A model generated the notes under the pieces. That model saw nothing but the letters and a program-made list of their open reading frames with translations, was not told the origin of the DNA and did no database searches. DNA of 64,000 bases from Opitutales bacterium (GTDB lineage: Bacteria; Verrucomicrobiota; Verrucomicrobiia; Opitutales; UBA953), in NCBI GenBank assembly GCA_017531845.1, contig JAFXKI010000011.1, positions 62,001 through 126,000 of the forward strand. The letters run 5' to 3'. Shown one piece after another: positions 1 to 64,000 of this stretch. The position numbers and the translations under genes are program-made. Position 1 is the first letter of the stretch. Every line of letters starts with the position of its first letter.

Positions 1-848
1 GGATAATCCCCGTTTCCGGAAAACGCGGAAACAAAATCCCGCAGCACGGAAGTCGGAGCCACAAACCCTATCTGAAACGCCACAGCATCCACGGCGTTCG
101 GAACGCGCAACGACGGGAACGGCATCCCGCGGGAATTGCCGGCATACACAAGCCGGTAAAGTCCGGATTCCGCCGACGTCTCCGTCGGCGCGACGGAAAG
201 TTCATCTTTGTTGACGGGAGCGTTGGTCGCACCGTCTTTTTTCGGCAACTCGGCGGCTTCACGGCGGATTCCTTTAATCCAAAGAAACACGCGCTTGTCC
301 GGCGGCAAGAGATTTACGTTGCGCAACGTGTTTTCCACATTGTTTCGGGCACCGACAAGTTTTTCTACGAGCAATTGCACCACTTTCTGCTCCGTTCCGA
401 GAAGCGGGAGCGCTTTTTCGTCCGGCTTAACCGAAAGATAGCGGGAAAAGCCGAAAGACCTTGCATCCGAATCGAGCACGATTTTATCGGACTCTATTTT
501 TGCAATGTGATTGTTTACGGTGCTGATCAAAGAGCTTTTAAATTCTTCACCGTCCGCCGTTTGCTTCGGGAGAAAGTCCGCGGCACGCTTACCTTTCACC
601 GCCACAATCTTTTGAGTCTTCGCGTCGGCGAGTTTTTTCGAATTTGCGGACTCAACCGCGAGATTTTCTTCCGTCAGAGCGGGAGCCTCTCCCTGATTTG
701 CAAGTCGTTTCAGCGATTTTTCGGTTTTTTCAATCACCGTTTTAGTCTTTGAGATGGAAAGATATTCCCACACACAAAGACCGACTCCGGCGAGAAAAGC
801 CAACGCGAATACGCTGATAATAGCCGTAAAAACTTTATCTTTTTTCAT
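1..848 (-). CDS. Amuc_1100-like pilus-associated membrane protein (3' end outside window)
   Basis: The gene runs off the left edge, so only the N-terminal ~282 residues are visible. It starts MKKDKVFTAIISVFALAFLA, a single N-terminal membrane anchor, followed by a long Lys/Glu-rich, probably coiled-coil stretch and then a soluble domain. Its ATG lies 3 nt after the stop of the PilM-like gene, so the two are translationally coupled. Family context: in Akkermansia the order Amuc_1102-1101(PilM)-1100 precedes a secretin, and the same order and architecture are seen here. The Amuc_1100 assignment rests on position plus architecture (inference). An alternative is a generic PilO-like protein. Confidence 0.6.
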   Translation of the reverse strand, partial: MKKDKVFTAIISVFALAFLAGVGLCVWEYLSISKTKTVIEKTEKSLKRLANQGEAPALTEENLAVESANSKKLADAKTQKIVAVKGKRAADFLPKQTADGEEFKSSLISTVNNHIAKIESDKIVLDSDARSFGFSRYLSVKPDEKALPLLGTEQKVVQLLVEKLVGARNNVENTLRNVNLLPPDKRVFLWIKGIRREAAELPKKDGATNAPVNKDELSVAPTETSAESGLYRLVYAGNSRGMPFPSLRVPNAVDAVAFQIGFVAPTSVLRDFVSAFSGNGDY

Positions 849-851
849 TCG

Positions 852-2591
852 TTAAATTCCTTTCTCGGGTTTCAGAACGAGCTTAAGCGTAAGCGTCGGG
901 AAATTCGGCTGAGAAACATTCGCCTGATCGCTGATTTTTTCCACAAAATCCGATTTCTTAAACGCATTGAGAACAGCCCGTCGACGACTGTTGAACGCAG
1001 CCGCATTATGTTCCGGCTTCAAGCCGTCCACTTCCGGAATCAACAAGCGCAACTTAAGTTCAACTTCCGTGCGCAAAACCGGTTTTTGCAACTCGTCTTC
1101 TTCCGACATCGCATCCGGAGCGACAAGATTCCGGGAAACACGAAGCGAATCAACCCATACGTGGCGATGCGAAGAATACGTTTTTTCTCCTTCCTCCGAA
1201 ACGACAGGCGCCTGCAAAGAATCTACGCATTTTTGCATATCGGCAAGGAAGGCGGACCACTTTTCACGGGAAGCGAGAACACCGTCAAGCGTTTCCACGT
1301 AAGCGGAGAGCGGACGATTTGTTTCCGCAAACTCCGCCAAACGAGACTGAACCCCTTTCAGGGCTTTTTCTTCCGCGACCAATTTCTTGCTTTCGGTGAC
1401 AAGTGCCTTGTCGGTTTCGCACAAACCGACAAATGCCGGCCACGGAGCCAAGGCAAACAATAACGCCGCCGCAATAAAGAACGGTTTTTTCTTCGAAAAA
1501 GCAATATCCGCAGCCATTTGCGGAGGAAGCAAATTCACCTGCGTATAGGAAGTATCAAGAAGCTCCGCCGCATCACCGACGACTTCCGAGAGCTGAAACC
1601 GCACAGAGTCAAAATATCCGGCATCCACACCGGCTCCGACCTGAACGGGAACGGTCGGTTCAAAATATTCCACGGGAACGCGTTGCGATTCCGCCAATGC
1701 GTCCGAGAGCCCGGGCAGAAGCGAGCCGCGGCCGGTCAAAAGAATCTTCACCGGAGCACCTTTCGGATTCTGGCGCTTTTGATTCACTATACGGCGGGTA
1801 ATTTCCTGACTCAAACGCCGACAAAAAGCCTGCGCATTTTCCTTTATTTTGAGTACATGCGGATCATCTTCCGCAACATCCATCACGCCCGTAAAATAAT
1901 TCACTTTAAGACGCTCCGCCGCCGGGAACGGCTTCCCGATAGAATCCGCTATCGACTGCGTCAAAAAGTTTCCGCCGACGGCACAGTTCTGAATGCTGAA
2001 ACCTTCTTCCGTAACGAAGGTAAGATTCGTCGTCCGCGCGCCGACATTGACAATGAGCACGTTTTCCGCCGAATCCACATTCAGAAAACGATACGCCTGA
2101 TAATCAAGATTCGTAGACGGCTGGATCACTTCCGGAGTGATGCCGGCCCGCATCATTTGCTCCGCAAAACGATTAGCGTTCTCACGCTTTACGGCAAACA
2201 AAACGACCTCTGCCTCAACACCGTCCGTCGAAATAATCTGACTGTCCCAAACCAACTCGGACGGCGGGAACGGAAACTTTTCCTGCGCTTCAAACTCAAT
2301 AATCTGACGCTGACGCGAAGCTTCCACCTGCGGAACTTTAACGTTTTTCGTCAGAATCAAATGTCCGGGCGCAATCACGGTTGCCGCACCCTTGATTTTG
2401 AGCGATTTGAAAATATTGCTGAGCGCTCCGGAAGCCGCGCTCGCCCACGCCTCTTCTTCCGTATAATCGTAAACAAGCTCTTCGACTACGAGTTTCTCAA
2501 GAAGAAGGCTACCGGCCTTTTCCGAAAAAACCGACACGGAGACGTGGGTCGTCCCGCAATTCACCGTAATTTTTTTTGCATTACTGCCCAT
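852..2591 (-). CDS. pilM: PilM-like type IV pilus assembly ATPase-fold protein with PilN-like C-terminus
   Basis: 579 residues. The N-terminal ~340 residues have the actin-like PilM fold: an opening VNCGTTHVSVSVF segment, a VLIVNVGARTTNLTFV phosphate-binding strand, and KILLTGRGSLLPGLSDAL near residue 290. A membrane segment (FFIAAALLFALAPWPAF, about residues 366-385) follows, then a coiled-coil and a periplasmic domain resembling PilN. Classical PilM is about 350 residues with PilN separate, so this looks like a PilM-PilN fusion, as in the Akkermansia Amuc_1101 type. It should act at the inner membrane in the pilus or secretion alignment complex. It sits 75 nt downstream of the secreted 261-residue gene and is coupled to the Amuc_1100-like gene. 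Confidence 0.78.
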   Translation of the reverse strand: MGSNAKKITVNCGTTHVSVSVFSEKAGSLLLEKLVVEELVYDYTEEEAWASAASGALSNIFKSLKIKGAATVIAPGHLILTKNVKVPQVEASRQRQIIEFEAQEKFPFPPSELVWDSQIISTDGVEAEVVLFAVKRENANRFAEQMMRAGITPEVIQPSTNLDYQAYRFLNVDSAENVLIVNVGARTTNLTFVTEEGFSIQNCAVGGNFLTQSIADSIGKPFPAAERLKVNYFTGVMDVAEDDPHVLKIKENAQAFCRRLSQEITRRIVNQKRQNPKGAPVKILLTGRGSLLPGLSDALAESQRVPVEYFEPTVPVQVGAGVDAGYFDSVRFQLSEVVGDAAELLDTSYTQVNLLPPQMAADIAFSKKKPFFIAAALLFALAPWPAFVGLCETDKALVTESKKLVAEEKALKGVQSRLAEFAETNRPLSAYVETLDGVLASREKWSAFLADMQKCVDSLQAPVVSEEGEKTYSSHRHVWVDSLRVSRNLVAPDAMSEEDELQKPVLRTEVELKLRLLIPEVDGLKPEHNAAAFNSRRRAVLNAFKKSDFVEKISDQANVSQPNFPTLTLKLVLKPEKGI

Positions 2592-2666
2592 CGGCTGTTC
2601 AATGTTTAAATGTTAAAAAAAAGAAAATCCCGCAACGAGAAAGGATTCCCGCGCGGGAACGTCCGT

Positions 2667-3452
2667 TTATTGTTGAATTTCTTCGCGAAGAATCGTCGGA
2701 GTATCCTTCGGCCAAACCTGATACGGCAGATAAATCTGCGGCATCAGCAGTCCTTTTGTTTCCGAAGCAGCAGAATCCGCTTCCGAACTGAATTTTTCAA
2801 AATTGGTTTTCGTCATATTCCGCGCCCACGAAGCCATTCCGCCGATTGACGCAGGGAACATCAGCTTTCCGTCCGGCTTATAAAGCGGAACGTCTTCTCC
2901 GTCATACGTAAAGGATACCCAGTAAGCCATCGGCTTTGCAGAACCGCTCCAATAGCGCGCCGCTTCGCCGCCGCCGCGCACCTCACGATCAACAATTTCA
3001 CCGGGAACGAAGAAACGAAGATAACGGGAAGAACCTCCGATTTTCAACGGAGCGAGGGAAACCTCCGCACGATAATAGGAATATTTCGCGTTGCTCCCGG
3101 CTTCTTCGGAAGCCGCATCAAGCGCAGCCTCACGGGCTTCCGCGCTTCCGGATACACGCCCGCCAGTAACCGCGCCGAGAGACTTCGGGTAAACCAAGGT
3201 AAGCGTCATCTTTACATTGTTAAGATACGCGTCCTGCACATACGTCGGCGCATACGGTTTTACGCGGAAACGCACCTCCGACATCGCCCATTTTAAAGCC
3301 TGATCGTAATACGGCATTTTTTCCGTTTTGAAATCGACTTTTTCGACTTCAATCAGCGGCGGTTTTTTCGCATCTTGAGCAAACGCGGCGGGAACGCACG
3401 CAACAACGACGGCAAGTGCTGCCAACAAGTATTTCTTCAGAGGAATATTCAT
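2667..3452 (-). CDS. secreted pilus-locus protein, Amuc_1102-like
   Basis: 261 residues, first gene of the minus-strand pilus operon. The signal peptide MNIPLKKYLLAALAVVVACV ends in a probable AFA-QD cleavage site. The mature part is beta-rich with no catalytic motif I recognise. By position it corresponds to Amuc_1102, reported to have a fold like archaeal type IV pilins; that equivalence is inferred from gene order, not from residues. Transcription probably begins in the 200-nt divergent gap shared with the CstA-type transporter. Confidence 0.55.
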   Translation of the reverse strand: MNIPLKKYLLAALAVVVACVPAAFAQDAKKPPLIEVEKVDFKTEKMPYYDQALKWAMSEVRFRVKPYAPTYVQDAYLNNVKMTLTLVYPKSLGAVTGGRVSGSAEAREAALDAASEEAGSNAKYSYYRAEVSLAPLKIGGSSRYLRFFVPGEIVDREVRGGGEAARYWSGSAKPMAYWVSFTYDGEDVPLYKPDGKLMFPASIGGMASWARNMTKTNFEKFSSEADSAASETKGLLMPQIYLPYQVWPKDTPTILREEIQQ

Positions 3453-3652
3453 GGGGAGAATTGGGGGTTATTGCCGGGAATTAGAGCCTTCCGGCTTACT
3501 TTTTTCAATCTTTTTCTGCAACAAACGGAATTTTGATGCCTTCATTTTCGTAAAAACACTGATAATTGACGGTTATCACGTTCCCGCACACTAAAAATCT
3601 TGTTTTCCCGCCTTAAAAGGCATGCAATGTTCATATTCTTTTTCCTTAAAAA

Positions 3653-5146
3653 ATGTTTACATTCCTTACCGCTCTTCTTTGCTTGATTTTGGGCTACGCT
3701 TTTTACGGGAAATTCATCGCCAAGCTGTTCGGCATCGACCCCAAACGCGAAACACCTGTACAACGGCTTGCCGACGGCGTGGATTACATCGAAATCAAGC
3801 CGTGGCGCACGTTCATGATTCAGCTTCTGAACATCGCCGGGCTCGGACCTATTTTCGGCGCCGTTCTTGGGGCGGCGTACGGTCCCGTCGCCTACATCTG
3901 GATTGTCCTCGGCTGCATTTTCATGGGCGCCGCTCACGACTTTTTCTCCGGTGCAATTTCAATGCGCATGGACGGCTGTAGCCAACCGGACATCGTCGGC
4001 AACCTTCTCGGCAAAGGCATGCAACGCTTTCTTGTCCTTTTTTCCGGCATCATGCTTCTCGCTGTGGGAATTGCCTTCGTCAACGGTCCCGCAGGGCTTC
4101 TCGCCTCCCAATCCGCATCGTTGCTCAAAGACGTTCCCGCAGGCAGTTTCATTTCGGCAAGCGGCATTTCGGTTTCCGGCATCTTTTCTCTCGAATGGAT
4201 TCCGATATGGACAAGCCTTATCATTGTTTACTACGTCCTCGCAGTTCTTTTGCCTATCAACAAAATCATCGGTAGCATTTACCCGATTTTCAGTATCGCG
4301 CTGATTTTTATGGCAGTCGGAGTTGCCGGATCCATGCTTTGGCTGGACTTTACGGGAACGCTCTCCATGCCGGAGCTGACTCTTTCCTCTTTGAAGAACT
4401 TTCACACCGATCCCGATCTCAACCCGCTCTTTCCGACGCTCTTCATCGTCATTTCCTGCGGTGCCATTTCCGGATTCCATGCCACGCAATCTCCGATGAT
4501 GGCGCGCTGTCTCAAAAGCGAAAAATACGCTCGCCCCGTTTTCTACGGAGCCATGATTGCAGAAGGCGTCATCGCTCTCATTTGGGCAAGCGCCGCCATC
4601 GCCTATTGCGGCGGAGCAGAAGGGCTCAACGCCTCGGAAAAAACTCCGGCGGTTCTCGTAAACGAAATTTGCACGGCATGGCTCGGCACGGCGGGCGCGG
4701 TCGCCGCCATTCTCGGTGTTATCGTCTGCCCGATTACGTCCGGCGACACCGCGCTGAGAAGCGTGCGACTCATTGCTGCAGACGCTCTCAAAATCTCACA
4801 AAAGCCCATGCGCAACCGAATCTGGATCTCACTCCCGATTTTTGCCGTTGCGCTCTTTCTAAGCCAAATCCGATTCGAGGTCATCTGGCGTTACGTCGGA
4901 CTGGCGAATCAAATTCTTGCTGCAATTACCCTTTGGGCAAGTGCCGTGTGGCTTGTTCGGGAACGTAAACCGCATTGGTATTTGAGCATTCCGGCTGCCT
5001 TCCTTACAAGCGTTTGCATCACCTATTTCCTAAATGCTCCGCACAACCTCGGCGGACTCGCCCTGCCCTACACCCCGTCGTGGATCGCGGGAACGCTTTC
5101 CGCCGCCGCATTGCTCGGAATTTTCGTCAAAAAATCCCGCAAATAA
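3653..5146 (+). CDS. cstA: CstA-family carbon starvation / peptide or pyruvate transporter
   Basis: 497 residues, polytopic. The N-terminus carries CstA family features: GYAFYGKFIAKLFGID, then FMIQLLNIAGLGPIFGAVLG, then GCIFMGAAHDFFSG, and later CGAISGFHATQSPMM. The length fits the short CstA type rather than the ~700-residue E. coli form. Family members import pyruvate or peptides during starvation; the substrate here is not readable. The start at 3653 follows CCTTAAAAA with no strong ribosome-binding site. It is monocistronic and followed by a tRNA gene. Confidence 0.9.
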   Translation: MFTFLTALLCLILGYAFYGKFIAKLFGIDPKRETPVQRLADGVDYIEIKPWRTFMIQLLNIAGLGPIFGAVLGAAYGPVAYIWIVLGCIFMGAAHDFFSGAISMRMDGCSQPDIVGNLLGKGMQRFLVLFSGIMLLAVGIAFVNGPAGLLASQSASLLKDVPAGSFISASGISVSGIFSLEWIPIWTSLIIVYYVLAVLLPINKIIGSIYPIFSIALIFMAVGVAGSMLWLDFTGTLSMPELTLSSLKNFHTDPDLNPLFPTLFIVISCGAISGFHATQSPMMARCLKSEKYARPVFYGAMIAEGVIALIWASAAIAYCGGAEGLNASEKTPAVLVNEICTAWLGTAGAVAAILGVIVCPITSGDTALRSVRLIAADALKISQKPMRNRIWISLPIFAVALFLSQIRFEVIWRYVGLANQILAAITLWASAVWLVRERKPHWYLSIPAAFLTSVCITYFLNAPHNLGGLALPYTPSWIAGTLSAAALLGIFVKKSRK

Positions 5147-5164
5147 AAAAACTTTATTTTTTAC

Positions 5165-5193
5165 TTGCATCCGCACAAAAAAACCGATTTATT
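5165..5193 (+). promoter_or_regulatory. probable sigma-70 promoter of tRNA-Leu(GAG)
   Basis: TTGCAT at 5165-5170 and TTTATT at 5188-5193 are separated by exactly 17 nt. The tRNA starts 20 nt downstream of the -10, short for a leader but normal for a stable RNA. Confidence 0.4.
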
Positions 5194-5213
5194 CGTTCTC
5201 ACATTTTTCCATT

Positions 5214-5298
5214 GCTCAGGTGGTGAAATTGGTAGACACGTATGCTTGAGGTGCATATGCCGAGAGGCTTAGGGGTTCGAGTCCCCTCTTGAGCACCA
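5214..5298 (+). tRNA. tRNA-Leu(GAG)
   Basis: Class II tRNA with a long variable arm. The acceptor GCTCAGG pairs with CTTGAGC, the anticodon loop is TTGAGGT (anticodon GAG), the T-loop is GGTTCGAGTCC, and CCA is encoded. Confidence 0.97.
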
Positions 5299-5303
5299 TT
5301 TTT

Positions 5304-5356
5304 AAAAGCCCGCGAACGCTGATAAATAAAGGTTTCGCGGGCTTTCTTGTTTTTTT
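5304..5356 (+). terminator. tRNA-Leu(GAG) intrinsic terminator
   Basis: Inverted repeat AAAGCCCGCGAA (5305-5316) / TTCGCGGGCTTT (5334-5345), then a T-rich run. The same stem follows the tRNA-Glu gene and, in part, the tRNA-Gly gene. Confidence 0.75.
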
Positions 5357-5412
5357 ACGCCACGTTCGGCGCACGACGAAAAGACTTGTCGGCAACAGCA
5401 TCACCGGAGCAC

Positions 5413-6150
5413 TTAAAATGTGCCTTGCGCGTGAAAAGAATTTTTCCCGGAATCGCAATCCGAGCCCTCCACAAAAAATGCGTTCCCGTCGATTTTTCCG
5501 CGCACCGCCAGCTTTTCGCCGAAAACCATTTCGCGGTTGAAATTGATTTGCAACTGCTTAAACCGCATCGGCGCGCCCAGCTTCTGAGCGACCCAATCCA
5601 TCGCGTATTCGGCGTAGTAGGAATTATTCAGATGTTTATTTAAATCAATATGCGAAGCCCGAATTTTGTGCACGACTTCACCGCCGAGCCCTTCTCCGGA
5701 AAGCTTTCCGAGATTCGGAAAAAAGTCTTCGCGATCGGCGTTCAGCGTCGCGTCAATTCCGAGTGCCGCCGCCGGCGGGCGCGGGCGCAGAGACGGCAAT
5801 TCAAGGCTAAGCCAAAAGCTTGATGCCACACCGAAACGCGTTCCCGTCTTCGCCGAAGACAAAATAAACTGCCGCTTTGCGAAGAGCCGCTCAAATCCGT
5901 TCGGATAAGTTTCGACACGCACAACATCGTCATACGTCGGCTCGGAATCCAATTTTAATTTTATACGCGAAAGCACCCAAATCATTCGGCGTTCCCGCAC
6001 GGCGCTGAGCCCGAAGCCCATTTTTTCTGCATGAACCGCCGCCGCATGCTGCAGGTAATCAAACCAAATTTGCTGGCGAAGAAATCCGTCCGGCCCACAT
6101 TCGTTCATCCGCACGGGAAACTCGGAAATCAAAAAATTTTCACTACGCAT
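5413..6150 (-). CDS. acyl-ACP thioesterase (FatA-like hotdog protein)
   Basis: 245 residues, two hotdog halves. The C-terminal half carries ASHIDLNKHLNNSYYAEYAMDW, where the conserved Asn and His of FatA/FatB catalysis lie; the N-terminal half starts with the substrate helix segment IWFDYLQHAAAVHAEKMG. It should release free fatty acids from acyl-ACP in the cytosol. Its start overlaps the end of the upstream oxidoreductase gene by 8 nt, so the two are co-translated, although no metabolic link between them is obvious. Confidence 0.85.
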   Translation of the reverse strand: MRSENFLISEFPVRMNECGPDGFLRQQIWFDYLQHAAAVHAEKMGFGLSAVRERRMIWVLSRIKLKLDSEPTYDDVVRVETYPNGFERLFAKRQFILSSAKTGTRFGVASSFWLSLELPSLRPRPPAAALGIDATLNADREDFFPNLGKLSGEGLGGEVVHKIRASHIDLNKHLNNSYYAEYAMDWVAQKLGAPMRFKQLQINFNREMVFGEKLAVRGKIDGNAFFVEGSDCDSGKNSFHAQGTF

Positions 6151-7402
6151 TCGACAAAAAATCTTTCATTTCAACCACGCGATTTTGCTTGCGGGAAAGC
6201 TCTGCCGCAAACGCAAGCGCATGCGTTTCCAAAGAAACTTCTGCACCGGAAACAATCCCGCTTGTATTGCCGCTTCGCACGGCATCGACAAATTCATTCA
6301 GCAAATTAAAATCGCCGCCGCCATGACGATCGGCAACCGCCGGCGCGGGAACGCAAATTTCCCGCGTTTCTCCCGTCAAATACGAAAAAACGGAAAGTCG
6401 CTCGCCGTCGCCGTAAATTTCACCAAGCGATCCGAAAATCGTCACGCGACGATCGCCATACTTCGAACACCCGGCAAGCGTAAACGCCGCCGTCGCGCCG
6501 TTTTCAAATTCGACATTCACAACCTGCTGGTCGGCAACATCATTGTCACAGGCAAAAACACAACGCCCGTAAGGTCCGCTTCGCAAATGCTCAAGAACGC
6601 TTTCTTCCGTCGGCGTTCCCGTGACGGATTCCACATACGCGCCTGTATCACCGGAACGGATACGCTCCAAATAAAATCGCGGCGCGGAATACGGGCATTG
6701 CGCTTCAATTTCACAGTCAAGACAACGCTCCGCCGCGCCTGCCGGACGATTCTCCTTTTTGAAAAAAATCAACGATCCGAACGAAGAAACGCGCCTGGGA
6801 GCCGAACCGACGATATAGCGAATCCAGTCCAAATCATGCGTAGATTTTTGCAAAAGCACCGGCGAAGAATCCGCCTCCCGTCGCCAATTCCCGCGCACGA
6901 ACGAATGCGCGAAACGCCAATGCCCCACCGGCTCCAAATGTTGCACGGAAAGAATTTTCCCTATCGTTCCCGCGTCGATTACGGATTTTAGCGCGCGCGT
7001 AAACTCCGTATACCGCAAAACATGGCAAACGGAAAAAATGGTTTTGTTTGCAGAAACAGTCGCCGCCAATACTCGACAACTTGCCAAGTCAGGAGCCAAG
7101 GGTTTTTCCAAGAGGACATGATATTTTTTTTCGGAAAACGCAAGCGCTGGCTCAAAGTGCATTCTGTCCTGCGTCGCAATAATGACCGCATCCGCAAACT
7201 TTTCCCGCGAAGCAAGTTCCCGCCAGTCGGGAACAACATTTTCGGCGGGAACGCCGTGCATTTCCGCAATACGTTCCCGAAAAAATTCACGCGGCTCTGC
7301 GACAGCGACCACTTCGGCTTTTTCGGAAATTTCCCGCAAAAGCCGAGCATAAATCGTGCCGCGCCCGCCGCCTCCGACAATAATGACCGAAACCCTTTTC
7401 AC
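6143..7402 (-). CDS. Gfo/Idh/MocA-family NAD(P)-dependent oxidoreductase
   Basis: 419 residues. The N-terminal Rossmann domain begins VSVIIVGGGGRGTIYARLLR, and the family Lys motif appears as LLEKPLAPD near residue 97. The central domain has a four-cysteine stretch (CLDCEIEAQCPY) that could hold a metal or be structural. Family members oxidise or epimerise sugars and inositols; the substrate cannot be told here. It is upstream of and overlapping the thioesterase gene, and separated from nagA by an AT-rich inverted repeat. Confidence 0.88.
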   Translation of the reverse strand: MKRVSVIIVGGGGRGTIYARLLREISEKAEVVAVAEPREFFRERIAEMHGVPAENVVPDWRELASREKFADAVIIATQDRMHFEPALAFSEKKYHVLLEKPLAPDLASCRVLAATVSANKTIFSVCHVLRYTEFTRALKSVIDAGTIGKILSVQHLEPVGHWRFAHSFVRGNWRREADSSPVLLQKSTHDLDWIRYIVGSAPRRVSSFGSLIFFKKENRPAGAAERCLDCEIEAQCPYSAPRFYLERIRSGDTGAYVESVTGTPTEESVLEHLRSGPYGRCVFACDNDVADQQVVNVEFENGATAAFTLAGCSKYGDRRVTIFGSLGEIYGDGERLSVFSYLTGETREICVPAPAVADRHGGGDFNLLNEFVDAVRSGNTSGIVSGAEVSLETHALAFAAELSRKQNRVVEMKDFLSNA

Positions 7403-7410
7403 GACTCCGT

Positions 7411-7486
7411 AAAATTAGAAATTAGGAATCAGAAATGAGAAAGAGCACTTCCCGATTTCTAATTCCTAATTTTTAATTTCTAATTT
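7411..7486. repeat. AT-rich palindromic repeat (TTAGAAATTAGGAAT type)
   Basis: AAATTAGAAATTAGGAAT on the left and ATTTCTAATTCCTAAT plus TTAATTTCTAATTT on the right can fold back on each other. A related unit lies at 58941-58999. It sits between the nagA and oxidoreductase genes. Confidence 0.7.
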
Positions 7487-7491
7487 CCCGC

Positions 7492-8637
7492 TTAGCGCGT
7501 GAACTTGCAAACGCCGTCAACGAAGGTTTTCGTGACGAGGTAATCGTCGCCGAGCAGGACGAAGTCCGCCGCGTAGCCCGGAGCGATTTTTCCGACATCG
7601 TAAAGCCCGAGCGATTGCGCCTGATTCCATGCCGTCGCCTTGACGATTTCGCTGAGCGGCAAGCCCGTGATTTCGCGAATATTGCGAATACCGAGCGAGT
7701 AATTGAGCGTCGATCCCGCGAGATTTCCGGACATAAGACGCGCTTCGCCGTTTTTGACCATAATCGGCAAACCGCCGAGTTGCGAAGGTCCGTCCGGCAA
7801 ACCGGAGCAAGCGAGCGAGTCCGTGATCATCATGATGCGTTCCGGCGTCATAACTTTGAACGCGGTTGCAAGCATGTCCGGGCAAAGGTGAACTTTGTCG
7901 CAAATCATTTCCGCCTTGATGGTGGAATCGAGGAAGCCGGAACCTACCAAGCCGATTTCGCGGTGGTGGAGCGGCGACATCTGATTGCAGAAGTGCGTAA
8001 GGTGCGCCAATCCGGCAGCCTTTGCCGCCTTAAACTGCGCGTAAGTCGCGGCACTGTGCCCGGCGGAGCAACGCACGCCGAGAGCGGTAGCCTTCGCGAT
8101 AAAATCGAGCGCGCCGTCGAGTTCCGGAGCCATCGTGATGACGAGAACGGGAGCGATTTTGTTCAGTTTTTCGACGATTTCGTAGTCCGGATTCTTCAAA
8201 AAGTCCGGATTCTGAGCGCCGCACATTTTCGGGTTCACGAACGGACCTTCGAGGTGCACGCCGGGAACTTTGACCGAACGCGGAGCCTTGCGGTATTCCG
8301 CAACGGCGTTCATGACTTTTTCAAGCGTATCGTAGCCAAGCGTGAGCGTTGTCGGAAGCCAGCTCGTTACACCTTCCTTTACCTTGCAATCCACGATTTT
8401 GTGGAGTGCTTCGACCGTGCCGTCGCAAGTATCCGCGCCGCCGGCGCCGTGCGAGTGAATATCGATAAAGCCCGGCATGAGCATTTGCCCGCCGGCATCG
8501 ATCACTTCGTCCGCAGCGGGAACGGGAACGCCCGCGCCGAGAACCTGCGTGAATTTTCCGTCTTCGACGAGAACGGAACCGCCGGCGATATCGACGCCCG
8601 GCGAGATGATGTGTGCATTTTTGATTAGTGTTTTCAT
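7492..8637 (-). CDS. nagA: N-acetylglucosamine-6-phosphate deacetylase
   Basis: 381 residues, amidohydrolase fold. Metal and substrate motifs: MPGFIDIHSHGAGGADTCDG (HxH), VHLEGPFVNPKMCGAQNP (catalytic-site Glu loop), SAGHSAATYAQ (metal His), LTHFCNQMSPLHHRE, and MITDSLACSGLPDG (catalytic Asp). It removes acetate from GlcNAc-6-P to give GlcN-6-P. It is separated from the GlcNAc kinase-like gene (10509-11528) by the L31/L36 and holA genes; no nagB or nagE is in the window. Confidence 0.95.
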   Translation of the reverse strand: MKTLIKNAHIISPGVDIAGGSVLVEDGKFTQVLGAGVPVPAADEVIDAGGQMLMPGFIDIHSHGAGGADTCDGTVEALHKIVDCKVKEGVTSWLPTTLTLGYDTLEKVMNAVAEYRKAPRSVKVPGVHLEGPFVNPKMCGAQNPDFLKNPDYEIVEKLNKIAPVLVITMAPELDGALDFIAKATALGVRCSAGHSAATYAQFKAAKAAGLAHLTHFCNQMSPLHHREIGLVGSGFLDSTIKAEMICDKVHLCPDMLATAFKVMTPERIMMITDSLACSGLPDGPSQLGGLPIMVKNGEARLMSGNLAGSTLNYSLGIRNIREITGLPLSEIVKATAWNQAQSLGLYDVGKIAPGYAADFVLLGDDYLVTKTFVDGVCKFTR

Positions 8638-8721
8638 AAAGTGTATTTCTTAAAAAAGAGGAAGATATACTGTTGTTAGCTACCCGTCATTTTGAAACGA
8701 TTTCACAAAAGAGTAAACGGC

Positions 8722-8760
8722 AAAAAAAAACTCCCGCAGGTTTTCTGCGGGAGTTTTTTG
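8722..8760 (-). terminator. intrinsic terminator after L31
   Basis: ACTCCCGCAG (8730-8739) and CTGCGGGAGT (8745-8754) pair around a short loop, flanked by nine A residues on the left and six T on the right. It can act on both strands, ending the L36-L31 transcript. Confidence 0.85.
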
Positions 8761-8780
8761 CCGTTGGCGGACAGTATCTA

Positions 8781-9029
8781 TTAGCGACGGCGGCGAGCGA
8801 ACTTGCTCTGGAACTTGTCAACACGACCGGCGGTGTCAACAAAGCGTTTTTCGCCCGTGTATGCCGGGTGGGAATCCGCAGTAACGTCACGCGGAATCAC
8901 GCAATATTCAATACCGTCGATGACTTCCTTTTCCTTGGAGGAAAGCGTGGACGTCGTGAGGAACTTACGTCCCGTGGAAACGTCGCGGAAGCAAACAAAA
9001 TTAACGGAAGGATGGAGATCTTTCTTCAT
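8781..9029 (-). CDS. rpmE2: 50S ribosomal protein L31 type B
   Basis: 82 residues, MKKDLHPSVNFVCFRDVSTG start and HPAYTGEKRFVDTAGRVDKF core, typical of L31 type B. The CxxC zinc knuckle of type A L31 is absent, so this is the zinc-independent form. It lies 42 nt downstream of the L36 type B gene and is followed by a strong terminator, making a two-gene operon like ykgM-ykgO, which in many bacteria replaces the zinc forms under zinc starvation. I see no Zur-type operator here, so constitutive use is also possible. Confidence 0.95.
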   Translation of the reverse strand: MKKDLHPSVNFVCFRDVSTGRKFLTTSTLSSKEKEVIDGIEYCVIPRDVTADSHPAYTGEKRFVDTAGRVDKFQSKFARRRR

Positions 9030-9071
9030 AATATTTATCCTTTTCGCGAAAAGGTGAAATAACGCGCAAAA

Positions 9072-9197
9072 TTAACCCTGACGCGCTTTGTAGCGCGGGT
9101 GCGTTTTATTGATGACATAGACGCGACCACGACGACGAACGACTTGGCAGTTCGGATGGCGGCTCTTGAGCGACTTGAGTGAAGATGAAACTTTCAT
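9072..9197 (-). CDS. rpmJ2: 50S ribosomal protein L36 type B
   Basis: 41 residues read directly from the minus strand: [20 protein letters not shown] start and [20 protein letters not shown] end. This is the long, zinc-ligand-poor L36 form (only one Cys). A clear ribosome-binding site AAGGGACA precedes the ATG. A TTGACA -35 lies at 9254-9259 on the minus strand. It is the first gene of the L36-L31 pair. Confidence 0.95.
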
Positions 9198-9304
9198 GAT
9201 ACTGTCCCTTAAAAATTGAATGAGTGATTCATAAAACTCTTTTCGCAAAACGCTGTCAACGGCAATTTTTCACTTTCTCTCAAAATTTTCATCAAAAGAA
9301 AGTT

Positions 9305-10477
9305 TTATTTTCCCAAGCATCGAGCCGCCAATTCGCGCATCACCGCTTCATCTTCGCCCGGACGCGAGATCAGCTCCTCAAAGGCGCGCACGAAATCAAG
9401 CTGCCAGTCTATCAGCCTCTTCAGCGTTACTGATTTGTTTTTCAAAGTCGTTCCCGCGACTTTTTCTCCGACATACCACGCATTTTGTGAAAAAAGGTTG
9501 AGCGAAGATTTTTCGTCGTTCCCGCCGAACAATCCGCCGTAGCGCGTTCCCGCCGCTTCGATTGCGCTTTTGGAAATCGTTCCCCGAAAGTTCAAATTGG
9601 CGTCTCCGGAATCGACGAGCGCGCGCAACTGAATCAACAAACGGTTCCGATTTTGCAAAGCGGAAAGCAACGGACGTGCGGACGTATTGTTGAAGAAAAA
9701 ACGCCGCAACGCCGCCAGCGTTCCCGCCAAATCTCCGTTGAAGAAAAATTCCACCGGCTCAAAAAAATCTCCGGAACCGAAAACGGGAACGAGTTTCATC
9801 ACCGTTTCCGCGTCAATTGCCCCGCCGCGCCCCACGTAGCAAGCCAATTTTTCCAATTCGGAAAATGTCATCCGCATGTGTCCGTTGACCTTTCCGACAA
9901 GGAGCCGTGCCGCGTCTTCGTCAATCGTCGCGCCCAGATCCCGCGCCGCTTTTTCCAGCGTAAAAATCAATTCTTCCGAATCGTTCATGGAGGCGACGGA
10001 AACGAGCTCTCCGATTTTCAAAAGTTTTTTGCAAGGCGTGCGTCGCTTGTCCGGGCGGACCACGGAAATCACCACGCACAGCGACGCGGGATCGCTCGCC
10101 GCAAATTCCTCTGCAATTTTATCGACGGAATCTTCGAGAATATCCTTTTTCGGTGCCGCCCGCCCCTTGCCTTTTTTGGCGGGAACGTCGCCGGAATCTG
10201 CCGATTTTACGCGAATCACACCGTCTGCCAACCAGTTCAGATTTCTCAACCAAACGTATTTTTTTCCGCCGAAGAGCGAAACCGTGCGCGTTGCCGACAA
10301 AAAGGCAGACATCACGCTTTCGACTTCCGCCACTTTCGTCGCCGTGCCGTCGATGATTTCTCGCGACATCTCATCCTCCACATTCGCGCTCAGAGATTCA
10401 AAGCGGGAACGCGCCTCGCGATCGACGAGAAAATCGTCATCACCCACAACCAGGATAAAATGTGCAGAACCAGACAT
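9305..10477 (-). CDS. holA: DNA polymerase III delta subunit
   Basis: 390 residues. FILVVGDDDFLVDREARSRF start, LFGGKKYVWLRNLNW and a C-terminal helical collar domain match HolA, the clamp-loader subunit that opens the beta clamp. The Lys-rich KKGKGRAAPKKDILED insertion near residue 100 is longer than usual. It lies 31 nt downstream of the kinase gene, in an apparent lipoprotein-kinase-holA operon. The partner delta' gene (holB) is at 49509-50423. Confidence 0.9.
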   Translation of the reverse strand: MSGSAHFILVVGDDDFLVDREARSRFESLSANVEDEMSREIIDGTATKVAEVESVMSAFLSATRTVSLFGGKKYVWLRNLNWLADGVIRVKSADSGDVPAKKGKGRAAPKKDILEDSVDKIAEEFAASDPASLCVVISVVRPDKRRTPCKKLLKIGELVSVASMNDSEELIFTLEKAARDLGATIDEDAARLLVGKVNGHMRMTFSELEKLACYVGRGGAIDAETVMKLVPVFGSGDFFEPVEFFFNGDLAGTLAALRRFFFNNTSARPLLSALQNRNRLLIQLRALVDSGDANLNFRGTISKSAIEAAGTRYGGLFGGNDEKSSLNLFSQNAWYVGEKVAGTTLKNKSVTLKRLIDWQLDFVRAFEELISRPGEDEAVMRELAARCLGK

Positions 10478-10508
10478 TGAGTAAAATTAAAACAAAAAAT
10501 CTCCGCGA

Positions 10509-11528
10509 TTAAAATTTCGGGAACGTGCGCTTAAGGTTTTCCGCCACATCCGACGTAATTTCAACACCGCCGAGCGCAAGCGCACGAATCGCCGCGCCGA
10601 ACACCGGCGGGAACGCGGGAACGACAATTTCAATCCCCGGAACGGCGGCTTTCGCTTTTGCCCGAAAAATCCCGCCGCAGGGTTCGTTCAAAATAACGCC
10701 GCCGGTAATCCCGAGGCGCGCCGAGCTCGCAGGAATCCCAAGCTTTTCAATCACCGTCGTTACCATTTTCACCAAATCGTCCATCGCCGATTCAAGAATT
10801 TGTTTTGCGACAAGATCTCCTGCAAGGTAAGCATCGCCGACAAAATGCGCGAGTGCCGCAATTTCGTCTTTCGACATCGGCTTTCCCGGATTTTTCAAGG
10901 AATCCTGATGCAGGCGCTGAGAAATTTGCCCGGTTTCAACAATTTGCAATTCTTTGAACAAAAGGTCTTTCAAAACCGTCGGTGCACCGCGACCGTCCGC
11001 TGCACGCACCGCCGCCGTCAAAGCACGCCGCGAGAGGTCAAATGCGCTCGCTTCGTCGGAAACATGAAAATCATAACCGCCGGTTTCCCATTCCCGCCCG
11101 TCACGCGTGCGCCCGTAGCACTTGGAGCCCGTTCCCGCGATGAGCACAACGCCGCTCTCCATGCCGAACGTTGCCGCGCACAACGAACGCGTATCGTTTT
11201 CTACCGAAAATTTATCGAGGCGAACCTCCCGGAAGTCCGCAATTTTTTCGCGAAGATACCGTGCCGCCGCGCTGTCGTTTACGCCGGAAATCCCGAAAAA
11301 TCCGGCGGCGAAAACAGCGCGCCCCTCCTTCGGAGATCCGGCGGCTTCAAACAACGCCCGGCGCAGGTTCGCGAGTGCCGTTTCCGCGCCGACGCTGTTC
11401 GGATTGGACGCGCCGACGAGTGCGCTTCCGCAAAAAACGCCTTCGCGCGAAACCGCCAGCGCACGGGTTTTCGTGCCGCCGCCGTCAATCCCGACAAACA
11501 GTGATTTATCCCCGCCCATTTTTCTCAA
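10509..11528 (-). CDS. BadF/BadG-type N-acetylglucosamine kinase-like protein
   Basis: 339 residues of the BadF/BadG/BcrA ATPase family. Phosphate 1 motif LFVGIDGGGTKTRALAVSRE at the N-terminus, SGVVLIAGTGSKCYGRTRDG in the middle, and LGITGGVILNEPCG near the C-terminus. These are the ASKHA-fold ATP-binding motifs of eukaryote-type GlcNAc kinases. With nagA about 2 kb away and a GH20 hexosaminidase at 31735, a GlcNAc kinase role is likely, but residues alone do not separate it from other sugar kinases of this family. It begins 6 nt after the lipoprotein gene ends. Confidence 0.8.
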   Translation of the reverse strand: MRKMGGDKSLFVGIDGGGTKTRALAVSREGVFCGSALVGASNPNSVGAETALANLRRALFEAAGSPKEGRAVFAAGFFGISGVNDSAAARYLREKIADFREVRLDKFSVENDTRSLCAATFGMESGVVLIAGTGSKCYGRTRDGREWETGGYDFHVSDEASAFDLSRRALTAAVRAADGRGAPTVLKDLLFKELQIVETGQISQRLHQDSLKNPGKPMSKDEIAALAHFVGDAYLAGDLVAKQILESAMDDLVKMVTTVIEKLGIPASSARLGITGGVILNEPCGGIFRAKAKAAVPGIEIVVPAFPPVFGAAIRALALGGVEITSDVAENLKRTFPKF

Positions 11529-11534
11529 AAAAAA

Positions 11535-12047
11535 TTAATTTGTTGCCGGCTCCGGAGGAAGAGCACCCGGAAACGCCATGTTCATTTCCTCGCGTAAATG
11601 CGTTCCCGGAATTGTAACCAAATCCCCGACGCTTGCCGTTCCCGCGACCAGCTCAAACCCGAGCGTTTCCCCGTCGAGAACGTCCAAACGAACAATTCCG
11701 GACAACTTCAGCTCCTTCGTGCGCAACGCAAAAAATTCGCCTTTTCGCACGGGAACGCGTATTCCGCCGAGGCGATACGCGACCGCCATTCGATTATCGG
11801 AAAAAACGATTTCGGCAACCTCATGCGATTCCGCAACGGTAACGGCCGGCAATTTTTCGGTAGCGGCACTCGCTACAGAATCCTCTTTTTTTTCGGCAGC
11901 AGCTTTCTCTTCCCAACGCTCCGCCGCCGGCTTTTTCTTTTCGGGAGGAGCCCAAGGATTTTTCCCGCCGGAGGTCATTCCCGCGCAACCGGACAAAACC
12001 CAGGCGCAAGCGCAAATCATTAAAATACGGATACCAATGCTGTTCAT
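11535..12047 (-). CDS. putative lipoprotein with Ala/Lys/Glu-rich linker
   Basis: 170 residues from the ATG at 12047. A longer reading starting at 12200 exists but has no signal peptide. The signal peptide ILMICACAWVLSGC ends in a lipobox (LSGC) at Cys 22. A Pro/Lys/Ala/Glu linker (residues ~30-60) precedes a small beta domain of unknown function with RLGGIRVPVRKGEFFALRTK. It is the first gene of the operon with the sugar kinase and holA. I do not recognise a family. Confidence 0.7.
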   Translation of the reverse strand: MNSIGIRILMICACAWVLSGCAGMTSGGKNPWAPPEKKKPAAERWEEKAAAEKKEDSVASAATEKLPAVTVAESHEVAEIVFSDNRMAVAYRLGGIRVPVRKGEFFALRTKELKLSGIVRLDVLDGETLGFELVAGTASVGDLVTIPGTHLREEMNMAFPGALPPEPATN

Positions 12048-12175
12048 GAGAATATTTTCAACGAACAAAACTACGCGATTCCGCCCGCTATCGAAATAAA
12101 AAAAATCCGAAGAAAAAGATTTCCGGCTCAAAATTCTGTTTATTGAGCCCGCCTGAAGCCTTAATCTTGCGCAGC

Positions 12176-12847
12176 ATGAAAGACTTTCTGTCAACGACAT
12201 TTCTTTTATTCATCGTCTTGGACCCGCTGGCGCTGTCAATAATGATGCCCTCGCTTCTGCGTATGGTTCCGCCGGAACGGCGTTCCCGCGTAATCGTCAG
12301 AGAAATGCTTTTCGGGCTCGGGTTGCTTCTCATATTTCTTTTCGCAGGCGAGCAGATTTTGCGGTTTTTCGGACTGGAGCCGTCTACTTTAAGCATAAGC
12401 GGCGGCATTGTTCTGTTTCTTATCGCGCTCGGCATGATTTTCCCGGGAATCGCGGCGATGACCAATGCGATGCCGGATGTCGCGGCACGCGAAACCGAAC
12501 CGTTTATCGTTCCGATTGCGATCCCGCTTTTTGCCGGTCCCAGCTCACTCGCTATTGTGATGCTTAACGGATCCAAATTTTTGCATACGCCGAATTTTTT
12601 CATTTTCACGGCAAGCCTGATTACGGCATGGGCGGCGAGCCTTGCCATTTTGCTTTTGGCTCCGAAAATCGTAAAAAAACTCGGACGACGGGGGAGCATC
12701 GCACTCGAGCGTTTCGTCGGCGTTCTGTTGATTCTCATCGCCGTGCAAATGATTCTCAGCGGGATTTCCGATTACGCACGGGAACAAGATTTTATCGGTG
12801 AAACGGTTCAAACCGAAGACGCCCGCCAACCGGAGCAGACTCTTTAA
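12176..12847 (+). CDS. MarC-family integral membrane protein
   Basis: 223 residues, about six membrane segments. MKDFLSTTFLLFIVLDPLAL start, then SGGIVLFLIALGMIFPG and PLFAGPSSLAIVML, are typical MarC/UPF0056 features. The start at 12176 was chosen because MarC proteins begin directly with this membrane segment; an in-frame ATG at 12143 adds 11 unrelated residues. Function is unknown for the family. The next gene, rdgB, begins 24 nt downstream. Confidence 0.85.
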   Translation: MKDFLSTTFLLFIVLDPLALSIMMPSLLRMVPPERRSRVIVREMLFGLGLLLIFLFAGEQILRFFGLEPSTLSISGGIVLFLIALGMIFPGIAAMTNAMPDVAARETEPFIVPIAIPLFAGPSSLAIVMLNGSKFLHTPNFFIFTASLITAWAASLAILLLAPKIVKKLGRRGSIALERFVGVLLILIAVQMILSGISDYAREQDFIGETVQTEDARQPEQTL

Positions 12848-12871
12848 ACCCAACAATACAAATTTTCCAAA

Positions 12872-13480
12872 ATGAAAAAAACCGTCGTTATCGCCACCGG
12901 AAACGCCCACAAAGTCGAAGAATTTAACCGCCTCGCCCAAGTCTTTTCTCTCCCCGGAATCCGCTTCGTTTCGGCAAAAGAAGTCCGAGCCGAAGGAATG
13001 CCGCCTGTCGTGGAAGATTCCGGAAGCTTCCTCGGAAACGCCCGCCTGAAAGCACATGCGCTGAAACAATGCGTTCCCGCGGATTGCTTCGTGCTTGCGG
13101 ACGATAGCGGGCTTTGCGTCGATGCGCTCCACGGTGCTCCGGGAGTAGAAACCGCCTACTACGCCGGTCCCGAAGCCTCCGCCGAAGAAAACCGCGCCAA
13201 GCTTCTCGCCGCGCTCTCCGGCGTACCCGAAAACGCCCGCGGCGCACATTTCGTTTGCCTGTTGCTTCTGATTTCGCCCGACGGCACGGAAACCGTTTTC
13301 GAAGGAACATGCAAAGGTGCCATCGCCACTGCAGAATCCGGGAACGGCGGGTTCGGCTACGATCCCGTTTTCATTCCCTCCGGTTTTTCAAAAACATTTG
13401 CCGAAATCGACGGCTTCACGAAAGACCGCCTCAGCCACCGCGGAAAAGCCTTTTCCGCTCTCGCAAAATTTTTCGTGTAA
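12872..13480 (+). CDS. rdgB: RdgB/HAM1-family XTP/dITP pyrophosphatase
   Basis: 202 residues. VVIATGNAHKVEEFNRL (substrate loop), VVEDSGSFLGNARLKAHAL, VLADDSGLCVDALHGAPG (catalytic Asp), GNGGFGYDPVFIPSG and LSHRGKAFSAL are the diagnostic motifs. It hydrolyses non-canonical purine triphosphates (ITP, XTP, dITP) to monophosphates, keeping them out of nucleic acids. It follows marC closely in the same direction. Confidence 0.96.
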   Translation: MKKTVVIATGNAHKVEEFNRLAQVFSLPGIRFVSAKEVRAEGMPPVVEDSGSFLGNARLKAHALKQCVPADCFVLADDSGLCVDALHGAPGVETAYYAGPEASAEENRAKLLAALSGVPENARGAHFVCLLLLISPDGTETVFEGTCKGAIATAESGNGGFGYDPVFIPSGFSKTFAEIDGFTKDRLSHRGKAFSALAKFFV

Positions 13481-13535
13481 ACTGAGCATTGCGTTCCCGC
13501 AAGAAGTTCCATTTACTTGCCGAATCGATTTAAAT

Positions 13536-13620
13536 GCCCGGGTGGTGAAATTGGCAGACACGAAGGATTTAGGTTCCTTTGCCGGAAGGCGTGCAGGTTC
13601 AAGTCCTGTCCCGGGTACCA
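13536..13620 (+). tRNA. tRNA-Leu(TAG)
   Basis: Class II tRNA, acceptor GCCCGGG with CCCGGGT, anticodon loop TTTAGGT (anticodon TAG), encoded CCA. pdxJ starts 42 nt later with no terminator between, so read-through into pdxJ is likely. Confidence 0.97.
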
Positions 13621-13661
13621 AACAGAACAATTTCCGAAAAAAACGAGAAATTTCCTCTACG

Positions 13662-14441
13662 ATGAAAAAAGCGATTCTCCTCGGGGTTAACATCGACCAC
13701 TCCACCACTCTGCGCCAAGCGCGCTACCGCAATTATTCCCGCACCTGCGGACAAATGGTCGAACCGGATCCCGTCGCCGTAGCTCTCGCTGCTGAACAAG
13801 CCGGTGCAGACGGCATCACCGTTCACCTGCGCGAAGACCGCCGCCACATTCAGGATCGCGACGTTATTCGCTTGCGCGAAACCATCCAAACGCGCTTAAA
13901 CCTCGAAATGGCGGCAACGCCGGAAATGGTCAATTTCGCGCTCGCCGTCAAGCCGGACTCCGTCTGCCTCGTTCCCGAACGCCGTGAAGAAGTTTCCACC
14001 GAAGGCGGGCTCGACGCCGCTTCCCGCATCGAAGAACTCCGCGACATCACGGCAAAATTCACCGCCGCCGGAATCATCACCAGCCTTTTTCTTGATCCGG
14101 ACCAAAAGCAAATCGATGCCGCACAAGCCATCGCCGCCCCCGTTATCGAATTTCACACCGGATCCTACGCAAACGCGTATTACGACACAGTAGCGCGTTC
14201 CCGCGAATTTCGTCGTCTCTGCCGCGCCACGGAGGCCGCCGCCAACGTCGGTATCACTTCTAACGCCGGGCACGGCATTAACTACGTCAACATCGCGGAA
14301 GTTGTCGACATCCCGCACTTGCATGAACTCAACATCGGGCACTCCATTCTGTGCCGCGCCGTTCTTTTCGGAATCGGAGAGGCCGTTCGCGAAATGAAAC
14401 GGCGAATCCGCGCCGGGCTCACCACTCCGCCGCGCCCGTAA
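13662..14441 (+). CDS. pdxJ: pyridoxine 5'-phosphate synthase
   Basis: 259 residues from the ATG at 13662; an upstream in-frame extension crosses the tRNA and is not real. LLGVNIDHSTTLRQARYRNY carries the phosphate/substrate motif, and AGADGITVHLREDRRHIQDR, LNLEMAATPEM, PDSVCLVPERREEVSTEGGL and GLTTPPRP are PdxJ landmarks. Catalyses the last condensation step of DXP-dependent vitamin B6 synthesis. Compared with the usual ...TLRQARGT..PDP, about 11 residues (RYRNYSRTCGQ) replace the short loop. The pdxJ-acpS order is conserved with E. coli. Confidence 0.95.
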   Translation: MKKAILLGVNIDHSTTLRQARYRNYSRTCGQMVEPDPVAVALAAEQAGADGITVHLREDRRHIQDRDVIRLRETIQTRLNLEMAATPEMVNFALAVKPDSVCLVPERREEVSTEGGLDAASRIEELRDITAKFTAAGIITSLFLDPDQKQIDAAQAIAAPVIEFHTGSYANAYYDTVARSREFRRLCRATEAAANVGITSNAGHGINYVNIAEVVDIPHLHELNIGHSILCRAVLFGIGEAVREMKRRIRAGLTTPPRP

Positions 14442-14446
14442 ATTAT

Positions 14447-14887
14447 ATGTCCGAGCCAGAATCTTCTCCCGCGCTGCCGCCTTTTCCCGCGTTCCCGTCG
14501 GGCGCAAATGTCGTCTCCGTCGGAATCGACATGGAATCCGTCTCCCGCGTCCGCAACGCGATAGAACGCCACGGGGAAAATTTTTTGGAAAAAGTTTTCA
14601 CCCCGGAAGAAATTGAACTTTGCGAAAGCCGCGGGAACGCCCGATGGGCTTCTTTCGCCGCACGCTGGGCTGCAAAAGAAGCGTTATCCAAAGCTCTCGG
14701 CACCGGAATCGGAGCGAAGTTTGCAATGACGGATGCCGGCGTCGTCAACAACGCTCTCGGCGCTCCCGAGTTTAACTTTTCCGCCCGCGCGCAAGCTGCC
14801 CTGCGGGAACGTGGAGCCTCCCGAGCGTTGCTTTCGCTCACGCACACCCGAGAGTTCGCCGCTGCCATCGTCGTTTTTATAAAATAA
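14447..14887 (+). CDS. acpS: holo-[acyl-carrier-protein] synthase
   Basis: 146 residues from the ATG at 14447, 5 nt after the pdxJ stop; an in-frame ATG at 14351 lies inside pdxJ. VVSVGIDMESVSRVRNAI holds the Mg-binding Asp, and FAARWAAKEALSKALGTGIG is the phosphopantetheinyl-transferase signature. LSLTHTREFAAA is the usual SxSH segment in variant form. A Pro-rich tail of ~20 residues precedes the domain. It loads 4'-phosphopantetheine onto the ACP encoded at 46682-46942. Confidence 0.93.
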   Translation: MSEPESSPALPPFPAFPSGANVVSVGIDMESVSRVRNAIERHGENFLEKVFTPEEIELCESRGNARWASFAARWAAKEALSKALGTGIGAKFAMTDAGVVNNALGAPEFNFSARAQAALRERGASRALLSLTHTREFAAAIVVFIK

Positions 14888-14888
14888 A

Positions 14889-14960
14889 CAAAAAAAATTC
14901 TCTCACGGAGACACAAAGCCACAAAGCTTTTTCAAACGCATTGAGGCTTGGCGCGAAAAA
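14889..14960. repeat. interspersed repeat (CACGGAGACACAAAG / CTTGGCGCGAAAA type)
   Basis: CTCTCACGGAGACACAAAGC and TTGAGGCTTGGCGCGAAAAA match pieces at 43067-43215, 35850-35890 and 39420-39485. No gene is seen in it. Confidence 0.6.
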
Positions 14961-14993
14961 AAAACGTTCCCGCGGGATAATCCCACGGGAACG
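14956..14993 (-). terminator. terminator built from an inverted CGTTCCCG/CGGGAACG pair
   Basis: CGTTCCCG (14965-14972) and CGGGAACG (14986-14993) extend to a stem with GGGA/TCCC and one mismatch, loop TAA. A run of nine A on the left makes a U-tract for the minus-strand PEP-CTERM transcript. Confidence 0.7.
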
Positions 14994-15040
14994 CTATAAC
15001 CATATTACTAAATCATCCCGTGATTAACGGGAAAGTCTTG

Positions 15041-15096
15041 ACTCCTCCACCACGCTTTCGGCGCGGTCCCCCTCCCCTTATCAAGGGGAGGAGCTT
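15041..15096 (-). repeat. MITE-like palindromic repeat, AGCTCCTCC type
   Basis: On the minus strand it reads AGCTCCTCCCCTTgataAGGGGAGG, then GGACCGCGCC and GTGGTGGAGGAGTC. A second copy on the opposite strand is at 15953-16009, so the PEP-CTERM gene between them is flanked by an inverted pair. Confidence 0.75.
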
Positions 15097-15124
15097 CTGA
15101 TTTCCTTTTTTTAGATTTTTAAAA

Positions 15125-15195
15125 AAGCTCTCCCTCTTATATAAGAGGGAGGGGACCGCAAGCGTAGCGCAGCGGTGAGGGCGTTTTTTAGCGAC
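15125..15195 (+). repeat. MITE-like palindromic repeat, AGCTCTCCCTCTT type
   Basis: AGCTCTCCCTCTTatatAAGAGGGAGGGGACCG then GGTGAGGGCG and TTTTTTAGCGACG. It matches 39343-39410, including 17 of 18 bases at the right end. It runs over the stop codon of the adjacent PEP-CTERM gene. Confidence 0.75.
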
Positions 15196-15802
15196 GGCGG
15201 CGACGCGAAGCCACGAGCGCGAGCGCGCCAACTCCTGCCAACAAACCGAATGCCGACGGTTCGGGAACCGGAATAGTGGCAACGGTAAAAGCTGCGTCTC
15301 CGTTCATATTCCCGTTATACGAAGCGAGGGCTTCCGATCCATCGTCCCAAGTAAGCGTAGGCGTCATGGCTTGGCTGGCTCCCGTTACCGAAAGCGTGTA
15401 AGTCGTTCCGAGAACAATCGACGTTGTGAATGCGCGTTTATCATCCGCGCCGTTAGCAAAAGTAAAGCTTGTACCCTGACCGATTCCCGTCGCGTCGTCT
15501 ACTGTATCGTTTGCTCTTCCGCGACCAACGGTCAAGGTATACTCGCCTTCCGTCGCTGTCTCTGTAAGAACGATGGCATTGTAGCCATAGGTATCGTTAA
15601 TTGCACTTCCACGATAATACGCGAGAACCACCTCATCATTCAAGAAAGTCATATCGTTCAAAGTAAACGTGAACGTATAGTCTCCTGACCAGCAGTTTCC
15701 GGCCTTAACCGGTGCAGTTTCAAAATCGGCAATGATATTCCATGCATTTGCCGATGCGGTTCCAGCGGCGAGGAGAGCCGCAATAGTGATATATTTTTTC
15801 AT
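15188..15802 (-). CDS. PEP-CTERM sorting-domain secreted protein
   Basis: 204 residues. Signal peptide MKKYITIAALLAAGTASANA, then a beta-rich mature region with no recognised enzyme motif, and a C-terminal PVPEPSAFGLLAGVGALAL followed by an Arg run. That tail is a PEP-CTERM signal recognised by exosortase in Gram-negatives, which cleaves and exports the protein to the cell surface or matrix. No exosortase gene is in the window. The last codons lie inside a dispersed repeat, and the gene contains no CGGGAACG motif, unlike most neighbours. Confidence 0.9.
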   Translation of the reverse strand: MKKYITIAALLAAGTASANAWNIIADFETAPVKAGNCWSGDYTFTFTLNDMTFLNDEVVLAYYRGSAINDTYGYNAIVLTETATEGEYTLTVGRGRANDTVDDATGIGQGTSFTFANGADDKRAFTTSIVLGTTYTLSVTGASQAMTPTLTWDDGSEALASYNGNMNGDAAFTVATIPVPEPSAFGLLAGVGALALVASRRRRR

Positions 15803-15952
15803 AGTAGTATTTGTTGAATGTTAAATAGTATTTGAAGTAAAAACCGAATCACGACAGGCGTTGCCGCCGAAATGACTCAATTTCTGTTCGGATTCTCGCA
15901 AAAAAAAAAGTTCCCGTCAAGCTTTTTTTTGAAAAAAAAAAAAAAATAAAAA

Positions 15953-16009
15953 AAGCTCCTCCTCTTGCCAAGAGGAGGGGAACCGCGCCGCAGGCGTGGT
16001 GGAGGAGTC
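15953..16009 (+). repeat. MITE-like palindromic repeat, AGCTCCTCC type, second copy
   Basis: AGCTCCTCCTCTTgccaAGAGGAGGGG then AACCGCGCCGCAGGCGTGGT and GGAGGAGTC. Preceded by a 15-A run at ~15932-15946. The remaining part of the 346-nt gap 15803-16148 has a GCGTCTTTGCGCGAGG repeat fragment and no gene. Confidence 0.75.
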
Positions 16010-16148
16010 CGCTTCGCGCGGGAACGCCTGTTTATTGATTTCGCGTCTTTGCGCGAGGTTTCCCGACATCTATCTTCTCCAAGCTTTTTCGTGGAAAGTT
16101 ACGCGCAGGCGGCGTATCATTTCTTTTTTTCTTTAATTTTTTCCAGCG

Positions 16149-16997
16149 ATGAAAGTCATTCACGACTCCAAAGAACTTCAACAAACGGCTCTTGCGCTCC
16201 GCGCGCAGGGAAAAACTATCGCCCTCGTTCCGACCATGGGCAATCTTCATGCCGGACACGCTTCGCTTATGGACGAAGCCCGTCCGCGTGCCGACGTGCT
16301 CATCGTTTCCGTTTTCGTTAATCCCACCCAATTCGGACCAAACGAAGACTACGAAAAATACCCGCGTACGCTTGATGCGGACTGCGAAGTGTGCCGCGCC
16401 CACGGAGCGGACATCCTTTTTGCGCCGACGCCGGAAACGATGTATGCGCCGACATTTTCCACCTACATCACGGAATCGGCTTGCTCACAAGGGCTTTGCG
16501 GGCGTTCCCGCCCGACGCATTTTCGCGGCGTTTGCACCGTTGTCGACATCCTTTTCAATCTCGCACAACCGAATGTCGCCGTTTTCGGGCAAAAAGATGC
16601 GCAACAGGTCGCCGTGCTCAAACGCATGGTGCAGGACTTGCACATTCCCGTGGAAATGGTGGTTGCGCCCATCGTTCGCGAGGAAGACGGGCTCGCGCTC
16701 AGTTCCCGCAACCAATATCTGACGCCAAAAGAACGCGCCGCCGCTCCGAAAATTCAAGCCGCTTTGCAAACGCTGAAAAACAGTATCGCCACGGGAACGG
16801 ATGCTACGGAAAAGCTCGCGGAAATATTTGTAAACGAACTTTCCGCCGATGCGGTTTTTGAGCCGGAATACATCGAAATTGTGGACAACACTACGATGGC
16901 TCCGCTCAAAAAAATTGAGCCCGGTAACACGCTCATCGCCGTCGCCGTTCGCATGACTGAATCGCGCACGCGCCTCATCGACAACATCCTCGTTTAA
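16149..16997 (+). CDS. panC: pantothenate synthetase
   Basis: 282 residues. IALVPTMGNLHAGHASLMDE contains the HIGH-type nucleotide motif (HAGH), followed by VSVFVNPTQFGPNEDYEKYP, GVCTVVDILFNL, FGQKDAQQVAVLKRMV (KMSKS-like area) and LALSSRNQYLTPKER. It condenses pantoate and beta-alanine using ATP, supplying CoA and ACP prosthetic groups. recB starts 29 nt downstream in the same direction. Confidence 0.97.
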   Translation: MKVIHDSKELQQTALALRAQGKTIALVPTMGNLHAGHASLMDEARPRADVLIVSVFVNPTQFGPNEDYEKYPRTLDADCEVCRAHGADILFAPTPETMYAPTFSTYITESACSQGLCGRSRPTHFRGVCTVVDILFNLAQPNVAVFGQKDAQQVAVLKRMVQDLHIPVEMVVAPIVREEDGLALSSRNQYLTPKERAAAPKIQAALQTLKNSIATGTDATEKLAEIFVNELSADAVFEPEYIEIVDNTTMAPLKKIEPGNTLIAVAVRMTESRTRLIDNILV

Positions 16998-17026
16998 AAA
17001 CCGCACGCCGGTTTGCGTTCCCGCCG

Positions 17027-20000
17027 ATGCCCGAAGACACACATTCGCCTGCCTCGCTCGATTTGACGCGCCCCGGCATCATTGAAGCTTCCGCGGGAAC
17101 GGGGAAAACATTCACCATCGCAGAAATTTATCTTTCGCTTCTACGCGGAGAAAAAACTTTTTCGCCCGGAACCCGAAAACAAACGTTTTCTCCGGACGAA
17201 ACATTTTCCGCTCCGCGTGTTCGGGAAATTTTAGTCGTTACTTTTACGGATGCCGCCACGGCGGAGCTACGTTCCCGCCTTCGGAAAAACGTTCGTGAAG
17301 CCATTGCGGAAAATCCCGAAAACGAAAAAGTGCGGGCAGCGTTGCAACTCGCCGATGCAGAATTCGACGAAGCCTCCGTATTTACCATTCACGGATTTTG
17401 CCTGCGTGTTTTAAAAGATTTCGGCATCTCCTCACGCACGGAAGAAATTCGCGCATCGGTGTCCGATGAGCTCCTGCGCTTTGCTACGCGTTGGCGCGCG
17501 CGAAAAATAACCGCCGGAGAAAACATTTTCTTTTCTGTTGAACCGGAAGAAATCTGTTCGGTGCTTCATCCGTTCCTTCAAAATCCGGAACTCGTTCCCG
17601 TTGAGCCCGACCCTGCCGACGAGCGAGCCTGCGCCCTTTACGCCGTCGCCACGCAAGCGCGTGAAGAATGGTCTCTGCGGCGGGAACGCGCGAAAGATAT
17701 TTCCTACGGAGAAATTCTCATCACCCTTCGAGACGCCTTGCGTGCCGACCCGAAACTCGCCGCACGCATCTCGGCGCGCTATCGCGTCGCCGTTGTCGAC
17801 GAATTTCAGGATACGGATCCGGTGCAATGGGAGATTTTCCGCCGGCTTTTTCTTTCCCGCAACAAGCCGATTTTCTGCGTCGGAGACCCGAAGCAGGCAA
17901 TCTACGAATTCCGTGGCGGAGACATTCGCATTTACCGGAAAGCCAAACGGGAAATCCTCTCCGTCGGCGACGGAAACGCGCTCACCCTCGGCGAAAACTG
18001 GAGATCGGAACCCGGCGTCATCGACGCGTTTAACGAGATCTTTTCCTTCGACTCTCAAATTCCCGAAACAGTTGATTTGGGAACCGCAAAAAAATCTTTT
18101 TGCGTTCCCGCCGAAATTTCAGGGCTACTCGATTATTCGCCCGTCGCCTTCCCTCAAAAAAAACTCAGAGAGGGATGTGATGTTTTTTTGGATACAAAAG
18201 AAAAAACCGTTGCGGCGTATATAAAAATTGAAGACAACGAAAGCAGCAAAGAACGGGGAAAAGAAAATGTCCGCAAACACATCACCGCAGACATTGAAGA
18301 CCTCGTAATCCGCCGGGGCGTTCCCGCCTCCGACATCGCGATTTTAGTATCCGACAACGATGAGGCGAACCTCTACCGCGCCGAGCTCGGCAAAAAAAAG
18401 ATTCCCGCCGCCACCACGGCGCGCGGGAACGTGCTCTGCGAACCGATTGCCCGCTCGCTTGCAGACATTTTACACGCAATGCTGGAGCCGCAAAACACAG
18501 CCCGCTTCCGCAGAGCGATAATCTCACCGTTTTTTGAAGGAATTGACCCAAGCTCCATTTCCGGAAACGAAGCATCAGAATTTGCCGACACCGCCAGACA
18601 GGCTTTTGCAGACGCTCACGCGCGCTGGGAAAAGAGCGGAATTCTTTCCGCTTTTCGAAAATTATCGGAAACGCTTCAGTTTTCCTCAGCTTTAACCAAG
18701 CAAAAATCGGCAACGGCTCAAATAACCCACCTCCTGCACTTAACGGAAATTCTGCACAGCCACGAACAAAAATCTTTGCTCTCGCCGCGAGCTCTAACGC
18801 GCACCTTTGACGCACTCATCGCATCGGCAAAACGCACGGACGACGCAGAAGAGCTCCGCCTTCGTGCCGATTCCGACGCCAACGCCGTGAGCATTCTCAC
18901 GATTCATAAAAGCAAGGGTTTGGAATTTGACACGGTTTTTGTGCCGTCTCTTTGGGCTAAACCGCTTTATACCAAACGCGGCGAAAAAGACTTTGTCAAA
19001 AGCACCGGAAAAGACGGAAATGCCGTTTTACTTTTTGACTCTTCAAAAGATAAATCACGCGAATTTATTACCGCCGCGCTTGAAGCCGCAGGAGCAAACG
19101 CCGCGTGTCTTTTTTACGTCGCACTGACACGGGCGCGTTCCCGGCTCGTCCTCTACCATGTTCCGCAACGCCGTTCCCGCGAAATTTGGAACTCTTACCA
19201 AAACCAAATTTTAAGCGTTGCCCTCCCGAAGCTTTCCGACGCGGGAACGCACTCTGCCTGGCAAATTCTCCCGGCAGAAACGCCGCTCCCGTATGCCGCA
19301 TTCCCCGAAAAAACAAACGCCCGAACACGCTCTGCTCAGAAGAGGATCACGGGGAAAATTTTATCCCCGGAAGAAGCCGAAGCCCGCTTCGCACGAGCCG
19401 AAGAAATTCGGAAAAAACTTTCCCGGGAAACCGAAAGCGTTTTCAGTTTTTCAAAAATTATTCACGCTTCCGAAAACGAACCCGCCGGATTTCTCCGCGA
19501 CGACGAAGGCTCCCCGACAGCGGGTAACGTTCCCGAACCCGCCGTTCCCGCGCCCTCTTCCGCCGAAAAAACTTTTCCGAAAAAACATTTTTTCGATCTT
19601 CCCGCCGGGGCGGAATTCGGAACACTTGCACACCTCATTTTTGAAAAAACGGATTTCCGCTCGCGGGAAAATCTTCCCGAACTCGTAAATTCGGTATTGG
19701 ACGCGCTTCCGAATCATCAAAATACCGCGCCGCGAGAACAGGAAATCCTTTTCGAAAAATTCTGCTCGATGACGGAAGAAAATCTTCAGCTCCCGCTGCT
19801 TCCCGGCAAGGATTTTCGCCTCGCCGCGCTCTCCGCAGAAGACGCCGCACACGAAATGGAATTCCATTTCCCGCTAAAGCAATCGCGTGATATTTATCCG
19901 GAACTTTTTCGCATTTTTAAAAACTGGGGCGGCATATACGCAGAAACGGCGGATTACCACTGGGCACCGACGAATCCCGCCAAGGAAAGCTCCCTGCACA

Positions 20001-20356
20001 TTGCAGGCATGATGACGGGCATCATCGACCTCGTCTTCCGTGCCAACGGAAAATTTTTTATCCTCGACTGGAAAACCAATAGCATCGCGCCGCCGGACGT
20101 TCCCGCAGATTTCCGCTTGAGCGAATCGGACGTGCGCCGTGAAATCGTGCGCCACGGATACGCCTTGCAATGGAGCATTTACGCACTCGCTCTAAGAAAA
20201 TTCCTTAAACAATCCCTCGGGAAAAATTACGTTCACGATCGGGACTTCGGCGGAATCGTCTACCTATTCGTGCGCTGGTGTATTCCTTTTTCGGATACAA
20301 AAAATCTCACGGAAGCAAAGCTCGATGAACTGGAGTATATACTCGAAGACCGTTAA
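17027..20356 (+). CDS. recB: RecB-like exodeoxyribonuclease V beta subunit (helicase-nuclease)
   Basis: 1109 residues. UvrD/Rep helicase motifs in order: IIEASAGTGKTFTIAEIYL (I, residues 18-36), VVDEFQDTDPVQWE (II, ~255), GDPKQAIYEFRGGDIRIYRK (III), ILTIHKSKGLEFDTVFVPS (V) and FYVALTRARSRLVL (VI). The C-terminal RecB-family nuclease keeps MTGIIDLVFRANGKFFILDW (~996-1015), with the catalytic Asp and the DxK in DWKT. It would process double-strand breaks. RecC and RecD are not in the window. The 3' end lies inside a 20-bp inverted repeat. Confidence 0.92.
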   Translation: MPEDTHSPASLDLTRPGIIEASAGTGKTFTIAEIYLSLLRGEKTFSPGTRKQTFSPDETFSAPRVREILVVTFTDAATAELRSRLRKNVREAIAENPENEKVRAALQLADAEFDEASVFTIHGFCLRVLKDFGISSRTEEIRASVSDELLRFATRWRARKITAGENIFFSVEPEEICSVLHPFLQNPELVPVEPDPADERACALYAVATQAREEWSLRRERAKDISYGEILITLRDALRADPKLAARISARYRVAVVDEFQDTDPVQWEIFRRLFLSRNKPIFCVGDPKQAIYEFRGGDIRIYRKAKREILSVGDGNALTLGENWRSEPGVIDAFNEIFSFDSQIPETVDLGTAKKSFCVPAEISGLLDYSPVAFPQKKLREGCDVFLDTKEKTVAAYIKIEDNESSKERGKENVRKHITADIEDLVIRRGVPASDIAILVSDNDEANLYRAELGKKKIPAATTARGNVLCEPIARSLADILHAMLEPQNTARFRRAIISPFFEGIDPSSISGNEASEFADTARQAFADAHARWEKSGILSAFRKLSETLQFSSALTKQKSATAQITHLLHLTEILHSHEQKSLLSPRALTRTFDALIASAKRTDDAEELRLRADSDANAVSILTIHKSKGLEFDTVFVPSLWAKPLYTKRGEKDFVKSTGKDGNAVLLFDSSKDKSREFITAALEAAGANAACLFYVALTRARSRLVLYHVPQRRSREIWNSYQNQILSVALPKLSDAGTHSAWQILPAETPLPYAAFPEKTNARTRSAQKRITGKILSPEEAEARFARAEEIRKKLSRETESVFSFSKIIHASENEPAGFLRDDEGSPTAGNVPEPAVPAPSSAEKTFPKKHFFDLPAGAEFGTLAHLIFEKTDFRSRENLPELVNSVLDALPNHQNTAPREQEILFEKFCSMTEENLQLPLLPGKDFRLAALSAEDAAHEMEFHFPLKQSRDIYPELFRIFKNWGGIYAETADYHWAPTNPAKESSLHIAGMMTGIIDLVFRANGKFFILDWKTNSIAPPDVPADFRLSESDVRREIVRHGYALQWSIYALALRKFLKQSLGKNYVHDRDFGGIVYLFVRWCIPFSDTKNLTEAKLDELEYILEDR

Positions 20357-20399
20357 ACAGGGAATCGGCAAAAGCGTTTTCCCTGTTTAACGGTCTTCG
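20344..20399. terminator. bidirectional terminator overlapping the recB stop
   Basis: Perfect 20-bp inverted repeat: CGAAGACCGTTAAACAGGGA at 20344-20363 and its complement at 20380-20399, loop of 16 nt. It sits between converging recB and the OPT gene and includes the recB stop codon. It lacks a long T-tract. Confidence 0.65.
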
Positions 20400-20414
20400 T
20401 TTATCGTACGCAGA

Positions 20415-22493
20415 TCAGAGAAGAATCGCCGTCGCTGCCATTGCAGCAAGAGCGCAAGCAATGGATTCGCCGCCGACTAAGCCGGAAGCAAGCGCGACCG
20501 AGTAGTTTTCTTCGCTTTTCGGGTGGAACTTATTCCATGCCCAAACCGCAATCGCCCCGATCGCGAACGATGCCGCATTGTTGAATGCCGCCGGGAGCGT
20601 AAGCACAATCCCCATCCCCATTGCAGACGGCATGTAGGCACGATATTTCGGGAAAAGTTTTTCGCAAATCGGAATCGCAATTCCGACGAGAGCGCCGATC
20701 GACATCGCCCAGTAAACCGTCGTCGGAAGTGAAATCAGCGGGTCATTTAAAAATTCGGCAACCGCCTTCCACATGCGCGCGGGCGGAGCCGGGTATTTTT
20801 CAAGGGCTTCAACGCTCGGAACGAGCAAACGCCACACGGGAACGGCAATCGTCGTGCCGATGCAAATCGCGAGCAACTGCGTCCAGAACTGGATGCGCGG
20901 TTTCAAGCCGAGAAGATTCCCGAGCTTCATGTCGGACATCAAGTCGCCCGACGCTCCGCCGGCAGCTGCCGTAACACCTCCGGTGATAAGGTTCGTACTG
21001 ACGTTCCCGCGAGCGCCCGGCATAACGGAGTAAATGAGCTGGGAAATTTTCCCCATCGCGCCGATCGGATTCGTATCGGCTTCCCCGCAGGAACGAGCGC
21101 AAATCAAGCCGAATGCCCCCGCAAGGAAAATGGCGAGAACGCCGAGATACCACGCCGTGTTAAACGCAAAGTGAAGTGTAACAATCAAACCGATTGCAGA
21201 CGGGATCACGCCGATAATAAACCATTTCATCGGCACTTCGACATCCGCCACGGGATCGTCTCCCGCATCGTTTTTCGGAGAACCTTTTTTCGGGAAAATC
21301 CCCGAAAACGCGCGCCCGATCGTGCGCCACTGGAACGCAAGCGCCGTGAAGCTCGACATCACCATAATCGCCGTTCCCATCCAGAGCGACCAGTAAACAA
21401 CACGGAACCCGGTGAAATTCCCCTGCGCATCAACAGAGGCTTCGATATTGCGGAAAATATCCGTTCCCGCGTTCAAAATATCCTGAGAAATCAGCCACGG
21501 AGCCACCCACCAATCAAGCACGATTGCCGTGAAAAACATCGTGAGCGAAACACGCAAACCGCAGAGCATACCCGCGCCGATGAGAAGCACGGAAGCATCA
21601 AGCGAAACGCCGGGCAAATTCGCATCTTCCGGAACGACGGCTTTCACGCCCTTGTCGGAAACCACCGTCGAACCTTGAATCCCGCCCCAAAGCTTGAGCG
21701 GATTGAGAAAATCGGGAAGCCCGATAGCATCGGGAACAAACGCAAAGCGAGTGCAAAAATCGGCAAATTTTGTTTTCCCGATTTCGGTAAACGCGCTCGC
21801 CAGCGTCGGAAGCTGCTTGATAATGCCGAGCACGGCGGCAAGCCCGAGCGCACCGAGCAAAGTGCGCACCTTGTTTTTCGTAACCGCGTTCCCGCTCGTC
21901 GCATAAAGCGATTTCAGTGTTTCCGCAGAGGCGATGGCGCTCGGGAAGCGAAGGCGTTCCTGATTGATCAGCGCGCGCTTCATCGGGATGGCAATGCAGG
22001 TTCCGAGCAGAGCACTGAAAAACAACGTCGGCACCATCTTATACCAGGGTGCGGGAACGCCTTGCAAAAGCATGAGCGCGCCGAAGGCGGAAACCACCGT
22101 GTGCGTTGTCGTCATTCCCGTTACGGAAGCGACAGATGAGGTCGCCGCGTTTTCCAAAACGCCCATCGATTTGATGCGCCCGCCGGAAACGGAACGGATA
22201 AAATTGAATACGACGAAAGAAAGAATCACGGCAACGAGCGCTATCCCGAAGCCCCATCCGATTTTCAGCGACGTATACATACTCGACGCGCAGGCAAGAA
22301 TTCCGATCAAACCGCCGAAAATCGCACCGCGCACCGTCAACTGCGGCTCTTTGTCCGCACGATAAATATGCTTGCGCCAATAAGCATCTCGCTGCTCCGG
22401 CGGAATTTTATCCAAAGCGAAGACGGAGGTATCCGCTTCCGGTTCGGAAACGACTGCCGTATCTGCCGTTGAGGTCGTATTCGATGTAGCCAT
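20415..22493 (-). CDS. OPT-family oligopeptide/metal-chelate transporter
   Basis: 692 residues from the ATG at 22493; a GTG at 22550 would add 19 residues without a membrane signal. About 14-16 membrane segments, with the family segments LTVRGAIFGGLIGILACASS near residue 55 and MPGARGNVSTNLITGGVTAA plus GGASGDLMSDMKLGNLLGLK in the second half. Such proteins import oligopeptides or iron-chelates by proton symport; the substrate is not readable. Single gene, transcribed convergently with recB. Confidence 0.88.
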   Translation of the reverse strand: MATSNTTSTADTAVVSEPEADTSVFALDKIPPEQRDAYWRKHIYRADKEPQLTVRGAIFGGLIGILACASSMYTSLKIGWGFGIALVAVILSFVVFNFIRSVSGGRIKSMGVLENAATSSVASVTGMTTTHTVVSAFGALMLLQGVPAPWYKMVPTLFFSALLGTCIAIPMKRALINQERLRFPSAIASAETLKSLYATSGNAVTKNKVRTLLGALGLAAVLGIIKQLPTLASAFTEIGKTKFADFCTRFAFVPDAIGLPDFLNPLKLWGGIQGSTVVSDKGVKAVVPEDANLPGVSLDASVLLIGAGMLCGLRVSLTMFFTAIVLDWWVAPWLISQDILNAGTDIFRNIEASVDAQGNFTGFRVVYWSLWMGTAIMVMSSFTALAFQWRTIGRAFSGIFPKKGSPKNDAGDDPVADVEVPMKWFIIGVIPSAIGLIVTLHFAFNTAWYLGVLAIFLAGAFGLICARSCGEADTNPIGAMGKISQLIYSVMPGARGNVSTNLITGGVTAAAGGASGDLMSDMKLGNLLGLKPRIQFWTQLLAICIGTTIAVPVWRLLVPSVEALEKYPAPPARMWKAVAEFLNDPLISLPTTVYWAMSIGALVGIAIPICEKLFPKYRAYMPSAMGMGIVLTLPAAFNNAASFAIGAIAVWAWNKFHPKSEENYSVALASGLVGGESIACALAAMAATAILL

Positions 22494-22649
22494 AGTAAAA
22501 GAGATAGATTCTGCCGTTTTTTGAGCGAGCGTGCAAATTTTATTTTTCACCGAATATTTTCGCCGTTTTCATAATGTATACCGAGGTTCAGAGATAGCCG
22601 AGAAGAACGCATGTGCCGTTGATTTTAGAATCAATGCCAACGAACGAAA

Positions 22650-22678
22650 CGTTCCCGCAGAAAATTTCTACGGGAACG
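22650..22678 (-). terminator. terminator hairpin from inverted CGTTCCCG/CGGGAACG pair
   Basis: CGTTCCCG (22650-22657) with CGGGAACG (22671-22678), extended by AGAA/TTCT with one mismatch. It is 3' of the PEP-CTERM gene; the U-tract is short. Confidence 0.55.
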
Positions 22679-22711
22679 CCAATCTATATATGAATTAATA
22701 TATCGCTGAAA

Positions 22712-23374
22712 TTATTTGCGGCGGCGACGCGAAGCCACAAGCGCCAACGCACCCAAGCCCGCAAGCATACCGAACGCCGACGGCTCGGGAACGGCGGTAA
22801 CGTTCAAGCGAATCCACGGGAGATAGTCTGAGGAGCCTCCGGTATAACCGACACCCGAATTATTGTCATCGACCTTTTTACTCCAAAGGTAATACGCAGG
22901 ATCTTCGCTCTTGGCGACAAATTTGAATGTGTAAGTTTTGTCTGTCTCAAGGATGAGTCCGTCAAAACTAAACGTTGAGGCGTATCCTCCGGCATTATTA
23001 CTGTCATTCGCCTCCGAAGCCGCTTGTGCCGTGAGAGTCTCTTTTGACGTAGCGATTAACTCTTCTCCATCGAAAACCTCTATTTCTGTCGCGTTCGCCT
23101 CAGTGGAATCGTAGCGCCCGCCAGATGCGGTCAAATTGAGCTGAATCCCGTTCAGATAATAATCAAGAGAGGAATCAATTTCAAAATCCGCGGAACTATT
23201 GTCCGTGAATCCGCTCCAACCAAGAGAAAGCGTGAACGCATTTCCGGAATTTTTTATCCAAACATTGGTTCCGGAAGTGCCGGATTCCGTTCGTCCGATA
23301 TAGTCAACGGATTCTGCGTTCGCAAAAGCAGTTCCTGCTACGGCAAGCGCCACAAGTGTAATGATTTTTTTCAT
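22712..23374 (-). CDS. PEP-CTERM sorting-domain secreted protein
   Basis: 220 residues from the ATG at 23374; a longer reading from 23434 lacks a signal at its start. Signal peptide MKKIITLVALAVAGTAFANA, a beta-rich mature domain containing a YYLNGIQLNLTASGGRYDST strand pair, then AVPEPSAFGMLAGLGALAL and an Arg/Lys tail. This is the same exosortase signal as at 15188 and 39537. The mature region resembles no enzyme I know; a surface or matrix role is inferred from sorting only. Confidence 0.9.
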   Translation of the reverse strand: MKKIITLVALAVAGTAFANAESVDYIGRTESGTSGTNVWIKNSGNAFTLSLGWSGFTDNSSADFEIDSSLDYYLNGIQLNLTASGGRYDSTEANATEIEVFDGEELIATSKETLTAQAASEANDSNNAGGYASTFSFDGLILETDKTYTFKFVAKSEDPAYYLWSKKVDDNNSGVGYTGGSSDYLPWIRLNVTAVPEPSAFGMLAGLGALALVASRRRRK

Positions 23375-23640
23375 AGTTGATGTTGTGTTAAGATTTAGAG
23401 AGCAGTTTACCTTCGTAAAAAAAAAAAGAGTCAAGCGTTATTTCAGCCCATTTTAGAGGGCATTTTATGCGAGCAAACCGCATTTCTGCTTTCGGATAAA
23501 AATCTCGCGTATTCCCGCTTCGTTGAAATCGGCTGCCGCGGAAAAACAGGGCGATTCCGAGAATACGGAAAAAGTCGCATCAACACGCGACGGAAAACGA
23601 GAGGAGAGCATGCGGGAACGCGGGAAACTAATCGGGCACG

Positions 23641-23675
23641 AAAAAGCCCGCGAACTTTTGATTCGCGGGCTTTTG
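23641..23675 (-). terminator. tRNA-Glu intrinsic terminator
   Basis: AAAGCCCGCGAA and TTCGCGGGCTTT around a short loop, with A residues on the left acting as a minus-strand U-tract. Same stem as the tRNA-Leu(GAG) terminator. Confidence 0.8.
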
Positions 23676-23679
23676 AAAG

Positions 23680-23757
23680 TGGCGCCCCTTCAGGGATTCG
23701 AACCCTGGTCGCCTCAGTGAAAGCGAGGTGTCCTAGGCCGGGCTAGACGAAAGGGGC
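23680..23757 (-). tRNA. tRNA-Glu(TTC)
   Basis: Acceptor GCCCCTT/AAGGGGC, anticodon loop CTTTCAC (anticodon TTC), T-arm AGGGTTCGAATCCCT, CCA encoded. The D-loop is two bases longer than in E. coli. Confidence 0.96.
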
Positions 23758-23829
23758 GTAGAATTGACTGTTTCAAAAGCATCTCAAAAAGCGACGTTCC
23801 CGTCAAGCAGTTTTTCAAATAAAATTAAA

Positions 23830-24477
23830 TTATTTTGTTTTTTCTTTTAAATATGCGATTAAATCCTGAATGGAAACGAGCGGGAACGCATACTTTTTTG
23901 CATATTCGGCGACTTCCGGCAGGCGCGACATGGTGCCGTCGGGATTTGTCAGTTCACAAAGCACACCGCAGGGTTTAAGCCCGGCAAGGCGCATAAGATC
24001 GACGGTTGCCTCCGTGTGTCCGGGGCGCTCAAGCACGCCGCCTTGCTTTGCCACGAGCGGGAACATATGCCCCGGCGCGACAAGATTTTCGCGCGAAGCG
24101 TTATCGGCAACGACGGCGCGCACGGCTTCAAGACGATCTGCGGCGGAAACGCCGGTGGTTACATTTTCCTTCGCATCGATCGAAATCGTAAACGCCGTTC
24201 CGTAACGGCTGGTATTTTCCGGAACCATCATCGGAAGATTCAGCTCGCGAGCTTTCTCCGGCGTAATGCAGATGCAAATGATGCCGCTACAGTCGCGGAT
24301 TTGCATGGCGATTTGCTCCGTCGTCAGCGTTTCCGAGGCAAAAATCAGGTCGCCTTCATTTTCGCGATCTTCGTCATCGACAACGAGCACGCCGCGCCCG
24401 GCGCGAATTGCCGCAACGGCGTTTTCGACACGGGAACGTGCGTCGGCTCCAAAATCTTCCAAAAAGTTTTTTTCCAT
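23830..24477 (-). CDS. ribB: 3,4-dihydroxy-2-butanone 4-phosphate synthase
   Basis: 215 residues, RibB domain only (no RibA fusion). [20 protein letters not shown] holds the acidic metal-binding loop; [57 protein letters not shown] and [14 protein letters not shown] follow in family order. It converts ribulose 5-phosphate to the four-carbon precursor of riboflavin. It stands alone, with no FMN riboswitch recognisable upstream. Confidence 0.95.
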
Positions 24478-24647
24478 AAAAAGAAATCGTTTTCGGATTT
24501 TAACGCAAAAGCACGGGAGCGTAAAATTGAAATTTGCCGAGGCGTGTGCTTCCGCAAATGTTTAAAAGCTGAGAAGCTTAATCAGCTTCGCCGAGAAGTT
24601 TTCCCTGTTTCGCATGCGAAACGACTAAACGTCTAAGCTCTTCCACT

Positions 24648-24673
24648 TTTGTTGTTCGCTCCGGAACAACAAA
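24648..24673. promoter_or_regulatory. inverted repeat upstream of serine dehydratase genes
   Basis: TTTGTTGTTC (24648-24657) and GAACAACAAA (24664-24673), a perfect 10-bp pair with a 6-nt loop, 70 nt before sdaAB. It could be an operator or a small terminator; no T-tract follows. Confidence 0.35.
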
Positions 24674-24742
24674 TTTCAATTTGCCGAAAAAACCCGTATG
24701 CGGTAGAAATCGGGAAGTGCGTTTCCGCCAGGTTTTACAGCT

Positions 24743-25426
24743 ATGAATACTTACTCCGCATTTGACATTATCGGCCCGGCAATGATCGGGCCGTCCAGCT
24801 CCCACACGGCGGGTGCCGTTCGGCTCGGTTTGCTCTCACGCGGCATTTGCGGAAGCGCCACCACGTTTTATCCGAATATTCTAATTGAGCTTCACGGCTC
24901 TTTCGCTGCAACGGGTGAAGGACACGCCACCGATCGCGGAATCGTCGCCGGACTACTCGGCTTATTGCCGGACGACGAGCGGCTCAAAGATTCACTAAAG
25001 CTTGCCCAGGCAAACGACATTAATATCGAGTTTCGAAAAGTTGATCTCGGTGTCAACGCGCACCCCAACACCGCACGCATCACCTACTTTTTCCCCAACG
25101 GACAGCAGCTTTCCGTTACCGGCGCAAGCATCGGCGGCGGGAACGTCCGCATTCAGGAAATTGACGGCTTCGAAACCGATCTCAACGGAGAACTCGATGC
25201 CGTTATTTTCTGGCACATGGATCGCCCCGGCTTTCTTGCCCGCGTAACCGGGCTTCTCGCCTGCATCGAAGTCAACATCGCCGCCATTCAAACCACGCGG
25301 CGCATGCGCAACAGCGAGGCCCTTACCATCATCAAAATCGATGCACCCCTGCCTGCCGACTGCATGAGCGTTTTGCGAAAAATTCCCTTCGTTCACCGCC
25401 TCCTTGCCGTCCCGAAACTCCCGTAG
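24743..25426 (+). CDS. sdaAB: L-serine dehydratase, beta subunit
   Basis: 227 residues. Opens FDIIGPAMIGPSSSHTAGAV, the SDH-beta signature, and ends with an ACT-like domain (WHMDRPGFLARVTGLLACIE, ~156-175). With the alpha subunit encoded 52 nt downstream it forms the iron-sulfur serine dehydratase that converts L-serine to pyruvate and ammonia. The split-subunit form is typical of Firmicutes and some anaerobes. Confidence 0.94.
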   Translation: MNTYSAFDIIGPAMIGPSSSHTAGAVRLGLLSRGICGSATTFYPNILIELHGSFAATGEGHATDRGIVAGLLGLLPDDERLKDSLKLAQANDINIEFRKVDLGVNAHPNTARITYFFPNGQQLSVTGASIGGGNVRIQEIDGFETDLNGELDAVIFWHMDRPGFLARVTGLLACIEVNIAAIQTTRRMRNSEALTIIKIDAPLPADCMSVLRKIPFVHRLLAVPKLP

Positions 25427-25478
25427 AAAAATCAGCACTCATCGTCGCTATTTTCTTCACATTTAATCCCTTTTTCCG

Positions 25479-26357
25479 ATGCACGATTACACAACAGCCG
25501 CCGAACTTCTCTCCATTTGCGATCGCGAAAAAATTTCAATCGGAGAACTCTCTCTCCGCCGCGAAATTGAAATATCCGGACGTTCCCGCGACGAAATTTT
25601 CGCGAAAATGAAAACGCATTTTCAGACAATGCGCACCTCCATCCGCCGCGGTCTGGAAATCCGAACGCCCTCGCCCAGCGGACTTTCCGGCGGAGACGCC
25701 GCAAAAGTTCTTGAATATGCACAAAGCGGGAACGCACTTCTCGGGGAAGATCTGACACGCCTCGTCGCCTACAGTTGCGCTGTTCTGGAAACCAATGCTC
25801 AGTTCGGGCGCATTGTCGCCACCCCCACGGCCGGCTCCGCCGGAATTGTTCCCGCCTGCCTCGTTTTACTTGAAGAAACGCACCATCTTAGCGAAGACAA
25901 ACTCACACAGGCTCTATTCACGTCAAGCGGAATCGGAGTCATCATCGCCGGCAACGCATTTCTCGCAGGTGCCCAAGGCGGCTGCCAAGCGGAAGTCGGA
26001 AGCGCGTCCTGCATCGCGGCGGCGGCAATTGTCGAGGCTCTCGGCGGCTCGCCGGAACGCGCCTGCGCGGCGGGAACGTTCGCGCTAATCAATACTCTCG
26101 GACTCGTTTGCGATCCGATAGGCGGCTATGTCGAAGTGCCCTGTGTTTCGCGTAACGGCATGTTTGCCGTCCACTCTTGGCTCGCCGCCACGCTCGCCCT
26201 TGCCGGAGCGAACCCGCGCGTCTCGCTCGACGATGCGATTTTTGCCATGCGCGATATCGGACGGCGCATGCCTCGCGAATTGCGTGAAACTTCTCTCGGC
26301 GGACTTGCCATCTGTCCGGGTGCCTGCACGCTTCAAAAAAGCTGCCGGCAAGGTTAA
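25479..26357 (+). CDS. sdaAA: L-serine dehydratase, alpha subunit (iron-sulfur)
   Basis: 292 residues. TAAELLSICDREKISIGELS start, then ATPTAGSAGIVPACLVLLEE, GCQAEVGSASCIAAAAIVEA, LVCDPIGGYVEVPCVSRNGM and GLAICPGACTLQKSCRQG. The Cys residues in the last three segments are those that hold the [4Fe-4S] cluster. The Gly/Ser-rich segment is the substrate loop. It partners the beta subunit 52 nt upstream. Such oxygen-labile enzymes suit an anaerobic or microaerobic life. Confidence 0.94.
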   Translation: MHDYTTAAELLSICDREKISIGELSLRREIEISGRSRDEIFAKMKTHFQTMRTSIRRGLEIRTPSPSGLSGGDAAKVLEYAQSGNALLGEDLTRLVAYSCAVLETNAQFGRIVATPTAGSAGIVPACLVLLEETHHLSEDKLTQALFTSSGIGVIIAGNAFLAGAQGGCQAEVGSASCIAAAAIVEALGGSPERACAAGTFALINTLGLVCDPIGGYVEVPCVSRNGMFAVHSWLAATLALAGANPRVSLDDAIFAMRDIGRRMPRELRETSLGGLAICPGACTLQKSCRQG

Positions 26358-26509
26358 CTCTCCTTCCGCGAAAGGCTCAACATATTGCACTAAAAAAACG
26401 GACAAAAGGCGGCACGTCTGTTTTTTACCGGAGAAGCGCGACCTTGACGCTTGCAACGCACAAACCGTGCCTCCGGAAAGGAATTCCCGCCGTAAAGCGT
26501 TCCCGGGGA

Positions 26510-27979
26510 TCAGAATTTTTTCCTCAGATGCGCCGGAGGAATTTTCATGATGGCGCGATATTTGGTGATGGTGCGGCGAGCGATTTTGATGCCGCGAGCG
26601 GCGAGTTCCGCAACCAATTTTTGGTCGCTCAGGGGCTTTTTCGGCGATTCCGTATCAAGAATTTCGCGCAAAACTTCGCGAACGCCGGCATTAGCGAGTT
26701 CGTCTCCGCTTTCCGTTTCCAGCCCGGCATTGAAAAATTTTCTCAATTCGAAAACGCCGTGCGGCGTTTCCGCATATTTCCCGGAAACGGCACGGGAAAC
26801 CGTAGTTTCGTGCACACTGATTTCATCTGCGACCGCCGCCATCGTCATCGGTTTCAGAAACGCGGGACCGCGCTCAAGGAATGCGCCCTGGGCGGCTACG
26901 ATATATTCGCCTATTTGCTCTATCGTGCGTTGCCGTTGCTCAATTGCGTTTATCAAAAAACGCCCGGAACGCATTTTCTCCGTAAAATACGCACGGTCTT
27001 TTTCCGGAATTTTTCCCTGAGCGATTAAAGTTTTGTAGAAATTGGAAATGCGCAGGCGCGGCAAATAAGCATTTTCCATGCGCACGCACCAGCGTTTTTT
27101 CTCCGCATCGTAATAAAATGTCATATCCGGAAGGACTTCCCGATTTTCATCCGGAGAAAAATCATCGGCGGGAACGCGCTTCAGCTTGGCAATTTCAGCG
27201 ATTGCCGTCCGCACTGCGTCTTTTGAAACGCCGAAGCGCCGGGCGATGGCGGGAAATTTTCTCGCCAAAAAAAGTTCATAATCTTCGTCGAGAATCCGGT
27301 AAGCCAAAGATTTTTCGCGACCGAATCGCTTCAGCTGAATCAGAAATGCTTCGCGCAAATCGCGTGCGCCCACGCCGGGCGGATCAAAAGTTTGAAATAC
27401 ACGCAAATTCCTCTCAATTTCGTCTGCGGGAACGCCGGCGGTTTCCGATAAGGTTTTTACGGACACATCGAGAAAGCCGCGCTCGTCGACATTTTGGGCA
27501 ATAATTCTGAGTGTTTCCGGCGAAGCGTCACCGTCGTCGCACAGCGCGATTTGAGACTCTAAAAGTTGCGGCAACGATTCCCGCTCCACCAGCGAATCAA
27601 AGAGGCGTGTCCGGCGTTCTTCGTCCTCCCGCGTCCACGCCGAGCTTCCGACGGGAACGCTTTCCGATTCGAGCCATTTTTCGCCCTCTTCAAATTCGTC
27701 CGGCTCGCTTTCGGGCGTGATTTCGAGCGCATCGCTCCCCACATCTCCGTCCGGATGCTCTTCGTCATGGGAAGAACTTTCCGCCGTCGGCAATACTTCT
27801 CCGCTTTTTTCCGTTCCCGCGATTTCCTCCAAGAGCGGATTTTTTGCCATTTCATCGGCAATTTCGCGCGCCAACTCCATCGACGGAACCTGCAAAATTT
27901 TTAACGCGTGCAGGACTTGCGGAGAAAGAATTTGCTCCTGCGAAATTTTCTGAAACTGGCTAAATCCCAAATCCGGCAT
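26510..27979 (-). CDS. rpoN: RNA polymerase sigma-54 factor
   Basis: 489 residues. The N-terminal Gln/Leu activator-binding region is FSQFQKISQEQILSPQVLHA; an acidic region II (residues ~70-120) follows; the core-binding domain spans ~130-330; the DNA-binding part has an HTH (ETTVSRAVSGKYAETPHGVF) and the RpoN box ARRTITKYR (~468). It directs transcription from -24/-12 promoters with an AAA+ activator. No such activator gene is in the window. Confidence 0.96.
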   Translation of the reverse strand: MPDLGFSQFQKISQEQILSPQVLHALKILQVPSMELAREIADEMAKNPLLEEIAGTEKSGEVLPTAESSSHDEEHPDGDVGSDALEITPESEPDEFEEGEKWLESESVPVGSSAWTREDEERRTRLFDSLVERESLPQLLESQIALCDDGDASPETLRIIAQNVDERGFLDVSVKTLSETAGVPADEIERNLRVFQTFDPPGVGARDLREAFLIQLKRFGREKSLAYRILDEDYELFLARKFPAIARRFGVSKDAVRTAIAEIAKLKRVPADDFSPDENREVLPDMTFYYDAEKKRWCVRMENAYLPRLRISNFYKTLIAQGKIPEKDRAYFTEKMRSGRFLINAIEQRQRTIEQIGEYIVAAQGAFLERGPAFLKPMTMAAVADEISVHETTVSRAVSGKYAETPHGVFELRKFFNAGLETESGDELANAGVREVLREILDTESPKKPLSDQKLVAELAARGIKIARRTITKYRAIMKIPPAHLRKKF

Positions 27980-28021
27980 GCGTCAAACTATAAAGCGTTC
28001 CCGCCGATAATTCAACCGACG

Positions 28022-28059
28022 AAAAAGGCGGACTTTTTCTCAAAGCCCGCCTTTTTTCT
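28022..28059 (-). terminator. terminator after plsX
   Basis: AAAAAGGCGG.CTTT and AAAG.CCGCCTTTTTT pair around TTCTC with one mismatch. It is flanked by A and T runs and lies 3' of plsX. Confidence 0.75.
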
Positions 28060-28082
28060 CCGAAAATCGAAAAAAAAATCAA

Positions 28083-29150
28083 TTAAAAGTTTTCCTGAAC
28101 TTCGGCGATAACATCGTTGGCGACGGAAAGCACTTCCGCCGCTTTTTTGTTGATGTCCTTAGAGCAGGCATGACGAGCAATCGTAATTGCCGCCGCCGTA
28201 CCGTATTTGTTGCTCGAGCCGTGCGCTTTGAATACCAAGCCGTTCAAACCGAGTAACGGTGCTCCGCCGAACTGTTCCGGACGAACCTGTTTTTTTATCG
28301 ACCTCAGCAAGGGCAAAAGCATAAGCCCTGCCGCAATGTAAATCGGATTGCGCTTCACTTTGCCGCCGATGATGTCTTTCAGCATGTAAACCAAACCTTC
28401 GACGGTTTTAAGCAAAATATTTCCGGTAAAGCCGTCCGTAACGATGACGTCCGCATCGCCCTGAAACACGTCAAAACCTTCAACCGGTCCGGCATATTCA
28501 AACCAGTCAAAACGCTCATTCAGAGCTTTCAAATACGCGTTAGCGCGATTGATTCGCTCACCGCCCTTTCCTTCTTCCGTGCCGACGGTAAGCAAGCCGA
28601 CCTTCGGCTTTTCCGTTCCCAAAATCGCGATGGAATAGAGGGCTCCGAGCACCGAATTGTGAACCAATTGCTCCGAAGTCGTCTCCGGATTCGCGCCCAC
28701 ATCCACAACGATGGAATAGCCGGTTTTTCGCGGAAAGATCGCCGACAGCGCCGGGCGTTGCACCCCGGGCATAAGGCGCACTTTAATCGTTCCCGCCCCT
28801 ACCAAGACCTTGGTATTTCCCGTGGAAACAACGGCATCCACCTCGCCCGCTTTCAGCATTTCCAAAGCGACAATCATCGAGGAATGTTTTTTCGACTTCA
28901 TCGCCTGCATCGGCTTGTCATCCATCTCGATAACATCCGGCGCGTGACACACTTCCACGCGAGGCTCATCGGCAATTCCCGACGCACACAAAAGGGGACG
29001 AATGACTTCTTCCTGCCCGACAAGAAACAACTTATCGCCCGCCCCCAAGTCCTTGAGTGCGAGCGATACGGCCTGGACGACTTCTCCGGGACCCTTATCG
29101 CCGCCCATGCAATCCACTGCAATACGGTATGTCTGCTTTTCGGTTTCCAT
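28083..29150 (-). CDS. plsX: phosphate acyltransferase PlsX
   Basis: 355 residues from the ATG at 29150; an ATG at 29189 adds 13 residues without similarity. RIAVDCMGGDKGPGEVVQAV start, AMKSKKHSSMIVALEMLKAG, VDAVVSTGNTKVLVGAGTIK, DVIVTDGFTGNILLKTVEGL and GLNGLVFKAHGSSNKYGTAA are PlsX motifs. It makes acyl-phosphate from acyl-ACP for phospholipid synthesis. It lies 79 nt downstream of rpmF, the common bacterial order. Confidence 0.96.
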   Translation of the reverse strand: METEKQTYRIAVDCMGGDKGPGEVVQAVSLALKDLGAGDKLFLVGQEEVIRPLLCASGIADEPRVEVCHAPDVIEMDDKPMQAMKSKKHSSMIVALEMLKAGEVDAVVSTGNTKVLVGAGTIKVRLMPGVQRPALSAIFPRKTGYSIVVDVGANPETTSEQLVHNSVLGALYSIAILGTEKPKVGLLTVGTEEGKGGERINRANAYLKALNERFDWFEYAGPVEGFDVFQGDADVIVTDGFTGNILLKTVEGLVYMLKDIIGGKVKRNPIYIAAGLMLLPLLRSIKKQVRPEQFGGAPLLGLNGLVFKAHGSSNKYGTAAAITIARHACSKDINKKAAEVLSVANDVIAEVQENF

Positions 29151-29229
29151 CTCGAGCCGAAGGCTACACCGTTTGCATCCCGAAGACAAACCTTTTCCGC
29201 CCTAACGGAAAAGATAAATATAAAAAAAA

Positions 29230-29406
29230 TTAAAGATCGACTTCGACGACCTTGCGTCCGCGATACGTTCCCGTTGCCGGGTTCACGCGGTGCGGACGAA
29301 TCACGGAGCCGTCTGCGTCCTTAGCAAGAAGCGGCGCCTTGAACTGATTTGCTCCGCGGCGAAGAGCGCTGCGGCGTTTGGACTGTTTGCGTTTCGGTTG
29401 TCCCAT
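29230..29406 (-). CDS. rpmF: 50S ribosomal protein L32
   Basis: 58 residues read from the minus strand: MGQPKRKQSKRRSALRRGAN start, then VIRPHRVNPATGTYRGRKVV near the end. This form lacks the four Cys zinc knuckle, like the L31 and L36 encoded at 8781-9197. It precedes plsX. One CGTTCCCG motif lies in its 3' half. Confidence 0.95.
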   Translation of the reverse strand: MGQPKRKQSKRRSALRRGANQFKAPLLAKDADGSVIRPHRVNPATGTYRGRKVVEVDL

Positions 29407-29499
29407 GGCTTAAAAGTATTGTTGATTTATAAAATGAGTTGCCGATTATGTTTTTTTAGACGAACGCCGTCAAGCATTTAACGGGAACGCCCGGTCTCC

Positions 29500-30384
29500 C
29501 TATTTGCCGGCCTGTGTCAGCGCATAATCCAAAAGAGGCTCCAATTCCAACGCAGAGAGCCGTTTTTGGAAAGTTTCATCACAAACCATCCGTTGCACGC
29601 GGGCGTCCGAAAGGAGCGCATCAATATCTTTTCGCGAGATCATTGCGCGAATTTCCGGATCATTTAAAACAGGATACACCACCGGGTCCGACGCCAAAGA
29701 GCGGATTTCCGGCATTTCCAAGAGTTTGCGTTGTGCCTGCTTCGAACCCAAAACATCCACCGCCTTGTGAATGACGCGAAACGAAGATTCCGGCAACGGG
29801 CTCCACGTTTTCAGAAAACTCAAGCCCGAATAAAGCGCAACGGAGTTTTTCGCCACGGCACTTCCGTAAAAAATGCGTCCGACAAGAGATTTTTCCGCTC
29901 CCGGACGCACGGCAAGAAATGTTTCCCCCACCGTTCCCGCCGTTGCAATGCAAAGCAGAAAAAGTGCCCCCCAAAAAACGCCCGTCCAGCATCCGACAAG
30001 GGCGCCGAGAACCGGATACTCCGGATCGCCCGTTTTCTCGGAAACCTGCCCGCGCCCCTTATACCAGAAAAAACTGAAAACCGGGAGCCACACAAAAAGA
30101 CACAGCAATACAACGCCGCAAATTCCGCGCAGAATCCACGGCACGCCCAACGCGCCCAACCACGCATGCCCGAAAGCAGCACCGAAAAAATACGCAACGC
30201 CAACAGCAAAAGCGAATGATGCCAGCGGCGCGATCTGCCGAACGGGACCTCGCCAATAGCCCCGCCATGAGGCAGCAAACATCAGCGCGAAAAACAGCAG
30301 TGTCAACACCACCTGCAACGTGCGGCTTCCGGGAATCCCCGCCGTTACCGAGAGTTGAACGCAAACTGCCGTTCCCGCGCCCAT
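29500..30384 (-). CDS. CvpA-like membrane protein
   Basis: 294 residues with about four to five N-terminal membrane helices. RGYWRGPVRQIAPLASFAFA resembles the CvpA segment where a Gly-Arg-rich turn precedes the second helix. A soluble C-terminal ~110 residues (KQAQRKLLEMPEIRSLASDP) are helical. CvpA proteins are linked to colicin V production and membrane homeostasis, biochemical role unknown. It begins 12 nt after the kinase-like gene. The family call is moderate. Confidence 0.6.
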   Translation of the reverse strand: MGAGTAVCVQLSVTAGIPGSRTLQVVLTLLFFALMFAASWRGYWRGPVRQIAPLASFAFAVGVAYFFGAAFGHAWLGALGVPWILRGICGVVLLCLFVWLPVFSFFWYKGRGQVSEKTGDPEYPVLGALVGCWTGVFWGALFLLCIATAGTVGETFLAVRPGAEKSLVGRIFYGSAVAKNSVALYSGLSFLKTWSPLPESSFRVIHKAVDVLGSKQAQRKLLEMPEIRSLASDPVVYPVLNDPEIRAMISRKDIDALLSDARVQRMVCDETFQKRLSALELEPLLDYALTQAGK

Positions 30385-30396
30385 TTTTTCGTTCTT

Positions 30397-31497
30397 TTAG
30401 CCGAGAATTTTGCGAATGCGGGACTCGCGTGCCTCGACGCTTTCCGCCAGTTTGAGCTGAACCAGCGCGCGTTTGAGATTGTGCTCCTTGTAGCGCGTTT
30501 TGAAATAAACGTCTCCGGCAAGATAGTCGGCAAAAAAGCGGATCCCGAGCTCAAGCGGAAGAATACGAATCGCGTCAAACATATAGGAGTGATCTTCTTC
30601 CGTAAAAAAGTCTTTCGCATACATCATGTAGCCGCGATAAATAGACGAGAACAAATCCGTATCAAAGAAAACGGCATGAAGATCTATTGCGTCCTCCCCG
30701 GCAGGATTACAGCAGGAGCGCACGGCATCGCCGATATCGGCGTGAACGAGTCCGGGCTGAATTGTATCCAAGTCCACGATACAGGTTCCCTTTCCGGTTT
30801 TTTCGTCGATTAAAATATTGCCGACTTTCGGATCGCCGTGCGTCGGGCGCAAGTGCAGTTTTCCCGCCTTTTTCGCATCTTCAAAGGTGGAACAAAATGT
30901 GCGCCGCGCTTCAATAAATTTTAAGCAATAGCGCGCTTCGCGGGAGTCCGCCAGCAGGTCCTGCGCATACGGTGTTTTCAGCGCAGCGTCCATTTGCGCC
31001 AGATAAACGGGCGTAATATGGAAGCTTTCAATCGCGTAAGAAAGTTTTTCGCAGGGAATATCGCTGATCAGCTTCTGAAAGTGCCCGAGCACCATTCCTG
31101 CTTCGAACGCGTGATCCGGTGACTGTACCTTTTCATAGGAAACCGCAGAGGCGATATTAGAAATGGCGCGCCAAAGATCGCCGTCGCCGTCATAATAAAA
31201 ATCCTGCCCGTCGCGCGTCTGAATAATTTTCGGCAACTGCCAGATGCGGTCCGATGCCATGTTCACTTCTTCGAGTTTTTCATGGCAAACGTCGGTAACG
31301 ATACGCATGTTGCGCATGATATTTTCCGGATTCGGGAACACGGCGCGGCGCACGCGCTGGAGAATAAAGCGTTCCTCCGAGTAAGAAGTCCGGAAAATAA
31401 CGCGGTAGGTGTCATTTACGTTCCCGCTTCCGAACGGTTCCACCGAAACAAGGTGCCCGGCGACATTAAATTGTTTGGCGATAAGCGAAGCTCTCAT
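30397..31497 (-). CDS. N-acetylhexosamine 1-kinase-like (APH-fold) phosphotransferase
   Basis: 366 residues, aminoglycoside-phosphotransferase fold. EPFGSGNVNDTYRVIF (Gly loop), ERFILQRVRRAVFPNPENIM, the catalytic loop RPTHGDPKVGNILID, IVDLDTIQPGLVHADIGDAV (metal site) and FFADYLAGDVYFKTRYKEHN follow the order seen in bifidobacterial NahK, which phosphorylates GlcNAc and GalNAc at C1. Similar genes are sometimes labelled mucin desulfatase by annotation carry-over. A hexosaminidase gene lies about 240 nt upstream on the same strand, fitting hexosamine use. Confidence 0.75.
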   Translation of the reverse strand: MRASLIAKQFNVAGHLVSVEPFGSGNVNDTYRVIFRTSYSEERFILQRVRRAVFPNPENIMRNMRIVTDVCHEKLEEVNMASDRIWQLPKIIQTRDGQDFYYDGDGDLWRAISNIASAVSYEKVQSPDHAFEAGMVLGHFQKLISDIPCEKLSYAIESFHITPVYLAQMDAALKTPYAQDLLADSREARYCLKFIEARRTFCSTFEDAKKAGKLHLRPTHGDPKVGNILIDEKTGKGTCIVDLDTIQPGLVHADIGDAVRSCCNPAGEDAIDLHAVFFDTDLFSSIYRGYMMYAKDFFTEEDHSYMFDAIRILPLELGIRFFADYLAGDVYFKTRYKEHNLKRALVQLKLAESVEARESRIRKILG

Positions 31498-31734
31498 TTT
31501 TTTGTATTTTTATAATAGGGAAAACAACAGGGGTTAAAGGCTCTTTCATTTTTTCTTCCGGAATAGAGATATTCTCAAGAAGCTCGAAAAATTGTCTCAA
31601 ACAAAATTCAGGACGCAATCAGAAAATAAGCTTTTCCACGGCAACCCGCGACCGGAGAACCGTTTTTCTTGGAAAACCCGGCGACACGGGAACGCACGGA
31701 AATTTATTATATAAAAAATGGGGTGCTCGCGGCT

Positions 31735-33687
31735 TTACTTTTGTTTATCCGGCGACCAAACCAAGCCTTCGACGGGAGCGTCTCCCTTCGGCGAAACGAG
31801 CGCGAAGGTGAACATCCATTTGTAAAGGCGCGCCTGCCCGCTCGAAAATCCGGCAACGGGAAGCTTGATCAGCACTTTATTCCAGCCTTGCTTGAGCTGC
31901 ACCGGAATCGGCTCGCGCACCTCAAAGTTCTCATTCGCAAGCGGCGTTTCCTGATTGCGGTTTTTATGCGAATTTTCCCACTTCGGCGGCAGAATCTCCT
32001 TGTCGTTCAGCCAAAACCGCGATTCGCGAGCATCCCACTTGCCCTGCGGAGGCGGCAAATCCGGCTCGGACGCGCTGATTTTGTGCGTTTGCGCCCAAAG
32101 CCCGACTTTTTGTGCTTTCGGCGACCAAACGTATGTATAGGCATAAACCGTCGAATTTGTTTGCGGATTTTTGAAGAACGCGGAAACGGTGCCGAGTTTC
32201 CCCGGCCCCCAAACGTGGCGCAGGTAAACCGCCGCGCCGCGGGCATCGCGCGTGCCGATTGTCTTTCCGTCAAATTCGTATTCGTTTTTAAGTTCTTTTT
32301 CCGGCGGGAACGCCGTATCGAGCTTGCCGCCGTTCGGGAACGGCTCGGTGATACGCCAAAGCATGTGAGCCTGGGGCACCCAAGGCATTTTCGCTCCGAG
32401 TTCCTTTTTCACCGGAAGCATGCGGCGCTCAAAATTTTTCAGTTTTTTCAGCTTCTCGCCTTCGAGCGGAATCACCGTTCCCGTGCCGTGAAAATATTCG
32501 TCGCGCCCGCCGTGCCACGCGCTTTCGGCAAACGCGAGAATTGACGGGTAAAACGAATTGTTTGCAAGAATCGCGTCCGTCCCGAGAATGTAGCGGTCGC
32601 ACCAAATCGCGGCAATTCCGCCGGCAATCGTGTCGTTCGCCTCCGGTGTTTCCGCGAAATTCGAATAAAACAGCGCGACGGGATCGGCAAAAGAATCGAA
32701 GTGATTGAAATAGTGCAGGCGGCTGTCAAGCGAAGGCGTTCCCGCGAGCGGGCGTCCGCGGCCGCTCCACATTTGCACGAGGTCGATTTCGCCCGGCTTG
32801 TAATGCGCACCCGGATTCCACGTCGCCACTTTTTTTCCGCGTTCCCGCACGAAAGCAACCATTTCGGGAACGAAATCCGGATTCGTGATACGCACTTCGT
32901 CCGTCCCGATGTGGAAATACGGAACGGTTTTTGAGGAAAACCCTTCTTTGATGATTTCGTCGACCAGTTTCTTCAAAATTTCCGTGCCCTTCTCGCTTTG
33001 CATGGAGCATTTAAACGTGCGCTCAAACGCCGCGCTGTGCCCGGGCATATCGATTTCGGGAATGAGCATTACGCCGAGCGAATCGCAGTAGTCGACAAGT
33101 TCGCGGATTTCCTTAAACGTATAAAATTTACCGTGATCGCGCGTGTAATTTTTTTTGTCATTAAGTTCCGGATACACGCGGCTTTCCGTGCGCCAGCCCT
33201 GATTTTCCGTCAAATGCCAGTGGAAAATGTTGATTTTGTACTCGGCGCAAAATGCGATGATTTTTTTCAAATCCGCAAGCGGAATGTAACTGCGCCCGCA
33301 GTCCATCATGAAGCCGCGCATCGGATAGGCGGGCCAATCGAGAATTTTGCACGCGGGAACGCCGGCGGGTTTAGCCCGCTTAATCATTTGCGCGAGCGTC
33401 TTGCGCGCATTGCTTTCTCCGGCATCGGAAACGCATCTGATTTTTACGCCGCCCTTGGAAACAACCAGTTCGTAGGCTTCGCTCTGCGCGTGCGCGGGAA
33501 CGCCGTCGAGCGATTTCACGTGCTTTACGGAAACGCGCTTATCCAATCCCTGCGCGGGAACGAAAGCATTTTTCTTTTCCGTATATTTTTGCGGAAGCGG
33601 GAGAATGTCGCACGCGGCAAAAGCGGAAGCGACAAAAACGGCAAGAAGGATTAAAGCGGCGAAAAAAGAGCGGACTCCGGAAAACAT
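31735..33687 (-). CDS. GH20 beta-N-acetylhexosaminidase, secreted
   Basis: 650 residues from the ATG at 33687; the 33768 reading adds 27 residues before the signal. Signal peptide FFAALILLAVFVASAFA, a GH20 N-terminal beta domain, then the TIM barrel with YPMRGFMMDCGRSYIPLADL, INIFHWHLTENQGWRTESRV, LIPEIDMPGHSAAFERTFKC and the catalytic Asp-Glu pair in YFHIGTDEVRITN. The first half of the catalytic motif reads HIGTDE rather than HIGGDE. It removes terminal GlcNAc or GalNAc from glycans or glycoproteins outside the cytoplasm, feeding the hexosamine kinases and NagA. Confidence 0.92.
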   Translation of the reverse strand: MFSGVRSFFAALILLAVFVASAFAACDILPLPQKYTEKKNAFVPAQGLDKRVSVKHVKSLDGVPAHAQSEAYELVVSKGGVKIRCVSDAGESNARKTLAQMIKRAKPAGVPACKILDWPAYPMRGFMMDCGRSYIPLADLKKIIAFCAEYKINIFHWHLTENQGWRTESRVYPELNDKKNYTRDHGKFYTFKEIRELVDYCDSLGVMLIPEIDMPGHSAAFERTFKCSMQSEKGTEILKKLVDEIIKEGFSSKTVPYFHIGTDEVRITNPDFVPEMVAFVRERGKKVATWNPGAHYKPGEIDLVQMWSGRGRPLAGTPSLDSRLHYFNHFDSFADPVALFYSNFAETPEANDTIAGGIAAIWCDRYILGTDAILANNSFYPSILAFAESAWHGGRDEYFHGTGTVIPLEGEKLKKLKNFERRMLPVKKELGAKMPWVPQAHMLWRITEPFPNGGKLDTAFPPEKELKNEYEFDGKTIGTRDARGAAVYLRHVWGPGKLGTVSAFFKNPQTNSTVYAYTYVWSPKAQKVGLWAQTHKISASEPDLPPPQGKWDARESRFWLNDKEILPPKWENSHKNRNQETPLANENFEVREPIPVQLKQGWNKVLIKLPVAGFSSGQARLYKWMFTFALVSPKGDAPVEGLVWSPDKQK

Positions 33688-33743
33688 GCACCCATTGTGC
33701 GGAGACGACAGGGAAGTGTCAACTTGCAGAAATTTTTTCGAAT

Positions 33744-33782
33744 AAAAAAAAACTCGGCTTCCGGACAACGCCGAAAGCCGAG
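33744..33782 (-). terminator. terminator after small Cys-rich lipoprotein
   Basis: ACTCGGCTT.CCGG / CCG.AAAGCCGAG stem with an A-run on the left giving a minus-strand U-tract. It separates the lipoprotein from the hexosaminidase gene. Confidence 0.7.
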
Positions 33783-33815
33783 CCGAGCACGGACCATGCT
33801 CCTCTTTTCTTCATA

Positions 33816-34043
33816 TTATTTTTTTGCCGGCGACGCCGGCTGTGAATCCGGGGCGACTTCAAACAAAGCGTCCTCCTCCGTAACGATAACCGCGCCATTG
33901 TCGGACTGCGCCGGGCATTGGCAACTTGCGCAATCTCCGGACTTTGCGTGGTGTTTTTTCTTTTTGCAACAGTCGCAACCCGAAAAAACAAGAACCGCAA
34001 AAAGAGCGGCGATGATTGAAACGATGAATGATTTCTTTTTCAT
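33816..34043 (-). CDS. small Cys-rich lipoprotein
   Basis: 75 residues. Signal peptide MKKKSFIVSIIAALFAVLVF, lipobox FSGC, then CDCCKKKKHH and SGDCASCQCPAQSD. Past the lipid Cys, five further Cys and two His suggest metal binding (inference). No known family. It has its own terminator and an independent upstream gap. Confidence 0.65.
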   Translation of the reverse strand: MKKKSFIVSIIAALFAVLVFSGCDCCKKKKHHAKSGDCASCQCPAQSDNGAVIVTEEDALFEVAPDSQPASPAKK

Positions 34044-34212
34044 GAGATCTCCTACTTTTGATGAACACGGCGGAATGCCGCTTCAGTCTTTCAAGCGTTC
34101 CCGCTAAAAAAAATTGTCTGAACGAAAAAAACGGGATTATCTCTGCGGCAAATTTCAATTTGCGGGAACGCGGCGGTTCTTGCTATCTTTCGTTTTCTTA
34201 TTTTCTGAAACC

Positions 34213-35664
34213 ATGCCGATTCAACTATACGATACAATGTCACGCACCACGCGCACGCTCTCTCCGGGCGCGCCCGAAAAACCTTTCGGCATGTATTGCT
34301 GCGGCCCGACGGTTTACGGTCCCGCGCACATCGGCAATTTCCGCACCTTTTTGCTGCAGGACGTTTTGCGCCGTACACTCGAAGTGGACGGTATCAGCGT
34401 CCGCCACGTGCGCAACATCACCGACGTGGACGACAAAACCATCCGCCGCTCGCAGGAAGAAGGCAAAACCCTCGCCGACTTTACCGCCGCTTGGACGAAA
34501 AAATTTCACGACGACTGCGCCGCGCTCAACATGCTCCCGCCGCAGGTCGAACCGAGCGCCGTTGAACACATTCCGCTTCAAATCGCGATGATCGAAAAAC
34601 TCGTCGCACGCGGGAACGCCTACGTCGCACCCGACGGAAGCGTTTATTTCAAGGTCTCCAGCGATCCCGAATACGGCAAACTCGCCCGCCTCGACCGCGA
34701 CGCGCTCCGCACGCAGGCAACCAATTCCGCCGGCGACGCCAACGCCGCCGACGAATACACGCGCGATAACGTTTCCGACTTCGCGCTCTGGAAAGCCCGC
34801 AAGCCCGAAGACGGCCCGAATTTCTGGCAAAGCCCCTGGGGCGAAGGCCGCCCGGGCTGGCACATCGAATGCTCCGCAATGAGCACGCATTATCTCGGCG
34901 AAACCTTCGATCTGCACGGCGGCGGCGTTGACCTCTGCTTCCCGCACCACGAAAACGAAATCGCCCAAGCCGAATGCTCCTGCGGGCATCACGGCACGTT
35001 CGCGCGCCACTGGTTCCACTCGGCGCACCTCATGGTGGACGGCGCAAAAATGTCCAAATCCCTCGGCAATCTCTACACGCTCGCCGATCTGGAAAACAAA
35101 GGTTTTTCGCCGATGGCGGTGCGTTACGCGCTCATCTCCGGGCATTACCGCTCGCAACTCAATTTCACGATAAAATCGCTCGAAGACGCGACCGCCGCGC
35201 TCGAAAAAATCGAAAAAGGCGCGCGCAAGCTCTTGGAAAAAGCCGGAATCACGCCGGAAGAATTTTCGCAGGAAATTTCCGTTCACGAAAAAAACACCGC
35301 TTGGGGCGCGTTCGAACCCGCTTGGCTCGCTCTTTGCGAAGATTTGAACATTCCCGGCGCCATCGGAAAAATTTTCTCCGCATTCGGCGAACTCAATAAA
35401 GCCGAACTTTCCAAGGCGGACGCGGGAACGCAACTTTGCGGACTCGCCAAAATTCTTTCCGCGCTCGGGTTGAAACTTTTTACCGCAAAAAAAGACGAAG
35501 CCGCAAGCGACGTTCCCGCCGAAATCGCCGCACTCGGCGAACAACGCTGGTCAGCCAAACAAGCTAAAAACTGGGCGGAAGCCGATCGCCTGCGCAACGA
35601 ACTCGCCGCACTCGGGTGGAAATCCCTCGACCGCAAAGACGGCTACACGCTCGAGAAAATCTGA
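34213..35664 (+). CDS. cysS: cysteinyl-tRNA synthetase
   Basis: 483 residues from the ATG at 34213; an upstream in-frame ATG at 34114 adds a non-conserved tail. [20 protein letters not shown] carries a zinc Cys and the HIGH motif, [18 protein letters not shown] holds the second zinc Cys, [19 protein letters not shown] supplies further ligands, and [12 protein letters not shown] is KMSKS. The C-terminal ~60 residues form the DALR-like tRNA-binding domain. It charges tRNA-Cys. Confidence 0.97.
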
Positions 35665-35701
35665 TAAAACCGGAGAACAGGCACCCCGCCTCTCAAAAGA
35701 A

Positions 35702-35840
35702 AGAAACCGCGAACAAACACAAATTTTCACGAATGTTTTAAACACAAAGAACGCAACGTTTTTTGCCAAAAAAAGGAATCTTTGCGCTCCTTTTATATGA
35801 AAAAACTATTCGTGAAAATTCGTGTCCGTTCGCGGTTCTT
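35702..35840. repeat. long inverted repeat, AACCGCGAAC / GTTCGCGGTT type
   Basis: Arms at 35705-35738 and 35802-35837 share CCGCGAAC, AATTTTCACGAAT and their complements. A related pair is at 62028-62110. Part of the 487-nt gap between cysS and the U32 gene, which holds repeats, one terminator and two palindromic boxes but no gene. Confidence 0.7.
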
Positions 35841-35886
35841 TTTTTAATTAAATTATAAAAACTTCGCGGCTTGGCGGCTTCGCGCG

Positions 35887-35931
35887 AAAAAAAACGTTCC
35901 CGTAGAGCTCACCCTACGGGAACGCGGTTTT
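35887..35931. terminator. bidirectional terminator from inverted CGTTCCCG/CGGGAACG pair
   Basis: CGTTCCCGTAG (35895-35905) and CTACGGGAACG (35914-35924), perfect 11-bp stem with an 8-nt loop, eight A on the left and seven T on the right. It lies after cysS. Confidence 0.8.
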
Positions 35932-36023
35932 TTTCTCTTTCTATGAATATATCCTCAACTTAACAAAACAAAGCTACTTTGCCGGCGCACACACTTTCGC
36001 GAAGCACAGCCGACCTCTAAGTT

Positions 36024-36038
36024 TTGTAATTATTACAA
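36024..36038. promoter_or_regulatory. 7-1-7 Fur-family (PerR-like) box 1 of the U32 gene
   Basis: TTGTAAT-T-ATTACAA, perfect 7-1-7 palindrome, extended to TTTTGTAATTATTACAAAA at 36022-36040. Same sequence family as the boxes at 53195 and 53229. Confidence 0.6.
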
Positions 36039-36065
36039 AAATCAACACCATCAACAAGCCAATTT

Positions 36066-36080
36066 TTGTAATAATTACAT
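36066..36080. promoter_or_regulatory. 7-1-7 Fur-family (PerR-like) box 2 of the U32 gene
   Basis: TTGTAAT-A-ATTACAT, one mismatch, 72 nt before the start codon of the U32 gene. Together with box 1 it can also form a 17-bp stem, so an mRNA hairpin is the alternative reading. Confidence 0.55.
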
Positions 36081-36151
36081 TTTTTATTTTAAAAATTTTA
36101 AAGAATTTCCCGAAGTTTGCGCTTTTACGGTAAATGATTTAAATTCTTCGC

Positions 36152-37426
36152 ATGCTTCAAAAACCCGAATTGCTTCTACCGGCGGGAACGTTCCAACGGC
36201 TCAAAATTGCGCTCGCTTACGGTGCCGACGCCGTCTATGTCGGCATGCCGTCGATGTCGCTCCGCGCTACGGTCGGGCTTTCTCAGGAAGAGCTCGAGGA
36301 AGGCGCGCGCCTGATGCACGCCGCCGGAAAAAAAATTTACGTTGCGCTGAACCTTTTTTCCAAAAATGCGGACATCGAAAAACTTCCTCTGATAGCGGAA
36401 CGCCTGCACAAGGCGGCTCCCGACGGCGTAATTGTTTCCGACCCGGCGATTTTCATGTTTTTGCGGGAACGCCTTCCGGAAATCCCGCTCCACGTTTCCA
36501 CGCAGGCAAATATTTCCTCGTGGGCAACCGTTGAGTTTTGGCAAAAACTCGGTGCCGAGCTTTGCGTACTCTCCCGCGAAACCACGTTTGACGAAATTTG
36601 CGAAATCCGCCGCCGCGTTCCCGCGATGAAGCTGGAAATGTTCGTTCACGGTGCTATGTGCATGAGCTATTCCGGGCGATGCCTGCTCTCCGCGTTCATG
36701 ACGGGACGCAGTGCCAATCAGGGAAAATGCGCGCAATCCTGCCGCTGGAACTACAAAGTTTACCTCGAAGAAGAAAAGCGTCCGGGCGAGCTCATTTCCG
36801 TCGAAGAAGACGCTCGCGGCACTTATTTTATGAACTCGCGCGATCTTTGCCTTTTGCCGGAGCTTCCGAAAATTCTTTCCGCCGGGATTGCTTCGCTCAA
36901 AATCGAAGGTCGCAACAAAAGCGATTACTACGTCGCTCAAGCCGCCCGCGTTTACCGCGCCGCTATCGACGCCTGGTATGAAAGCCCCGAAACCTGGAAT
37001 GCCACGCCCTACATGCGCGAACTTTCCATGCTCCAAAACCGCACTTACACGCGGGGATTTTTCGACGGCGTTCCCGGTGCCGAAGCCCAAAATTACGAAA
37101 CGACCGTCAGCATCGGGAACGCGCAAAACGTAGGCATGATCATCGAAAACTCTCCGTTCACAAGCGCAGCGGGAACGCCGAAAGACGCATTCGTTCACCT
37201 CGAAATCCGCAACAAAATTTCCCTCGGAGACGAAATCGAATTTTTGATTCCCGGCATTTTCGAACCGCTCAAAATCAAGCTCTCCGCCCTTTTCAACGGT
37301 TTCACGGGCAAGCCCGCCGAATCAATTTCCGCCGGGCGCTCCGGGCAAACCGCCCTGCTGCCGCGCTCGCTTTTCCCCGAAAACCGCGTTCCCGCGCCGC
37401 TCACCATGGCGCGAAAAATTTTGTGA
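36152..37426 (+). CDS. U32-family tRNA hydroxylation protein (TrhP/YegQ-like)
   Basis: 424 residues. PELLLPAGTFQRLKIALAYG, GADAVYVGMPSMSLRA, VHGAMCMSYSGRCLLSAFMT with QGKCAQSCRW (four Cys for an iron-sulfur cluster), and LKIEGRNKSDYYVAQAARVY are U32 landmarks in TrhP order. Family members use prephenate in forming 5-hydroxyuridine at tRNA position 34. Earlier annotation as a protease is probably wrong for this branch. Two PerR-like boxes upstream suggest redox or iron control of this cluster enzyme. Confidence 0.85.
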   Translation: MLQKPELLLPAGTFQRLKIALAYGADAVYVGMPSMSLRATVGLSQEELEEGARLMHAAGKKIYVALNLFSKNADIEKLPLIAERLHKAAPDGVIVSDPAIFMFLRERLPEIPLHVSTQANISSWATVEFWQKLGAELCVLSRETTFDEICEIRRRVPAMKLEMFVHGAMCMSYSGRCLLSAFMTGRSANQGKCAQSCRWNYKVYLEEEKRPGELISVEEDARGTYFMNSRDLCLLPELPKILSAGIASLKIEGRNKSDYYVAQAARVYRAAIDAWYESPETWNATPYMRELSMLQNRTYTRGFFDGVPGAEAQNYETTVSIGNAQNVGMIIENSPFTSAAGTPKDAFVHLEIRNKISLGDEIEFLIPGIFEPLKIKLSALFNGFTGKPAESISAGRSGQTALLPRSLFPENRVPAPLTMARKIL

Positions 37427-37563
37427 AAAAACAAAAGACACACCCCTTGCTAAGGGGAAAAGGTGTGAATCGCGAGAACGCTTTCCGTGTGTATTTACAG
37501 GCGGGGACGCCTGTGAATTAAACGGAACACGACCGTCCCGGCTGTGTTGCTTGATACCCGGGA

Positions 37564-39237
37564 CTAAATTTCCAGCTCCGCGAGCACCGCAAGCATTTGA
37601 GGCAAAAGCTGCTTTTTGCGCGAAAGCACACCGGGAAGTTCAAAAATTCCCTCCGCCACACGCGTGTAGTGAAGACTGCGGATAATTTCCTCGTCGCCGA
37701 CTGCCAGCATTTCCGAAACTTCGCGCACAGCATCCGTAACCAGCAAACCGAAGAAATGAATTCCGCCCGCTACGCACACCGCGCGCATTTCCTTTTCCAG
37801 TTCTTCCCGCCGAAGATGCAAAAGCTGCAAGTTCGATTCCTCCACCTGCGACAGCGCAAAGCGGAAACGGCCGCTCGTGTAGTTTTTGCGGTCGCCGTTA
37901 ATGACATCCGCCGCGCTCTTCGCCGTCAGCGGAGAATTTATTTTTAACAACTCGCGCATAAGCTCCCGCGCGGTAACGCCGCAAAGCTTTTCCAACCACG
38001 CGCAAATTTCGCGATCGAGCGGCGTCGTCGTCGGCGATTTCAAAACCAGCGTGTCCGAAATCAGCCCGCCGAGCAAAACGCCCGCCGTTCCCGCGCCGAG
38101 CGGCACTCCCGCTTCGCGAAACATTTTTGCGACAAGCGTGCAGGTGCTTCCCACCACGTCGCCCGTGAAGCGGATCGGGCTCGTCGTCCCGATCGTCCCG
38201 ATGCGGTGGTGATCCACAATTTCCACGACGGGCAGTTCCTCCGCGCCCGGAATGCGTTGCTCCGGTTCATTGTGGTCCACCAAAATCATGCGGTGCGGGG
38301 GCGGCTCCGAAAGCGTCTTTTTCGAAATTACGCCCAAGAGCATTCCGTTCCCGTCCACCACCGGAAAAAGTTCCGACGGCGAACGCAAAATCCGCGTGCG
38401 GAAATCACGCAAACGATCGTCCGGAGAAAGCACCAGCGTTCCCGCGACGGACATTTCCGCTAATTCCACCGGCATAGAAAATTTCAGCCTCCGCGTTACC
38501 GTCGCCGAATCCAAATCCGTGCGCAAAACGGAAACGCCGCGCAGTTTTGCCGCCGCAACCACGCCGCCCGGCACATCTTCCGTGCCCGTAATCACCAAAA
38601 GGCGCACGCCGTTGTCGATGACTTTCCACAAAATCTCCGTGCGGTTGCCGACGATGACAACCAGATTTTTGTTTTCGCGCACGGGAATGTGTTCCTCAAA
38701 ACTTTCCGCACGCATCGCCGCCACGTAAACATCAAAATCCGATATTTTTTCCGAATCAAACGCCGAAAGCATTTCCGCCTCCAGCACGCCCGCCATCAAT
38801 GTAATTGAACTTCGGATACGCCGCCCGGCAAAGCTCTCCGCTCCGTCCTCCGCACCGATATTAAGCAGGCGCGAAAGCAGAGAAAGCGCACTCATCATTC
38901 CGAGGTAACGCCCGCTCTCCTCCGTTACCGGAAGTTGCTGAATCCCGCGTTCCCGCAGTATTGTTACCGCCTCAAAAAGAGACGTGCCCGCAAGGATCGC
39001 CGGCGCAGGACGCAACAAATCCCGCATCCGCAAATACAAATCATTTCGCCGTTGCGGCGGTGTTACACCAAAACGGCGAAACAGATGCGCAGGACGCTCG
39101 GGAAACACACCCGGACACACGGGAACGTAATCCGCATCCGGGTTTTGCGCGCGCCGCAACTCCGCCAACGCATACGCGCTCGCAATGCTGTCCGCGTCGG
39201 GATTTCGGTGTCCGGAAATGTAATACGTGTCGCGCAT
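37564..39237 (-). CDS. manganese-dependent inorganic pyrophosphatase with CBS/DRTGG regulatory insert
   Basis: 557 residues. TYYISGHRNPDADSIASAYA (first DHH metal motif), two CBS-type segments with a DRTGG-like domain in between (~60-300), then ILVDHNEPEQRIPGAE, VEIVDHHRIGTIGTTSPIRF (DHH), GVLLGGLISDTLVLKSPTTT and the DHHA2 part. Such CBS-pyrophosphatases are inhibited or activated by adenine nucleotides. Hydrolyses diphosphate to drive synthesis. It is 1.5 times the length of the bare family II enzyme because of the insert. Confidence 0.9.
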   Translation of the reverse strand: MRDTYYISGHRNPDADSIASAYALAELRRAQNPDADYVPVCPGVFPERPAHLFRRFGVTPPQRRNDLYLRMRDLLRPAPAILAGTSLFEAVTILRERGIQQLPVTEESGRYLGMMSALSLLSRLLNIGAEDGAESFAGRRIRSSITLMAGVLEAEMLSAFDSEKISDFDVYVAAMRAESFEEHIPVRENKNLVVIVGNRTEILWKVIDNGVRLLVITGTEDVPGGVVAAAKLRGVSVLRTDLDSATVTRRLKFSMPVELAEMSVAGTLVLSPDDRLRDFRTRILRSPSELFPVVDGNGMLLGVISKKTLSEPPPHRMILVDHNEPEQRIPGAEELPVVEIVDHHRIGTIGTTSPIRFTGDVVGSTCTLVAKMFREAGVPLGAGTAGVLLGGLISDTLVLKSPTTTPLDREICAWLEKLCGVTARELMRELLKINSPLTAKSAADVINGDRKNYTSGRFRFALSQVEESNLQLLHLRREELEKEMRAVCVAGGIHFFGLLVTDAVREVSEMLAVGDEEIIRSLHYTRVAEGIFELPGVLSRKKQLLPQMLAVLAELEI

Positions 39238-39342
39238 GCTCCTTCTCGTAAAAACCTCGAAAGTCTAACGCTTTTTCAAAATCCGCCGAACAAAAAAATA
39301 GGGAAAAGTTCCGGAACTTTTTTTTGTTTTATAAGGATTATT

Positions 39343-39410
39343 AAAAGCTCTCCCTCTTACTAAGAGGGAGGGGACCATGCGAAGCATGGTGAGGGCGTTC
39401 TTTAGCGACG
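39343..39410 (+). repeat. MITE-like palindromic repeat, AGCTCTCCCTCTT type, second copy
   Basis: AGCTCTCCCTCTTactAAGAGGGAGGGGACC, ATGCGAAGCAT, GGTGAGGGCGTTCTTTAGCGACG. Nearly identical at both ends to 15125-15195. Confidence 0.75.
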
Positions 39411-39480
39411 AGAACGTGAATTTCTTAACGCAAAGAACACAAAGCATAAAAAACTTTGCGGCTTAGAAGTTTTGCGCGAA

Positions 39481-39516
39481 AAAAAAACGTTCCCGCAGGC
39501 AAACCCCGCGGGAACG
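39481..39516 (-). terminator. terminator from inverted CGTTCCCG/CGGGAACG pair
   Basis: CGTTCCCGC (39488-39496) and GCGGGAACG (39508-39516), nine-bp stem plus a GG/CC pair beyond one mismatch. Seven A on the left give a U-tract for the minus-strand PEP-CTERM gene. Confidence 0.8.
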
Positions 39517-39536
39517 CTTTCTTTAAGCCCTAATCT

Positions 39537-42383
39537 TTAAGCTTTCTTCACGCGACGGCGGCGCGACACGCACAGCGCCAACGCACCAACACCCGCCAAC
39601 AATCCGAACGCCGACGGCTCAGGAATCGTGAGCGTGAGCACCCCGCTGGTCGTATCATACGACTGCGCCCAACCATCCCACGCGGATCCGAGCTCAAATG
39701 TCCAGTCAGTTCCGACCAAGGAAGACGTAGGATCAAAAATCTGATAGGAATATTTTTGAGGTGCCTCCGCCACGAGCGACAGAGCGACAGCGTCTGCTGC
39801 TTTATCAAGAGTAATCGTCGTTCCGTCCGCAAAAGCTCCCGCACCGGAAATCGCAGCAATTTTTTCGGAATTCTCCGTATTATACGCATTACTAAGCACA
39901 ATTGTGATTGCAGTTTGTGCAAGAGTGACATTTTGAGAAACACTCAACTGACCTCCGGAAATCGTTACCGCCCCGCCGGCATCACCAAGCGCATTTGCAT
40001 TCGCCGCAACCAACGTTCCCGCAGAAATCATCGTGCCTCCAGTGTAGGAACTCGCATCAGAGAGTGTCAGCACCCCTTCACCGATTTTTTCAACACGAGC
40101 ACTTCCGGAAATCTTTTTCTGAGTATTCTGTCCTGCAGAAATTAAAAGGCTTCCGTTCGTTCCAATATCAAATGTCAAACTACCGCCATTTGTCACAAAC
40201 GCCCCTGCATTTCCATTTCCCGTCAAAACGACACTCACGCCATCTTCAACGACGATCTTCCCCCCGTTCGAGGTAACAGTCGTCGCTCGAGACTGACCAT
40301 CCGCATCATCAGCAGAACCAAACGAATTAGTAAATACAAGCGTTCCGCCATCAAGTGTCACCATGTTAGGATTCGTTTTGAATCCCCCCAACGTTCCGCC
40401 GTAATTGTAATTCCAAACCTTGAGTGTGCCTTGAACCTTAAGGGAGCCGCCATTTACGAAATTCGATTGAAAAATCCGTGCATTTTCGTAGGACGCATCT
40501 AATACCGCACCATCCTCGATGGTGACATTTGCTCCGTCATTTAAACTTCCCGTGCCGGACCACGTTGTCTCTCCTCCGGAAAATGTCAACGTTCCCGCTC
40601 CGGAAATAGCACCGGCAATCGTTCCCCCAGATACATCCAGACTACCGGAAACAATAATTGATGCACCTGACTCTAAGTTCAAGGATCCAAGCTCTGCACT
40701 TCCCGAAAGCGTCAAAGAGTTATTGGATCCAAAAACCTTAAGTTCGTGTCCTTTGGCATCAACCTCGCCAGAAAGCGTCAACGCACCTCCGGCAAGGTTA
40801 ATCCCGTAATCCGTACCAAACACAACTTTGTTCGAAATGTCTAAAGCCCGATTCCCCCACATAGAATCCGCGGTATTTTCACGAGCAGAAAGCTTCAACG
40901 TCGCCCCTCCAAGTTTGAGATTAACAACGCCACCACTAGCCCAATTCAAATTCCCCGCCCAATCGACCATTCCGACAAAAGAATCTGCGACATAAATGCC
41001 ACTTCCGGTGCCTCCACCCCACCCACTTGTATCAGAGTGTGAGTATTTTACAACCCCATCCCCTGCGAGTGCCAAAGGAGACTCAGACGTTCCTATAGAT
41101 CCGCCTCCGCTTCCCATATCCAACGTTCCGAGAACGTTAATCGCAGACCAAGAACCAGCATTGTTTACCTCGGTAAGAGTTTTCTCATCCCCGACTGCGA
41201 TATTATAAACCGAAAGACTCCCTGCCGCTTTAGCCGTGGAACCGCTTAAAGACACTATCTCCGCTCCGTTAACCGTGAGATTGGAAGCCTCCAGCCCGTC
41301 AAGCGTTCCCGAGCCAGTAGTAATCATGTAGATATAGGAAACGTTCTCATAAAGACCGGAGCTGTTCTTCTGCGCTTCTTCTAATGCGAAAGAAGATGAA
41401 GTCATATTCGTAAAGGCTAACTTTGCCCCATCCTCAAAGGTGGCTGTTCCCGAAAGATTCAATGCTCCACCATCAATCGAAAGCGTCGTTCCCGCGCCAA
41501 CAACCACATTGTTCAAAGCTGTTTCAGCCGCGTTCAAAACCAGCTTCCCCGCACCGACAACCTTAACAAGACCATTCCCTTTAATTCCTCCTGCCAACGT
41601 AATCGTTCCGCCTGTCGCGCCTTGAACAATCGTCTGCTCAGCGCCTTCGCCGGAGAATGCGTATTGCGTTGTGTCAAACGTCGTCCCGGTCGTTGTATCC
41701 GTCACCGTTAAAAGTGCGCTGATCGTAGTTGCCTCAGCAGAAAGCCCAATCGTTCCCGCTCCCAAAGAGCTAGACCATGTGCCTCGCGTATTCGTAAGGC
41801 CCGAATCTCCAAGGATAATTTTTCCGTTATCGGAAAGCGTAAGAGATCTCGGCGAAGAACCATTAATGCCACTCCCAATTCCTTTTACAGCGAACACACC
41901 TCCGGAAATATTCAAATCCATCCCTGAGTCCCCGGGATAAACAATCGCATCTTTTGCAAAGAAGTTTCCGGAAATATTCGCAGTCGTGTTCGTACCCCAT
42001 TCGCCTAAAACGACTGATGCCGTTTTATAGGAACCCGGCTCGACAAAATCGTTAGTGCTCCCCGTAACGATAAGAGTTGACCCTGAAAGAACATTTAAAA
42101 TACTGTCGACCCGTGTGTTAATATCTCCTAACTCGATTCTCCCAGCGACAAGTGTCCCAGGCGTAGTATCACTTCCAATGTTTATTGTCGCCCCACCACT
42201 TCCGGTATGGCGAAGTCCTTCATTGCGTCCAGTCCCAGAAATCGTCCCGGAAATATAGACAGTATTACCGCCGTTAACGGTATACACCGTCTCATCAAGG
42301 TCCGTAACATCAGTAGCGAACGCAGTAGCGGTCATTGCGGCAGCCGCAATGAGTGTGGACACAAAGAATTTTGTGTTTTTCAT
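39537..42383 (-). CDS. large PEP-CTERM protein with autotransporter-associated beta repeat
   Basis: 948 residues. Signal peptide MKNTKFFVSTLIAAAAMTAT ending AFA-TD, then a long Gly/Ser/Thr-rich beta-helix with repeated SGSxxxxG strands. One canonical autotransporter-associated beta-strand repeat (GEGVLTLSDASSYTGGTMIS, ~770-790) is visible. The C-terminus has IPEPSAFGLLAGVGALALCV and RRRR. It is predicted to be an exosortase-sorted surface fibre or adhesin. The CGGGAACG motif is sparser here (5 in 2.8 kb by eye) than in housekeeping genes. Confidence 0.88.
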   Translation of the reverse strand: MKNTKFFVSTLIAAAAMTATAFATDVTDLDETVYTVNGGNTVYISGTISGTGRNEGLRHTGSGGATINIGSDTTPGTLVAGRIELGDINTRVDSILNVLSGSTLIVTGSTNDFVEPGSYKTASVVLGEWGTNTTANISGNFFAKDAIVYPGDSGMDLNISGGVFAVKGIGSGINGSSPRSLTLSDNGKIILGDSGLTNTRGTWSSSLGAGTIGLSAEATTISALLTVTDTTTGTTFDTTQYAFSGEGAEQTIVQGATGGTITLAGGIKGNGLVKVVGAGKLVLNAAETALNNVVVGAGTTLSIDGGALNLSGTATFEDGAKLAFTNMTSSSFALEEAQKNSSGLYENVSYIYMITTGSGTLDGLEASNLTVNGAEIVSLSGSTAKAAGSLSVYNIAVGDEKTLTEVNNAGSWSAINVLGTLDMGSGGGSIGTSESPLALAGDGVVKYSHSDTSGWGGGTGSGIYVADSFVGMVDWAGNLNWASGGVVNLKLGGATLKLSARENTADSMWGNRALDISNKVVFGTDYGINLAGGALTLSGEVDAKGHELKVFGSNNSLTLSGSAELGSLNLESGASIIVSGSLDVSGGTIAGAISGAGTLTFSGGETTWSGTGSLNDGANVTIEDGAVLDASYENARIFQSNFVNGGSLKVQGTLKVWNYNYGGTLGGFKTNPNMVTLDGGTLVFTNSFGSADDADGQSRATTVTSNGGKIVVEDGVSVVLTGNGNAGAFVTNGGSLTFDIGTNGSLLISAGQNTQKKISGSARVEKIGEGVLTLSDASSYTGGTMISAGTLVAANANALGDAGGAVTISGGQLSVSQNVTLAQTAITIVLSNAYNTENSEKIAAISGAGAFADGTTITLDKAADAVALSLVAEAPQKYSYQIFDPTSSLVGTDWTFELGSAWDGWAQSYDTTSGVLTLTIPEPSAFGLLAGVGALALCVSRRRRVKKA

Positions 42384-42504
42384 AGATTAAATCAAGTTGT
42401 TGGTTGTTAAATGAAGTATTTGAGCATTTCTGCCCGTAGTTGTCGGGGGAATATTGTTCCTCGTTTTCGGCAAAATCAAGATATTTTTGAAAAACCCTCA
42501 AAAA

Positions 42505-42569
42505 AAACTTCGCGGCTTAGCGCGAAAACAAAAACTTTCCTTCGCGCAAAGACGCGAAAATCGCAAAGT
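42505..42569. repeat. interspersed repeat (CGCGGCTTAGCGCGAAAA type)
   Basis: AACTTCGCGGCTTAGCGCGA and TTCGCGCAAAGACGCGAAAA, matching pieces at 35862-35890, 43188-43215 and 39455-39480. Confidence 0.55.
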
Positions 42570-42958
42570 TCATTCCTCCAACCCGTTCACAAGGCGAGAA
42601 ACCGCCTCTTTAAAATACCCCTCACCGAAATTGATTAGAAAACCAAGCTTTAAGCCTGTTAGTTTCAAATAAGTTTGAAGCTGTTTTTTGTGAGAACGAT
42701 TTATTTTTTCCACCGATTTAAGTTCGACAATTACACGATTCTCAACAATCAAATCCGCGCGAAACGCATTTTCAAAGCGCAATTCTTCAAATTCAATTGC
42801 AACAGGAACTTGCCGCTCACCTGAAGCCCTTGTGCTTTAAGGCGTTCATACAAAACCGCTTCATAAACGTTTTCCAAAAGCCCGACTCCCAATTCCCGGT
42901 GGATATCAAATGCCGTATTTACGATTATTTTTCCGATTTCGTTTTCTGTTTTATTCAT
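42570..42958 (-). pseudogene. GxxExxY-family protein, frameshifted
   Basis: Two frames carry one protein. Start at 42958: IIVNTAFDIHRELGVGLLEN and VYEAVLYERLKAQGLQVS. Then the frame changes near 42814-42820, and the rest continues in another frame as LRFENAFRADLIVENRVIVE and LKSVEKINRSHKKQLQTYLK to GYFKEAVSRLVNGLEE. Restoring one base after the GTGA at the end of the first part would read through into PVAIEFEE. The family name is from the GLLENVYEA motif; function unknown. It could be a real pseudogene or a single-base sequencing error. Confidence 0.8.
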
Positions 42959-43215
42959 AGCGTAAAGACGAGACGAAAAGGAGTAGACACGTTCCCGTAT
43001 CCTTTCGCGAGTCCTTTTTTAAGTTTTCTCCTCGCGCAAAGAGGCTAAAACGCAAAGTTTTTAAGTATCTCTCACGGAGACACAGACGCACGAAGTTTTT
43101 TTGTCTGCGGATAATCCTTTGCATTTGCGTTTAAACCATTCGCGAATATTCGTGGCTATTCGTGGTTTCTTTTTTTACCTTTTTAAAAACTTCGCGGCTT
43201 GGCTTCTTCACGCGA
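42959..43215. repeat. dense interspersed repeats before tRNA-Gly
   Basis: CTCGCGCAAAGAGGCTAAAA, CTCACGGAGACACAGACGCA, ATTCGCGAATATTCGTGGCT and ACTTCGCGGCTTGGCTTCTT occur in series. No gene is seen in this gap. Confidence 0.6.
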
Positions 43216-43217
43216 AA

Positions 43218-43258
43218 ACAAAATCCCGCGAATCCTGTATTAAACAGATTCGCGGGCG
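43218..43258 (-). terminator. tRNA-Gly intrinsic terminator
   Basis: TCCCGCGAATC and GATTCGCGGG arms, with A residues on the left. The core stem is shared with the tRNA-Leu(GAG) and tRNA-Glu terminators. Confidence 0.65.
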
Positions 43259-43266
43259 ATTTAAAG

Positions 43267-43341
43267 TGGTGCGGCTGGAGGGAGTCGAACCCTCGTCTCA
43301 ACCTTGGGAAGGTCACATAATAGCCGTTATACGACAGCCGC
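43267..43341 (-). tRNA. tRNA-Gly(CCC)
   Basis: Acceptor GCGGCTG, anticodon loop TTCCCAA (anticodon CCC), T-arm AGGGTTCGACTCCCT, CCA encoded. Anticodon stem contains a G-T pair. Confidence 0.93.
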
Positions 43342-43402
43342 AAAAAAATATGATTGGGGGAAGATAGCGTTCCCGGAAAGCCTGTGCAACAAAAATTTCC
43401 GG

Positions 43403-44536
43403 CTACGGCAAAAGGCGGACGATAATCCTGTAGATATTGTAGCCGAGGAACATGGAAACGGGAAGTGTCAGCGTCCACTCCCACAGGATTCGCGTAATTG
43501 TCGAAAAATTAACGCGCCGCATATCTTTGGCGACGCCCACGCCCATAATTGAAGAGGAAACAACATGCGTAGTGGAAACCGGCATCCCGAGCTGAGAAGT
43601 GCCGATGAGAATCGTGGCGGAAGTCAGCTCCGCCGCAAAGCCGTTTACGGGACGGAGCTTTGTCATTTTGTGTCCCATGGTTCGGATAATGCGGTAGCCG
43701 CCGCCTGCCGTTCCCGCCGCCATAACGACGGCGCAAAGAATTTTTACCCACAACGGCACATCGGAGCCTTCGTCCAGCGAGAGAAAGCTGAGCCACGAAG
43801 GATTGTTTTCAAAAAGCCCGGCAGCCGTTCCCGCGATTAGAGCGAGAGTAATAATCCCCATCGTTTTCTGCGCGTCGGAAGTCCCGTGCGCAAACCCCAT
43901 TCCCGCCGCCGTAAAAATTTGGAGTTTACTGAAAACATACTGAACCATCGCCGGCTTGCGGTTTCGGAAAATAAAAAAGAACAGAAGCATGACAACGATA
44001 CCCAGCAGGAATCCGAGCATCGGGGAAAGCAGCATCGGCATCACAAGCTTCGGCCAAAGCCCTTTGGTTCCGTTGTCTATCGACCAAAAAAGCACGCTCC
44101 AGTCGATGTCGCCGGGAACGTAGCCGGCAGGCAGTTCGTGATTTGCCGCCGCCGCGAGCTCCGCAAAATTGCTTTCCGTGGTTTTGGCGAGCGCGCTCCC
44201 GCAAAGCGAGCCGATCAGCGTGTGCGAGGAGCTGGACGGAATCCCGAACCACCAAGTGATAAGATTCCAGGTTATTCCCGACATTAGAGCCGCCGCGATA
44301 ACATGCATATTGACCGCAACCGCATCGACCAACCCTTCGGAAATTGTCTTCGCCACGGCAGTTCCCCAAAGCGCGCCGAGCAAATTCATCACCGCCGCCA
44401 GCATAATTGCCGTGCGCGGCGTGAGTGCCTTTGTCGAAATCGAGGTCGCAATCGCATTTGCCGAATCGTGAAATCCGTTGATGTATTCAAACACCAGCGC
44501 GGCAAAAAGGACGATGAGGAAAATTGTCATTTTCAA
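43403..44536 (-). CDS. PiT-family inorganic phosphate transporter
   Basis: 377 residues. FEYINGFHDSANAIATSIST (first PiT signature), PSSSSHTLIGSLCGSALAKT, then MGFAHGTSDAQKTMGIITLA and GMPVSTTHVVSSSIMGVGVA (second half) show the inverted repeat typical of PiT. About ten membrane helices. Imports phosphate with a cation. A DUF47 gene lies 65 nt upstream on the same strand, the usual regulator partner. Confidence 0.93.
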   Translation of the reverse strand: MKMTIFLIVLFAALVFEYINGFHDSANAIATSISTKALTPRTAIMLAAVMNLLGALWGTAVAKTISEGLVDAVAVNMHVIAAALMSGITWNLITWWFGIPSSSSHTLIGSLCGSALAKTTESNFAELAAAANHELPAGYVPGDIDWSVLFWSIDNGTKGLWPKLVMPMLLSPMLGFLLGIVVMLLFFFIFRNRKPAMVQYVFSKLQIFTAAGMGFAHGTSDAQKTMGIITLALIAGTAAGLFENNPSWLSFLSLDEGSDVPLWVKILCAVVMAAGTAGGGYRIIRTMGHKMTKLRPVNGFAAELTSATILIGTSQLGMPVSTTHVVSSSIMGVGVAKDMRRVNFSTITRILWEWTLTLPVSMFLGYNIYRIIVRLLP

Positions 44537-44601
44537 AAAAAAGCGGACGAAGCGGGAACGCGTTTCGCAAAAAAAGAAAACGGGAACGCTCTTACGGGCG
44601 G

Positions 44602-45246
44602 TTACGAATATTTTAATGCAACCTGAAACACGACTTTCGCCGCGTCACGGCAATGATCAATCGTCGCTTCGAGAAGCTCATACATGTCTTTCAAAATGAT
44701 GACTTCTTTCGCGGCAACGCTTCCCTGATAAAGGTCGCGCAGCAAGGCAACCATAAGGCGATCGGCATCGCCCTCGATTGTCTGAACGAGTTCGTAATCG
44801 TCCTGAATAATTTCCACATCGCGAATCACGCGCAGGGTTTTTGTCATGCGCACGACAATTTCCGTGGCGCGGGAAAGCATGGAAATCTGCTTTTTGATAA
44901 TATCGGACGAAAATTGTTCCGGGCAAATAGACAGGCGTTCGCCGATTTTGTAAGTTCCCTTGGGCACCTTGGAAAGAGCGTTGGCGAGAGCTTCGATATC
45001 CTCGCGGTCAATCGGCGTGGAAAACGTTGTGCAAAGATGCTCGGAAATAACAAGCATCAGCTTTTTTTCTTTTTTTCGGGAAATATTCAGATTTTCCAGC
45101 GTTTTTTCGAACTCGGACGTGCCGCTTACTTCGTCGTAGAGCTGTTCCAGGATTTGTGCGGAATTATGAGCCTCTTCCGCCGCAGATTCCAAAAGACTGA
45201 AAAACCTATCGTCTTTACCGATAAGCTTGTTGAAAAGTTTTATCAT
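44602..45246 (-). CDS. DUF47/PhoU-like protein partner of PiT
   Basis: 214 residues, all helical. FFSLLESAAEEAHNSAQILE, CTTFSTPIDREDIEALANAL and DMYELLEATIDHCRDAAKVV are DUF47 (TIGR00153) landmarks with acidic metal-binding helices. Pairs with PiT in many bacteria, probably controlling it or sensing phosphate. Its stop is 65 nt before the transporter start. Confidence 0.9.
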   Translation of the reverse strand: MIKLFNKLIGKDDRFFSLLESAAEEAHNSAQILEQLYDEVSGTSEFEKTLENLNISRKKEKKLMLVISEHLCTTFSTPIDREDIEALANALSKVPKGTYKIGERLSICPEQFSSDIIKKQISMLSRATEIVVRMTKTLRVIRDVEIIQDDYELVQTIEGDADRLMVALLRDLYQGSVAAKEVIILKDMYELLEATIDHCRDAAKVVFQVALKYS

Positions 45247-45332
45247 GATTTTTTTGTCAGAAAGAAATTGGCGGAATGCGTTCCCGCAGAGTCAAGAATG
45301 CCCGTTCCCGGGAATCGGATTTTGTCGGTAGC

Positions 45333-45369
45333 AAAAAAGGCGGAAGTGAGTTTACTTCCGCCTTTTTTC
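45333..45369 (-). terminator. terminator of the fabG-acpP-fabF operon
   Basis: AAAAGGCGGAAGTGAG and TTTACTTCCGCCTTTT pair, with six A left and six T right. It is bidirectional, 11 nt after the fabF stop. Confidence 0.85.
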
Positions 45370-45379
45370 TAAACACGCA

Positions 45380-46627
45380 TTAAACTTTCTTGAAAACAAG
45401 AGCCGCGTTATGCCCGCCGAAACCGAGATTGTCACTTATCCCGACATTGATTTCCGCCTTTCGGGCTTCATTCGGAACGATGTCCAAATCGCAATCCGGA
45501 TCCGGCGTACGGTAGTTAATCGTCGGGGGAATAATCCCGTTGGCGATTGCCAAAACGGTAGCGGCAGCTTCAACTCCGCCGGCGGCGCCGAGCAGGTGCC
45601 CGGTCATCGACTTTGTCGAGCTGACGGCGAGTTCCTTTGCATGCTCACCGAATACGCGCTTAATCGCCGCCGTTTCAAACTTATCGTTGTAGGGCGTGGA
45701 AGTTCCGTGCGCATTGATGTAGTCCACATCTTCCGGCTTAATTCCGGCATCGTCAATTGCCTGCTTAAAGCAAATGGCAAGACCTTCACCCTCCGGATCC
45801 GGAGAGGTGATGTGATAGGCGTCGCAAGACGCGCCGTAACCGGCGAACTCCGCATAAATGCGGGCACCGCGTGCTACGGCGTGCTCATAAGTTTCAAGGA
45901 TGAGAATCCCCGCGCCTTCACCCATGATGAAGCCGTCGCGATCCGCGTCAAACGGACGGCAAGCCGTCATCGGATCGGGATTCGTGGACAAAGCTTTCAT
46001 GTTCCCGAACCCGGCGAAGCCGAGGCGGGTAATCGCAGCTTCCGCGCCGCCGGCAATCATGACATCGGCGTCCCCGTGGCGCATGTGGCGAAGAGCTTCG
46101 CCCAGGGCGTGAGAACCCGAAGCGCAGGCACTGACCGTGCTGTAGTTGACGGCTTTTGCCTTGCAAAGAATGCCGACCAATCCCGCCGCCATATTGGAAA
46201 TGAGGGCGGGAATCATGAACGGGGAAACGCGGCGCGCGCCCTTTTCAAAAAGGACTTGCGACTGCGTTTCAATCGTTTCCATACCTCCGATGCCGGAACC
46301 GATGATACATCCGATACGGCTCGGCTCAACGTCTCCGACTTTCAGCCCGGCGTCTTCCATCGCCTTCATCGCCGCGACAACGGCGTAGCGGGCGTAAAGG
46401 TCATTACGCTTGGCTTCTTTCGGGTCCATGTAACCGTCGATGGAAAAGTCTTTAACTTCTCCCGCGACTTTGCACGTATAATCCGTCACGTCGAAACGCG
46501 TCACGTTCCCGATACCGCATTTTCCGGCGACGAGAGCATCCCAAAAGGTCTGCTTATCGTTCCCGAGCGGGGAAATGACGCCAATCCCGGTGACGACGAC
46601 TCTCGGTGTCTTCGATTCGTTTTGCAC
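45380..46627 (-). CDS. fabF: 3-oxoacyl-[ACP] synthase II
   Basis: 415 residues. [20 protein letters not shown] start, catalytic Cys in [20 protein letters not shown], first catalytic His in [16 protein letters not shown], second in [15 protein letters not shown], and [14 protein letters not shown] end, all KAS II landmarks. Elongates acyl-ACP with malonyl-ACP. Third gene after fabG and acpP, 54 nt after acpP. Confidence 0.97.
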
Positions 46628-46681
46628 TTGGAACTGGAGGTTGGTGTTAAATAAACGCGGACGAAGAGCGTGCGCTACGAA

Positions 46682-46942
46682 TTAGTTCGCAGCCTTTTTC
46701 TCTTCGATATACTTGACGACGTCGCCGACTGTTTTGAGCTTTTCGGAGTCGGATTCCGGGATTTCGCCCTTGATGTCGTCTTTGAAAGCTTCTTCGAAAG
46801 CCATAACGAGCTCAACCGTGTCGAGCGAGTCCGCCCCGAGGTCGCCCATGAAAGAGGCTTCCGGCGTGAGTTGGTCTTCCGTAACGCCGAGCTGTTCGAC
46901 GATGATTGCCTTGACGCGTTGTTCGATTGTTTGATCTGCCAT
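46682..46942 (-). CDS. acpP: acyl carrier protein
   Basis: 86 residues, acidic. The phosphopantetheine Ser is in the motif [18 protein letters not shown] near residue 37. Slightly longer than the usual 78 residues because of a KAAN-ending tail. It accepts the prosthetic group from AcpS (14447-14887) and carries acyl chains for FabF, FabG, PlsX and the thioesterase. 104 nt separate it from fabG. Confidence 0.97.
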
Positions 46943-47046
46943 AATAATTTGGATATTGGTTGTTAGAAAAAATAGGGTTTGTAATAACTAAAAGAACGAA
47001 GTAATCCGAGGAGGAGAAAGCCCCCGCAGACGTCGCAGGGATTGTC

Positions 47047-47793
47047 TTACATTGCCATTCCGCCGTCAACCGAAAAAACCTGTCCGGTAATGTAGCCGGC
47101 GTTTTCGGAGCAGAGGAAATCCACGGTGGAGGCGATATCCTCGGGAGCGCCGAAGCGCGCCAACGGGATTACGCTTTTGATTTTTTGTTGAACTTCTTCG
47201 GGAAGCACCGCCGTCATATCCGTCGTGATAAATCCGGGGGCGACGGCGTTCACGGTAATATTGCGTGTGGAAAATTCCTTCGCGAGCGATTTTGTTAACC
47301 CGATCATTCCCGCCTTTGCGGATGCGTAATTCGCCTGTCCGGCATTGCCCTGAACACCGACGACGGAGGAAATATTCACGATGCGCCCCCAGCGTTTTTT
47401 AGTCATCGGGCGCATCAAGCCCTTAATCCAGAAAAACGCACTGGAAAGGTTGGTCGAAATCACGTCGGACCAATCATCTTCGCTCATGCGCATCATTAAT
47501 CCGTCTTTCGTGATTCCGGCGTTATTGACGAGAATATCGACGCAACCGTATTCCTTCAAGATTTCCTCACACGCCGCAGCGACCGCCGCACCGTCGGAAA
47601 CATCCACCGCTTTAGCGACCGCTTTTCCGCCGGCGGCAAGAATGGCATCGGCGACACCGCCGCAAGATGCCGGATTTTTAGAAACACAGATAACGGTGTG
47701 CCCGTCCGCCGCCAACTGTTCGGCAATCGCCTTGCCGATTCCTCTTCCCGCTCCCGTAACGAGAGCAACACGGGGTGTATGTGTGAGTTGCAT
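47047..47793 (-). CDS. fabG: 3-oxoacyl-[ACP] reductase
   Basis: 248 residues, short-chain dehydrogenase. VALVTGAGRGIGKAIAEQLA is the cofactor loop, NNAGITKDGLMMRMSEDDW and the active-site YASAKAGMIGLTKSLA (Tyr-Lys) follow, ending QVFSVDGGMAM. It reduces 3-oxoacyl-ACP with NADPH. First gene of the fabG-acpP-fabF operon. Confidence 0.95.
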   Translation of the reverse strand: MQLTHTPRVALVTGAGRGIGKAIAEQLAADGHTVICVSKNPASCGGVADAILAAGGKAVAKAVDVSDGAAVAAACEEILKEYGCVDILVNNAGITKDGLMMRMSEDDWSDVISTNLSSAFFWIKGLMRPMTKKRWGRIVNISSVVGVQGNAGQANYASAKAGMIGLTKSLAKEFSTRNITVNAVAPGFITTDMTAVLPEEVQQKIKSVIPLARFGAPEDIASTVDFLCSENAGYITGQVFSVDGGMAM

Positions 47794-47868
47794 AAGATTT
47801 TAAAACGTGGGTTAGGTTCTTGCTTAGTTTCCTTGATTTTATGCCACTTCGCAAGCAAAAGCTTACGT

Positions 47869-49398
47869 TTAAAGACTTTGCGGGCTTTCGTCGGATGCGT
47901 GCATGCGCATTTTCAAAGATTCAAGGAGGCGGGAACGCAATTCCGTTTTAGAACATTCTCCGAGTTCCGCCGCCGCGATAAGCCAACGCCGGCAATATTC
48001 CGCATCAAATGCGATACTTGCCGCTTCCGCTTCAAGCGTTCCCGTGCGCACGGCGTTCGCCAACGCCGCCATACCCCGCCGCTCGGCGGCAACTGCCGAC
48101 ATATTCCAAGCGCACACGGCGGACCAACGTTCGCGATCCGCGTATAATTCCGCCGCAAACGCCGCCAAGGCTTCCGGCGTTTCGCACGTTCCCGCAAAAC
48201 CGTCGCCGCCCAAAAGCTCCGCAAGCGCATTTCTTGCCGCACCTACTGCAAACATTGCCTTCTCGACTTTTTCGAATGCTTTTTCCACCGGTCCTGCTTC
48301 CGCAAATGCCGGATCCTTTCCGGAAAGCCATCGGGAAAGCACGGCAAGCCACGCCTCCTGCTTCTCGGGAACGCACGAAAGTGCCTGAGAAACGGCGGCA
48401 ACCGCCTTTCTCGCTTTTTCCAAAGCCGCAACCTTTTCCGGCGCGCCGCAAGGCTCCATTCCCGGGAGAAGCGACGGATACGTTTTTGTCAAACCGAGAT
48501 ACTTTTCCGCAAATTCTTTTTTACAGACCCGAATCGCAATCAGATTCCCCAAATCCACACGCGGATCCGACGGAGACTTCGATTTTTCACCGGCGAGTTT
48601 TCTCAAAGACGCAACCACCTTTCGCCGCTTAAGCCAGCGCGGGAACGCCCGCGAAAACGCCGCCTCGTTCCACCATTTCAACCAAAGATCAAGCTCCGGT
48701 TCTTTCCAGGCATCTTCCGGATACGCCAAGGAAAGCAAAGACTTATGCCGTGCGCAATTTTCCGCCAAAGCCGCCGCGTCACGCAAACGGGAAAGCTCAT
48801 CCTCCGCCTTCGCGCCGAACACCAATTCCGCATTCTCCCCGCGCACAGCCAAAAGCGCGCCCGTCAAATTCTGCAAATCCCGAATCGCCGACAACGTACC
48901 GCCCGGCGGAATCAATCCGGAAACGCACGCAAACTCGGCGGAAACCTCCGACAACGCGCACGCCGCCTCACGCAAATTCTCCGCCGCCGTCTCCGTTTCC
49001 TTCTGCCACGCAGGTTTCCATTTCAAAACGCGAATCTCGCCCGAGGCCCGTTCCAAGCACCCGCCCGTCTGGGGAAAGCGCACGCCCAATTCTTCCGCAG
49101 TCTTTTGTTTGCGTTCCCGAATATTAACGGAGTCCGCAAGCGGATTTTCCCAAACCAACTCCGGAGACAACACCTCTTTACCACGTTCCGCTACCGCTAA
49201 AGCCTCTTCAAACGAAAGCCCGTTTTTATGCTTTTGCCGCAAAAGCCCAAGTGTTTCCTCCGGCAACTCTTCCGACGAAATTTCCTCCGCAGAAACAGTC
49301 GAGACAGGAACACAATCCTCACCCGATTCCGCAGGCGTGTTTTCCGTTGTTTCCACCGTTAAAGGCAAATTTTCTTCATCCGTCTCAGAGTGCGACAT
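47869..49398 (-). CDS. hypothetical protein, 509 residues
   Basis: I do not recognise this protein. The N-terminal ~50 residues are acidic and Ser/Thr/Glu-rich (likely disordered). The rest is helical and Ala/Glu/Leu-rich with a Trp-rich segment WLKWWNEAAFSRAFPRWLKR (~250) and no signal peptide, membrane helix, P-loop or catalytic motif. The Trp/Arg segment is weakly like an internal region of DUF4011-type SF1 helicases, which I cannot confirm. It sits between the fatty-acid operon and holB, and starts 110 nt after holB ends. Confidence 0.7.
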   Translation of the reverse strand: MSHSETDEENLPLTVETTENTPAESGEDCVPVSTVSAEEISSEELPEETLGLLRQKHKNGLSFEEALAVAERGKEVLSPELVWENPLADSVNIRERKQKTAEELGVRFPQTGGCLERASGEIRVLKWKPAWQKETETAAENLREAACALSEVSAEFACVSGLIPPGGTLSAIRDLQNLTGALLAVRGENAELVFGAKAEDELSRLRDAAALAENCARHKSLLSLAYPEDAWKEPELDLWLKWWNEAAFSRAFPRWLKRRKVVASLRKLAGEKSKSPSDPRVDLGNLIAIRVCKKEFAEKYLGLTKTYPSLLPGMEPCGAPEKVAALEKARKAVAAVSQALSCVPEKQEAWLAVLSRWLSGKDPAFAEAGPVEKAFEKVEKAMFAVGAARNALAELLGGDGFAGTCETPEALAAFAAELYADRERWSAVCAWNMSAVAAERRGMAALANAVRTGTLEAEAASIAFDAEYCRRWLIAAAELGECSKTELRSRLLESLKMRMHASDESPQSL

Positions 49399-49508
49399 GG
49401 CGCGGAATTTTCCACGTTCCCGCCCTTTCTTGCAATGATGAAAAAGCTTTCGTTAAAGTGCCCTATAGAAATTCGTAAAAAAAGCTACCGGCGACCAGAC
49501 CCTCAAAC

Positions 49509-50423
49509 TCACTTCCGCTTGGTCCAAATGCGCAGGCAATTCAAGAGAAATGCCTCCAACGCGACGGAAACTTGCGCATTGAGCTCAAGCAAACCGGAAA
49601 AATGTTCGAGCAATTCGCAGGATTTTGCCGTCTCGGGAACGTAAACTTTTCCGCTCGCGGGATCGCAGGCAAAGCTCAAGAGAGCGTCTTCAATTCCGGC
49701 AAGCAGGCGGCGGCGCATTCCGCGCGACATGCCCTCGCGCATCGCATCGCGCTGATCCGCGGTTGCCGTTTCAGGCACCTGAAGCTTTTCCCAAGCTTCT
49801 TCGGTCAGGGCATCAAGAATGGTTTCAAAACGCGTTACCAAGCCGTAAATCGAAAAAATCCCCGTGCCGATATCCCGTAGCATTTTCCCTTCGCGCAAGG
49901 CGCAAATCCACCGGGAAAAATCTTCCAGCCACGCAGACCAACGCGCGTCCGCAAAATTCGACGTGCCGTGAATCCGGAAATGCAGGCAACGGGAACGGAT
50001 CGTCGGCAAAACCTGATTAATTGCGCCGGAAAGCAGAAAAATCGTCGTACCCGTCGGAGGCTCTTCCAAAGTTTTCAAAAACGCGTTTGCCGCATCGCGC
50101 CCCATGCGCTCGGGCTCGTAGACGCAGGCGATTTTCCGCTCCCCGATAAGCGGCGACTGCTGGATCTTCCGCACCAGTTGAAGCGTATTTTCAATGCTGA
50201 TACGTCGCATTTTATTTTCGGGGCGTATGTAATGAAAATCCGGATGCGAAACAGCGTTCCCGCCGAGAATTTTTTTAGAAAGCGCAAACATCGCCGACTC
50301 CAAATTTTCGGCAGATTCTCCGGAAAAAAGAAGCGCATGCGGCAAGCGCCCTTCCGCCTCCGCCGCCAGCAGAGTTTGAATTGTGCGCGAAGCGGCAAGA
50401 TTCTCAGGCAAATCGGCGCTCAT
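49509..50423 (-). CDS. holB: DNA polymerase III delta' subunit
   Basis: 304 residues from the ATG at 50423. A longer frame from 50684 overlaps tmk. TIQTLLAAEAEGRLPHALLF start, MGRDAANAFLKTLEEPPTGT and FLLSGAINQVLPTIRSRCLH are HolB/clamp-loader motifs (the SRC box). The ATP loop is degenerate, as is usual for delta'. Start overlaps the end of tmk by 20 nt, the common tmk-holB pairing. Confidence 0.88.
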   Translation of the reverse strand: MSADLPENLAASRTIQTLLAAEAEGRLPHALLFSGESAENLESAMFALSKKILGGNAVSHPDFHYIRPENKMRRISIENTLQLVRKIQQSPLIGERKIACVYEPERMGRDAANAFLKTLEEPPTGTTIFLLSGAINQVLPTIRSRCLHFRIHGTSNFADARWSAWLEDFSRWICALREGKMLRDIGTGIFSIYGLVTRFETILDALTEEAWEKLQVPETATADQRDAMREGMSRGMRRRLLAGIEDALLSFACDPASGKVYVPETAKSCELLEHFSGLLELNAQVSVALEAFLLNCLRIWTKRK

Positions 50424-51051
50424 ATTCGATGCAAATTTTTTCAAAAATTTCGTCAGGCGAAAGCGAGGCATCCGCCACCCAAAAGCGCTGAGGGTCTCGT
50501 TCGGCGAGTTGCAGATAAGCCGCGCGAACGCGTTCGTAAAACTCGCGCGGGAACGTTTCCATGCGGTCGGTTTTTCCCTCTGCGGATTCTCCGGCGCGGA
50601 AACGCGTGCGCGCGAAACCGATTTCCGGATCAAGATCAAGCAAAACGGTAAAATCCGGAACAAGCCCGCCCGTTGCAAATTCATTCATTGCGGCAATTTT
50701 TTCCATTCCCAAGCCGCGCCCCGCCCCCTGATAAGCAACGGAAGAATCCGTGAAGCGGTCGGCCACGATGCAAACGCCCGCCTCCAACGCCGGCAAAAGC
50801 TTTTCCCGCACAAGTTGCGCGCGCGCCGCAGAAAAAAGCAAGGCTTCCGCTTCCGCACTCATGCGATCGCCGTAATCGGCAAATTTCAGAATTTTCCGGA
50901 CGTCCTCGCCGAGTTCCGTCCCGCCGGGTTCTCGCACGAACTCGACGGCGTTCCCGCGCGCTTCAAGGAAAGCGCGAAAACGCGCAACCTGCGTCGATTT
51001 TCCTACGCCTTCCACGCCTTCGAAACTGATAAATTTCCCGCGCAAAGCCAT
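50404..51051 (-). CDS. tmk: thymidylate kinase
   Basis: 215 residues from the ATG at 51051; the ATG at 51102 adds 17 residues before the domain. KFISFEGVEGVGKSTQVARF (P-loop), EFVREPGGTELGEDVRKIL, VADRFTDSSVAYQGAGRGLG and DLDPEIGFARTRFR are TMPK motifs. It phosphorylates dTMP to dTDP. It follows the GT9 gene by 19 nt and overlaps holB. Confidence 0.96.
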   Translation of the reverse strand: MALRGKFISFEGVEGVGKSTQVARFRAFLEARGNAVEFVREPGGTELGEDVRKILKFADYGDRMSAEAEALLFSAARAQLVREKLLPALEAGVCIVADRFTDSSVAYQGAGRGLGMEKIAAMNEFATGGLVPDFTVLLDLDPEIGFARTRFRAGESAEGKTDRMETFPREFYERVRAAYLQLAERDPQRFWVADASLSPDEIFEKICIEYERRFA

Positions 51052-51070
51052 TACTTTTTTTGATTTTTGA

Positions 51071-52045
51071 TTAAATACCGAACGAAGTTTGCAGTTTTTC
51101 AAAAACCGCCTCCGCAGGCAACTTGGAAAGATCTCCGCCGGGAGCGCAAATCACTTGATTCTTCGGGGAAGACGGCGGGAACGGCCCGTAAAGCTCCGGC
51201 GAAGTCGGACCAAACACGCCAAGCACGGGAACGCCCATCGCCGCCGCAATGTGCATCGGTCCGCTGTCGTTCGTCACACAGAATTTTGCGCGCGAGATTA
51301 ATGCCAGCACGTCAATCAGGGAAGTTTTTCCCATCAGAGAATAAAAATCCGTATAAACGGCGTCCCAAGAAGCGTCGGGAGCGAGGTCTCCGCCGCCGAC
51401 CCAAATAACAGGCGTGCCTTGAGACTTTGCCAACAGCAACGAGGTCAGCTCCTTGAAGCCCTTCCACTCCTTTTCCGCGCGGCGGGAATCCGGAAAAAGC
51501 AAAACCGGAGCCGCAATTTCCCCTCCGTCCGGAGCGAGGATTTCACGAATTTTCGGAGAAAGCTGTGCTCGGGAGAATTCCACGTTCCCGCAAACTTCCG
51601 GCTCCAAGCCGAGCGGTTTTAAAAACTGCAAAAGAATATCGATGGCGTGTGCTTTTTTAAAACCTTTCGCCGGGGCGGGAGCGAGCTCCCGAAATGCAAA
51701 TCGTGAAAATTCCCGCCCATCGCCGCGACCGATTTTCCGGGGCGCACGAGCACAAAGAGCCCAAAACGCCGAGCGAGCCAGCCCCTGCAAGTCCAACACC
51801 AAATCAAAGCGTTCCCGCCGGAGCTGCCTGCCCACGCGAAAAATCTCTTTCACGCCTCCGCTGCGATTGTAGGTAATAACGCGGTCCACCGTCGGACAAA
51901 CTTCCAAAACCGGCGCAAAAATATCGCGCACAAGCCAAGTTACACGCACCGCGTTCCCGCGCCGGCGCCGCAGAGTTTCCACCACAACAAGCGCGTGGAT
52001 AATGTCGCCGAGTGAAGAGGGTTTAATAACGAGAATTTCTTCCAT
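51071..52045 (-). CDS. glycosyltransferase family 9 (heptosyltransferase-like)
   Basis: 324 residues, GT-B fold. ILVIKPSSLGDIIHALVVVE start, DLVLDLQGLARSAFWALCA, PVLLFPDSRRAEKEWKGFKE and FCVTNDSGPMHIAAAMGVPV (donor-binding) with GVFGPTSPELYGPF match GT9/WaaC-F type enzymes of LPS core synthesis. Acceptor not readable. It leads the tmk-holB operon. Confidence 0.9.
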   Translation of the reverse strand: MEEILVIKPSSLGDIIHALVVVETLRRRRGNAVRVTWLVRDIFAPVLEVCPTVDRVITYNRSGGVKEIFRVGRQLRRERFDLVLDLQGLARSAFWALCARAPRKIGRGDGREFSRFAFRELAPAPAKGFKKAHAIDILLQFLKPLGLEPEVCGNVEFSRAQLSPKIREILAPDGGEIAAPVLLFPDSRRAEKEWKGFKELTSLLLAKSQGTPVIWVGGGDLAPDASWDAVYTDFYSLMGKTSLIDVLALISRAKFCVTNDSGPMHIAAAMGVPVLGVFGPTSPELYGPFPPSSPKNQVICAPGGDLSKLPAEAVFEKLQTSFGI

Positions 52046-52075
52046 CGCGGAACATTTTACTTCTGCGGAATTTTA

Positions 52076-52300
52076 TCCGCAACAAAAACCACGGATTTTC
52101 ACAGACAAACACAGATTCTTAAAGGTGTACTTTCTCGCGCGCGAAGAAAAAAAATTCGAAAATTCTCGCGCAAAGCCGCTAAAACTCGAAGATTTTTTAA
52201 GATTGGGTTGGTTTGTTTTGCTTAAAACAAAGGGCTTTGCGGTTTTTGCGTCTTTGCGCAAGGAGGAAAGTTTTTATTTTCTCGCGCGAAATTCACAAAA
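52076..52300. repeat. interspersed repeats in the gap after superoxide dismutase
   Basis: CCACGGATTTTCACAGACAA, TTTTTGCGTCTTTGCGCAAG and TTCTCGCGCGAAATTCAC belong to the same families as at 43023-43215. No gene in the 316-nt gap 52046-52361. Confidence 0.5.
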
Positions 52301-52331
52301 AAAGCGTTCCCGCAGATTTCTCTGCAGGAAC
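52298..52331 (-). terminator. terminator with one intact and one degenerate CGTTCCCG arm
   Basis: CGTTCCCGCAGA (52305-52316) and TCTGCAGGAACG (52320-52331) pair with one mismatch. The right arm reads CAGGAACG instead of CGGGAACG. Seven A on the left make a U-tract after the superoxide dismutase gene. Confidence 0.75.
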
Positions 52332-52361
52332 GTCATGCGTTTATTTTTAGAAATTTCAGGG

Positions 52362-53066
52362 TTAAATCATGCAGCTTTTTCCGGAACATCCGCAGGAACC
52401 GCCCTCCGCCTTCGCACGGCGATGCTCAAGCGCTTTTTGGTAAACCTTTTCCGCTTGTTCCCAATCCACAATATTCCAATACGATTTAACGTATTCCGCC
52501 TTGCGGTTCTGATACTGCAGATAGTAGGAATGCTCCCAAAGGTCGAGCGCGAGAATCGGGCGGCCGCGTTCAATTCCGGGAACGACGCTTTCCGGCATGA
52601 GCGGATTGTCCTGATTCGGCGTAGAACAAACGGCGAGAGAACCGTCTTTTTTCAAAATAAGCCACGCCCAGCCCGCGCCGAAATGCGACATCGCTTTCGC
52701 TTCAAACTGTTCGCGGAAAGCATCAAACGAGCCGAAATCTTTTTCTATCGCCTTTGCGAGCTCGCCGACCGGCGCGCCCTGCCCGTTCGGCGTAAGGCTT
52801 TTCCAGAAAAACGCGTGGTTGACGTGCCCGCCGCCATTGTTACGCACCGCCGTACGAATCGCTTCGGGAACGTGGTGCAAGTGGTGAATCAAGCGTGCCG
52901 GACACTCCGGTGCTTCAAACTCCGGTGCTTTTTCCAGCGCGGCATTCAGGTTCGCAACATACGCCGCGTGGTGCTTGCCGTAGTGAAATTCGAGCGTGCA
53001 CTTTTGCATGTTCGGTTCGAGCGCATCCAAGGCGTAGTTCAGGGGCTTTTGTTCGTATTTTTTCAT
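52362..53066 (-). CDS. sod: superoxide dismutase (Fe/Mn type) with Cys-rich C-terminus
   Basis: 234 residues. KKYEQKPLNYALDALEPNMQ start, CTLEFHYGKHHAAYVANLNA (metal His), GGGHVNHAFFWKSLTP (metal His), SHFGAGWAWLILKKDG and DLWEHSYYLQYQNRKAEYV (metal Asp and His) complete the site. The last ten residues, SCGCSGKSCM, hold three Cys absent in ordinary Fe/Mn dismutases and may bind metal (inference). The upstream divergent gap carries two PerR-like boxes. Confidence 0.94.
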   Translation of the reverse strand: MKKYEQKPLNYALDALEPNMQKCTLEFHYGKHHAAYVANLNAALEKAPEFEAPECPARLIHHLHHVPEAIRTAVRNNGGGHVNHAFFWKSLTPNGQGAPVGELAKAIEKDFGSFDAFREQFEAKAMSHFGAGWAWLILKKDGSLAVCSTPNQDNPLMPESVVPGIERGRPILALDLWEHSYYLQYQNRKAEYVKSYWNIVDWEQAEKVYQKALEHRRAKAEGGSCGCSGKSCMI

Positions 53067-53126
53067 AACTTTATTTCTTTCTGTTTAGTTTAAGCGTTTC
53101 GTAATCGTTTTTTGTTTAAAAATGCA

Positions 53127-53148
53127 CGGGAACGTAAAAGCGTTCCCG
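53127..53148. other. inverted motif pair in the sod leader
   Basis: CGGGAACG (53127-53134) and CGTTCCCG (53141-53148) face each other with a 6-nt loop, within the sod upstream region. The arm order is the reverse of that in the terminators. Confidence 0.5.
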
Positions 53149-53194
53149 CCGATGACGCTTTATTTTCAACAAAATTTAAGACTTTGCAAGAAAA

Positions 53195-53209
53195 TTGTAA
53201 TAATTACAA
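53195..53209. promoter_or_regulatory. 7-1-7 PerR-like box, proximal to sod
   Basis: TTGTAAT-A-ATTACAA, perfect 7-1-7 palindrome, 128 nt before the sod start and 95 nt before the peroxiredoxin start. Confidence 0.65.
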
Positions 53210-53228
53210 ATTTATCATTGACATTATT

Positions 53229-53243
53229 TTGTAGTTATTACAA
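53229..53243. promoter_or_regulatory. 7-1-7 PerR-like box, proximal to peroxiredoxin
   Basis: TTGTAGT-T-ATTACAA, one mismatch, 60 nt before the peroxiredoxin start. TTGACA at 53218-53223 between the boxes is a plausible -35. Confidence 0.6.
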
Positions 53244-53303
53244 ATTTCAAACATCTTAAATTTCATTACAACCAGCAAAAATAAATAGAAAGTCATAAAA
53301 ATC

Positions 53304-53867
53304 ATGTCATTGATTAACAAAGAAATCGCGGACTTCACCGTCCAATCCTACCAGAACAACAAGTTCGTTCCCGTCTCCAAGAAAGACGTTCTCGGCAAAT
53401 GGAGCGTGTTTTTCTTCTATCCGGCAGACTTCACTTTCGTCTGCCCGACCGAGCTCGAAGACCTCGCGAACAAGTACGAAGAATTTAAGAAAATCGGCTG
53501 CGAAATTTACTCCGTCTCCTGCGACACGCACTTCGTCCACAAAGCGTGGCACGATGCTTCCAAAATCATCAAAAAAATCCAGTATCCGATGCTCGCGGAT
53601 CCGACCGCCGCGCTCGCCCGCGATTTTGACGTGATGATTGAAAGTGCCGGGCTCGCCGAACGCGGAACCTTCATCGTCAACCCGGAAGGCAAAATCGTTT
53701 CCTACGAAGTCGTTGCCGGCAATATCGGGCGCAATGCGGACGAACTTTTCCGCCGCGTGCAGGCGTTGCAATTCGTTGCCGAACACGGCGATGAAGTTTG
53801 CCCGGCGAAATGGCAACCCGGCGCCAAAACGCTGAAGCCGAGCCTCGACCTCGTCGGCGCTTTGTAA
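53304..53867 (+). CDS. ahpC: 2-Cys peroxiredoxin (AhpC type)
   Basis: 187 residues. FYPADFTFVCPTELEDLANK holds the peroxidatic Cys, DEVCPAKWQPGAKTL the resolving Cys, with a C-terminal YF-type segment replaced by SLDLVGAL. It reduces H2O2, organic hydroperoxides and peroxynitrite. The reductase is encoded 127 nt downstream. Two PerR-like boxes precede it. Confidence 0.95.
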   Translation: MSLINKEIADFTVQSYQNNKFVPVSKKDVLGKWSVFFFYPADFTFVCPTELEDLANKYEEFKKIGCEIYSVSCDTHFVHKAWHDASKIIKKIQYPMLADPTAALARDFDVMIESAGLAERGTFIVNPEGKIVSYEVVAGNIGRNADELFRRVQALQFVAEHGDEVCPAKWQPGAKTLKPSLDLVGAL

Positions 53868-53916
53868 TTAAATACCCGAACAAGAAGCGCCGAATTTCCG
53901 ATGCGCTTCTTTGTAA

Positions 53917-53966
53917 AACGCAAAGAACGCAAAGGACCGACAAAGTTCTTTGCGTTCTTCGCGTTA
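53917..53966. repeat. inverted repeat AACGCAAAGAACGCAAAG
   Basis: AACGCAAAGAACGCAAAG pairs with CTTTGCGTTCTTCGCGTT nearby. Same family as repeats at 39427-39445 and 35742-35780. Confidence 0.6.
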
Positions 53967-53994
53967 AAAAAAATAACACTTTCCTTTTCTAAAT

Positions 53995-55668
53995 ATGAAT
54001 TTTTCCGACTCCATCTACGATGCCGTCATTATCGGCGCCGGTCCCGCCGGGCTCTCTGCCGCAATTTACCTTTCCCGCGCGCGTTTTAGCGTGCTCGTGC
54101 TTGAGCGCGAAAACATCGGCGGGCAAATCACCATCACCGACGAAGTCGTCAATTACCCCGGCGTTTTGCACGCCTCCGGCAAAGCGCTCACGGAAACAAT
54201 GCGGCAACAGGCGGAAAATTTCGGAGCAGAGTTTTTGACGGCCGAAGCGCGGGAACTCGATTTCACGGGAACGGTCAAAACCATCAGGACAACGCGCGGA
54301 GACATTCGTGCGCTCGGTGTTGTCGTCGCAGCGGGAGCGCGTCCGCGCGCGGTCGGATTCAAAGGGGAAGCAGAATTCCGCGGGCGCGGTGTCGCCTACT
54401 GCGCAACCTGCGACGGAGAATTTTTTACGGGGAAGGAACTGCTCGTCATCGGCGGCGGATTTTCCGCCTGCGAAGAAGCGATTTTCCTCACGCGCTACGC
54501 AAAAAAAATTACGATGCTCGTGCGTCGCGACGAATTCTCCTGCGCGCAAAGCGTTGCGGAAGAAGTTTTGGCAAATCCGAAAATTTCGGTGCGTTTCAAC
54601 ACGGAACTCTTGGAAATTCGCGGGAACGCGGCACCCGAAAGTGCCATTTTGAAAAATAATAAAACCGGGCAAACGGAGGAATTTCGGACGGAAGACGGCG
54701 ACTCTTTCGGCGTTTTCGTCTTCGTCGGCTACGCTCCCGCAAGCGATTTAATCAAAGATAAAATCGGAATCGACAAAGACGGATTCGCGATTTGTGACGA
54801 AGAAGGAAAAACCGGAATCGACGGCGTTTACGTCGCGGGCGATTTGCGCCGCAAACGCTTGCGCCAAGTCGTTACCGCCGTTGCCGACGGCGCAACTTCC
54901 GCCACCGCGCTCGAAAAATATCTGTCCGACGCACGCAAACTTGCCGGCATCACGACGCGTGCTTCCCGCGAAATCCGCAAGCCCGCCGCCCACGAAAAAC
55001 CGCCTGCAACGGAAAGCGTTCCCGCAAAAGATTCCGAAAACGCCGACAACGACGGAAAATTCTTCGACGAAGCCGCACGCGCCCAACTTCAAGGCGTTTT
55101 CGCCCGCTTCGAAAATAAAATCGTCCTCGCGGCGGAACTCGACGACAGCAACGCCGTTTCCGACGAACTGAAAAACTTCCTCGAAGAAATCGCCGAACTT
55201 TCCGACAAAATCGAATTACGCTTCGGCACTCCCGCGGGAACGGACGCAACTGCGCTTCGCCCTTGCGTCACGATTTGCGATGCCGACGGAAAATCTCGCG
55301 GAGCAAGTTTCCACGGCGTTCCCGGCGGACACGAAATCAACTCCTTCATCATCGCTCTTTATAACGCCGCCGGTCCGGGACAAGCGCTCGACGACGCCAC
55401 GCGGGAACGCATCCGCGCGCTCGCACCGCGCAAAATCGAAGTGCTCGTTTCGCTTTCCTGCACGCAGTGCCCGGAAGTCGTCGTCGCGACGCAACGCATT
55501 GCACTGGAAAATCCGGAAATTTCAACCGATGTCCTCGACATCGCACACTTCCCCGCGATCCGCGAACGCTACAACGTCATGAGCGTTCCCGCGATCGCCG
55601 TAAACGGCAAAATTATCGCCTTCGGCAAAAAATCGCTCCCGCAGATCCTCGAAATTCTGGAGCATTAA
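53995..55668 (+). CDS. thioredoxin-reductase-like flavoprotein with C-terminal AhpF-type thioredoxin-fold domains
   Basis: 557 residues. The N-terminal ~310 residues are a TrxR-like FAD/NAD(P)H module: DAVIIGAGPAGLSAAIYLSR, GVAYCATCDGEFFTGKELLV (redox CxxC), and GIDGVYVAGDLRRK. A charged linker (~320-360) leads to two thioredoxin folds; the second has VSLSCTQCPEVVVATQRIAL (CxxC) and MSVPAIAVNGKIIAF. AhpF normally has these folds at the N-terminus, so the order is swapped. It probably reduces the peroxiredoxin encoded just upstream. Confidence 0.88.
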   Translation: MNFSDSIYDAVIIGAGPAGLSAAIYLSRARFSVLVLERENIGGQITITDEVVNYPGVLHASGKALTETMRQQAENFGAEFLTAEARELDFTGTVKTIRTTRGDIRALGVVVAAGARPRAVGFKGEAEFRGRGVAYCATCDGEFFTGKELLVIGGGFSACEEAIFLTRYAKKITMLVRRDEFSCAQSVAEEVLANPKISVRFNTELLEIRGNAAPESAILKNNKTGQTEEFRTEDGDSFGVFVFVGYAPASDLIKDKIGIDKDGFAICDEEGKTGIDGVYVAGDLRRKRLRQVVTAVADGATSATALEKYLSDARKLAGITTRASREIRKPAAHEKPPATESVPAKDSENADNDGKFFDEAARAQLQGVFARFENKIVLAAELDDSNAVSDELKNFLEEIAELSDKIELRFGTPAGTDATALRPCVTICDADGKSRGASFHGVPGGHEINSFIIALYNAAGPGQALDDATRERIRALAPRKIEVLVSLSCTQCPEVVVATQRIALENPEISTDVLDIAHFPAIRERYNVMSVPAIAVNGKIIAFGKKSLPQILEILEH

Positions 55669-55871
55669 ACGGGGGGAAAATCCCTTTTCCCAAGAGCGTT
55701 CCCGTCGCAAAGTCGCTAAGCTTCCCGCTTCCCGGCTTTGCGACGCGTGCGTTTTTCACCGCAAGAGCTTCGAAAATTTACGGATTTTTGCGGATAGAAA
55801 TAAAATCGTTCCCGAAAATCACGTAAAACCCTGCGAAAAAAAAAGAAACCCGAATGGTTGAAATTTGCATC

Positions 55872-55900
55872 TTGACGTGAGAATCAGTCTCATTATTAAT
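55872..55900 (+). promoter_or_regulatory. promoter of the haem locus overlapped by a Fur box
   Basis: TTGACG (-35, 55872-55877) and TATTAA/ATTAAT (-10, about 55894-55900) with 16-17 nt between. The space is filled by the palindrome at 55878-55892. Confidence 0.6.
55878..55892. promoter_or_regulatory. Fur-type operator
   Basis: TGAGAAT-C-AGTCTCA, a 7-1-7 palindrome with one mismatch, the classical Fur arrangement. It lies between -35 and -10, 24 nt before the first gene of the iron/haem locus. Confidence 0.7.
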
Positions 55901-55915
55901 AGAAATCTCTTTACG

Positions 55916-56056
55916 ATGAAAACGCTTTCGCAGGATGTTTTGAAAAAAATTGCGGATCAGCTCGCTTCGCTGAAGTTCGGAGAGCTGACCGTAGTGGTTC
56001 ACGACGGGAAGGTCGTTCAAATCGAAGTAAAGGAAAAAATCCGACTTACTCAATAA
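55916..56056 (+). CDS. DUF2292 (YezD-like) small protein
   Basis: 46 residues. ADQLASLKFGELTVVVHDGK then VVQIEVKEKIRL is the DUF2292 pattern: a short helix followed by two strands with a Lys/Arg-rich end. Function is unknown. It is the first gene after the Fur box, 85 nt before the TonB-dependent receptor, and is probably co-transcribed with it. The strong position suggests an iron-related role. Confidence 0.8.
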   Translation: MKTLSQDVLKKIADQLASLKFGELTVVVHDGKVVQIEVKEKIRLTQ

Positions 56057-56141
56057 CGCGACCGAAACACGGAGCGACTCAAAAAACAACTTTCTCGCCC
56101 GCGACCGGACAGACCGGAGTGCGCGACACGACGAGAAAAAC

Positions 56142-58349
56142 ATGAAAATCAAACCCTCTTTTTTAATGTTCGCAGGAGTAGCGTGCCTACCCTGCGTTGC
56201 GCTTTGGGCGCAGGACACGGCGGGAACGCCGTCCGGAGATTCGCCTTCGGATAAAATTTCCGAAGCGGCGGAAAACGTTCCCGCAGAAAAAACGCCCGTC
56301 GGCAAAGCGGTGCGCGTTACCGCCGCCAAGCATGAAATGGAAATGGCGGATGTGCCGATGAGCGTTGCCGTTGTCAGCGGTGACGAAATCACAAAAAGTT
56401 CCGCCTCGACGGTTGCGGATTTGCTCGACGACGTTCCCGGCGTGCAGGTCGAAGCCAACGGAACTCCCGGTTTTAAGCAGGTGAATATTCGCGGCGAAAG
56501 CAATCAGCGCGTGCTGATTCTTGTGGACGGGCAAAGAATTTCAGAAACCAAAGGCATGAACGGCGCGCCGCTTTTAATGTCGGTTCAGGACGTTGAGCGC
56601 GTCGAAGTTATCAAAGGTCCGGCATCGGTGCTTTACGGCTCGGAGGCGATCGGCGGCGTTGTTAATATTATTACGAAGAAATCCGGGAAAGAAGGCGTTC
56701 ACGGGAGCGCCGGCGTGCGCGGCGACACGGGAACGCGCGGGCTTGATCAATACTACGATTTAAATGCGCGCTACGGCGATTTCTCCGCGCGCGTTTCGTT
56801 TTCCGACGAAGACCACGGCGACATCGAATCGCCCGACGGGCGCGTGGACCGCACCTCCTATCGTTTTCAAAACACGAGTGCTTATCTCGCCTACGACATT
56901 TCGGAAAATGCGAGCTTCGGATTAAAATTCGAATCTTTCGCCGGCCGCTCGGAAGTCGCTTCCGGCGATGATTTGCTGTTCATGGAGCTCCCGCGCTGGG
57001 ATCGCGAAAAAATCGGGCTTTTTCTTGAAGTAAAAGATATTTCCGAGACCTTCGTGAAATTCCGCGCAGACGCTTATTTTCAAAAAACGGACAAGCATTT
57101 TGTCCAAGACATTACGCAGACGGTCTCGCCGATGACCATTAACGTGAACGCCGACCGCCGCAACCGGCACGACGCCTACGGTGCGGAAATGCAGGCGGAT
57201 TTTTCAATCGCGGACACGCATTATCTCATCGTCGGCGCGCAAATTGATTACGTAAAATTAGATTCGCACGAAGAAACGACCACACAAAATTGGATAACGC
57301 TCCCGACGGGAACGCGTTACGTCGTCGATATGACGCGCACGAATGATTACGACGCGGACATTTTGACCGCCGCGCTTTTTGCGCAGGACGAATGGAATTT
57401 TGCCGAAGGCTGGAGTCTTGTTCTCGGTGCGCGCGGCACCTATGTAAAAAACGAATTCGATGAAGGCACATCGCACGTCGTTCGCCGTGCGGGAACAAAC
57501 GCGGGAACGACCGTTGAAACGCTCCCGCAGCAAAGTAAGGAAGACGCGGACGCGACATTTTCGCTCTCGCTCGTAAACGCGCAAATCGAGAATTGGACGT
57601 TTCGCGGAACCGTCTCGCAAGGCTATCGCTACGCTTCGATTAACGAGCTTTATATCGGCTCCGCGATAGCAAGCACCGAAACACACGCGAACCCGAATCT
57701 CGAGCCGGAAAAAAGCATTAGCTACGAACTCGGAACACGCTACGACAACGGAAACTTCAGCCTCGACGCAACCGTTTTTTACACGGATTCCGACGATTAC
57801 ATCGGCACGGAAACCAGAGCCGTCGCGGGAACGGGCGCAACGTCCGTTTGGTTTGTAAATTACGATTCCGCTAAAAGCTTCGGCGCGGAACTTTCGGCGT
57901 CTTATCTTTTCGAACTCGGAAAAGATGCTGCGATAAAACCTTACGCCGTTGCCACGTTTTTGCGCCGCCGCTTCGACAACGCTTCCGGCTCGACTTACGA
58001 CACCGGGCAACCGGAAATTTTCGGAAAAGCCGGCGTGCTTGCGACTTACACCGAAAGCAATCGCAACTGGTGGGCGGATTTCAATCTGCGCGGGAACGCC
58101 GCCGCCGAAGAGAAAATCTCCGATGTCAGCGCGCCCGGCGGCTCAAAAATTCAACGCAAGCCCGGCTGGACAACGCTTAATTTTGCAATCGGACTTGATG
58201 TTTTTGACAAAAGCGACAGCGCATTTTTTGAAAAGCTCACGCTTGCAATCGGAGTCGACAACATTTTCGACAAGCGCTACGAGCTCCCGCACCTCGATTA
58301 CCTTCAGCCCGGGCGCAGCTTCTGGGCATCGCTCAAATATGAGTTTTAA
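56142..58349 (+). CDS. TonB-dependent outer-membrane receptor, probable haem receptor
   Basis: 735 residues. Signal peptide MKIKPSFLMFAGVACLPCVA, plug domain VPMSVAVVSGDEITKSSAST, VNIRGESNQRVLILVDGQRI and VERVEVIKGPASVLYGSEAI, then a 22-strand barrel with THANPNLEPEKSISYELGTR (the NPNL motif found in haem receptors) and a terminal Phe (ASLKYEF). Imports its ligand with TonB-ExbB energy; an exbB gene starts at 63635. Substrate is inferred from neighbours, not proven. Confidence 0.9.
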   Translation: MKIKPSFLMFAGVACLPCVALWAQDTAGTPSGDSPSDKISEAAENVPAEKTPVGKAVRVTAAKHEMEMADVPMSVAVVSGDEITKSSASTVADLLDDVPGVQVEANGTPGFKQVNIRGESNQRVLILVDGQRISETKGMNGAPLLMSVQDVERVEVIKGPASVLYGSEAIGGVVNIITKKSGKEGVHGSAGVRGDTGTRGLDQYYDLNARYGDFSARVSFSDEDHGDIESPDGRVDRTSYRFQNTSAYLAYDISENASFGLKFESFAGRSEVASGDDLLFMELPRWDREKIGLFLEVKDISETFVKFRADAYFQKTDKHFVQDITQTVSPMTINVNADRRNRHDAYGAEMQADFSIADTHYLIVGAQIDYVKLDSHEETTTQNWITLPTGTRYVVDMTRTNDYDADILTAALFAQDEWNFAEGWSLVLGARGTYVKNEFDEGTSHVVRRAGTNAGTTVETLPQQSKEDADATFSLSLVNAQIENWTFRGTVSQGYRYASINELYIGSAIASTETHANPNLEPEKSISYELGTRYDNGNFSLDATVFYTDSDDYIGTETRAVAGTGATSVWFVNYDSAKSFGAELSASYLFELGKDAAIKPYAVATFLRRRFDNASGSTYDTGQPEIFGKAGVLATYTESNRNWWADFNLRGNAAAEEKISDVSAPGGSKIQRKPGWTTLNFAIGLDVFDKSDSAFFEKLTLAIGVDNIFDKRYELPHLDYLQPGRSFWASLKYEF

Positions 58350-58381
58350 CCCAATTCCCAGTTACCAGTTACCCAAAAAAC

Positions 58382-58879
58382 ATGAAAACCCTCATCGTTT
58401 ATTCTTCAAAAACGGGCAACACGCGCAAAGTCGCGGAAGCCATTCACGCCGTCCTTCCCGCGGGAACGGACATTTTTCCCGTGAGCGATGCTCCGGAACC
58501 CGACGCCTACGATTTCGTCGTCGTCGGCTACTGGGTGGATCGCGGCACGGCGAATACGGAAATGGCAGCATACATGCCGAAAATCTGCGGAAAAAAAGTC
58601 GGCATATTCTTCACGCTCGGCGCGTATCCGCATTCGCAACATGCGACGGATTCGTTCGAGGCGGGAACGAAATTGCTCGGCGAAGGCTGTGAAGTTGTCG
58701 CCAAATTCTGGTGTCAGGGCGCGATTGATCCGAAGTTGACTTCGTGGATGTCAAAACTTCCCGCCGAGCATCCGCATTCTCCGAATCCGGAACGCTTACG
58801 CCGCTGGGAAGAAGCCGCGAAACATCCCGATGCCGCCGATCTTGAAGCCGCACAGTCCGCTTTCAGAAATCTTTTTTAA
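58382..58879 (+). CDS. flavodoxin-family protein (BilS-like)
   Basis: 165 residues. TLIVYSSKTGNTRKVAEAIH is the FMN phosphate loop, YDFVVVGYWVDRGTAN the second loop and GIFFTLGAYPHSQHAT the third. The C-terminal tail (AEHPHSPNPERLRRWEEAAK) is unlike electron-transfer flavodoxins and resembles the family found beside tetrapyrrole reductases. It begins 32 nt after the receptor gene. Likely role: FMN-dependent reductant or reductase for the radical SAM step (inference). Confidence 0.85.
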   Translation: MKTLIVYSSKTGNTRKVAEAIHAVLPAGTDIFPVSDAPEPDAYDFVVVGYWVDRGTANTEMAAYMPKICGKKVGIFFTLGAYPHSQHATDSFEAGTKLLGEGCEVVAKFWCQGAIDPKLTSWMSKLPAEHPHSPNPERLRRWEEAAKHPDAADLEAAQSAFRNLF

Positions 58880-58891
58880 AATAAGACAGAT

Positions 58892-59045
58892 AGATGACGG
58901 CTTAGAGCTTAGAGGTATTACCTGCGCTTCGCGCAACGAGAAGTTAAAAATTAGAAATGAGTCATCTTCCTAATTTCTAATTCCTCATTCCTAATTTATT
59001 AAAAGCACTTACCTCTAAGCCCTCAGCTCTCACCTCTCAGCCATC
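58892..59045. repeat. nested long inverted repeat
   Basis: Outer arms GATGACGGCTTAGAGCTTAG and the Cys-like complementary tract TACCTCTAAGCC...CTCAGCCATC at 59010-59045, inner arms TTAAAAATTAGAAATGA and TAATTTCTAATTCCTCATTC. Fills the gap between flavodoxin and radical SAM genes. Confidence 0.65.
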
Positions 59046-59093
59046 GAAGTATTCTCCGAAAACTCACGGATTATTATCCGCTAAAGATACCTT

Positions 59094-60533
59094 ATGTTTT
59101 CAGATTTTCTTTTTCCCGAAGCTCCGGCAGACGTGATTGCGCGGCTTGAAGAAAAAAAGCATTTCAATCACACGGAGAATTTCCGCCGCCACGGGAACGT
59201 GCCGCCGCCGGCCCCGCAGGAAGCGTGGGCGCAAGCTGCCTCATTACCCAAACGCACTGCACGCCGCGCCATTTATCTGCACGTGCCGTTTTGCCTGCAT
59301 CGCTGCTCTTTTTGCAGTTTTTATTCCAACGCAACGCGTACGTCCGATCTCGACGGCTACACGGCAAGCGTACTTGCGGAAATGAAAAACGCGCTCGCGG
59401 GAACGCCGCAGCTTGCCGAAGAAACGATCGACGTCGTTTATTTCGGCGGAGGAACGCCGACCGATCTTTCCGCCAAAAACCTCGCCGCGCTCGTTTCGTT
59501 TATTCATAAAAATTTCCGCATCGCGCCGGATTACGAGTTTACCGTCGAAGGGCGCACGAGCGATTTCGGCGAAGAAAAAATCCGCGCCTGCGTCGACAAC
59601 GGAGTGAACCGCTTTTCCTTCGGCGTGCAAACTTTCGACACGGAGCTGCGCCGCAAGCTCGGCAGAATCATGTCGAAGGAAGAACTCGTCGATCGCCTTT
59701 CGCTCGTCAAAAAAATCGGCGGAGAAAAAATTGCGCTCATGCTCGATTTTATTTACGGGCTTCCCGGACAAACGCCGGCGCTTTGGGACGAGGATTTGCG
59801 CATGATTACGGAAGTCGTTCCCGTGGACGGCGCCGACCTTTATCAGCTAAAACTGCTCCCGGGAACAAGCCTCGCACGTGCGGGAAAAGATTTGAGCTAT
59901 GACGAACGCTACGCGCTTTTTATGACGGCGCGGGAACGCCTGACGCGCCTCGGCTGGAAGCGCCTTTCGATGACGCACTGGGGACGCACGCCGCTCGAAC
60001 GCAATTGGTACAACCACGGCACGAAAACCGGCATGGAGCTCGTGCCGTTCGGCTCGCGCGCGGGCGGCTTCCTCGGCGGCTACAGTTTTATGCAGATTCC
60101 GGATTTGAAAAAATATACGGAAACCGTCGCCGCAGGGAAAAAAGGTCTGATGGTCGCCGTTCCCGACAATCCGGGAATCCGTTTCAAAAACGTTGTTACG
60201 CATCAGCTCGAACTCGGATTTCTCGACCCCGAAAAAATTTCGGCGGAACTGCTTTCCGGAGAAGCGAAAGCTGTATGGAAAAACTGGATACGCGCCGGTA
60301 TTCTCGTTCCCGACGGAGAAAACCGCTACAAGCTTTCTCCGCTCGGCGAATACTGGCACGTGACGCTGATTTCGCTCGTCATGGGAATGATCGCAAAAAT
60401 CCTTTTCGGAAAATGCGGGAACGCGACCGGAAGCGCAACGCCGCCGCACGGGAACGCAAATCCGCTCGGGCGCGGCTCGCACGGCGGGCATAATCGCCCG
60501 CGAATGCTTCCGGCGGAGGCGGCAAACGCATGA
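59094..60533 (+). CDS. hutW: HutW/ChuW-like radical SAM haem-degradation enzyme
   Basis: 479 residues. AIYLHVPFCLHRCSFCSFYS holds the CxxxCxxC cluster (Cys 67, 71, 74), with DVVYFGGGTPTDLSAKNLAA and FTVEGRTSDFGEEKIRACVD as in HemN/HutW. ChuW/HutW opens haem anaerobically and frees iron. The C-terminus ends in a Gly/His/Asn-rich tail (HGNANPLGRGSHGGHNRPR) that may be metal-binding or an annotation artefact. The stop overlaps the next start (ATGA). Confidence 0.85.
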   Translation: MFSDFLFPEAPADVIARLEEKKHFNHTENFRRHGNVPPPAPQEAWAQAASLPKRTARRAIYLHVPFCLHRCSFCSFYSNATRTSDLDGYTASVLAEMKNALAGTPQLAEETIDVVYFGGGTPTDLSAKNLAALVSFIHKNFRIAPDYEFTVEGRTSDFGEEKIRACVDNGVNRFSFGVQTFDTELRRKLGRIMSKEELVDRLSLVKKIGGEKIALMLDFIYGLPGQTPALWDEDLRMITEVVPVDGADLYQLKLLPGTSLARAGKDLSYDERYALFMTARERLTRLGWKRLSMTHWGRTPLERNWYNHGTKTGMELVPFGSRAGGFLGGYSFMQIPDLKKYTETVAAGKKGLMVAVPDNPGIRFKNVVTHQLELGFLDPEKISAELLSGEAKAVWKNWIRAGILVPDGENRYKLSPLGEYWHVTLISLVMGMIAKILFGKCGNATGSATPPHGNANPLGRGSHGGHNRPRMLPAEAANA

Positions 60534-61108
60534 GCGACGTTCCCGCCAAGGCGATTCCGGCGTTGAAAAAATTTTATTGGACGACGGAGCATCTCGTACT
60601 CGTCGGGATTTTTTCCGCGCTCATTCGCATTTCCGGGCTTGCCGTCAGCCTCGTCGGCGGCGGACCGAATCCGATTGCGCTTTTTATCCGCAACGGGTTG
60701 ACGACGGCGCTACTCGTCGTGCTGGTTTGCCGCGTGCGCAAATTCGGCGTGCTTTGCCTGTATTGCCTGATCAACGTCGTGATTTCGTTTTTTATGTCGG
60801 GTTCGCTGATGATTGTTCTCGCTCCCGCGAATTTGCTCGCGGCGATTTTAAGTGATTGGATCATTGCGGCAACGGGCGGCTACAAAAACACCTTGAGCGT
60901 CTTGGTCGGCGTGGCGATGTATGATTTGTTTTCCCGCGGGATCGCGCTCGGCATGAGCTTTGTTTTCCTGCGGGAAAATGCGCAACTTTTTGCGGCGGGA
61001 GCGTTCATGATTGCGCTCGGCTATTGCGGGAGCGTGCTCGTCGGGCTTCCCGCCGGCTACAAATTCGTGAAGGAGCTTCGTCATGCCGGGCTTATCCGGG
61101 AACGATGA
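60530..61108 (+). CDS. ECF transporter S component (probable substrate-binding membrane subunit)
   Basis: 192 residues, about six membrane helices. TTEHLVLVGIFSALIRISGL, NPIALFIRNGLTTALLVVLV and AAILSDWIIAATGGYKNTLS are the S-component pattern, including the Ala-rich helix for contact with the T unit. It starts 4 nt inside the radical SAM gene. With the T and A genes following, this is a complete dedicated ECF module; the haem or haem-product specificity is inferred from neighbours. Confidence 0.78.
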   Translation: MSDVPAKAIPALKKFYWTTEHLVLVGIFSALIRISGLAVSLVGGGPNPIALFIRNGLTTALLVVLVCRVRKFGVLCLYCLINVVISFFMSGSLMIVLAPANLLAAILSDWIIAATGGYKNTLSVLVGVAMYDLFSRGIALGMSFVFLRENAQLFAAGAFMIALGYCGSVLVGLPAGYKFVKELRHAGLIRER

Positions 61109-61182
61109 GCAATGAACAACGCATTCTTTAAAGTGGTTTCTTCTCCGGTATTTGCCGAGAGCTTTTCTTTCAAAAAAATCAA

Positions 61183-62022
61183 ATGAAGCCAAAACGTATT
61201 GATTCCGAAAATACAAAAAAGCCTTTTGTTGCGACGCTCGACATGCGCACCAAGCTTGCCGTTTCCTTGCTTGCGTCGTGTTGCTCGGTCGCGCTGAATG
61301 ATTGGCGTCTGCTTGTTGCCGTCAATTTTTTGACCTTTGTTTATGTGCTGAATTTGCGTCGCTTCAAGCCCGTTTTCGCGATGTATGCGGCAACGTTTCT
61401 CATGCTCGGAATGGCATATTGTTTCATTCCCGCTTTTGTTTGGATTTTGCGGGAATGCGCGCCGCTTTTGCCGGAGGAAAGCATGCGGGAAAGCTTTCTG
61501 CGCTTAGCTTCCGTGCTCGGCGACCAAGGTTTCGCGACCGTGCTTCTTCCGTTTCTGCGGATTTCCGTGAGCATGAACGTTTTTCTCGCGCTCGGGCTGA
61601 CGTTTGACAATCAGGAATTTATTTCCGTAATGCGGAAAATGCGCCTGCCGCGCATCATTTTTATTCCGCTGACGGTGTGTTGCCGTTTTGTCCCGAGCTT
61701 TGTCGACGACATTCGCCAACTTTACGAGAGCCTGCGCGTGCGGCGGCGGAAGATGAATTTCTTCTCGCTCGTCGCGTCGCCGCTGAGCTTTTTGCGTTAT
61801 GTTGTCGTTCCCGTATGCGTGCGCACTTTGCGCATTGCGGACAATCTTGTGCTGATGTGCGAAGTGCGGCGCGTCGGCTGTAGCGAACGTTGCATTTGTG
61901 CGGCGGAGCACCGGATGCGTTCCCGCGATTGGTGCGTGCTCGCGTTCGCGACTTCCGCCGCCGTAGCCGTTTTAACCTTAAAATTCATGCTGCCCGTTCC
62001 CGCAACGACCTTTCTTCACTAA
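61183..62022 (+). CDS. ECF transporter T component
   Basis: 279 residues. LDMRTKLAVSLLASCCSVAL start, RLPRIIFIPLTVCCRFVPSF and the coupling helices with YESLRVRRRKM and VRRVGCSERCICAAEHR-like segments. About five membrane helices. Couples ATPase and S unit. It follows the S gene by 74 nt. A first-start ATG at 61183 gives a 15-residue polar N-terminus. Confidence 0.82.
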   Translation: MKPKRIDSENTKKPFVATLDMRTKLAVSLLASCCSVALNDWRLLVAVNFLTFVYVLNLRRFKPVFAMYAATFLMLGMAYCFIPAFVWILRECAPLLPEESMRESFLRLASVLGDQGFATVLLPFLRISVSMNVFLALGLTFDNQEFISVMRKMRLPRIIFIPLTVCCRFVPSFVDDIRQLYESLRVRRRKMNFFSLVASPLSFLRYVVVPVCVRTLRIADNLVLMCEVRRVGCSERCICAAEHRMRSRDWCVLAFATSAAVAVLTLKFMLPVPATTFLH

Positions 62023-62027
62023 AAAGA

Positions 62028-62110
62028 AACCGCGAATGAACGCGAAGTTTTTTAAATGAAACATCTTTGAAAATACATACTTCAAAAACAATCCGTGTTC
62101 ATTCGCGGTT
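62028..62110. repeat. long inverted repeat AACCGCGAATGAAC / GTTCATTCGCGGTT
   Basis: 14-bp arms at 62028-62041 and 62097-62110. Same family as at 35705-35837. It lies between the ECF T and A genes. Confidence 0.7.
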
Positions 62111-62124
62111 CCGACTTTTTTCCC

Positions 62125-63534
62125 ATGCTTTTGATTGAAAACCTTTCTTACCGTTATCCGTTCGCGAAAAAAGACGCGCTGACGGACATTTCCTTTTCGC
62201 TCGTCGCGGGCGAAGTGTTGCTGATTTCCGGTCCGTCCGGTTGCGGAAAATCCACGCTGTTGCGCGTGCTCAACGGGCTGATTCCGTTTCATTTTCACGG
62301 CGAGCTCTGCGGGAACGTCAAAATCGGCGGGAACGCGCCCGCTTCGCTCGAAGAAGTTTCCGGCATCGTCGGTTCCGTTTTTCAAAATCCGGATAGCCAG
62401 TTTCTGTCGATGACCGTCGAAAGCGAAGTTGCCGGAAGCCTCGAATGGCGGCTTGATTCCCGCGAAGAAATTTTGCGCCGCACGGACGCAGCGATTGAGC
62501 GCCTCGGGCTCAAGCATTTGCGTTCCCGCAGCCTTTTCGGGCTTTCGTCCGGCGAAAAGCAAAAAACCGTCATCGCTACGGCTATCGCGATGCGCCCGCG
62601 CGTGCTTGTTTTTGATGAGCCGACGGCGAATCTTTCGCCCGAAGCGACGGAAGAGCTCGCCGCGCTCTGCCGCGAACTTAAGCGCGAAGGATTCACCATC
62701 GTCATTGTCGATCACCGCATTTACTGGCTTCGTGGCGTGCCGGACAAAATTCTGATTTTGAACGAAGGAAAAATCGTGCGCCGTTTCGAGGCGTCCGGCG
62801 GAAACGCACTCGACGAGCTTGAAAACAACGGCGATGTGCCCTTGGGTTTGCGCGATGTGCGCGTTTCCGCCAATCCTCCGCTCAAAGAAATTCCGGAAAG
62901 CGTTCCCGCCGCGTTGGTTTGCAAAAATCTTTTTTTCAAATACCCGAACACGGAAAAAGCGATTTTTGACGGCACGCGGGATTTTCGGATTCCGCACGGC
63001 GCGATTACCGCCGTTGTCGGAAAAAACGGTGCAGGGAAAACGACTTTTGCAAAAATCATTACGGGGCTTCTGAAGCTTCCGCGCAAAAACGGCGGCACGA
63101 TTCTCCGAGACGGCGTTCCCGCGAAAGCCGCGAGCCTGCTCAACGACGGCGGCTTCGTTATGCAAAACACCGACATTCAGCTTTACATGCGCAACGTGCT
63201 TGAGGAGCTCGTTTCCGCTTCGCCGCTTCCGGAAAAGGAAGCCGAGCGCGAGGCTCTTGATTTGCTCCGCGAAATCGGGCTCGGCGACAAACGGGAACGC
63301 CACCCGCAATCGCTTTCCGGCGGAGAAAAACAACGCCTCGTCATCGCCTCTGTTCTGATGAAAAAACCGTCGCTGCTCGTGCTCGACGAACCGACCAGCG
63401 GACTCGACGGACGCAATATGCGCATCATCGCGCGCATGCTTCACACCTACGCCGAACGCGGGAACACGGTGCTGCTCATCACGCACGACCTCGAATTTTT
63501 GTCGTTACTTGCTACTTACAAAATTGAAATTTAA
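62125..63534 (+). CDS. ECF transporter ATPase, two fused nucleotide-binding domains
   Basis: 469 residues from the ATG at 62125 (an in-frame ATG at 62095 lies inside the repeat). First domain: LISGPSGCGKSTLLRVL (Walker A), FQNPDSQFLS (Q-loop), LSSGEKQKTVIATAIA (signature), VLVFDEPTANLSPEA (Walker B). Second domain: AVVGKNGAGKTTFAKIITG, QNTDIQLYMRN, LSGGEKQRLVIASVLM and LLVLDEPTSGLDGRNM. The fused EcfA-EcfA' form energises the ECF transporter. Confidence 0.94.
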   Translation: MLLIENLSYRYPFAKKDALTDISFSLVAGEVLLISGPSGCGKSTLLRVLNGLIPFHFHGELCGNVKIGGNAPASLEEVSGIVGSVFQNPDSQFLSMTVESEVAGSLEWRLDSREEILRRTDAAIERLGLKHLRSRSLFGLSSGEKQKTVIATAIAMRPRVLVFDEPTANLSPEATEELAALCRELKREGFTIVIVDHRIYWLRGVPDKILILNEGKIVRRFEASGGNALDELENNGDVPLGLRDVRVSANPPLKEIPESVPAALVCKNLFFKYPNTEKAIFDGTRDFRIPHGAITAVVGKNGAGKTTFAKIITGLLKLPRKNGGTILRDGVPAKAASLLNDGGFVMQNTDIQLYMRNVLEELVSASPLPEKEAEREALDLLREIGLGDKRERHPQSLSGGEKQRLVIASVLMKKPSLLVLDEPTSGLDGRNMRIIARMLHTYAERGNTVLLITHDLEFLSLLATYKIEI

Positions 63535-63540
63535 ACAGCC

Positions 63541-63605
63541 CCACGGAATGCACGGAAGCTCCGAACAAAAAATCTTTCCGTGAATTCCGTGTATTCCGTG
63601 GTTCC
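63541..63605. repeat. inverted repeat CCACGGAATGCACGGAA / TTCCGTGTATTCCGTGG
   Basis: Arms at 63541-63565 and 63576-63603, between the ECF ATPase and exbB genes. Related short repeats occur in PVC-group genomes. Confidence 0.6.
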
Positions 63606-63634
63606 ATAAACCGATCTTCAATTTACAAAATCAA

Positions 63635-64000
63635 ATGATACAACACTACTGCGCCGAATATTACGAAAAGCTCGGTCCCGTGGGAATCCCGCTTGCCGCT
63701 GCGCTTTTGCTTGCCGTTTTTCTTTCGGTAAAAATTTATCTGCAACTTTGCCTCGTTGATTTTCAGTTTCGGCGATTTTTTAAAAACGTCGAAGACGGGA
63801 ACGCCGATTTGCTTTTTGACGAATCCGTTTTGCCGAACAATCCGCTCGTGTGCGTTGTGCGGGACATTGCAACGAAACACCGCCACCATTCCGACGATTT
63901 GCGCGCCGAATCCGCGTATCTTTTTCATCGATACTTTTACAAAACCAAACGGAGTTTCACAACCTTGCGCCTGATTACGGCGACGGCTCCGCTGCTCGGC
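63635..64000 (+). CDS. exbB: ExbB/TolQ/MotA-family proton-channel protein (partial)
   Basis: First 122 residues. MIQHYCAEYYEKLGPVGIPL, one membrane helix (AALLLAVFLSVKIYLQL, ~20-36), a cytoplasmic helical region, and the start of TLRLITATAPLLG, the ExbB core segment that would continue into the second helix. Runs off the right edge; exbD and tonB may follow. Consistent with energising the receptor encoded at 56142. Confidence 0.85.
   Translation, partial: MIQHYCAEYYEKLGPVGIPLAAALLLAVFLSVKIYLQLCLVDFQFRRFFKNVEDGNADLLFDESVLPNNPLVCVVRDIATKHRHHSDDLRAESAYLFHRYFYKTKRSFTTLRLITATAPLLG

Follow-up and report, generated by a model that had tools for sequence, protein, structure and literature searches.

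Within the window, a stretch of 64,000 nucleotides from an Opitutales genome, a superoxide dismutase gene (sod) and a peroxiredoxin gene (ahpC) are transcribed away from each other across an AT-rich gap of 237 bp. A preliminary description of this DNA had placed two palindromes of 7-1-7 geometry in the gap, one perfect and one mismatched, and had regarded the flanking genes as oxidative-stress genes. Both points hold, since the palindromes lie at 53195-53209 and 53229-53243, and Pfam gives Fe/Mn sod and ahpC on the two sides. A second pair of boxes, at 36024-36038 and 36066-36080 and absent from that description, is found upstream of a U32-family peptidase gene. The features of the two regions are as follows.

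36024..36038, no strand assigned: exact box TTGTAATTATTACAA upstream of the U32 peptidase gene (pattern scan)
36066..36080, no strand assigned: second U32 box TTGTAATAATTACAT, one mismatch, 42 bp from the first (pattern scan)
36152..37426, plus strand: U32-family peptidase gene, 424 aa, predicted regulon member (Pfam; G003 and G006 also have the boxes at this gene)
52362..53066, minus strand: sod, Fe/Mn superoxide dismutase, 234 aa (Pfam Sod_Fe_C, 135.4 bits)
53195..53209, no strand assigned: putative operator 1, TTGTAATAATTACAA, an exact 7-1-7 palindrome, kept at ahpC in G003, G005 and G006
53218..53223, plus strand: predicted -35 hexamer TTGACA of ahpC, read from the sequence, 5 nt before operator 2
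53229..53243, no strand assigned: putative operator 2, TTGTAGTTATTACAA, a 7-1-7 palindrome with one mismatch
53304..53867, plus strand: ahpC, peroxiredoxin, 187 aa (Pfam AhpC-TSA, 132 bits)
53995..55668, plus strand: thioredoxin-reductase/AhpF-like flavoprotein gene with a C-terminal thioredoxin domain (Pfam Pyr_redox_2, Thioredoxin_3), probably co-transcribed with ahpC

Operators 1 and 2 are 34 bp apart, start to start. Because box 2 starts 5 nt past TTGACA, it takes up the spacer of the predicted ahpC promoter and reaches into the -10 region, which is the placement that a repressor occluding the promoter would be expected to have. The order of box 1, TTGACA and then, after 5 nt, box 2 is found in G000 (the window's own genome), G003, G005 and G006, and an exact version of operator 2 is present at the equivalent ahpC position in G005 and G006. 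In G001, TTGACT stands in place of TTGACA at ahpC.

The window contains four sites at up to one mismatch, two of them exact. At up to three mismatches there are six sites against 1.65 expected, a count matched in 1 of 100 shuffles, and when 105 permuted half-site palindromes were compared the real one alone had more than one site in the window (up to one mismatch). Across the window's own genome (1.69 Mb) the box occurs at seven sites at up to one mismatch, against none for the mirrored pattern, and at 14 against five when two mismatches are allowed. All seven lie 32-128 bp upstream of genes and represent five promoters, namely those of sod/ahpC (two sites), the U32 peptidase (two), dps, pyruvate formate-lyase (pfl) and catalase (katA). 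Random scatter of the 15-mer, the outcome against which the preliminary description had proposed a genome scan, is thus not what is seen. The boxes are paired at ahpC, at the U32 gene and at dps, where they are 34, 42 and 47 bp apart, respectively, the partner of the dps site being a two-mismatch site (C11:274726).

None of the two-mismatch sites in this genome was counted as a regulon target. Two are possible targets by position: C8:176172, 14 bp from a SufBD gene (L011 4173-4187), and C11:159455, 4 bp from a gene for an AhpC-TSA-family, thioredoxin-like and lipoprotein-like product (L015 4456-4470). Site C4:99283 is inside a gene, and C9:108979 (window position 46979), about 36 bp before an acyl-carrier-protein start named by eye, is probably due to chance. 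The remaining two, C1:1695 and C6:13113, lie in similar stretches near contig ends. Box-like sequences with one to two mismatches were seen in such stretches at or near contig ends in both G000 and G003 (L012 1695-1709, L013 4614-4628 and L040 572-595), and these are perhaps part of a repeat, not operators.

Over the eight genomes of the genus, 37 sites at up to one mismatch were found against one for the control. By reading each place, 33 of the 37 could be assigned upstream of six target groups: ahpC/sod (11 sites), dps (8), U32/thioesterase (6), pyruvate formate-lyase (4), katA (2) and perR or rubrerythrin-perR (2). One further site is at a malic-enzyme-like gene and three, one of them in G004, are at nothing clear. 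The malic-enzyme-like gene, named by eye, is preceded by an exact TTGTAATTATTACAA that ends 4 bp before it (L051 2963-2977, in G006), a target unseen in the other genomes. Exact sites are present in six of the eight genus genomes, in 0 of 29 genomes from the rest of the family and in 1 of 20 from the rest of the order; that last site, in G044, was dismissed as an operator because it lies inside an open reading frame. In four genomes the pyruvate formate-lyase box is 32-38 bp before the start (L010 5267-5281, L037, L044 and L053), so that a glycyl-radical enzyme would come, unexpectedly, under a predicted peroxide regulator.

The preliminary description had also called for a search for fur and perR homologues. 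Exactly two Fur-family genes were found in the genome: P0001, whose residues mark it as a PerR, and the Fur-type P0002. The first of these lies outside the window:

G000:C11:42406-42843: P0001, PerR, with the Fur-family domain PF01475 (96.5 bits, cut-off 23.1)

The best match to P0001 among solved structures is Bacillus subtilis PerR, in which the regulatory metal ligands are His37, Asp85, His91, His93 and Asp104. The corresponding residues of P0001 are all present (H34, D82, H88, H90 and D101), as is the structural zinc site formed by two CXXC pairs (C93, C96, C132 and C135). Moreover, P0001 carries Asn58, not Arg, in the recognition helix and Asp101, not Glu, at the peroxide-sensitivity position, a combination used as a PerR criterion in the portion of PMC8638851 consulted. 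P0002 has Arg and Glu at these two Fur-marking residues. On sequence scores, P0001 is outside the narrow named PerR groups of NCBIfam, as it falls below both equivalog cut-offs (NF052545, 91.1 of 180 bits; NF047406, 73.3 of 200 bits). An AlphaFold model of the G003 orthologue, which is 97% identical to P0001, has a mean pLDDT of 84.9 and displays the Fur-family fold, with residue Thr54 carried on helix 53-66. Against the PerR structure 3f8n this model gives Z 14.1 and rmsd 2.4 over 134 residues, a score that other Fur-family chains equal. The nearest named relatives of P0001 come from gut metagenome-assembled genomes of Verrucomicrobia/Opitutales, one being Candidatus Spyradosoma merdigallinarum. 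The perR gene of the window's genome is itself preceded only by a three-mismatch box, ATGAAATCATTCCAA, and no box was found near perR in G007.

In a scan of named genomes, relatives of the genus PerRs were found in Sumerlaeota, Spirochaetes, Clostridia and Bacteroidales, and in some of these other-phylum relatives the box stands directly ahead of perR or of a rubredoxin-perR operon. The branch is recognised by the helix signature S[KR]TTVYN. A set of 127 distinct upstream regions was assembled from regulators with helix S-x-T, extended with Clostridia, Bacteroidota and Spirochaetota regions. At up to one mismatch, TTGTAATNATTACAA is upstream of 37 of these 127 perR genes, where shuffles gave a mean of 0.03 and a maximum of 1; the other 90 have no box at this threshold within 370 nt upstream. 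The Clostridia genome G059 has just two exact sites, one at rubredoxin-perR and the other at a peroxiredoxin gene. When ten genomes from other phyla were pooled, 35 sites at up to one mismatch were counted against 24 for the control, with one genome giving 2 against 12, so a bare one-mismatch count says little in these genomes.

One member of the genus, G004, has a differing PerR-like protein, which is 39% identical and has the helix SLATVYNCL. Its ahpC (80% identical) has TTAGAATTATTCTAA upstream, and no TTGTAAT box is present in the 260 nt read upstream of this gene. At rubrerythrin-perR, G004 carries CTTGAATTATTCTAA, a two-mismatch version of the TTAGAATTATTCTAA-type box at ahpC; at the same gene arrangement G002, with helix SRTTVYNTL, carries TTGTAATCATTCCAA. 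A search for TTAGAATNATTCTAA in the same 57 genomes of genus, family and order gave a match in nine, with 0 for the control. Two of the matches precede further SLATVYNCL regulator genes, by 44 and 32 bp, and the seven SRTT genomes have none. A phylogenetic tree places the seven SRTT regulators in a clade of their own (SH-aLRT 91); the 17 further Opitutales regulators used, that of G004 included, fall in a second (SH-aLRT 92). Read from these sequences, G004 appears a clear case of a natural regulator-operator swap within a genus, and a gain from another phylum is possible.

The two helices point to a residue that may specify the box. The proposal, held tentatively and at somewhat less than even confidence, is that Thr54 of P0001 (Ala57 in B. 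subtilis PerR) sets base 3 of the half-site, Thr giving G (TTGTAAT) and Ala, Met or Ser giving A (TTATAAT). The prediction was written in advance, with Bacteroidota and Spirochaetota as replication sets. From 138 distinct regulators 42 were informative: those with Thr divided into 36 with G, two with A and one tie, and those without Thr into none with G and three with A. Fisher's test gives p 0.0017, a statistic that ignores kinship; with kinship corrected for, one or two independent pairs remain, in the predicted direction and without significance. Because so few pairs remain, the helix code is put forward as a hypothesis, for which the Thr-for-Ala pattern is suggestive only. In replication the G box was found at up to one mismatch in 2 of 7 Bacteroidota and 9 of 66 Spirochaetota cases, and the A box in none and two, respectively; no informative non-Thr case turned up in these sets, and the Thr-to-G side alone could be read. 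A comparison of L170 (SLTT, G box) with L139 (SKAT, A box) favours the third over the second helix residue. The exceptions are L108 and L156, which have Thr with the A box nearer, and L265, a tie. L175 (SKAT, hence Ala) is contrary to the code, its best match being TTGTAACGAATACAA with two mismatches.

Taken as a whole, these data indicate that the palindromes are very probably operators of the genome's own PerR, P0001, which would recognise a box shifted by one base. The earlier suggestion of a PerR-like or Fur-family regulator with a shifted recognition sequence is thereby supported by the residues of P0001, by the recurrence of the box in the genus at oxygen-defence genes (sod, ahpC, dps, catalase, rubrerythrin-perR and perR), by its pairing with perR in other phyla and by its replacement at ahpC in G004. 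The predicted mechanism is as follows. P0001 would be a metal-loaded Fur-family dimer, the Fe(II)- or Mn(II)-bound form of which would occupy both boxes; on box 2 it would cover the ahpC spacer and -10 region and so block RNA polymerase, and the same pair of boxes would repress sod on the opposite side of the gap. Peroxide would then oxidise the iron-bound ligands and PerR would be released from the boxes, switching on ahpC, sod, dps, catalase, the U32 peptidase and pyruvate formate-lyase, together with rubrerythrin-perR or perR in some relatives. Base 3 of the box would be G rather than A because P0001 belongs to the separate S[KR]TTVYN branch, with Thr54 as the candidate residue. A point against the PerR reading is pyruvate formate-lyase, an odd gene to switch on with peroxide.

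The 7-1-7 geometry is common to Fur, Zur and PerR sites, and P0002 is a Fur-family protein of the same genome, so the boxes could be Fur-type operators of P0002 through which iron, not peroxide, controls the genes. This is nevertheless improbable. P0002 has the Fur-marking Arg and Glu, P0001 has Asn and Asp where a Fur pairing calls for those residues, and the box pairs with a PerR gene in other phyla. Moreover, no iron-uptake genes are found at the seven sites of this genome, and no P0002 orthologue was found in G002 (92% complete) or G007 (90% complete), yet these genomes still bear boxes at rbr-perR and dps. Control by zinc through a Zur protein is more improbable still. The half-site TTGTAAT differs by a single base both from the Gram-positive Zur half-site, TCGTAAT, and from that of PerR, TTATAAT (half-sites as given in the section of PMC545781 consulted), and the Gram-positive Zur box TCGTAATNATTACGA is one base per half away. 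However, the genome has two Fur-family genes only, neither of which has a Zur model as its best match, and the targets are peroxide and superoxide genes, with zinc-uptake or transporter genes at 0 of the 7 sites. The Zur and iron-Fur readings were accordingly set aside on the regulator residues, the targets, base 2 of the box and the distribution of P0002.

The binding of P0001 to the box is predicted from sequence comparison, and an unrelated regulator using the same 15-bp palindrome might be imagined; it is very unlikely, given the Fur-family letters and geometry, the presence of the box at PerR genes in several phyla and the swap in G004. That the pair is a chance AT-rich palindrome is scarcely conceivable. 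Although the sod-ahpC gap is AT-rich, this explanation was rejected on the shuffles, the mirrored controls (7 against 0 in the genome, 37 against 1 in the genus) and the permuted half-sites, and the positions are conserved in G003, G005 and G006.

The system of P0001 is most likely a variation on known PerR systems, with a regulon that, as predicted, combines an operator shifted at base 3, a PerR branch of its own and an unusual target list. In B. subtilis, PerR controls catalase, ahpC, dps/mrgA and perR itself. P0001 and the boxes share with that protein and its box TTATAATNATTATAA the 7-1-7 geometry, the metal and zinc ligands, the helix Asn, the Asp at the peroxide position and the same kinds of target (catalase, ahpC, dps and perR). 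In contrast, both boxes depart from the canonical TTATAATNATTATAA in having G at base 3 on the left and C at the matching place on the right. The helix is SRTTVYNT in P0001 and SVATVYNN in B. subtilis PerR, and structural alignment of the N-terminal domain gives 37% identity over 83 residues. Pyruvate formate-lyase and the U32 peptidase are predicted targets beyond those of B. subtilis PerR, and the lineage, Opitutales, is another. The Gram-positive Zur box shares the G at base 3 and differs at base 2, where it has C and the present box T; its targets and regulator residues also differ. That PerR boxes can differ from lineage to lineage although the kind of target is kept is known from delta-proteobacteria (Rodionov et al., 2004; PMC545781), and none of the delta-proteobacterial PerR boxes in the section consulted is TTGTAATNATTACAA. 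In the open-licence literature no paper was found with the box pattern or its four versions, or with a PerR box together with Verrucomicrobia, and absence from print is not claimed. PMC6476982 was rejected as a prior report of the box, as in the text available from that paper the sequence occurs in a primer only.

The consensus of the Irr ICE box is TTTAGAATTATTCTAAA, and the TTAGAATNATTCTAA of the SLATVYNCL Opitutales regulators equals the ICE core. The window's genome and six of its seven genus mates are without an exact copy of TTAGAATNATTCTAA and, unlike the Irr/ICE comparison group, P0001 has a different helix and retains both CXXC pairs of the structural site. In six genomes of another genus (g2; L300-L305), a conserved multihaem cytochrome gene, assigned by Pfam to Cytochrome_C7 in L305, has TTAGAATNATTCTAA at 116-370 bp upstream, which suggests that a respiratory complex there is controlled in an Irr-like or PerR-like manner.

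The Bacillus consensus is the usual query for PerR operators, and a shift at base 3 would hide from it whole regulons in Opitutales, many Clostridia, some Bacteroidales and Spirochaetes. The pairing of regulator and box offers a test case for specificity change in the Fur family, with ahpC and rbr-perR carrying, within a single genus, two operator types matched to two regulators. Between PerR and Fur boxes an Asn-to-Arg switch is already known (cited in PMC8638851); were the helix code true, the two residues together would allow PerR operators to be predicted from sequence, and in this genus nature would have exchanged a regulator and its operators jointly. In gut anaerobes, the regulon would also place the oxygen-labile pyruvate formate-lyase under a predicted peroxide regulator.

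A separate feature of this DNA is the heptamer GGGAACG/CGTTCCC, which together with CGGGAAC is the commonest 7-mer of the window. There are 206 copies against about 7 expected from base composition, within and between genes (for example at 53133-53150). Its density is 3.2 per kb in the window, 2.7-4.5 in G002, G003, G004, G005 and G006, 1.1 in G001 and 0.4 in G007, and 0.16 per kb in 13 other Opitutales loci.

What the first reader, a model, noticed from the sequence alone, without database searches (positions are those of the whole stretch)
55872..64000. Fur-controlled anaerobic haem acquisition locus built on an ECF transporter
Seen: a Fur-like 7-1-7 box between -35 and -10, then DUF2292, a TonB receptor with NPNL motif, a BilS-like flavodoxin, a HutW/ChuW-like radical SAM enzyme overlapping an ECF S gene, ECF T and a fused ECF AA' and ExbB. 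Known: Gram-negatives normally take haem from the periplasm by HmuTUV-type ABC importers; ECF haem import has been described in Staphylococcus lugdunensis. Inference: here an ECF system imports haem (or a product) and HutW opens it without oxygen, with the flavodoxin as reductant.
Basis: partly seen in the sequence, partly recalled or inferred. Interest (0 to 1): 0.8.

Follow-up and report, generated by a model that had tools for sequence, protein, structure and literature searches.

The report
Anaerobic haem-iron operon with ECF importer
A gut Verrucomicrobiota bacterium carries a ten-gene operon that very probably takes up haem through its two membranes and breaks it open without oxygen to get iron, using a vitamin-type (ECF) importer where Gram-negative bacteria normally use a different pump.

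Summary
The operon is DUF2292 – TonB-dependent receptor – HmuF-type flavodoxin – HutW – EcfS – EcfT – fused EcfAA' – ExbB – ExbD – TonB. Four genomes of one Opitutales genus carry it in the same order; a fifth carries its start. The stronger result lies outside the window: HutW with the same MptD-type ECF importer recurs in three other families of the phylum. All 14 genomes in which I confirmed this S component have HutW beside it or within 2 kb. The four complete holders have no FecCD-type (HmuU) permease and no other ECF T subunit, whereas HutW loci of a sister genus carry HmuTUV parts and HemS. So the ECF unit fills the haem-importer position. Iron control is likely: a Fur-like box here, DtxR-like sites elsewhere. 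Haem as the S-component substrate is inferred from gene linkage, not shown.

The parts
55872..55900 (+). Promoter with Fur-like operator: -35 TTGACG 55872-55877, 7-1-7 box TGAGAATCAGTCTCA 55878-55892, -10 TATTAA(T) 55894-55900
   Evidence: same arrangement before the operon in five genomes of the genus; Fur-family proteins encoded
55916..56056 (+). DUF2292 small protein (about 46 aa), first gene; role unknown
   Evidence: PF10055 61.5 bits; below the OscA cut-off; kept in five genomes
56091..56138 (+). Leader stem-loop before the receptor gene; its outer stem ends 3 nt before the ATG and covers the probable ribosome-binding site
   Evidence: most conserved 48 nt of the operon, 46 of 48 columns invariant; folding z about -2 to -2.7; no Rfam match; pairs never vary, so structure not proven by covariation
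56142..58349 (+). TonB-dependent outer-membrane receptor, haem-receptor-like by profile, without the ChuA/ShuA His pair
58382..58879 (+). HmuF/FldH-type flavodoxin with haem-ligand His132
   Evidence: PF12641; FldH 8g64 E 9.4e-18, Foldseek TM 0.83; His134 aligns to His132
59094..60533 (+). HutW/ChuW-type anaerobilin synthase (class C radical SAM), CxxxCxxC
   Evidence: TIGR04107 384.9 bits; in HutW clade 100/99
60530..61108 (+). EcfS, Trep_Strep/MptD-type substrate-binding S component; 4-nt overlap with HutW
   Evidence: PF09605 over cut-off, TIGR02185 below cut-off; alignments A1, A7
61183..62022 (+). EcfT transmembrane coupling subunit, the only one in the genome
   Evidence: PF02361 47.3 bits; unique in genome
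62095..63534 (+). Fused EcfA-A' ATPase, two intact nucleotide sites
63635..64000 (+). ExbB (runs past the window to L001:10261); followed outside the window by ExbD (L001:10417-10827) and TonB (L001:10790-11629)

Best explanation
This is a self-contained haem-iron acquisition operon of an anaerobic gut Opitutales. The TonB receptor, energised by ExbBD-TonB encoded in the same operon, brings haem into the periplasm. The MptD-type S component captures it and the dedicated EcfT-EcfAA' motor imports it, replacing HmuTUV. In the cytoplasm the HmuF-type flavodoxin binds haem and passes it to HutW. HutW opens the ring with SAM radicals, releasing Fe2+ and anaerobilin, which the flavodoxin then reduces. 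Transcription is released under iron starvation through a Fur-like operator. Shown here: gene content, order, conservation, exclusivity of the importer, fold and haem ligand of the flavodoxin, clade of HutW. Inferred: haem as substrate of receptor and S component, the hand-over steps, and Fur control.
For: Ten-gene order identical in four genomes, with different upstream flanks in two of them. HutW-EcfS-EcfT-EcfAA'-flavodoxin recurs in other families of the phylum; all 14 confirmed S-component genomes have HutW at the locus. The linked HutW of G538 and G470 exceed the curated cut-off (434 and 414 bits against 400). HutW clade 100/99, apart from the genome's own HemN/HemW-like paralogues. No FecCD permease and a single EcfT in the four holders. 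Sister genus: HutW with FecCD, Peripla_BP_2, HemS and a receptor; plasmid HutW loci of Cereibacter and Providencia carry HmuTUV-type genes. Flavodoxin matches haem-bound FldH in sequence and fold, with the haem-ligating His kept. HmuF function: PMC10404700. ECF haem import precedent: PMC7299338.
Against: No direct evidence of the substrate. EcfS has no conserved periplasmic histidine; its two His lie at predicted cytosolic ends, whereas LhaS spectra suggested His ligation. The receptor scores below the haem-receptor cut-offs and lacks equivalents of ChuA/ShuA His86 and His420 (residue roles from general knowledge). The EcfS model is poor (pLDDT 57). Permeases other than the FecCD type (for example a dipeptide-permease route for haem) were not searched for.
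Confidence: 0.75

Rival explanations
1. The ECF unit imports another metal-tetrapyrrole or iron chelate (a different iron porphyrin, a cobalt corrinoid or a metallophore), and HutW plus flavodoxin act on it or on haem that enters otherwise.
For: No His ligand in EcfS or receptor. The full-score MptD relative of Enterococcus faecalis sits beside an iron-dependent repressor and two ABC half-transporters rather than haem genes.
Against: HutW is the constant partner in four families and the flavodoxin keeps the haem-ligand His. The receptor scores better with haem (206.6 bits) than B12 (114.3 bits) profiles.
Confidence: 0.17
2. The S component carries an unrelated vitamin and the ECF genes are only co-transcribed with haem genes.
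For: Most characterised ECF S components bind vitamins (general knowledge, also PMC7299338). The S family's substrate is unknown.
Against: Same linkage across families with different surroundings, no known vitamin-S family match, 4-nt overlap of hutW and ecfS, iron-type operators in front, and no other haem permease of the FecCD type in the holders.
Confidence: 0.05
3. The operon imports haem mainly as a cofactor, or detoxifies it, rather than for iron.
For: HmuF also protects from free haem and anaerobilin (PMC10404700).
Against: The genome encodes ferrochelatase, so haem can probably be made; a degrading enzyme and iron-type operators point to iron.
Confidence: 0.03

Closest known systems
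LhaSTA of Staphylococcus lugdunensis (and SiaFGH of Streptococcus pyogenes)
   Same: Three-part S-T-A ECF unit within an iron-regulated haem locus; LhaSTA shown to import haem (PMC7299338). The sia operon annotation lists siaF/G/H as S/T/A (PMC6593403).
   Different: Those are Gram-positive; no TonB receptor, HutW or HmuF is described beside them. LhaS spectra suggest His ligation, for which EcfS has no candidate on the outer side. Homology of the S components could not be tested (no sequences reachable).
hmuTRUVWF of Fusobacterium nucleatum and relatives
   Same: TonB receptor, anaerobilin synthase (HmuW) and HmuF in one locus (PMC10404700).
   Different: Inner-membrane import there is by HmuTUV; here by ECF.
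hutWXZ / chuTWXYUV operons of Vibrio, E. coli and plasmid copies (Providencia, Cereibacter)
   Same: HutW/ChuW anaerobic haem opening with a TonB receptor nearby.
   Different: They use HutX/ChuX and a ChuY-type anaerobilin reductase with FecCD-type importers; here HmuF-type flavodoxin and ECF.
MptD (TIGR02185) ECF clusters of Enterococcus and Parvimonas
   Same: S family, T and fused AA' of about 470-505 aa.
   Different: Lie beside two ABC half-transporters, no HutW, no flavodoxin; substrate unknown. Window EcfS is a distant relative (38.6 against 204.7 bits).

Membership tests
Group I (dedicated) ECF transporter | S, T and two ATPase sites encoded together | tested here: met
Group I (dedicated) ECF transporter | Energy module not shared with other S genes (only EcfT in genome) | tested here: met
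   one EcfT in each of the four holders, none in four non-holders
Group I (dedicated) ECF transporter | S component has the six-helix S fold | tested here: inconclusive
   six helices; best Foldseek hit is an S component (5edl, E 0.16) but the model is weak
Haem ECF importers (LhaSTA type) | S component binds haem | not testable with these tools
   needs protein biochemistry
Haem ECF importers (LhaSTA type) | S component homologous to LhaS | not tested
Haem ECF importers (LhaSTA type) | Histidine for haem ligation on the outer side of S | tested here: inconclusive
   only His21 and His185, both predicted cytosolic; His185 alone is conserved; topology is predicted
HutW/ChuW anaerobilin synthase | TIGR04107 best model and CxxxCxxC | tested here: met
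   384.9 bits, next model 157; just under cut-off 400; ECF-linked relatives 414 and 434 bits
HutW/ChuW anaerobilin synthase | Groups with HutW apart from HemN/HemW | tested here: met
   support 100/99 and 99/99
HutW/ChuW anaerobilin synthase | Opens haem to anaerobilin | not testable with these tools
   needs anaerobic enzyme assay
HmuF/FldH haem-trafficking flavodoxin | Flavodoxin core with helical cap like FldH | tested here: met
   8g64 TM 0.83, E 9.9e-13; next TM about 0.5
HmuF/FldH haem-trafficking flavodoxin | Haem-ligating His134 and A147, H150, P151, D155 | tested here: met
   H132, A145, H148, P149, D153; also in the f84 relatives
HmuF/FldH haem-trafficking flavodoxin | Lys92 pairing with a haem propionate (seen in the FldH structure; not a stated family-wide requirement) | tested here: not met
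   Asp90 in the window protein
HmuTUV-type haem ABC importer | FecCD permease | tested here: not met
   absent from the four holders
Haem TonB-dependent receptor (ChuA/ShuA type) | Plug and barrel histidine ligands | tested here: not met
   Gly138 and Ile/Met509 at the aligned positions
Fur regulon | Fur box in promoter and Fur in genome | tested here: inconclusive
   box conserved in five genomes, Fur-family proteins present; binding not shown

The most novel reading that the evidence does not exclude
HutW + MptD-type ECF + HmuF is a recurrent, exchangeable haem-iron cassette of Verrucomicrobiota, in which a haem-specific S component that uses no histidine ligand takes haem straight from a TonB receptor and passes it inside to HmuF and HutW, without a periplasmic binding protein. 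It would be the first ECF haem route across a double membrane.
Probability: 0.55. Interest if true: 0.75.

Novelty: new variant of a known kind. Interest (0 to 1): 0.62.

Why it matters
Gram-negative haem import is described almost only with FecCD-type ABC importers and a periplasmic binding protein. A second solution, tied to oxygen-free haem breakdown, would widen the count of gut bacteria able to use haem iron and gives a testable substrate for a branch of the MptD S-component family, whose substrate I found no report of. The open-access papers searched held no report of an ECF haem importer in a Gram-negative bacterium; subscription literature was not searchable.

Tried and rejected
PF12822 ECF S model gave no match in the genome. 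The EcfS profile found nothing in solved structures, plasmids, viral contigs or 384 class genomes outside the genus; the genome-contig scan found only genus mates, as it works from short peptide patterns. The TIGR02185 family search over the phylum then found the distant relatives, so the early impression of a genus-only system was wrong. VIA-align rows for EcfS are a mixed list of helical bundles including S components PanT, ThiT and RibU, so they were not used. Distant hits of the hairpin model lie inside coding frames and were taken as chance. Most other sites matching the Fur-like pattern lie before genes with no obvious iron link.

Full report
What is there. The window lies in contig C9 (bases 62001-126000) of a 1.69 Mb, 95% complete genome. 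Close relatives in genome contigs are Verrucomicrobia and Opitutales metagenome assemblies, two of them from goat and water-deer rectum. From 55872 a single promoter precedes ten genes on the + strand: DUF2292, a TonB-dependent receptor, a flavodoxin, HutW, EcfS, EcfT, fused EcfAA', ExbB, and past the window ExbD and TonB. HutW and EcfS overlap by 4 nt.

Is it a real unit? Four genomes of the genus carry all ten genes in the same order, with proteins 78-99% identical from receptor to EcfAA'. The sequence upstream of the operon differs between them (a thioredoxin-reductase-like gene in G000 and G012, another sequence in G013 and G015). A fifth genome, G011, has a contig ending just after the promoter, DUF2292 and the start of the receptor, so its apparent lack of HutW may be an assembly gap. 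G012, G013 and G015 are assemblies of their own, which argues against a chimeric contig.

The wider pattern. A family search over 388 genomes of the phylum and fetched surroundings show HutW beside the same S component in three more families: eight genomes of f84, one of f105 and one of f78. In f84 the order is HutW-EcfS-EcfT-EcfAA'-flavodoxin in the loci read through (G494, G504, G612; in G470 the AA' frame was not resolved, and in G630 HutW lies about 2 kb from EcfS). The f105 contig has the same order and ends inside the flavodoxin. The f78 contig has HutW, a PNPOx-like gene and EcfS, and ends there. All 14 genomes in which I confirmed this S component have HutW at the locus. The linked HutW of f105 and f84 pass the curated equivalog cut-off (434 and 414 bits against 400), which removes most doubt left by the 384.9 bits of the window protein. 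In trees the window HutW falls with HutW and not with HemN/HemW-like paralogues of the same genome (100/99), and groups with f84 HutW (98/94); HutW of f105 and f78 branch elsewhere, on long branches, so a single origin of the pairing is not shown.

Why the ECF unit is probably the haem importer. The four complete holders have no FecCD permease and exactly one EcfT; the four other genomes of the genus have no EcfT. In sister genus g2 the HutW loci carry a TonB receptor, ABC ATPase, Peripla_BP_2, HemS and, in G006, FecCD. Plasmid HutW loci of Cereibacter and Providencia also carry HmuTUV-type genes. So the ECF unit stands where HmuTUV stands elsewhere. This is inference from position and exclusion; other permeases able to pass haem were not searched for.

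The flavodoxin. Its closest solved relative is haem-bound FldH of Fusobacterium nucleatum (8g64, E 9.4e-18); the predicted model (pLDDT 82) matches it with TM 0.83 while ordinary flavodoxins reach about 0.5. FldH His134, the haem ligand, aligns to His132, conserved in the genus and f84. In PMC10404700 HmuF and FldH bind haem, pass it to HmuW and reduce anaerobilin, and do not work as single-electron flavodoxins.

What does not fit neatly. The receptor is best matched by haem-receptor profiles but under their cut-offs (206.6 against 316.9 bits), and aligned to ChuA it has glycine and isoleucine/methionine at the positions of the two His ligands (the ligand roles are general knowledge). EcfS has only two histidines, both at predicted cytosolic ends, of which His185 is conserved. 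LhaS by contrast gave spectra suggesting His ligation (PMC7299338). Either haem is bound here through Met or Tyr or through the porphyrin alone, or the substrate is a related compound. EcfS is a distant member of the Trep_Strep/MptD family (above the Pfam cut-off, below the NCBIfam one); a full-score member in Enterococcus lies by an iron-dependent repressor with two ABC half-transporters. The EcfS model is too weak for pocket analysis.

Regulation. The box between -35 and -10 is a near-perfect 7-1-7 palindrome, perfect in G012, kept in five genomes, and Fur-family proteins are encoded. Only 11 of 14 positions fit the textbook Fur 15-mer, and such matches arise about once per window by chance, so Fur control rests on position and conservation. 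In the other families, 4 of 10 HutW promoters carry TTAG-N6-CTAA (G538: TTAGGTTAACCTAA); 0 of 2000 shuffle sets did as well. This resembles DtxR/IdeR operators (general knowledge). The pattern was chosen after seeing the sequences, so the number overstates the case, but control by two different types of iron repressor would agree with an iron function.

Leader RNA. The 48 nt before the receptor gene (56091-56138) are the most conserved stretch of the operon (46 of 48 columns) although non-coding. They can fold into three stacked helices whose last strand covers the probable ribosome-binding site. No pair varies, so covariation gives no support, and a conserved protein site is not excluded. It was found only before this operon.

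Verdict. New variant of a known kind: the parts are known, but the combination of TonB receptor, ECF importer, HmuF and HutW, and the recurrence of HutW with this ECF unit in four families, was not found in the literature searched. The function is well supported by linkage; the substrate is not proven.

Noticed in passing
window 56091-56138: Non-coding stem-loop before the receptor gene, invariant at 46 of 48 columns in four genomes and also kept in G011, no Rfam match; possible translational control element of the haem receptor.
   Followed up: partly
window 58880-59093: The gap between flavodoxin and HutW holds a repeat-rich insert that is 93% identical over 214 nt between G000 and G013 (most of the difference being one 14-nt deletion), although their genes there are only about 80% identical; G012 and G015 have different sequence in that place. 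Suggests a mobile palindromic element or local recombination.
   Followed up: partly
L140:473-2005 and L141:1805-3304: HutW proteins of G538 and G670 carry an N-terminal PCP_red domain (PF08369, known from protochlorophyllide reductase subunits), an unexpected fusion for anaerobilin synthase.
   Followed up: partly
L141:3334-3789: A PNPOx-like flavoprotein (151 aa) sits between HutW and EcfS in G670.
   Followed up: no
L069, L086, L087, L088: A 275-292 aa predicted outer-membrane protein in G011, G013, G014 and G015 lies directly behind one or two Fur-like palindromes; possible further member of the regulon.
   Followed up: no
L142:2635-4467, L143:4948-6717, L144:10502-12274, L148:4846-6618: The f84 HutW cassettes lie next to an ABC half-transporter of exporter type (ABC_membrane plus ABC_tran, about 590-610 aa), and no TonB receptor is adjacent.
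   Followed up: no
window 55916-56056: DUF2292, a family that also resembles the sulfur-starvation protein OscA, is the first gene of the operon in five genomes; its role in a haem operon is unexplained.
   Followed up: no
window 53304-55668: A peroxiredoxin-like protein and a 557-aa thioredoxin-reductase-like protein with a C-terminal thioredoxin domain, resembling an AhpCF-type pair, lie directly upstream.
   Followed up: no
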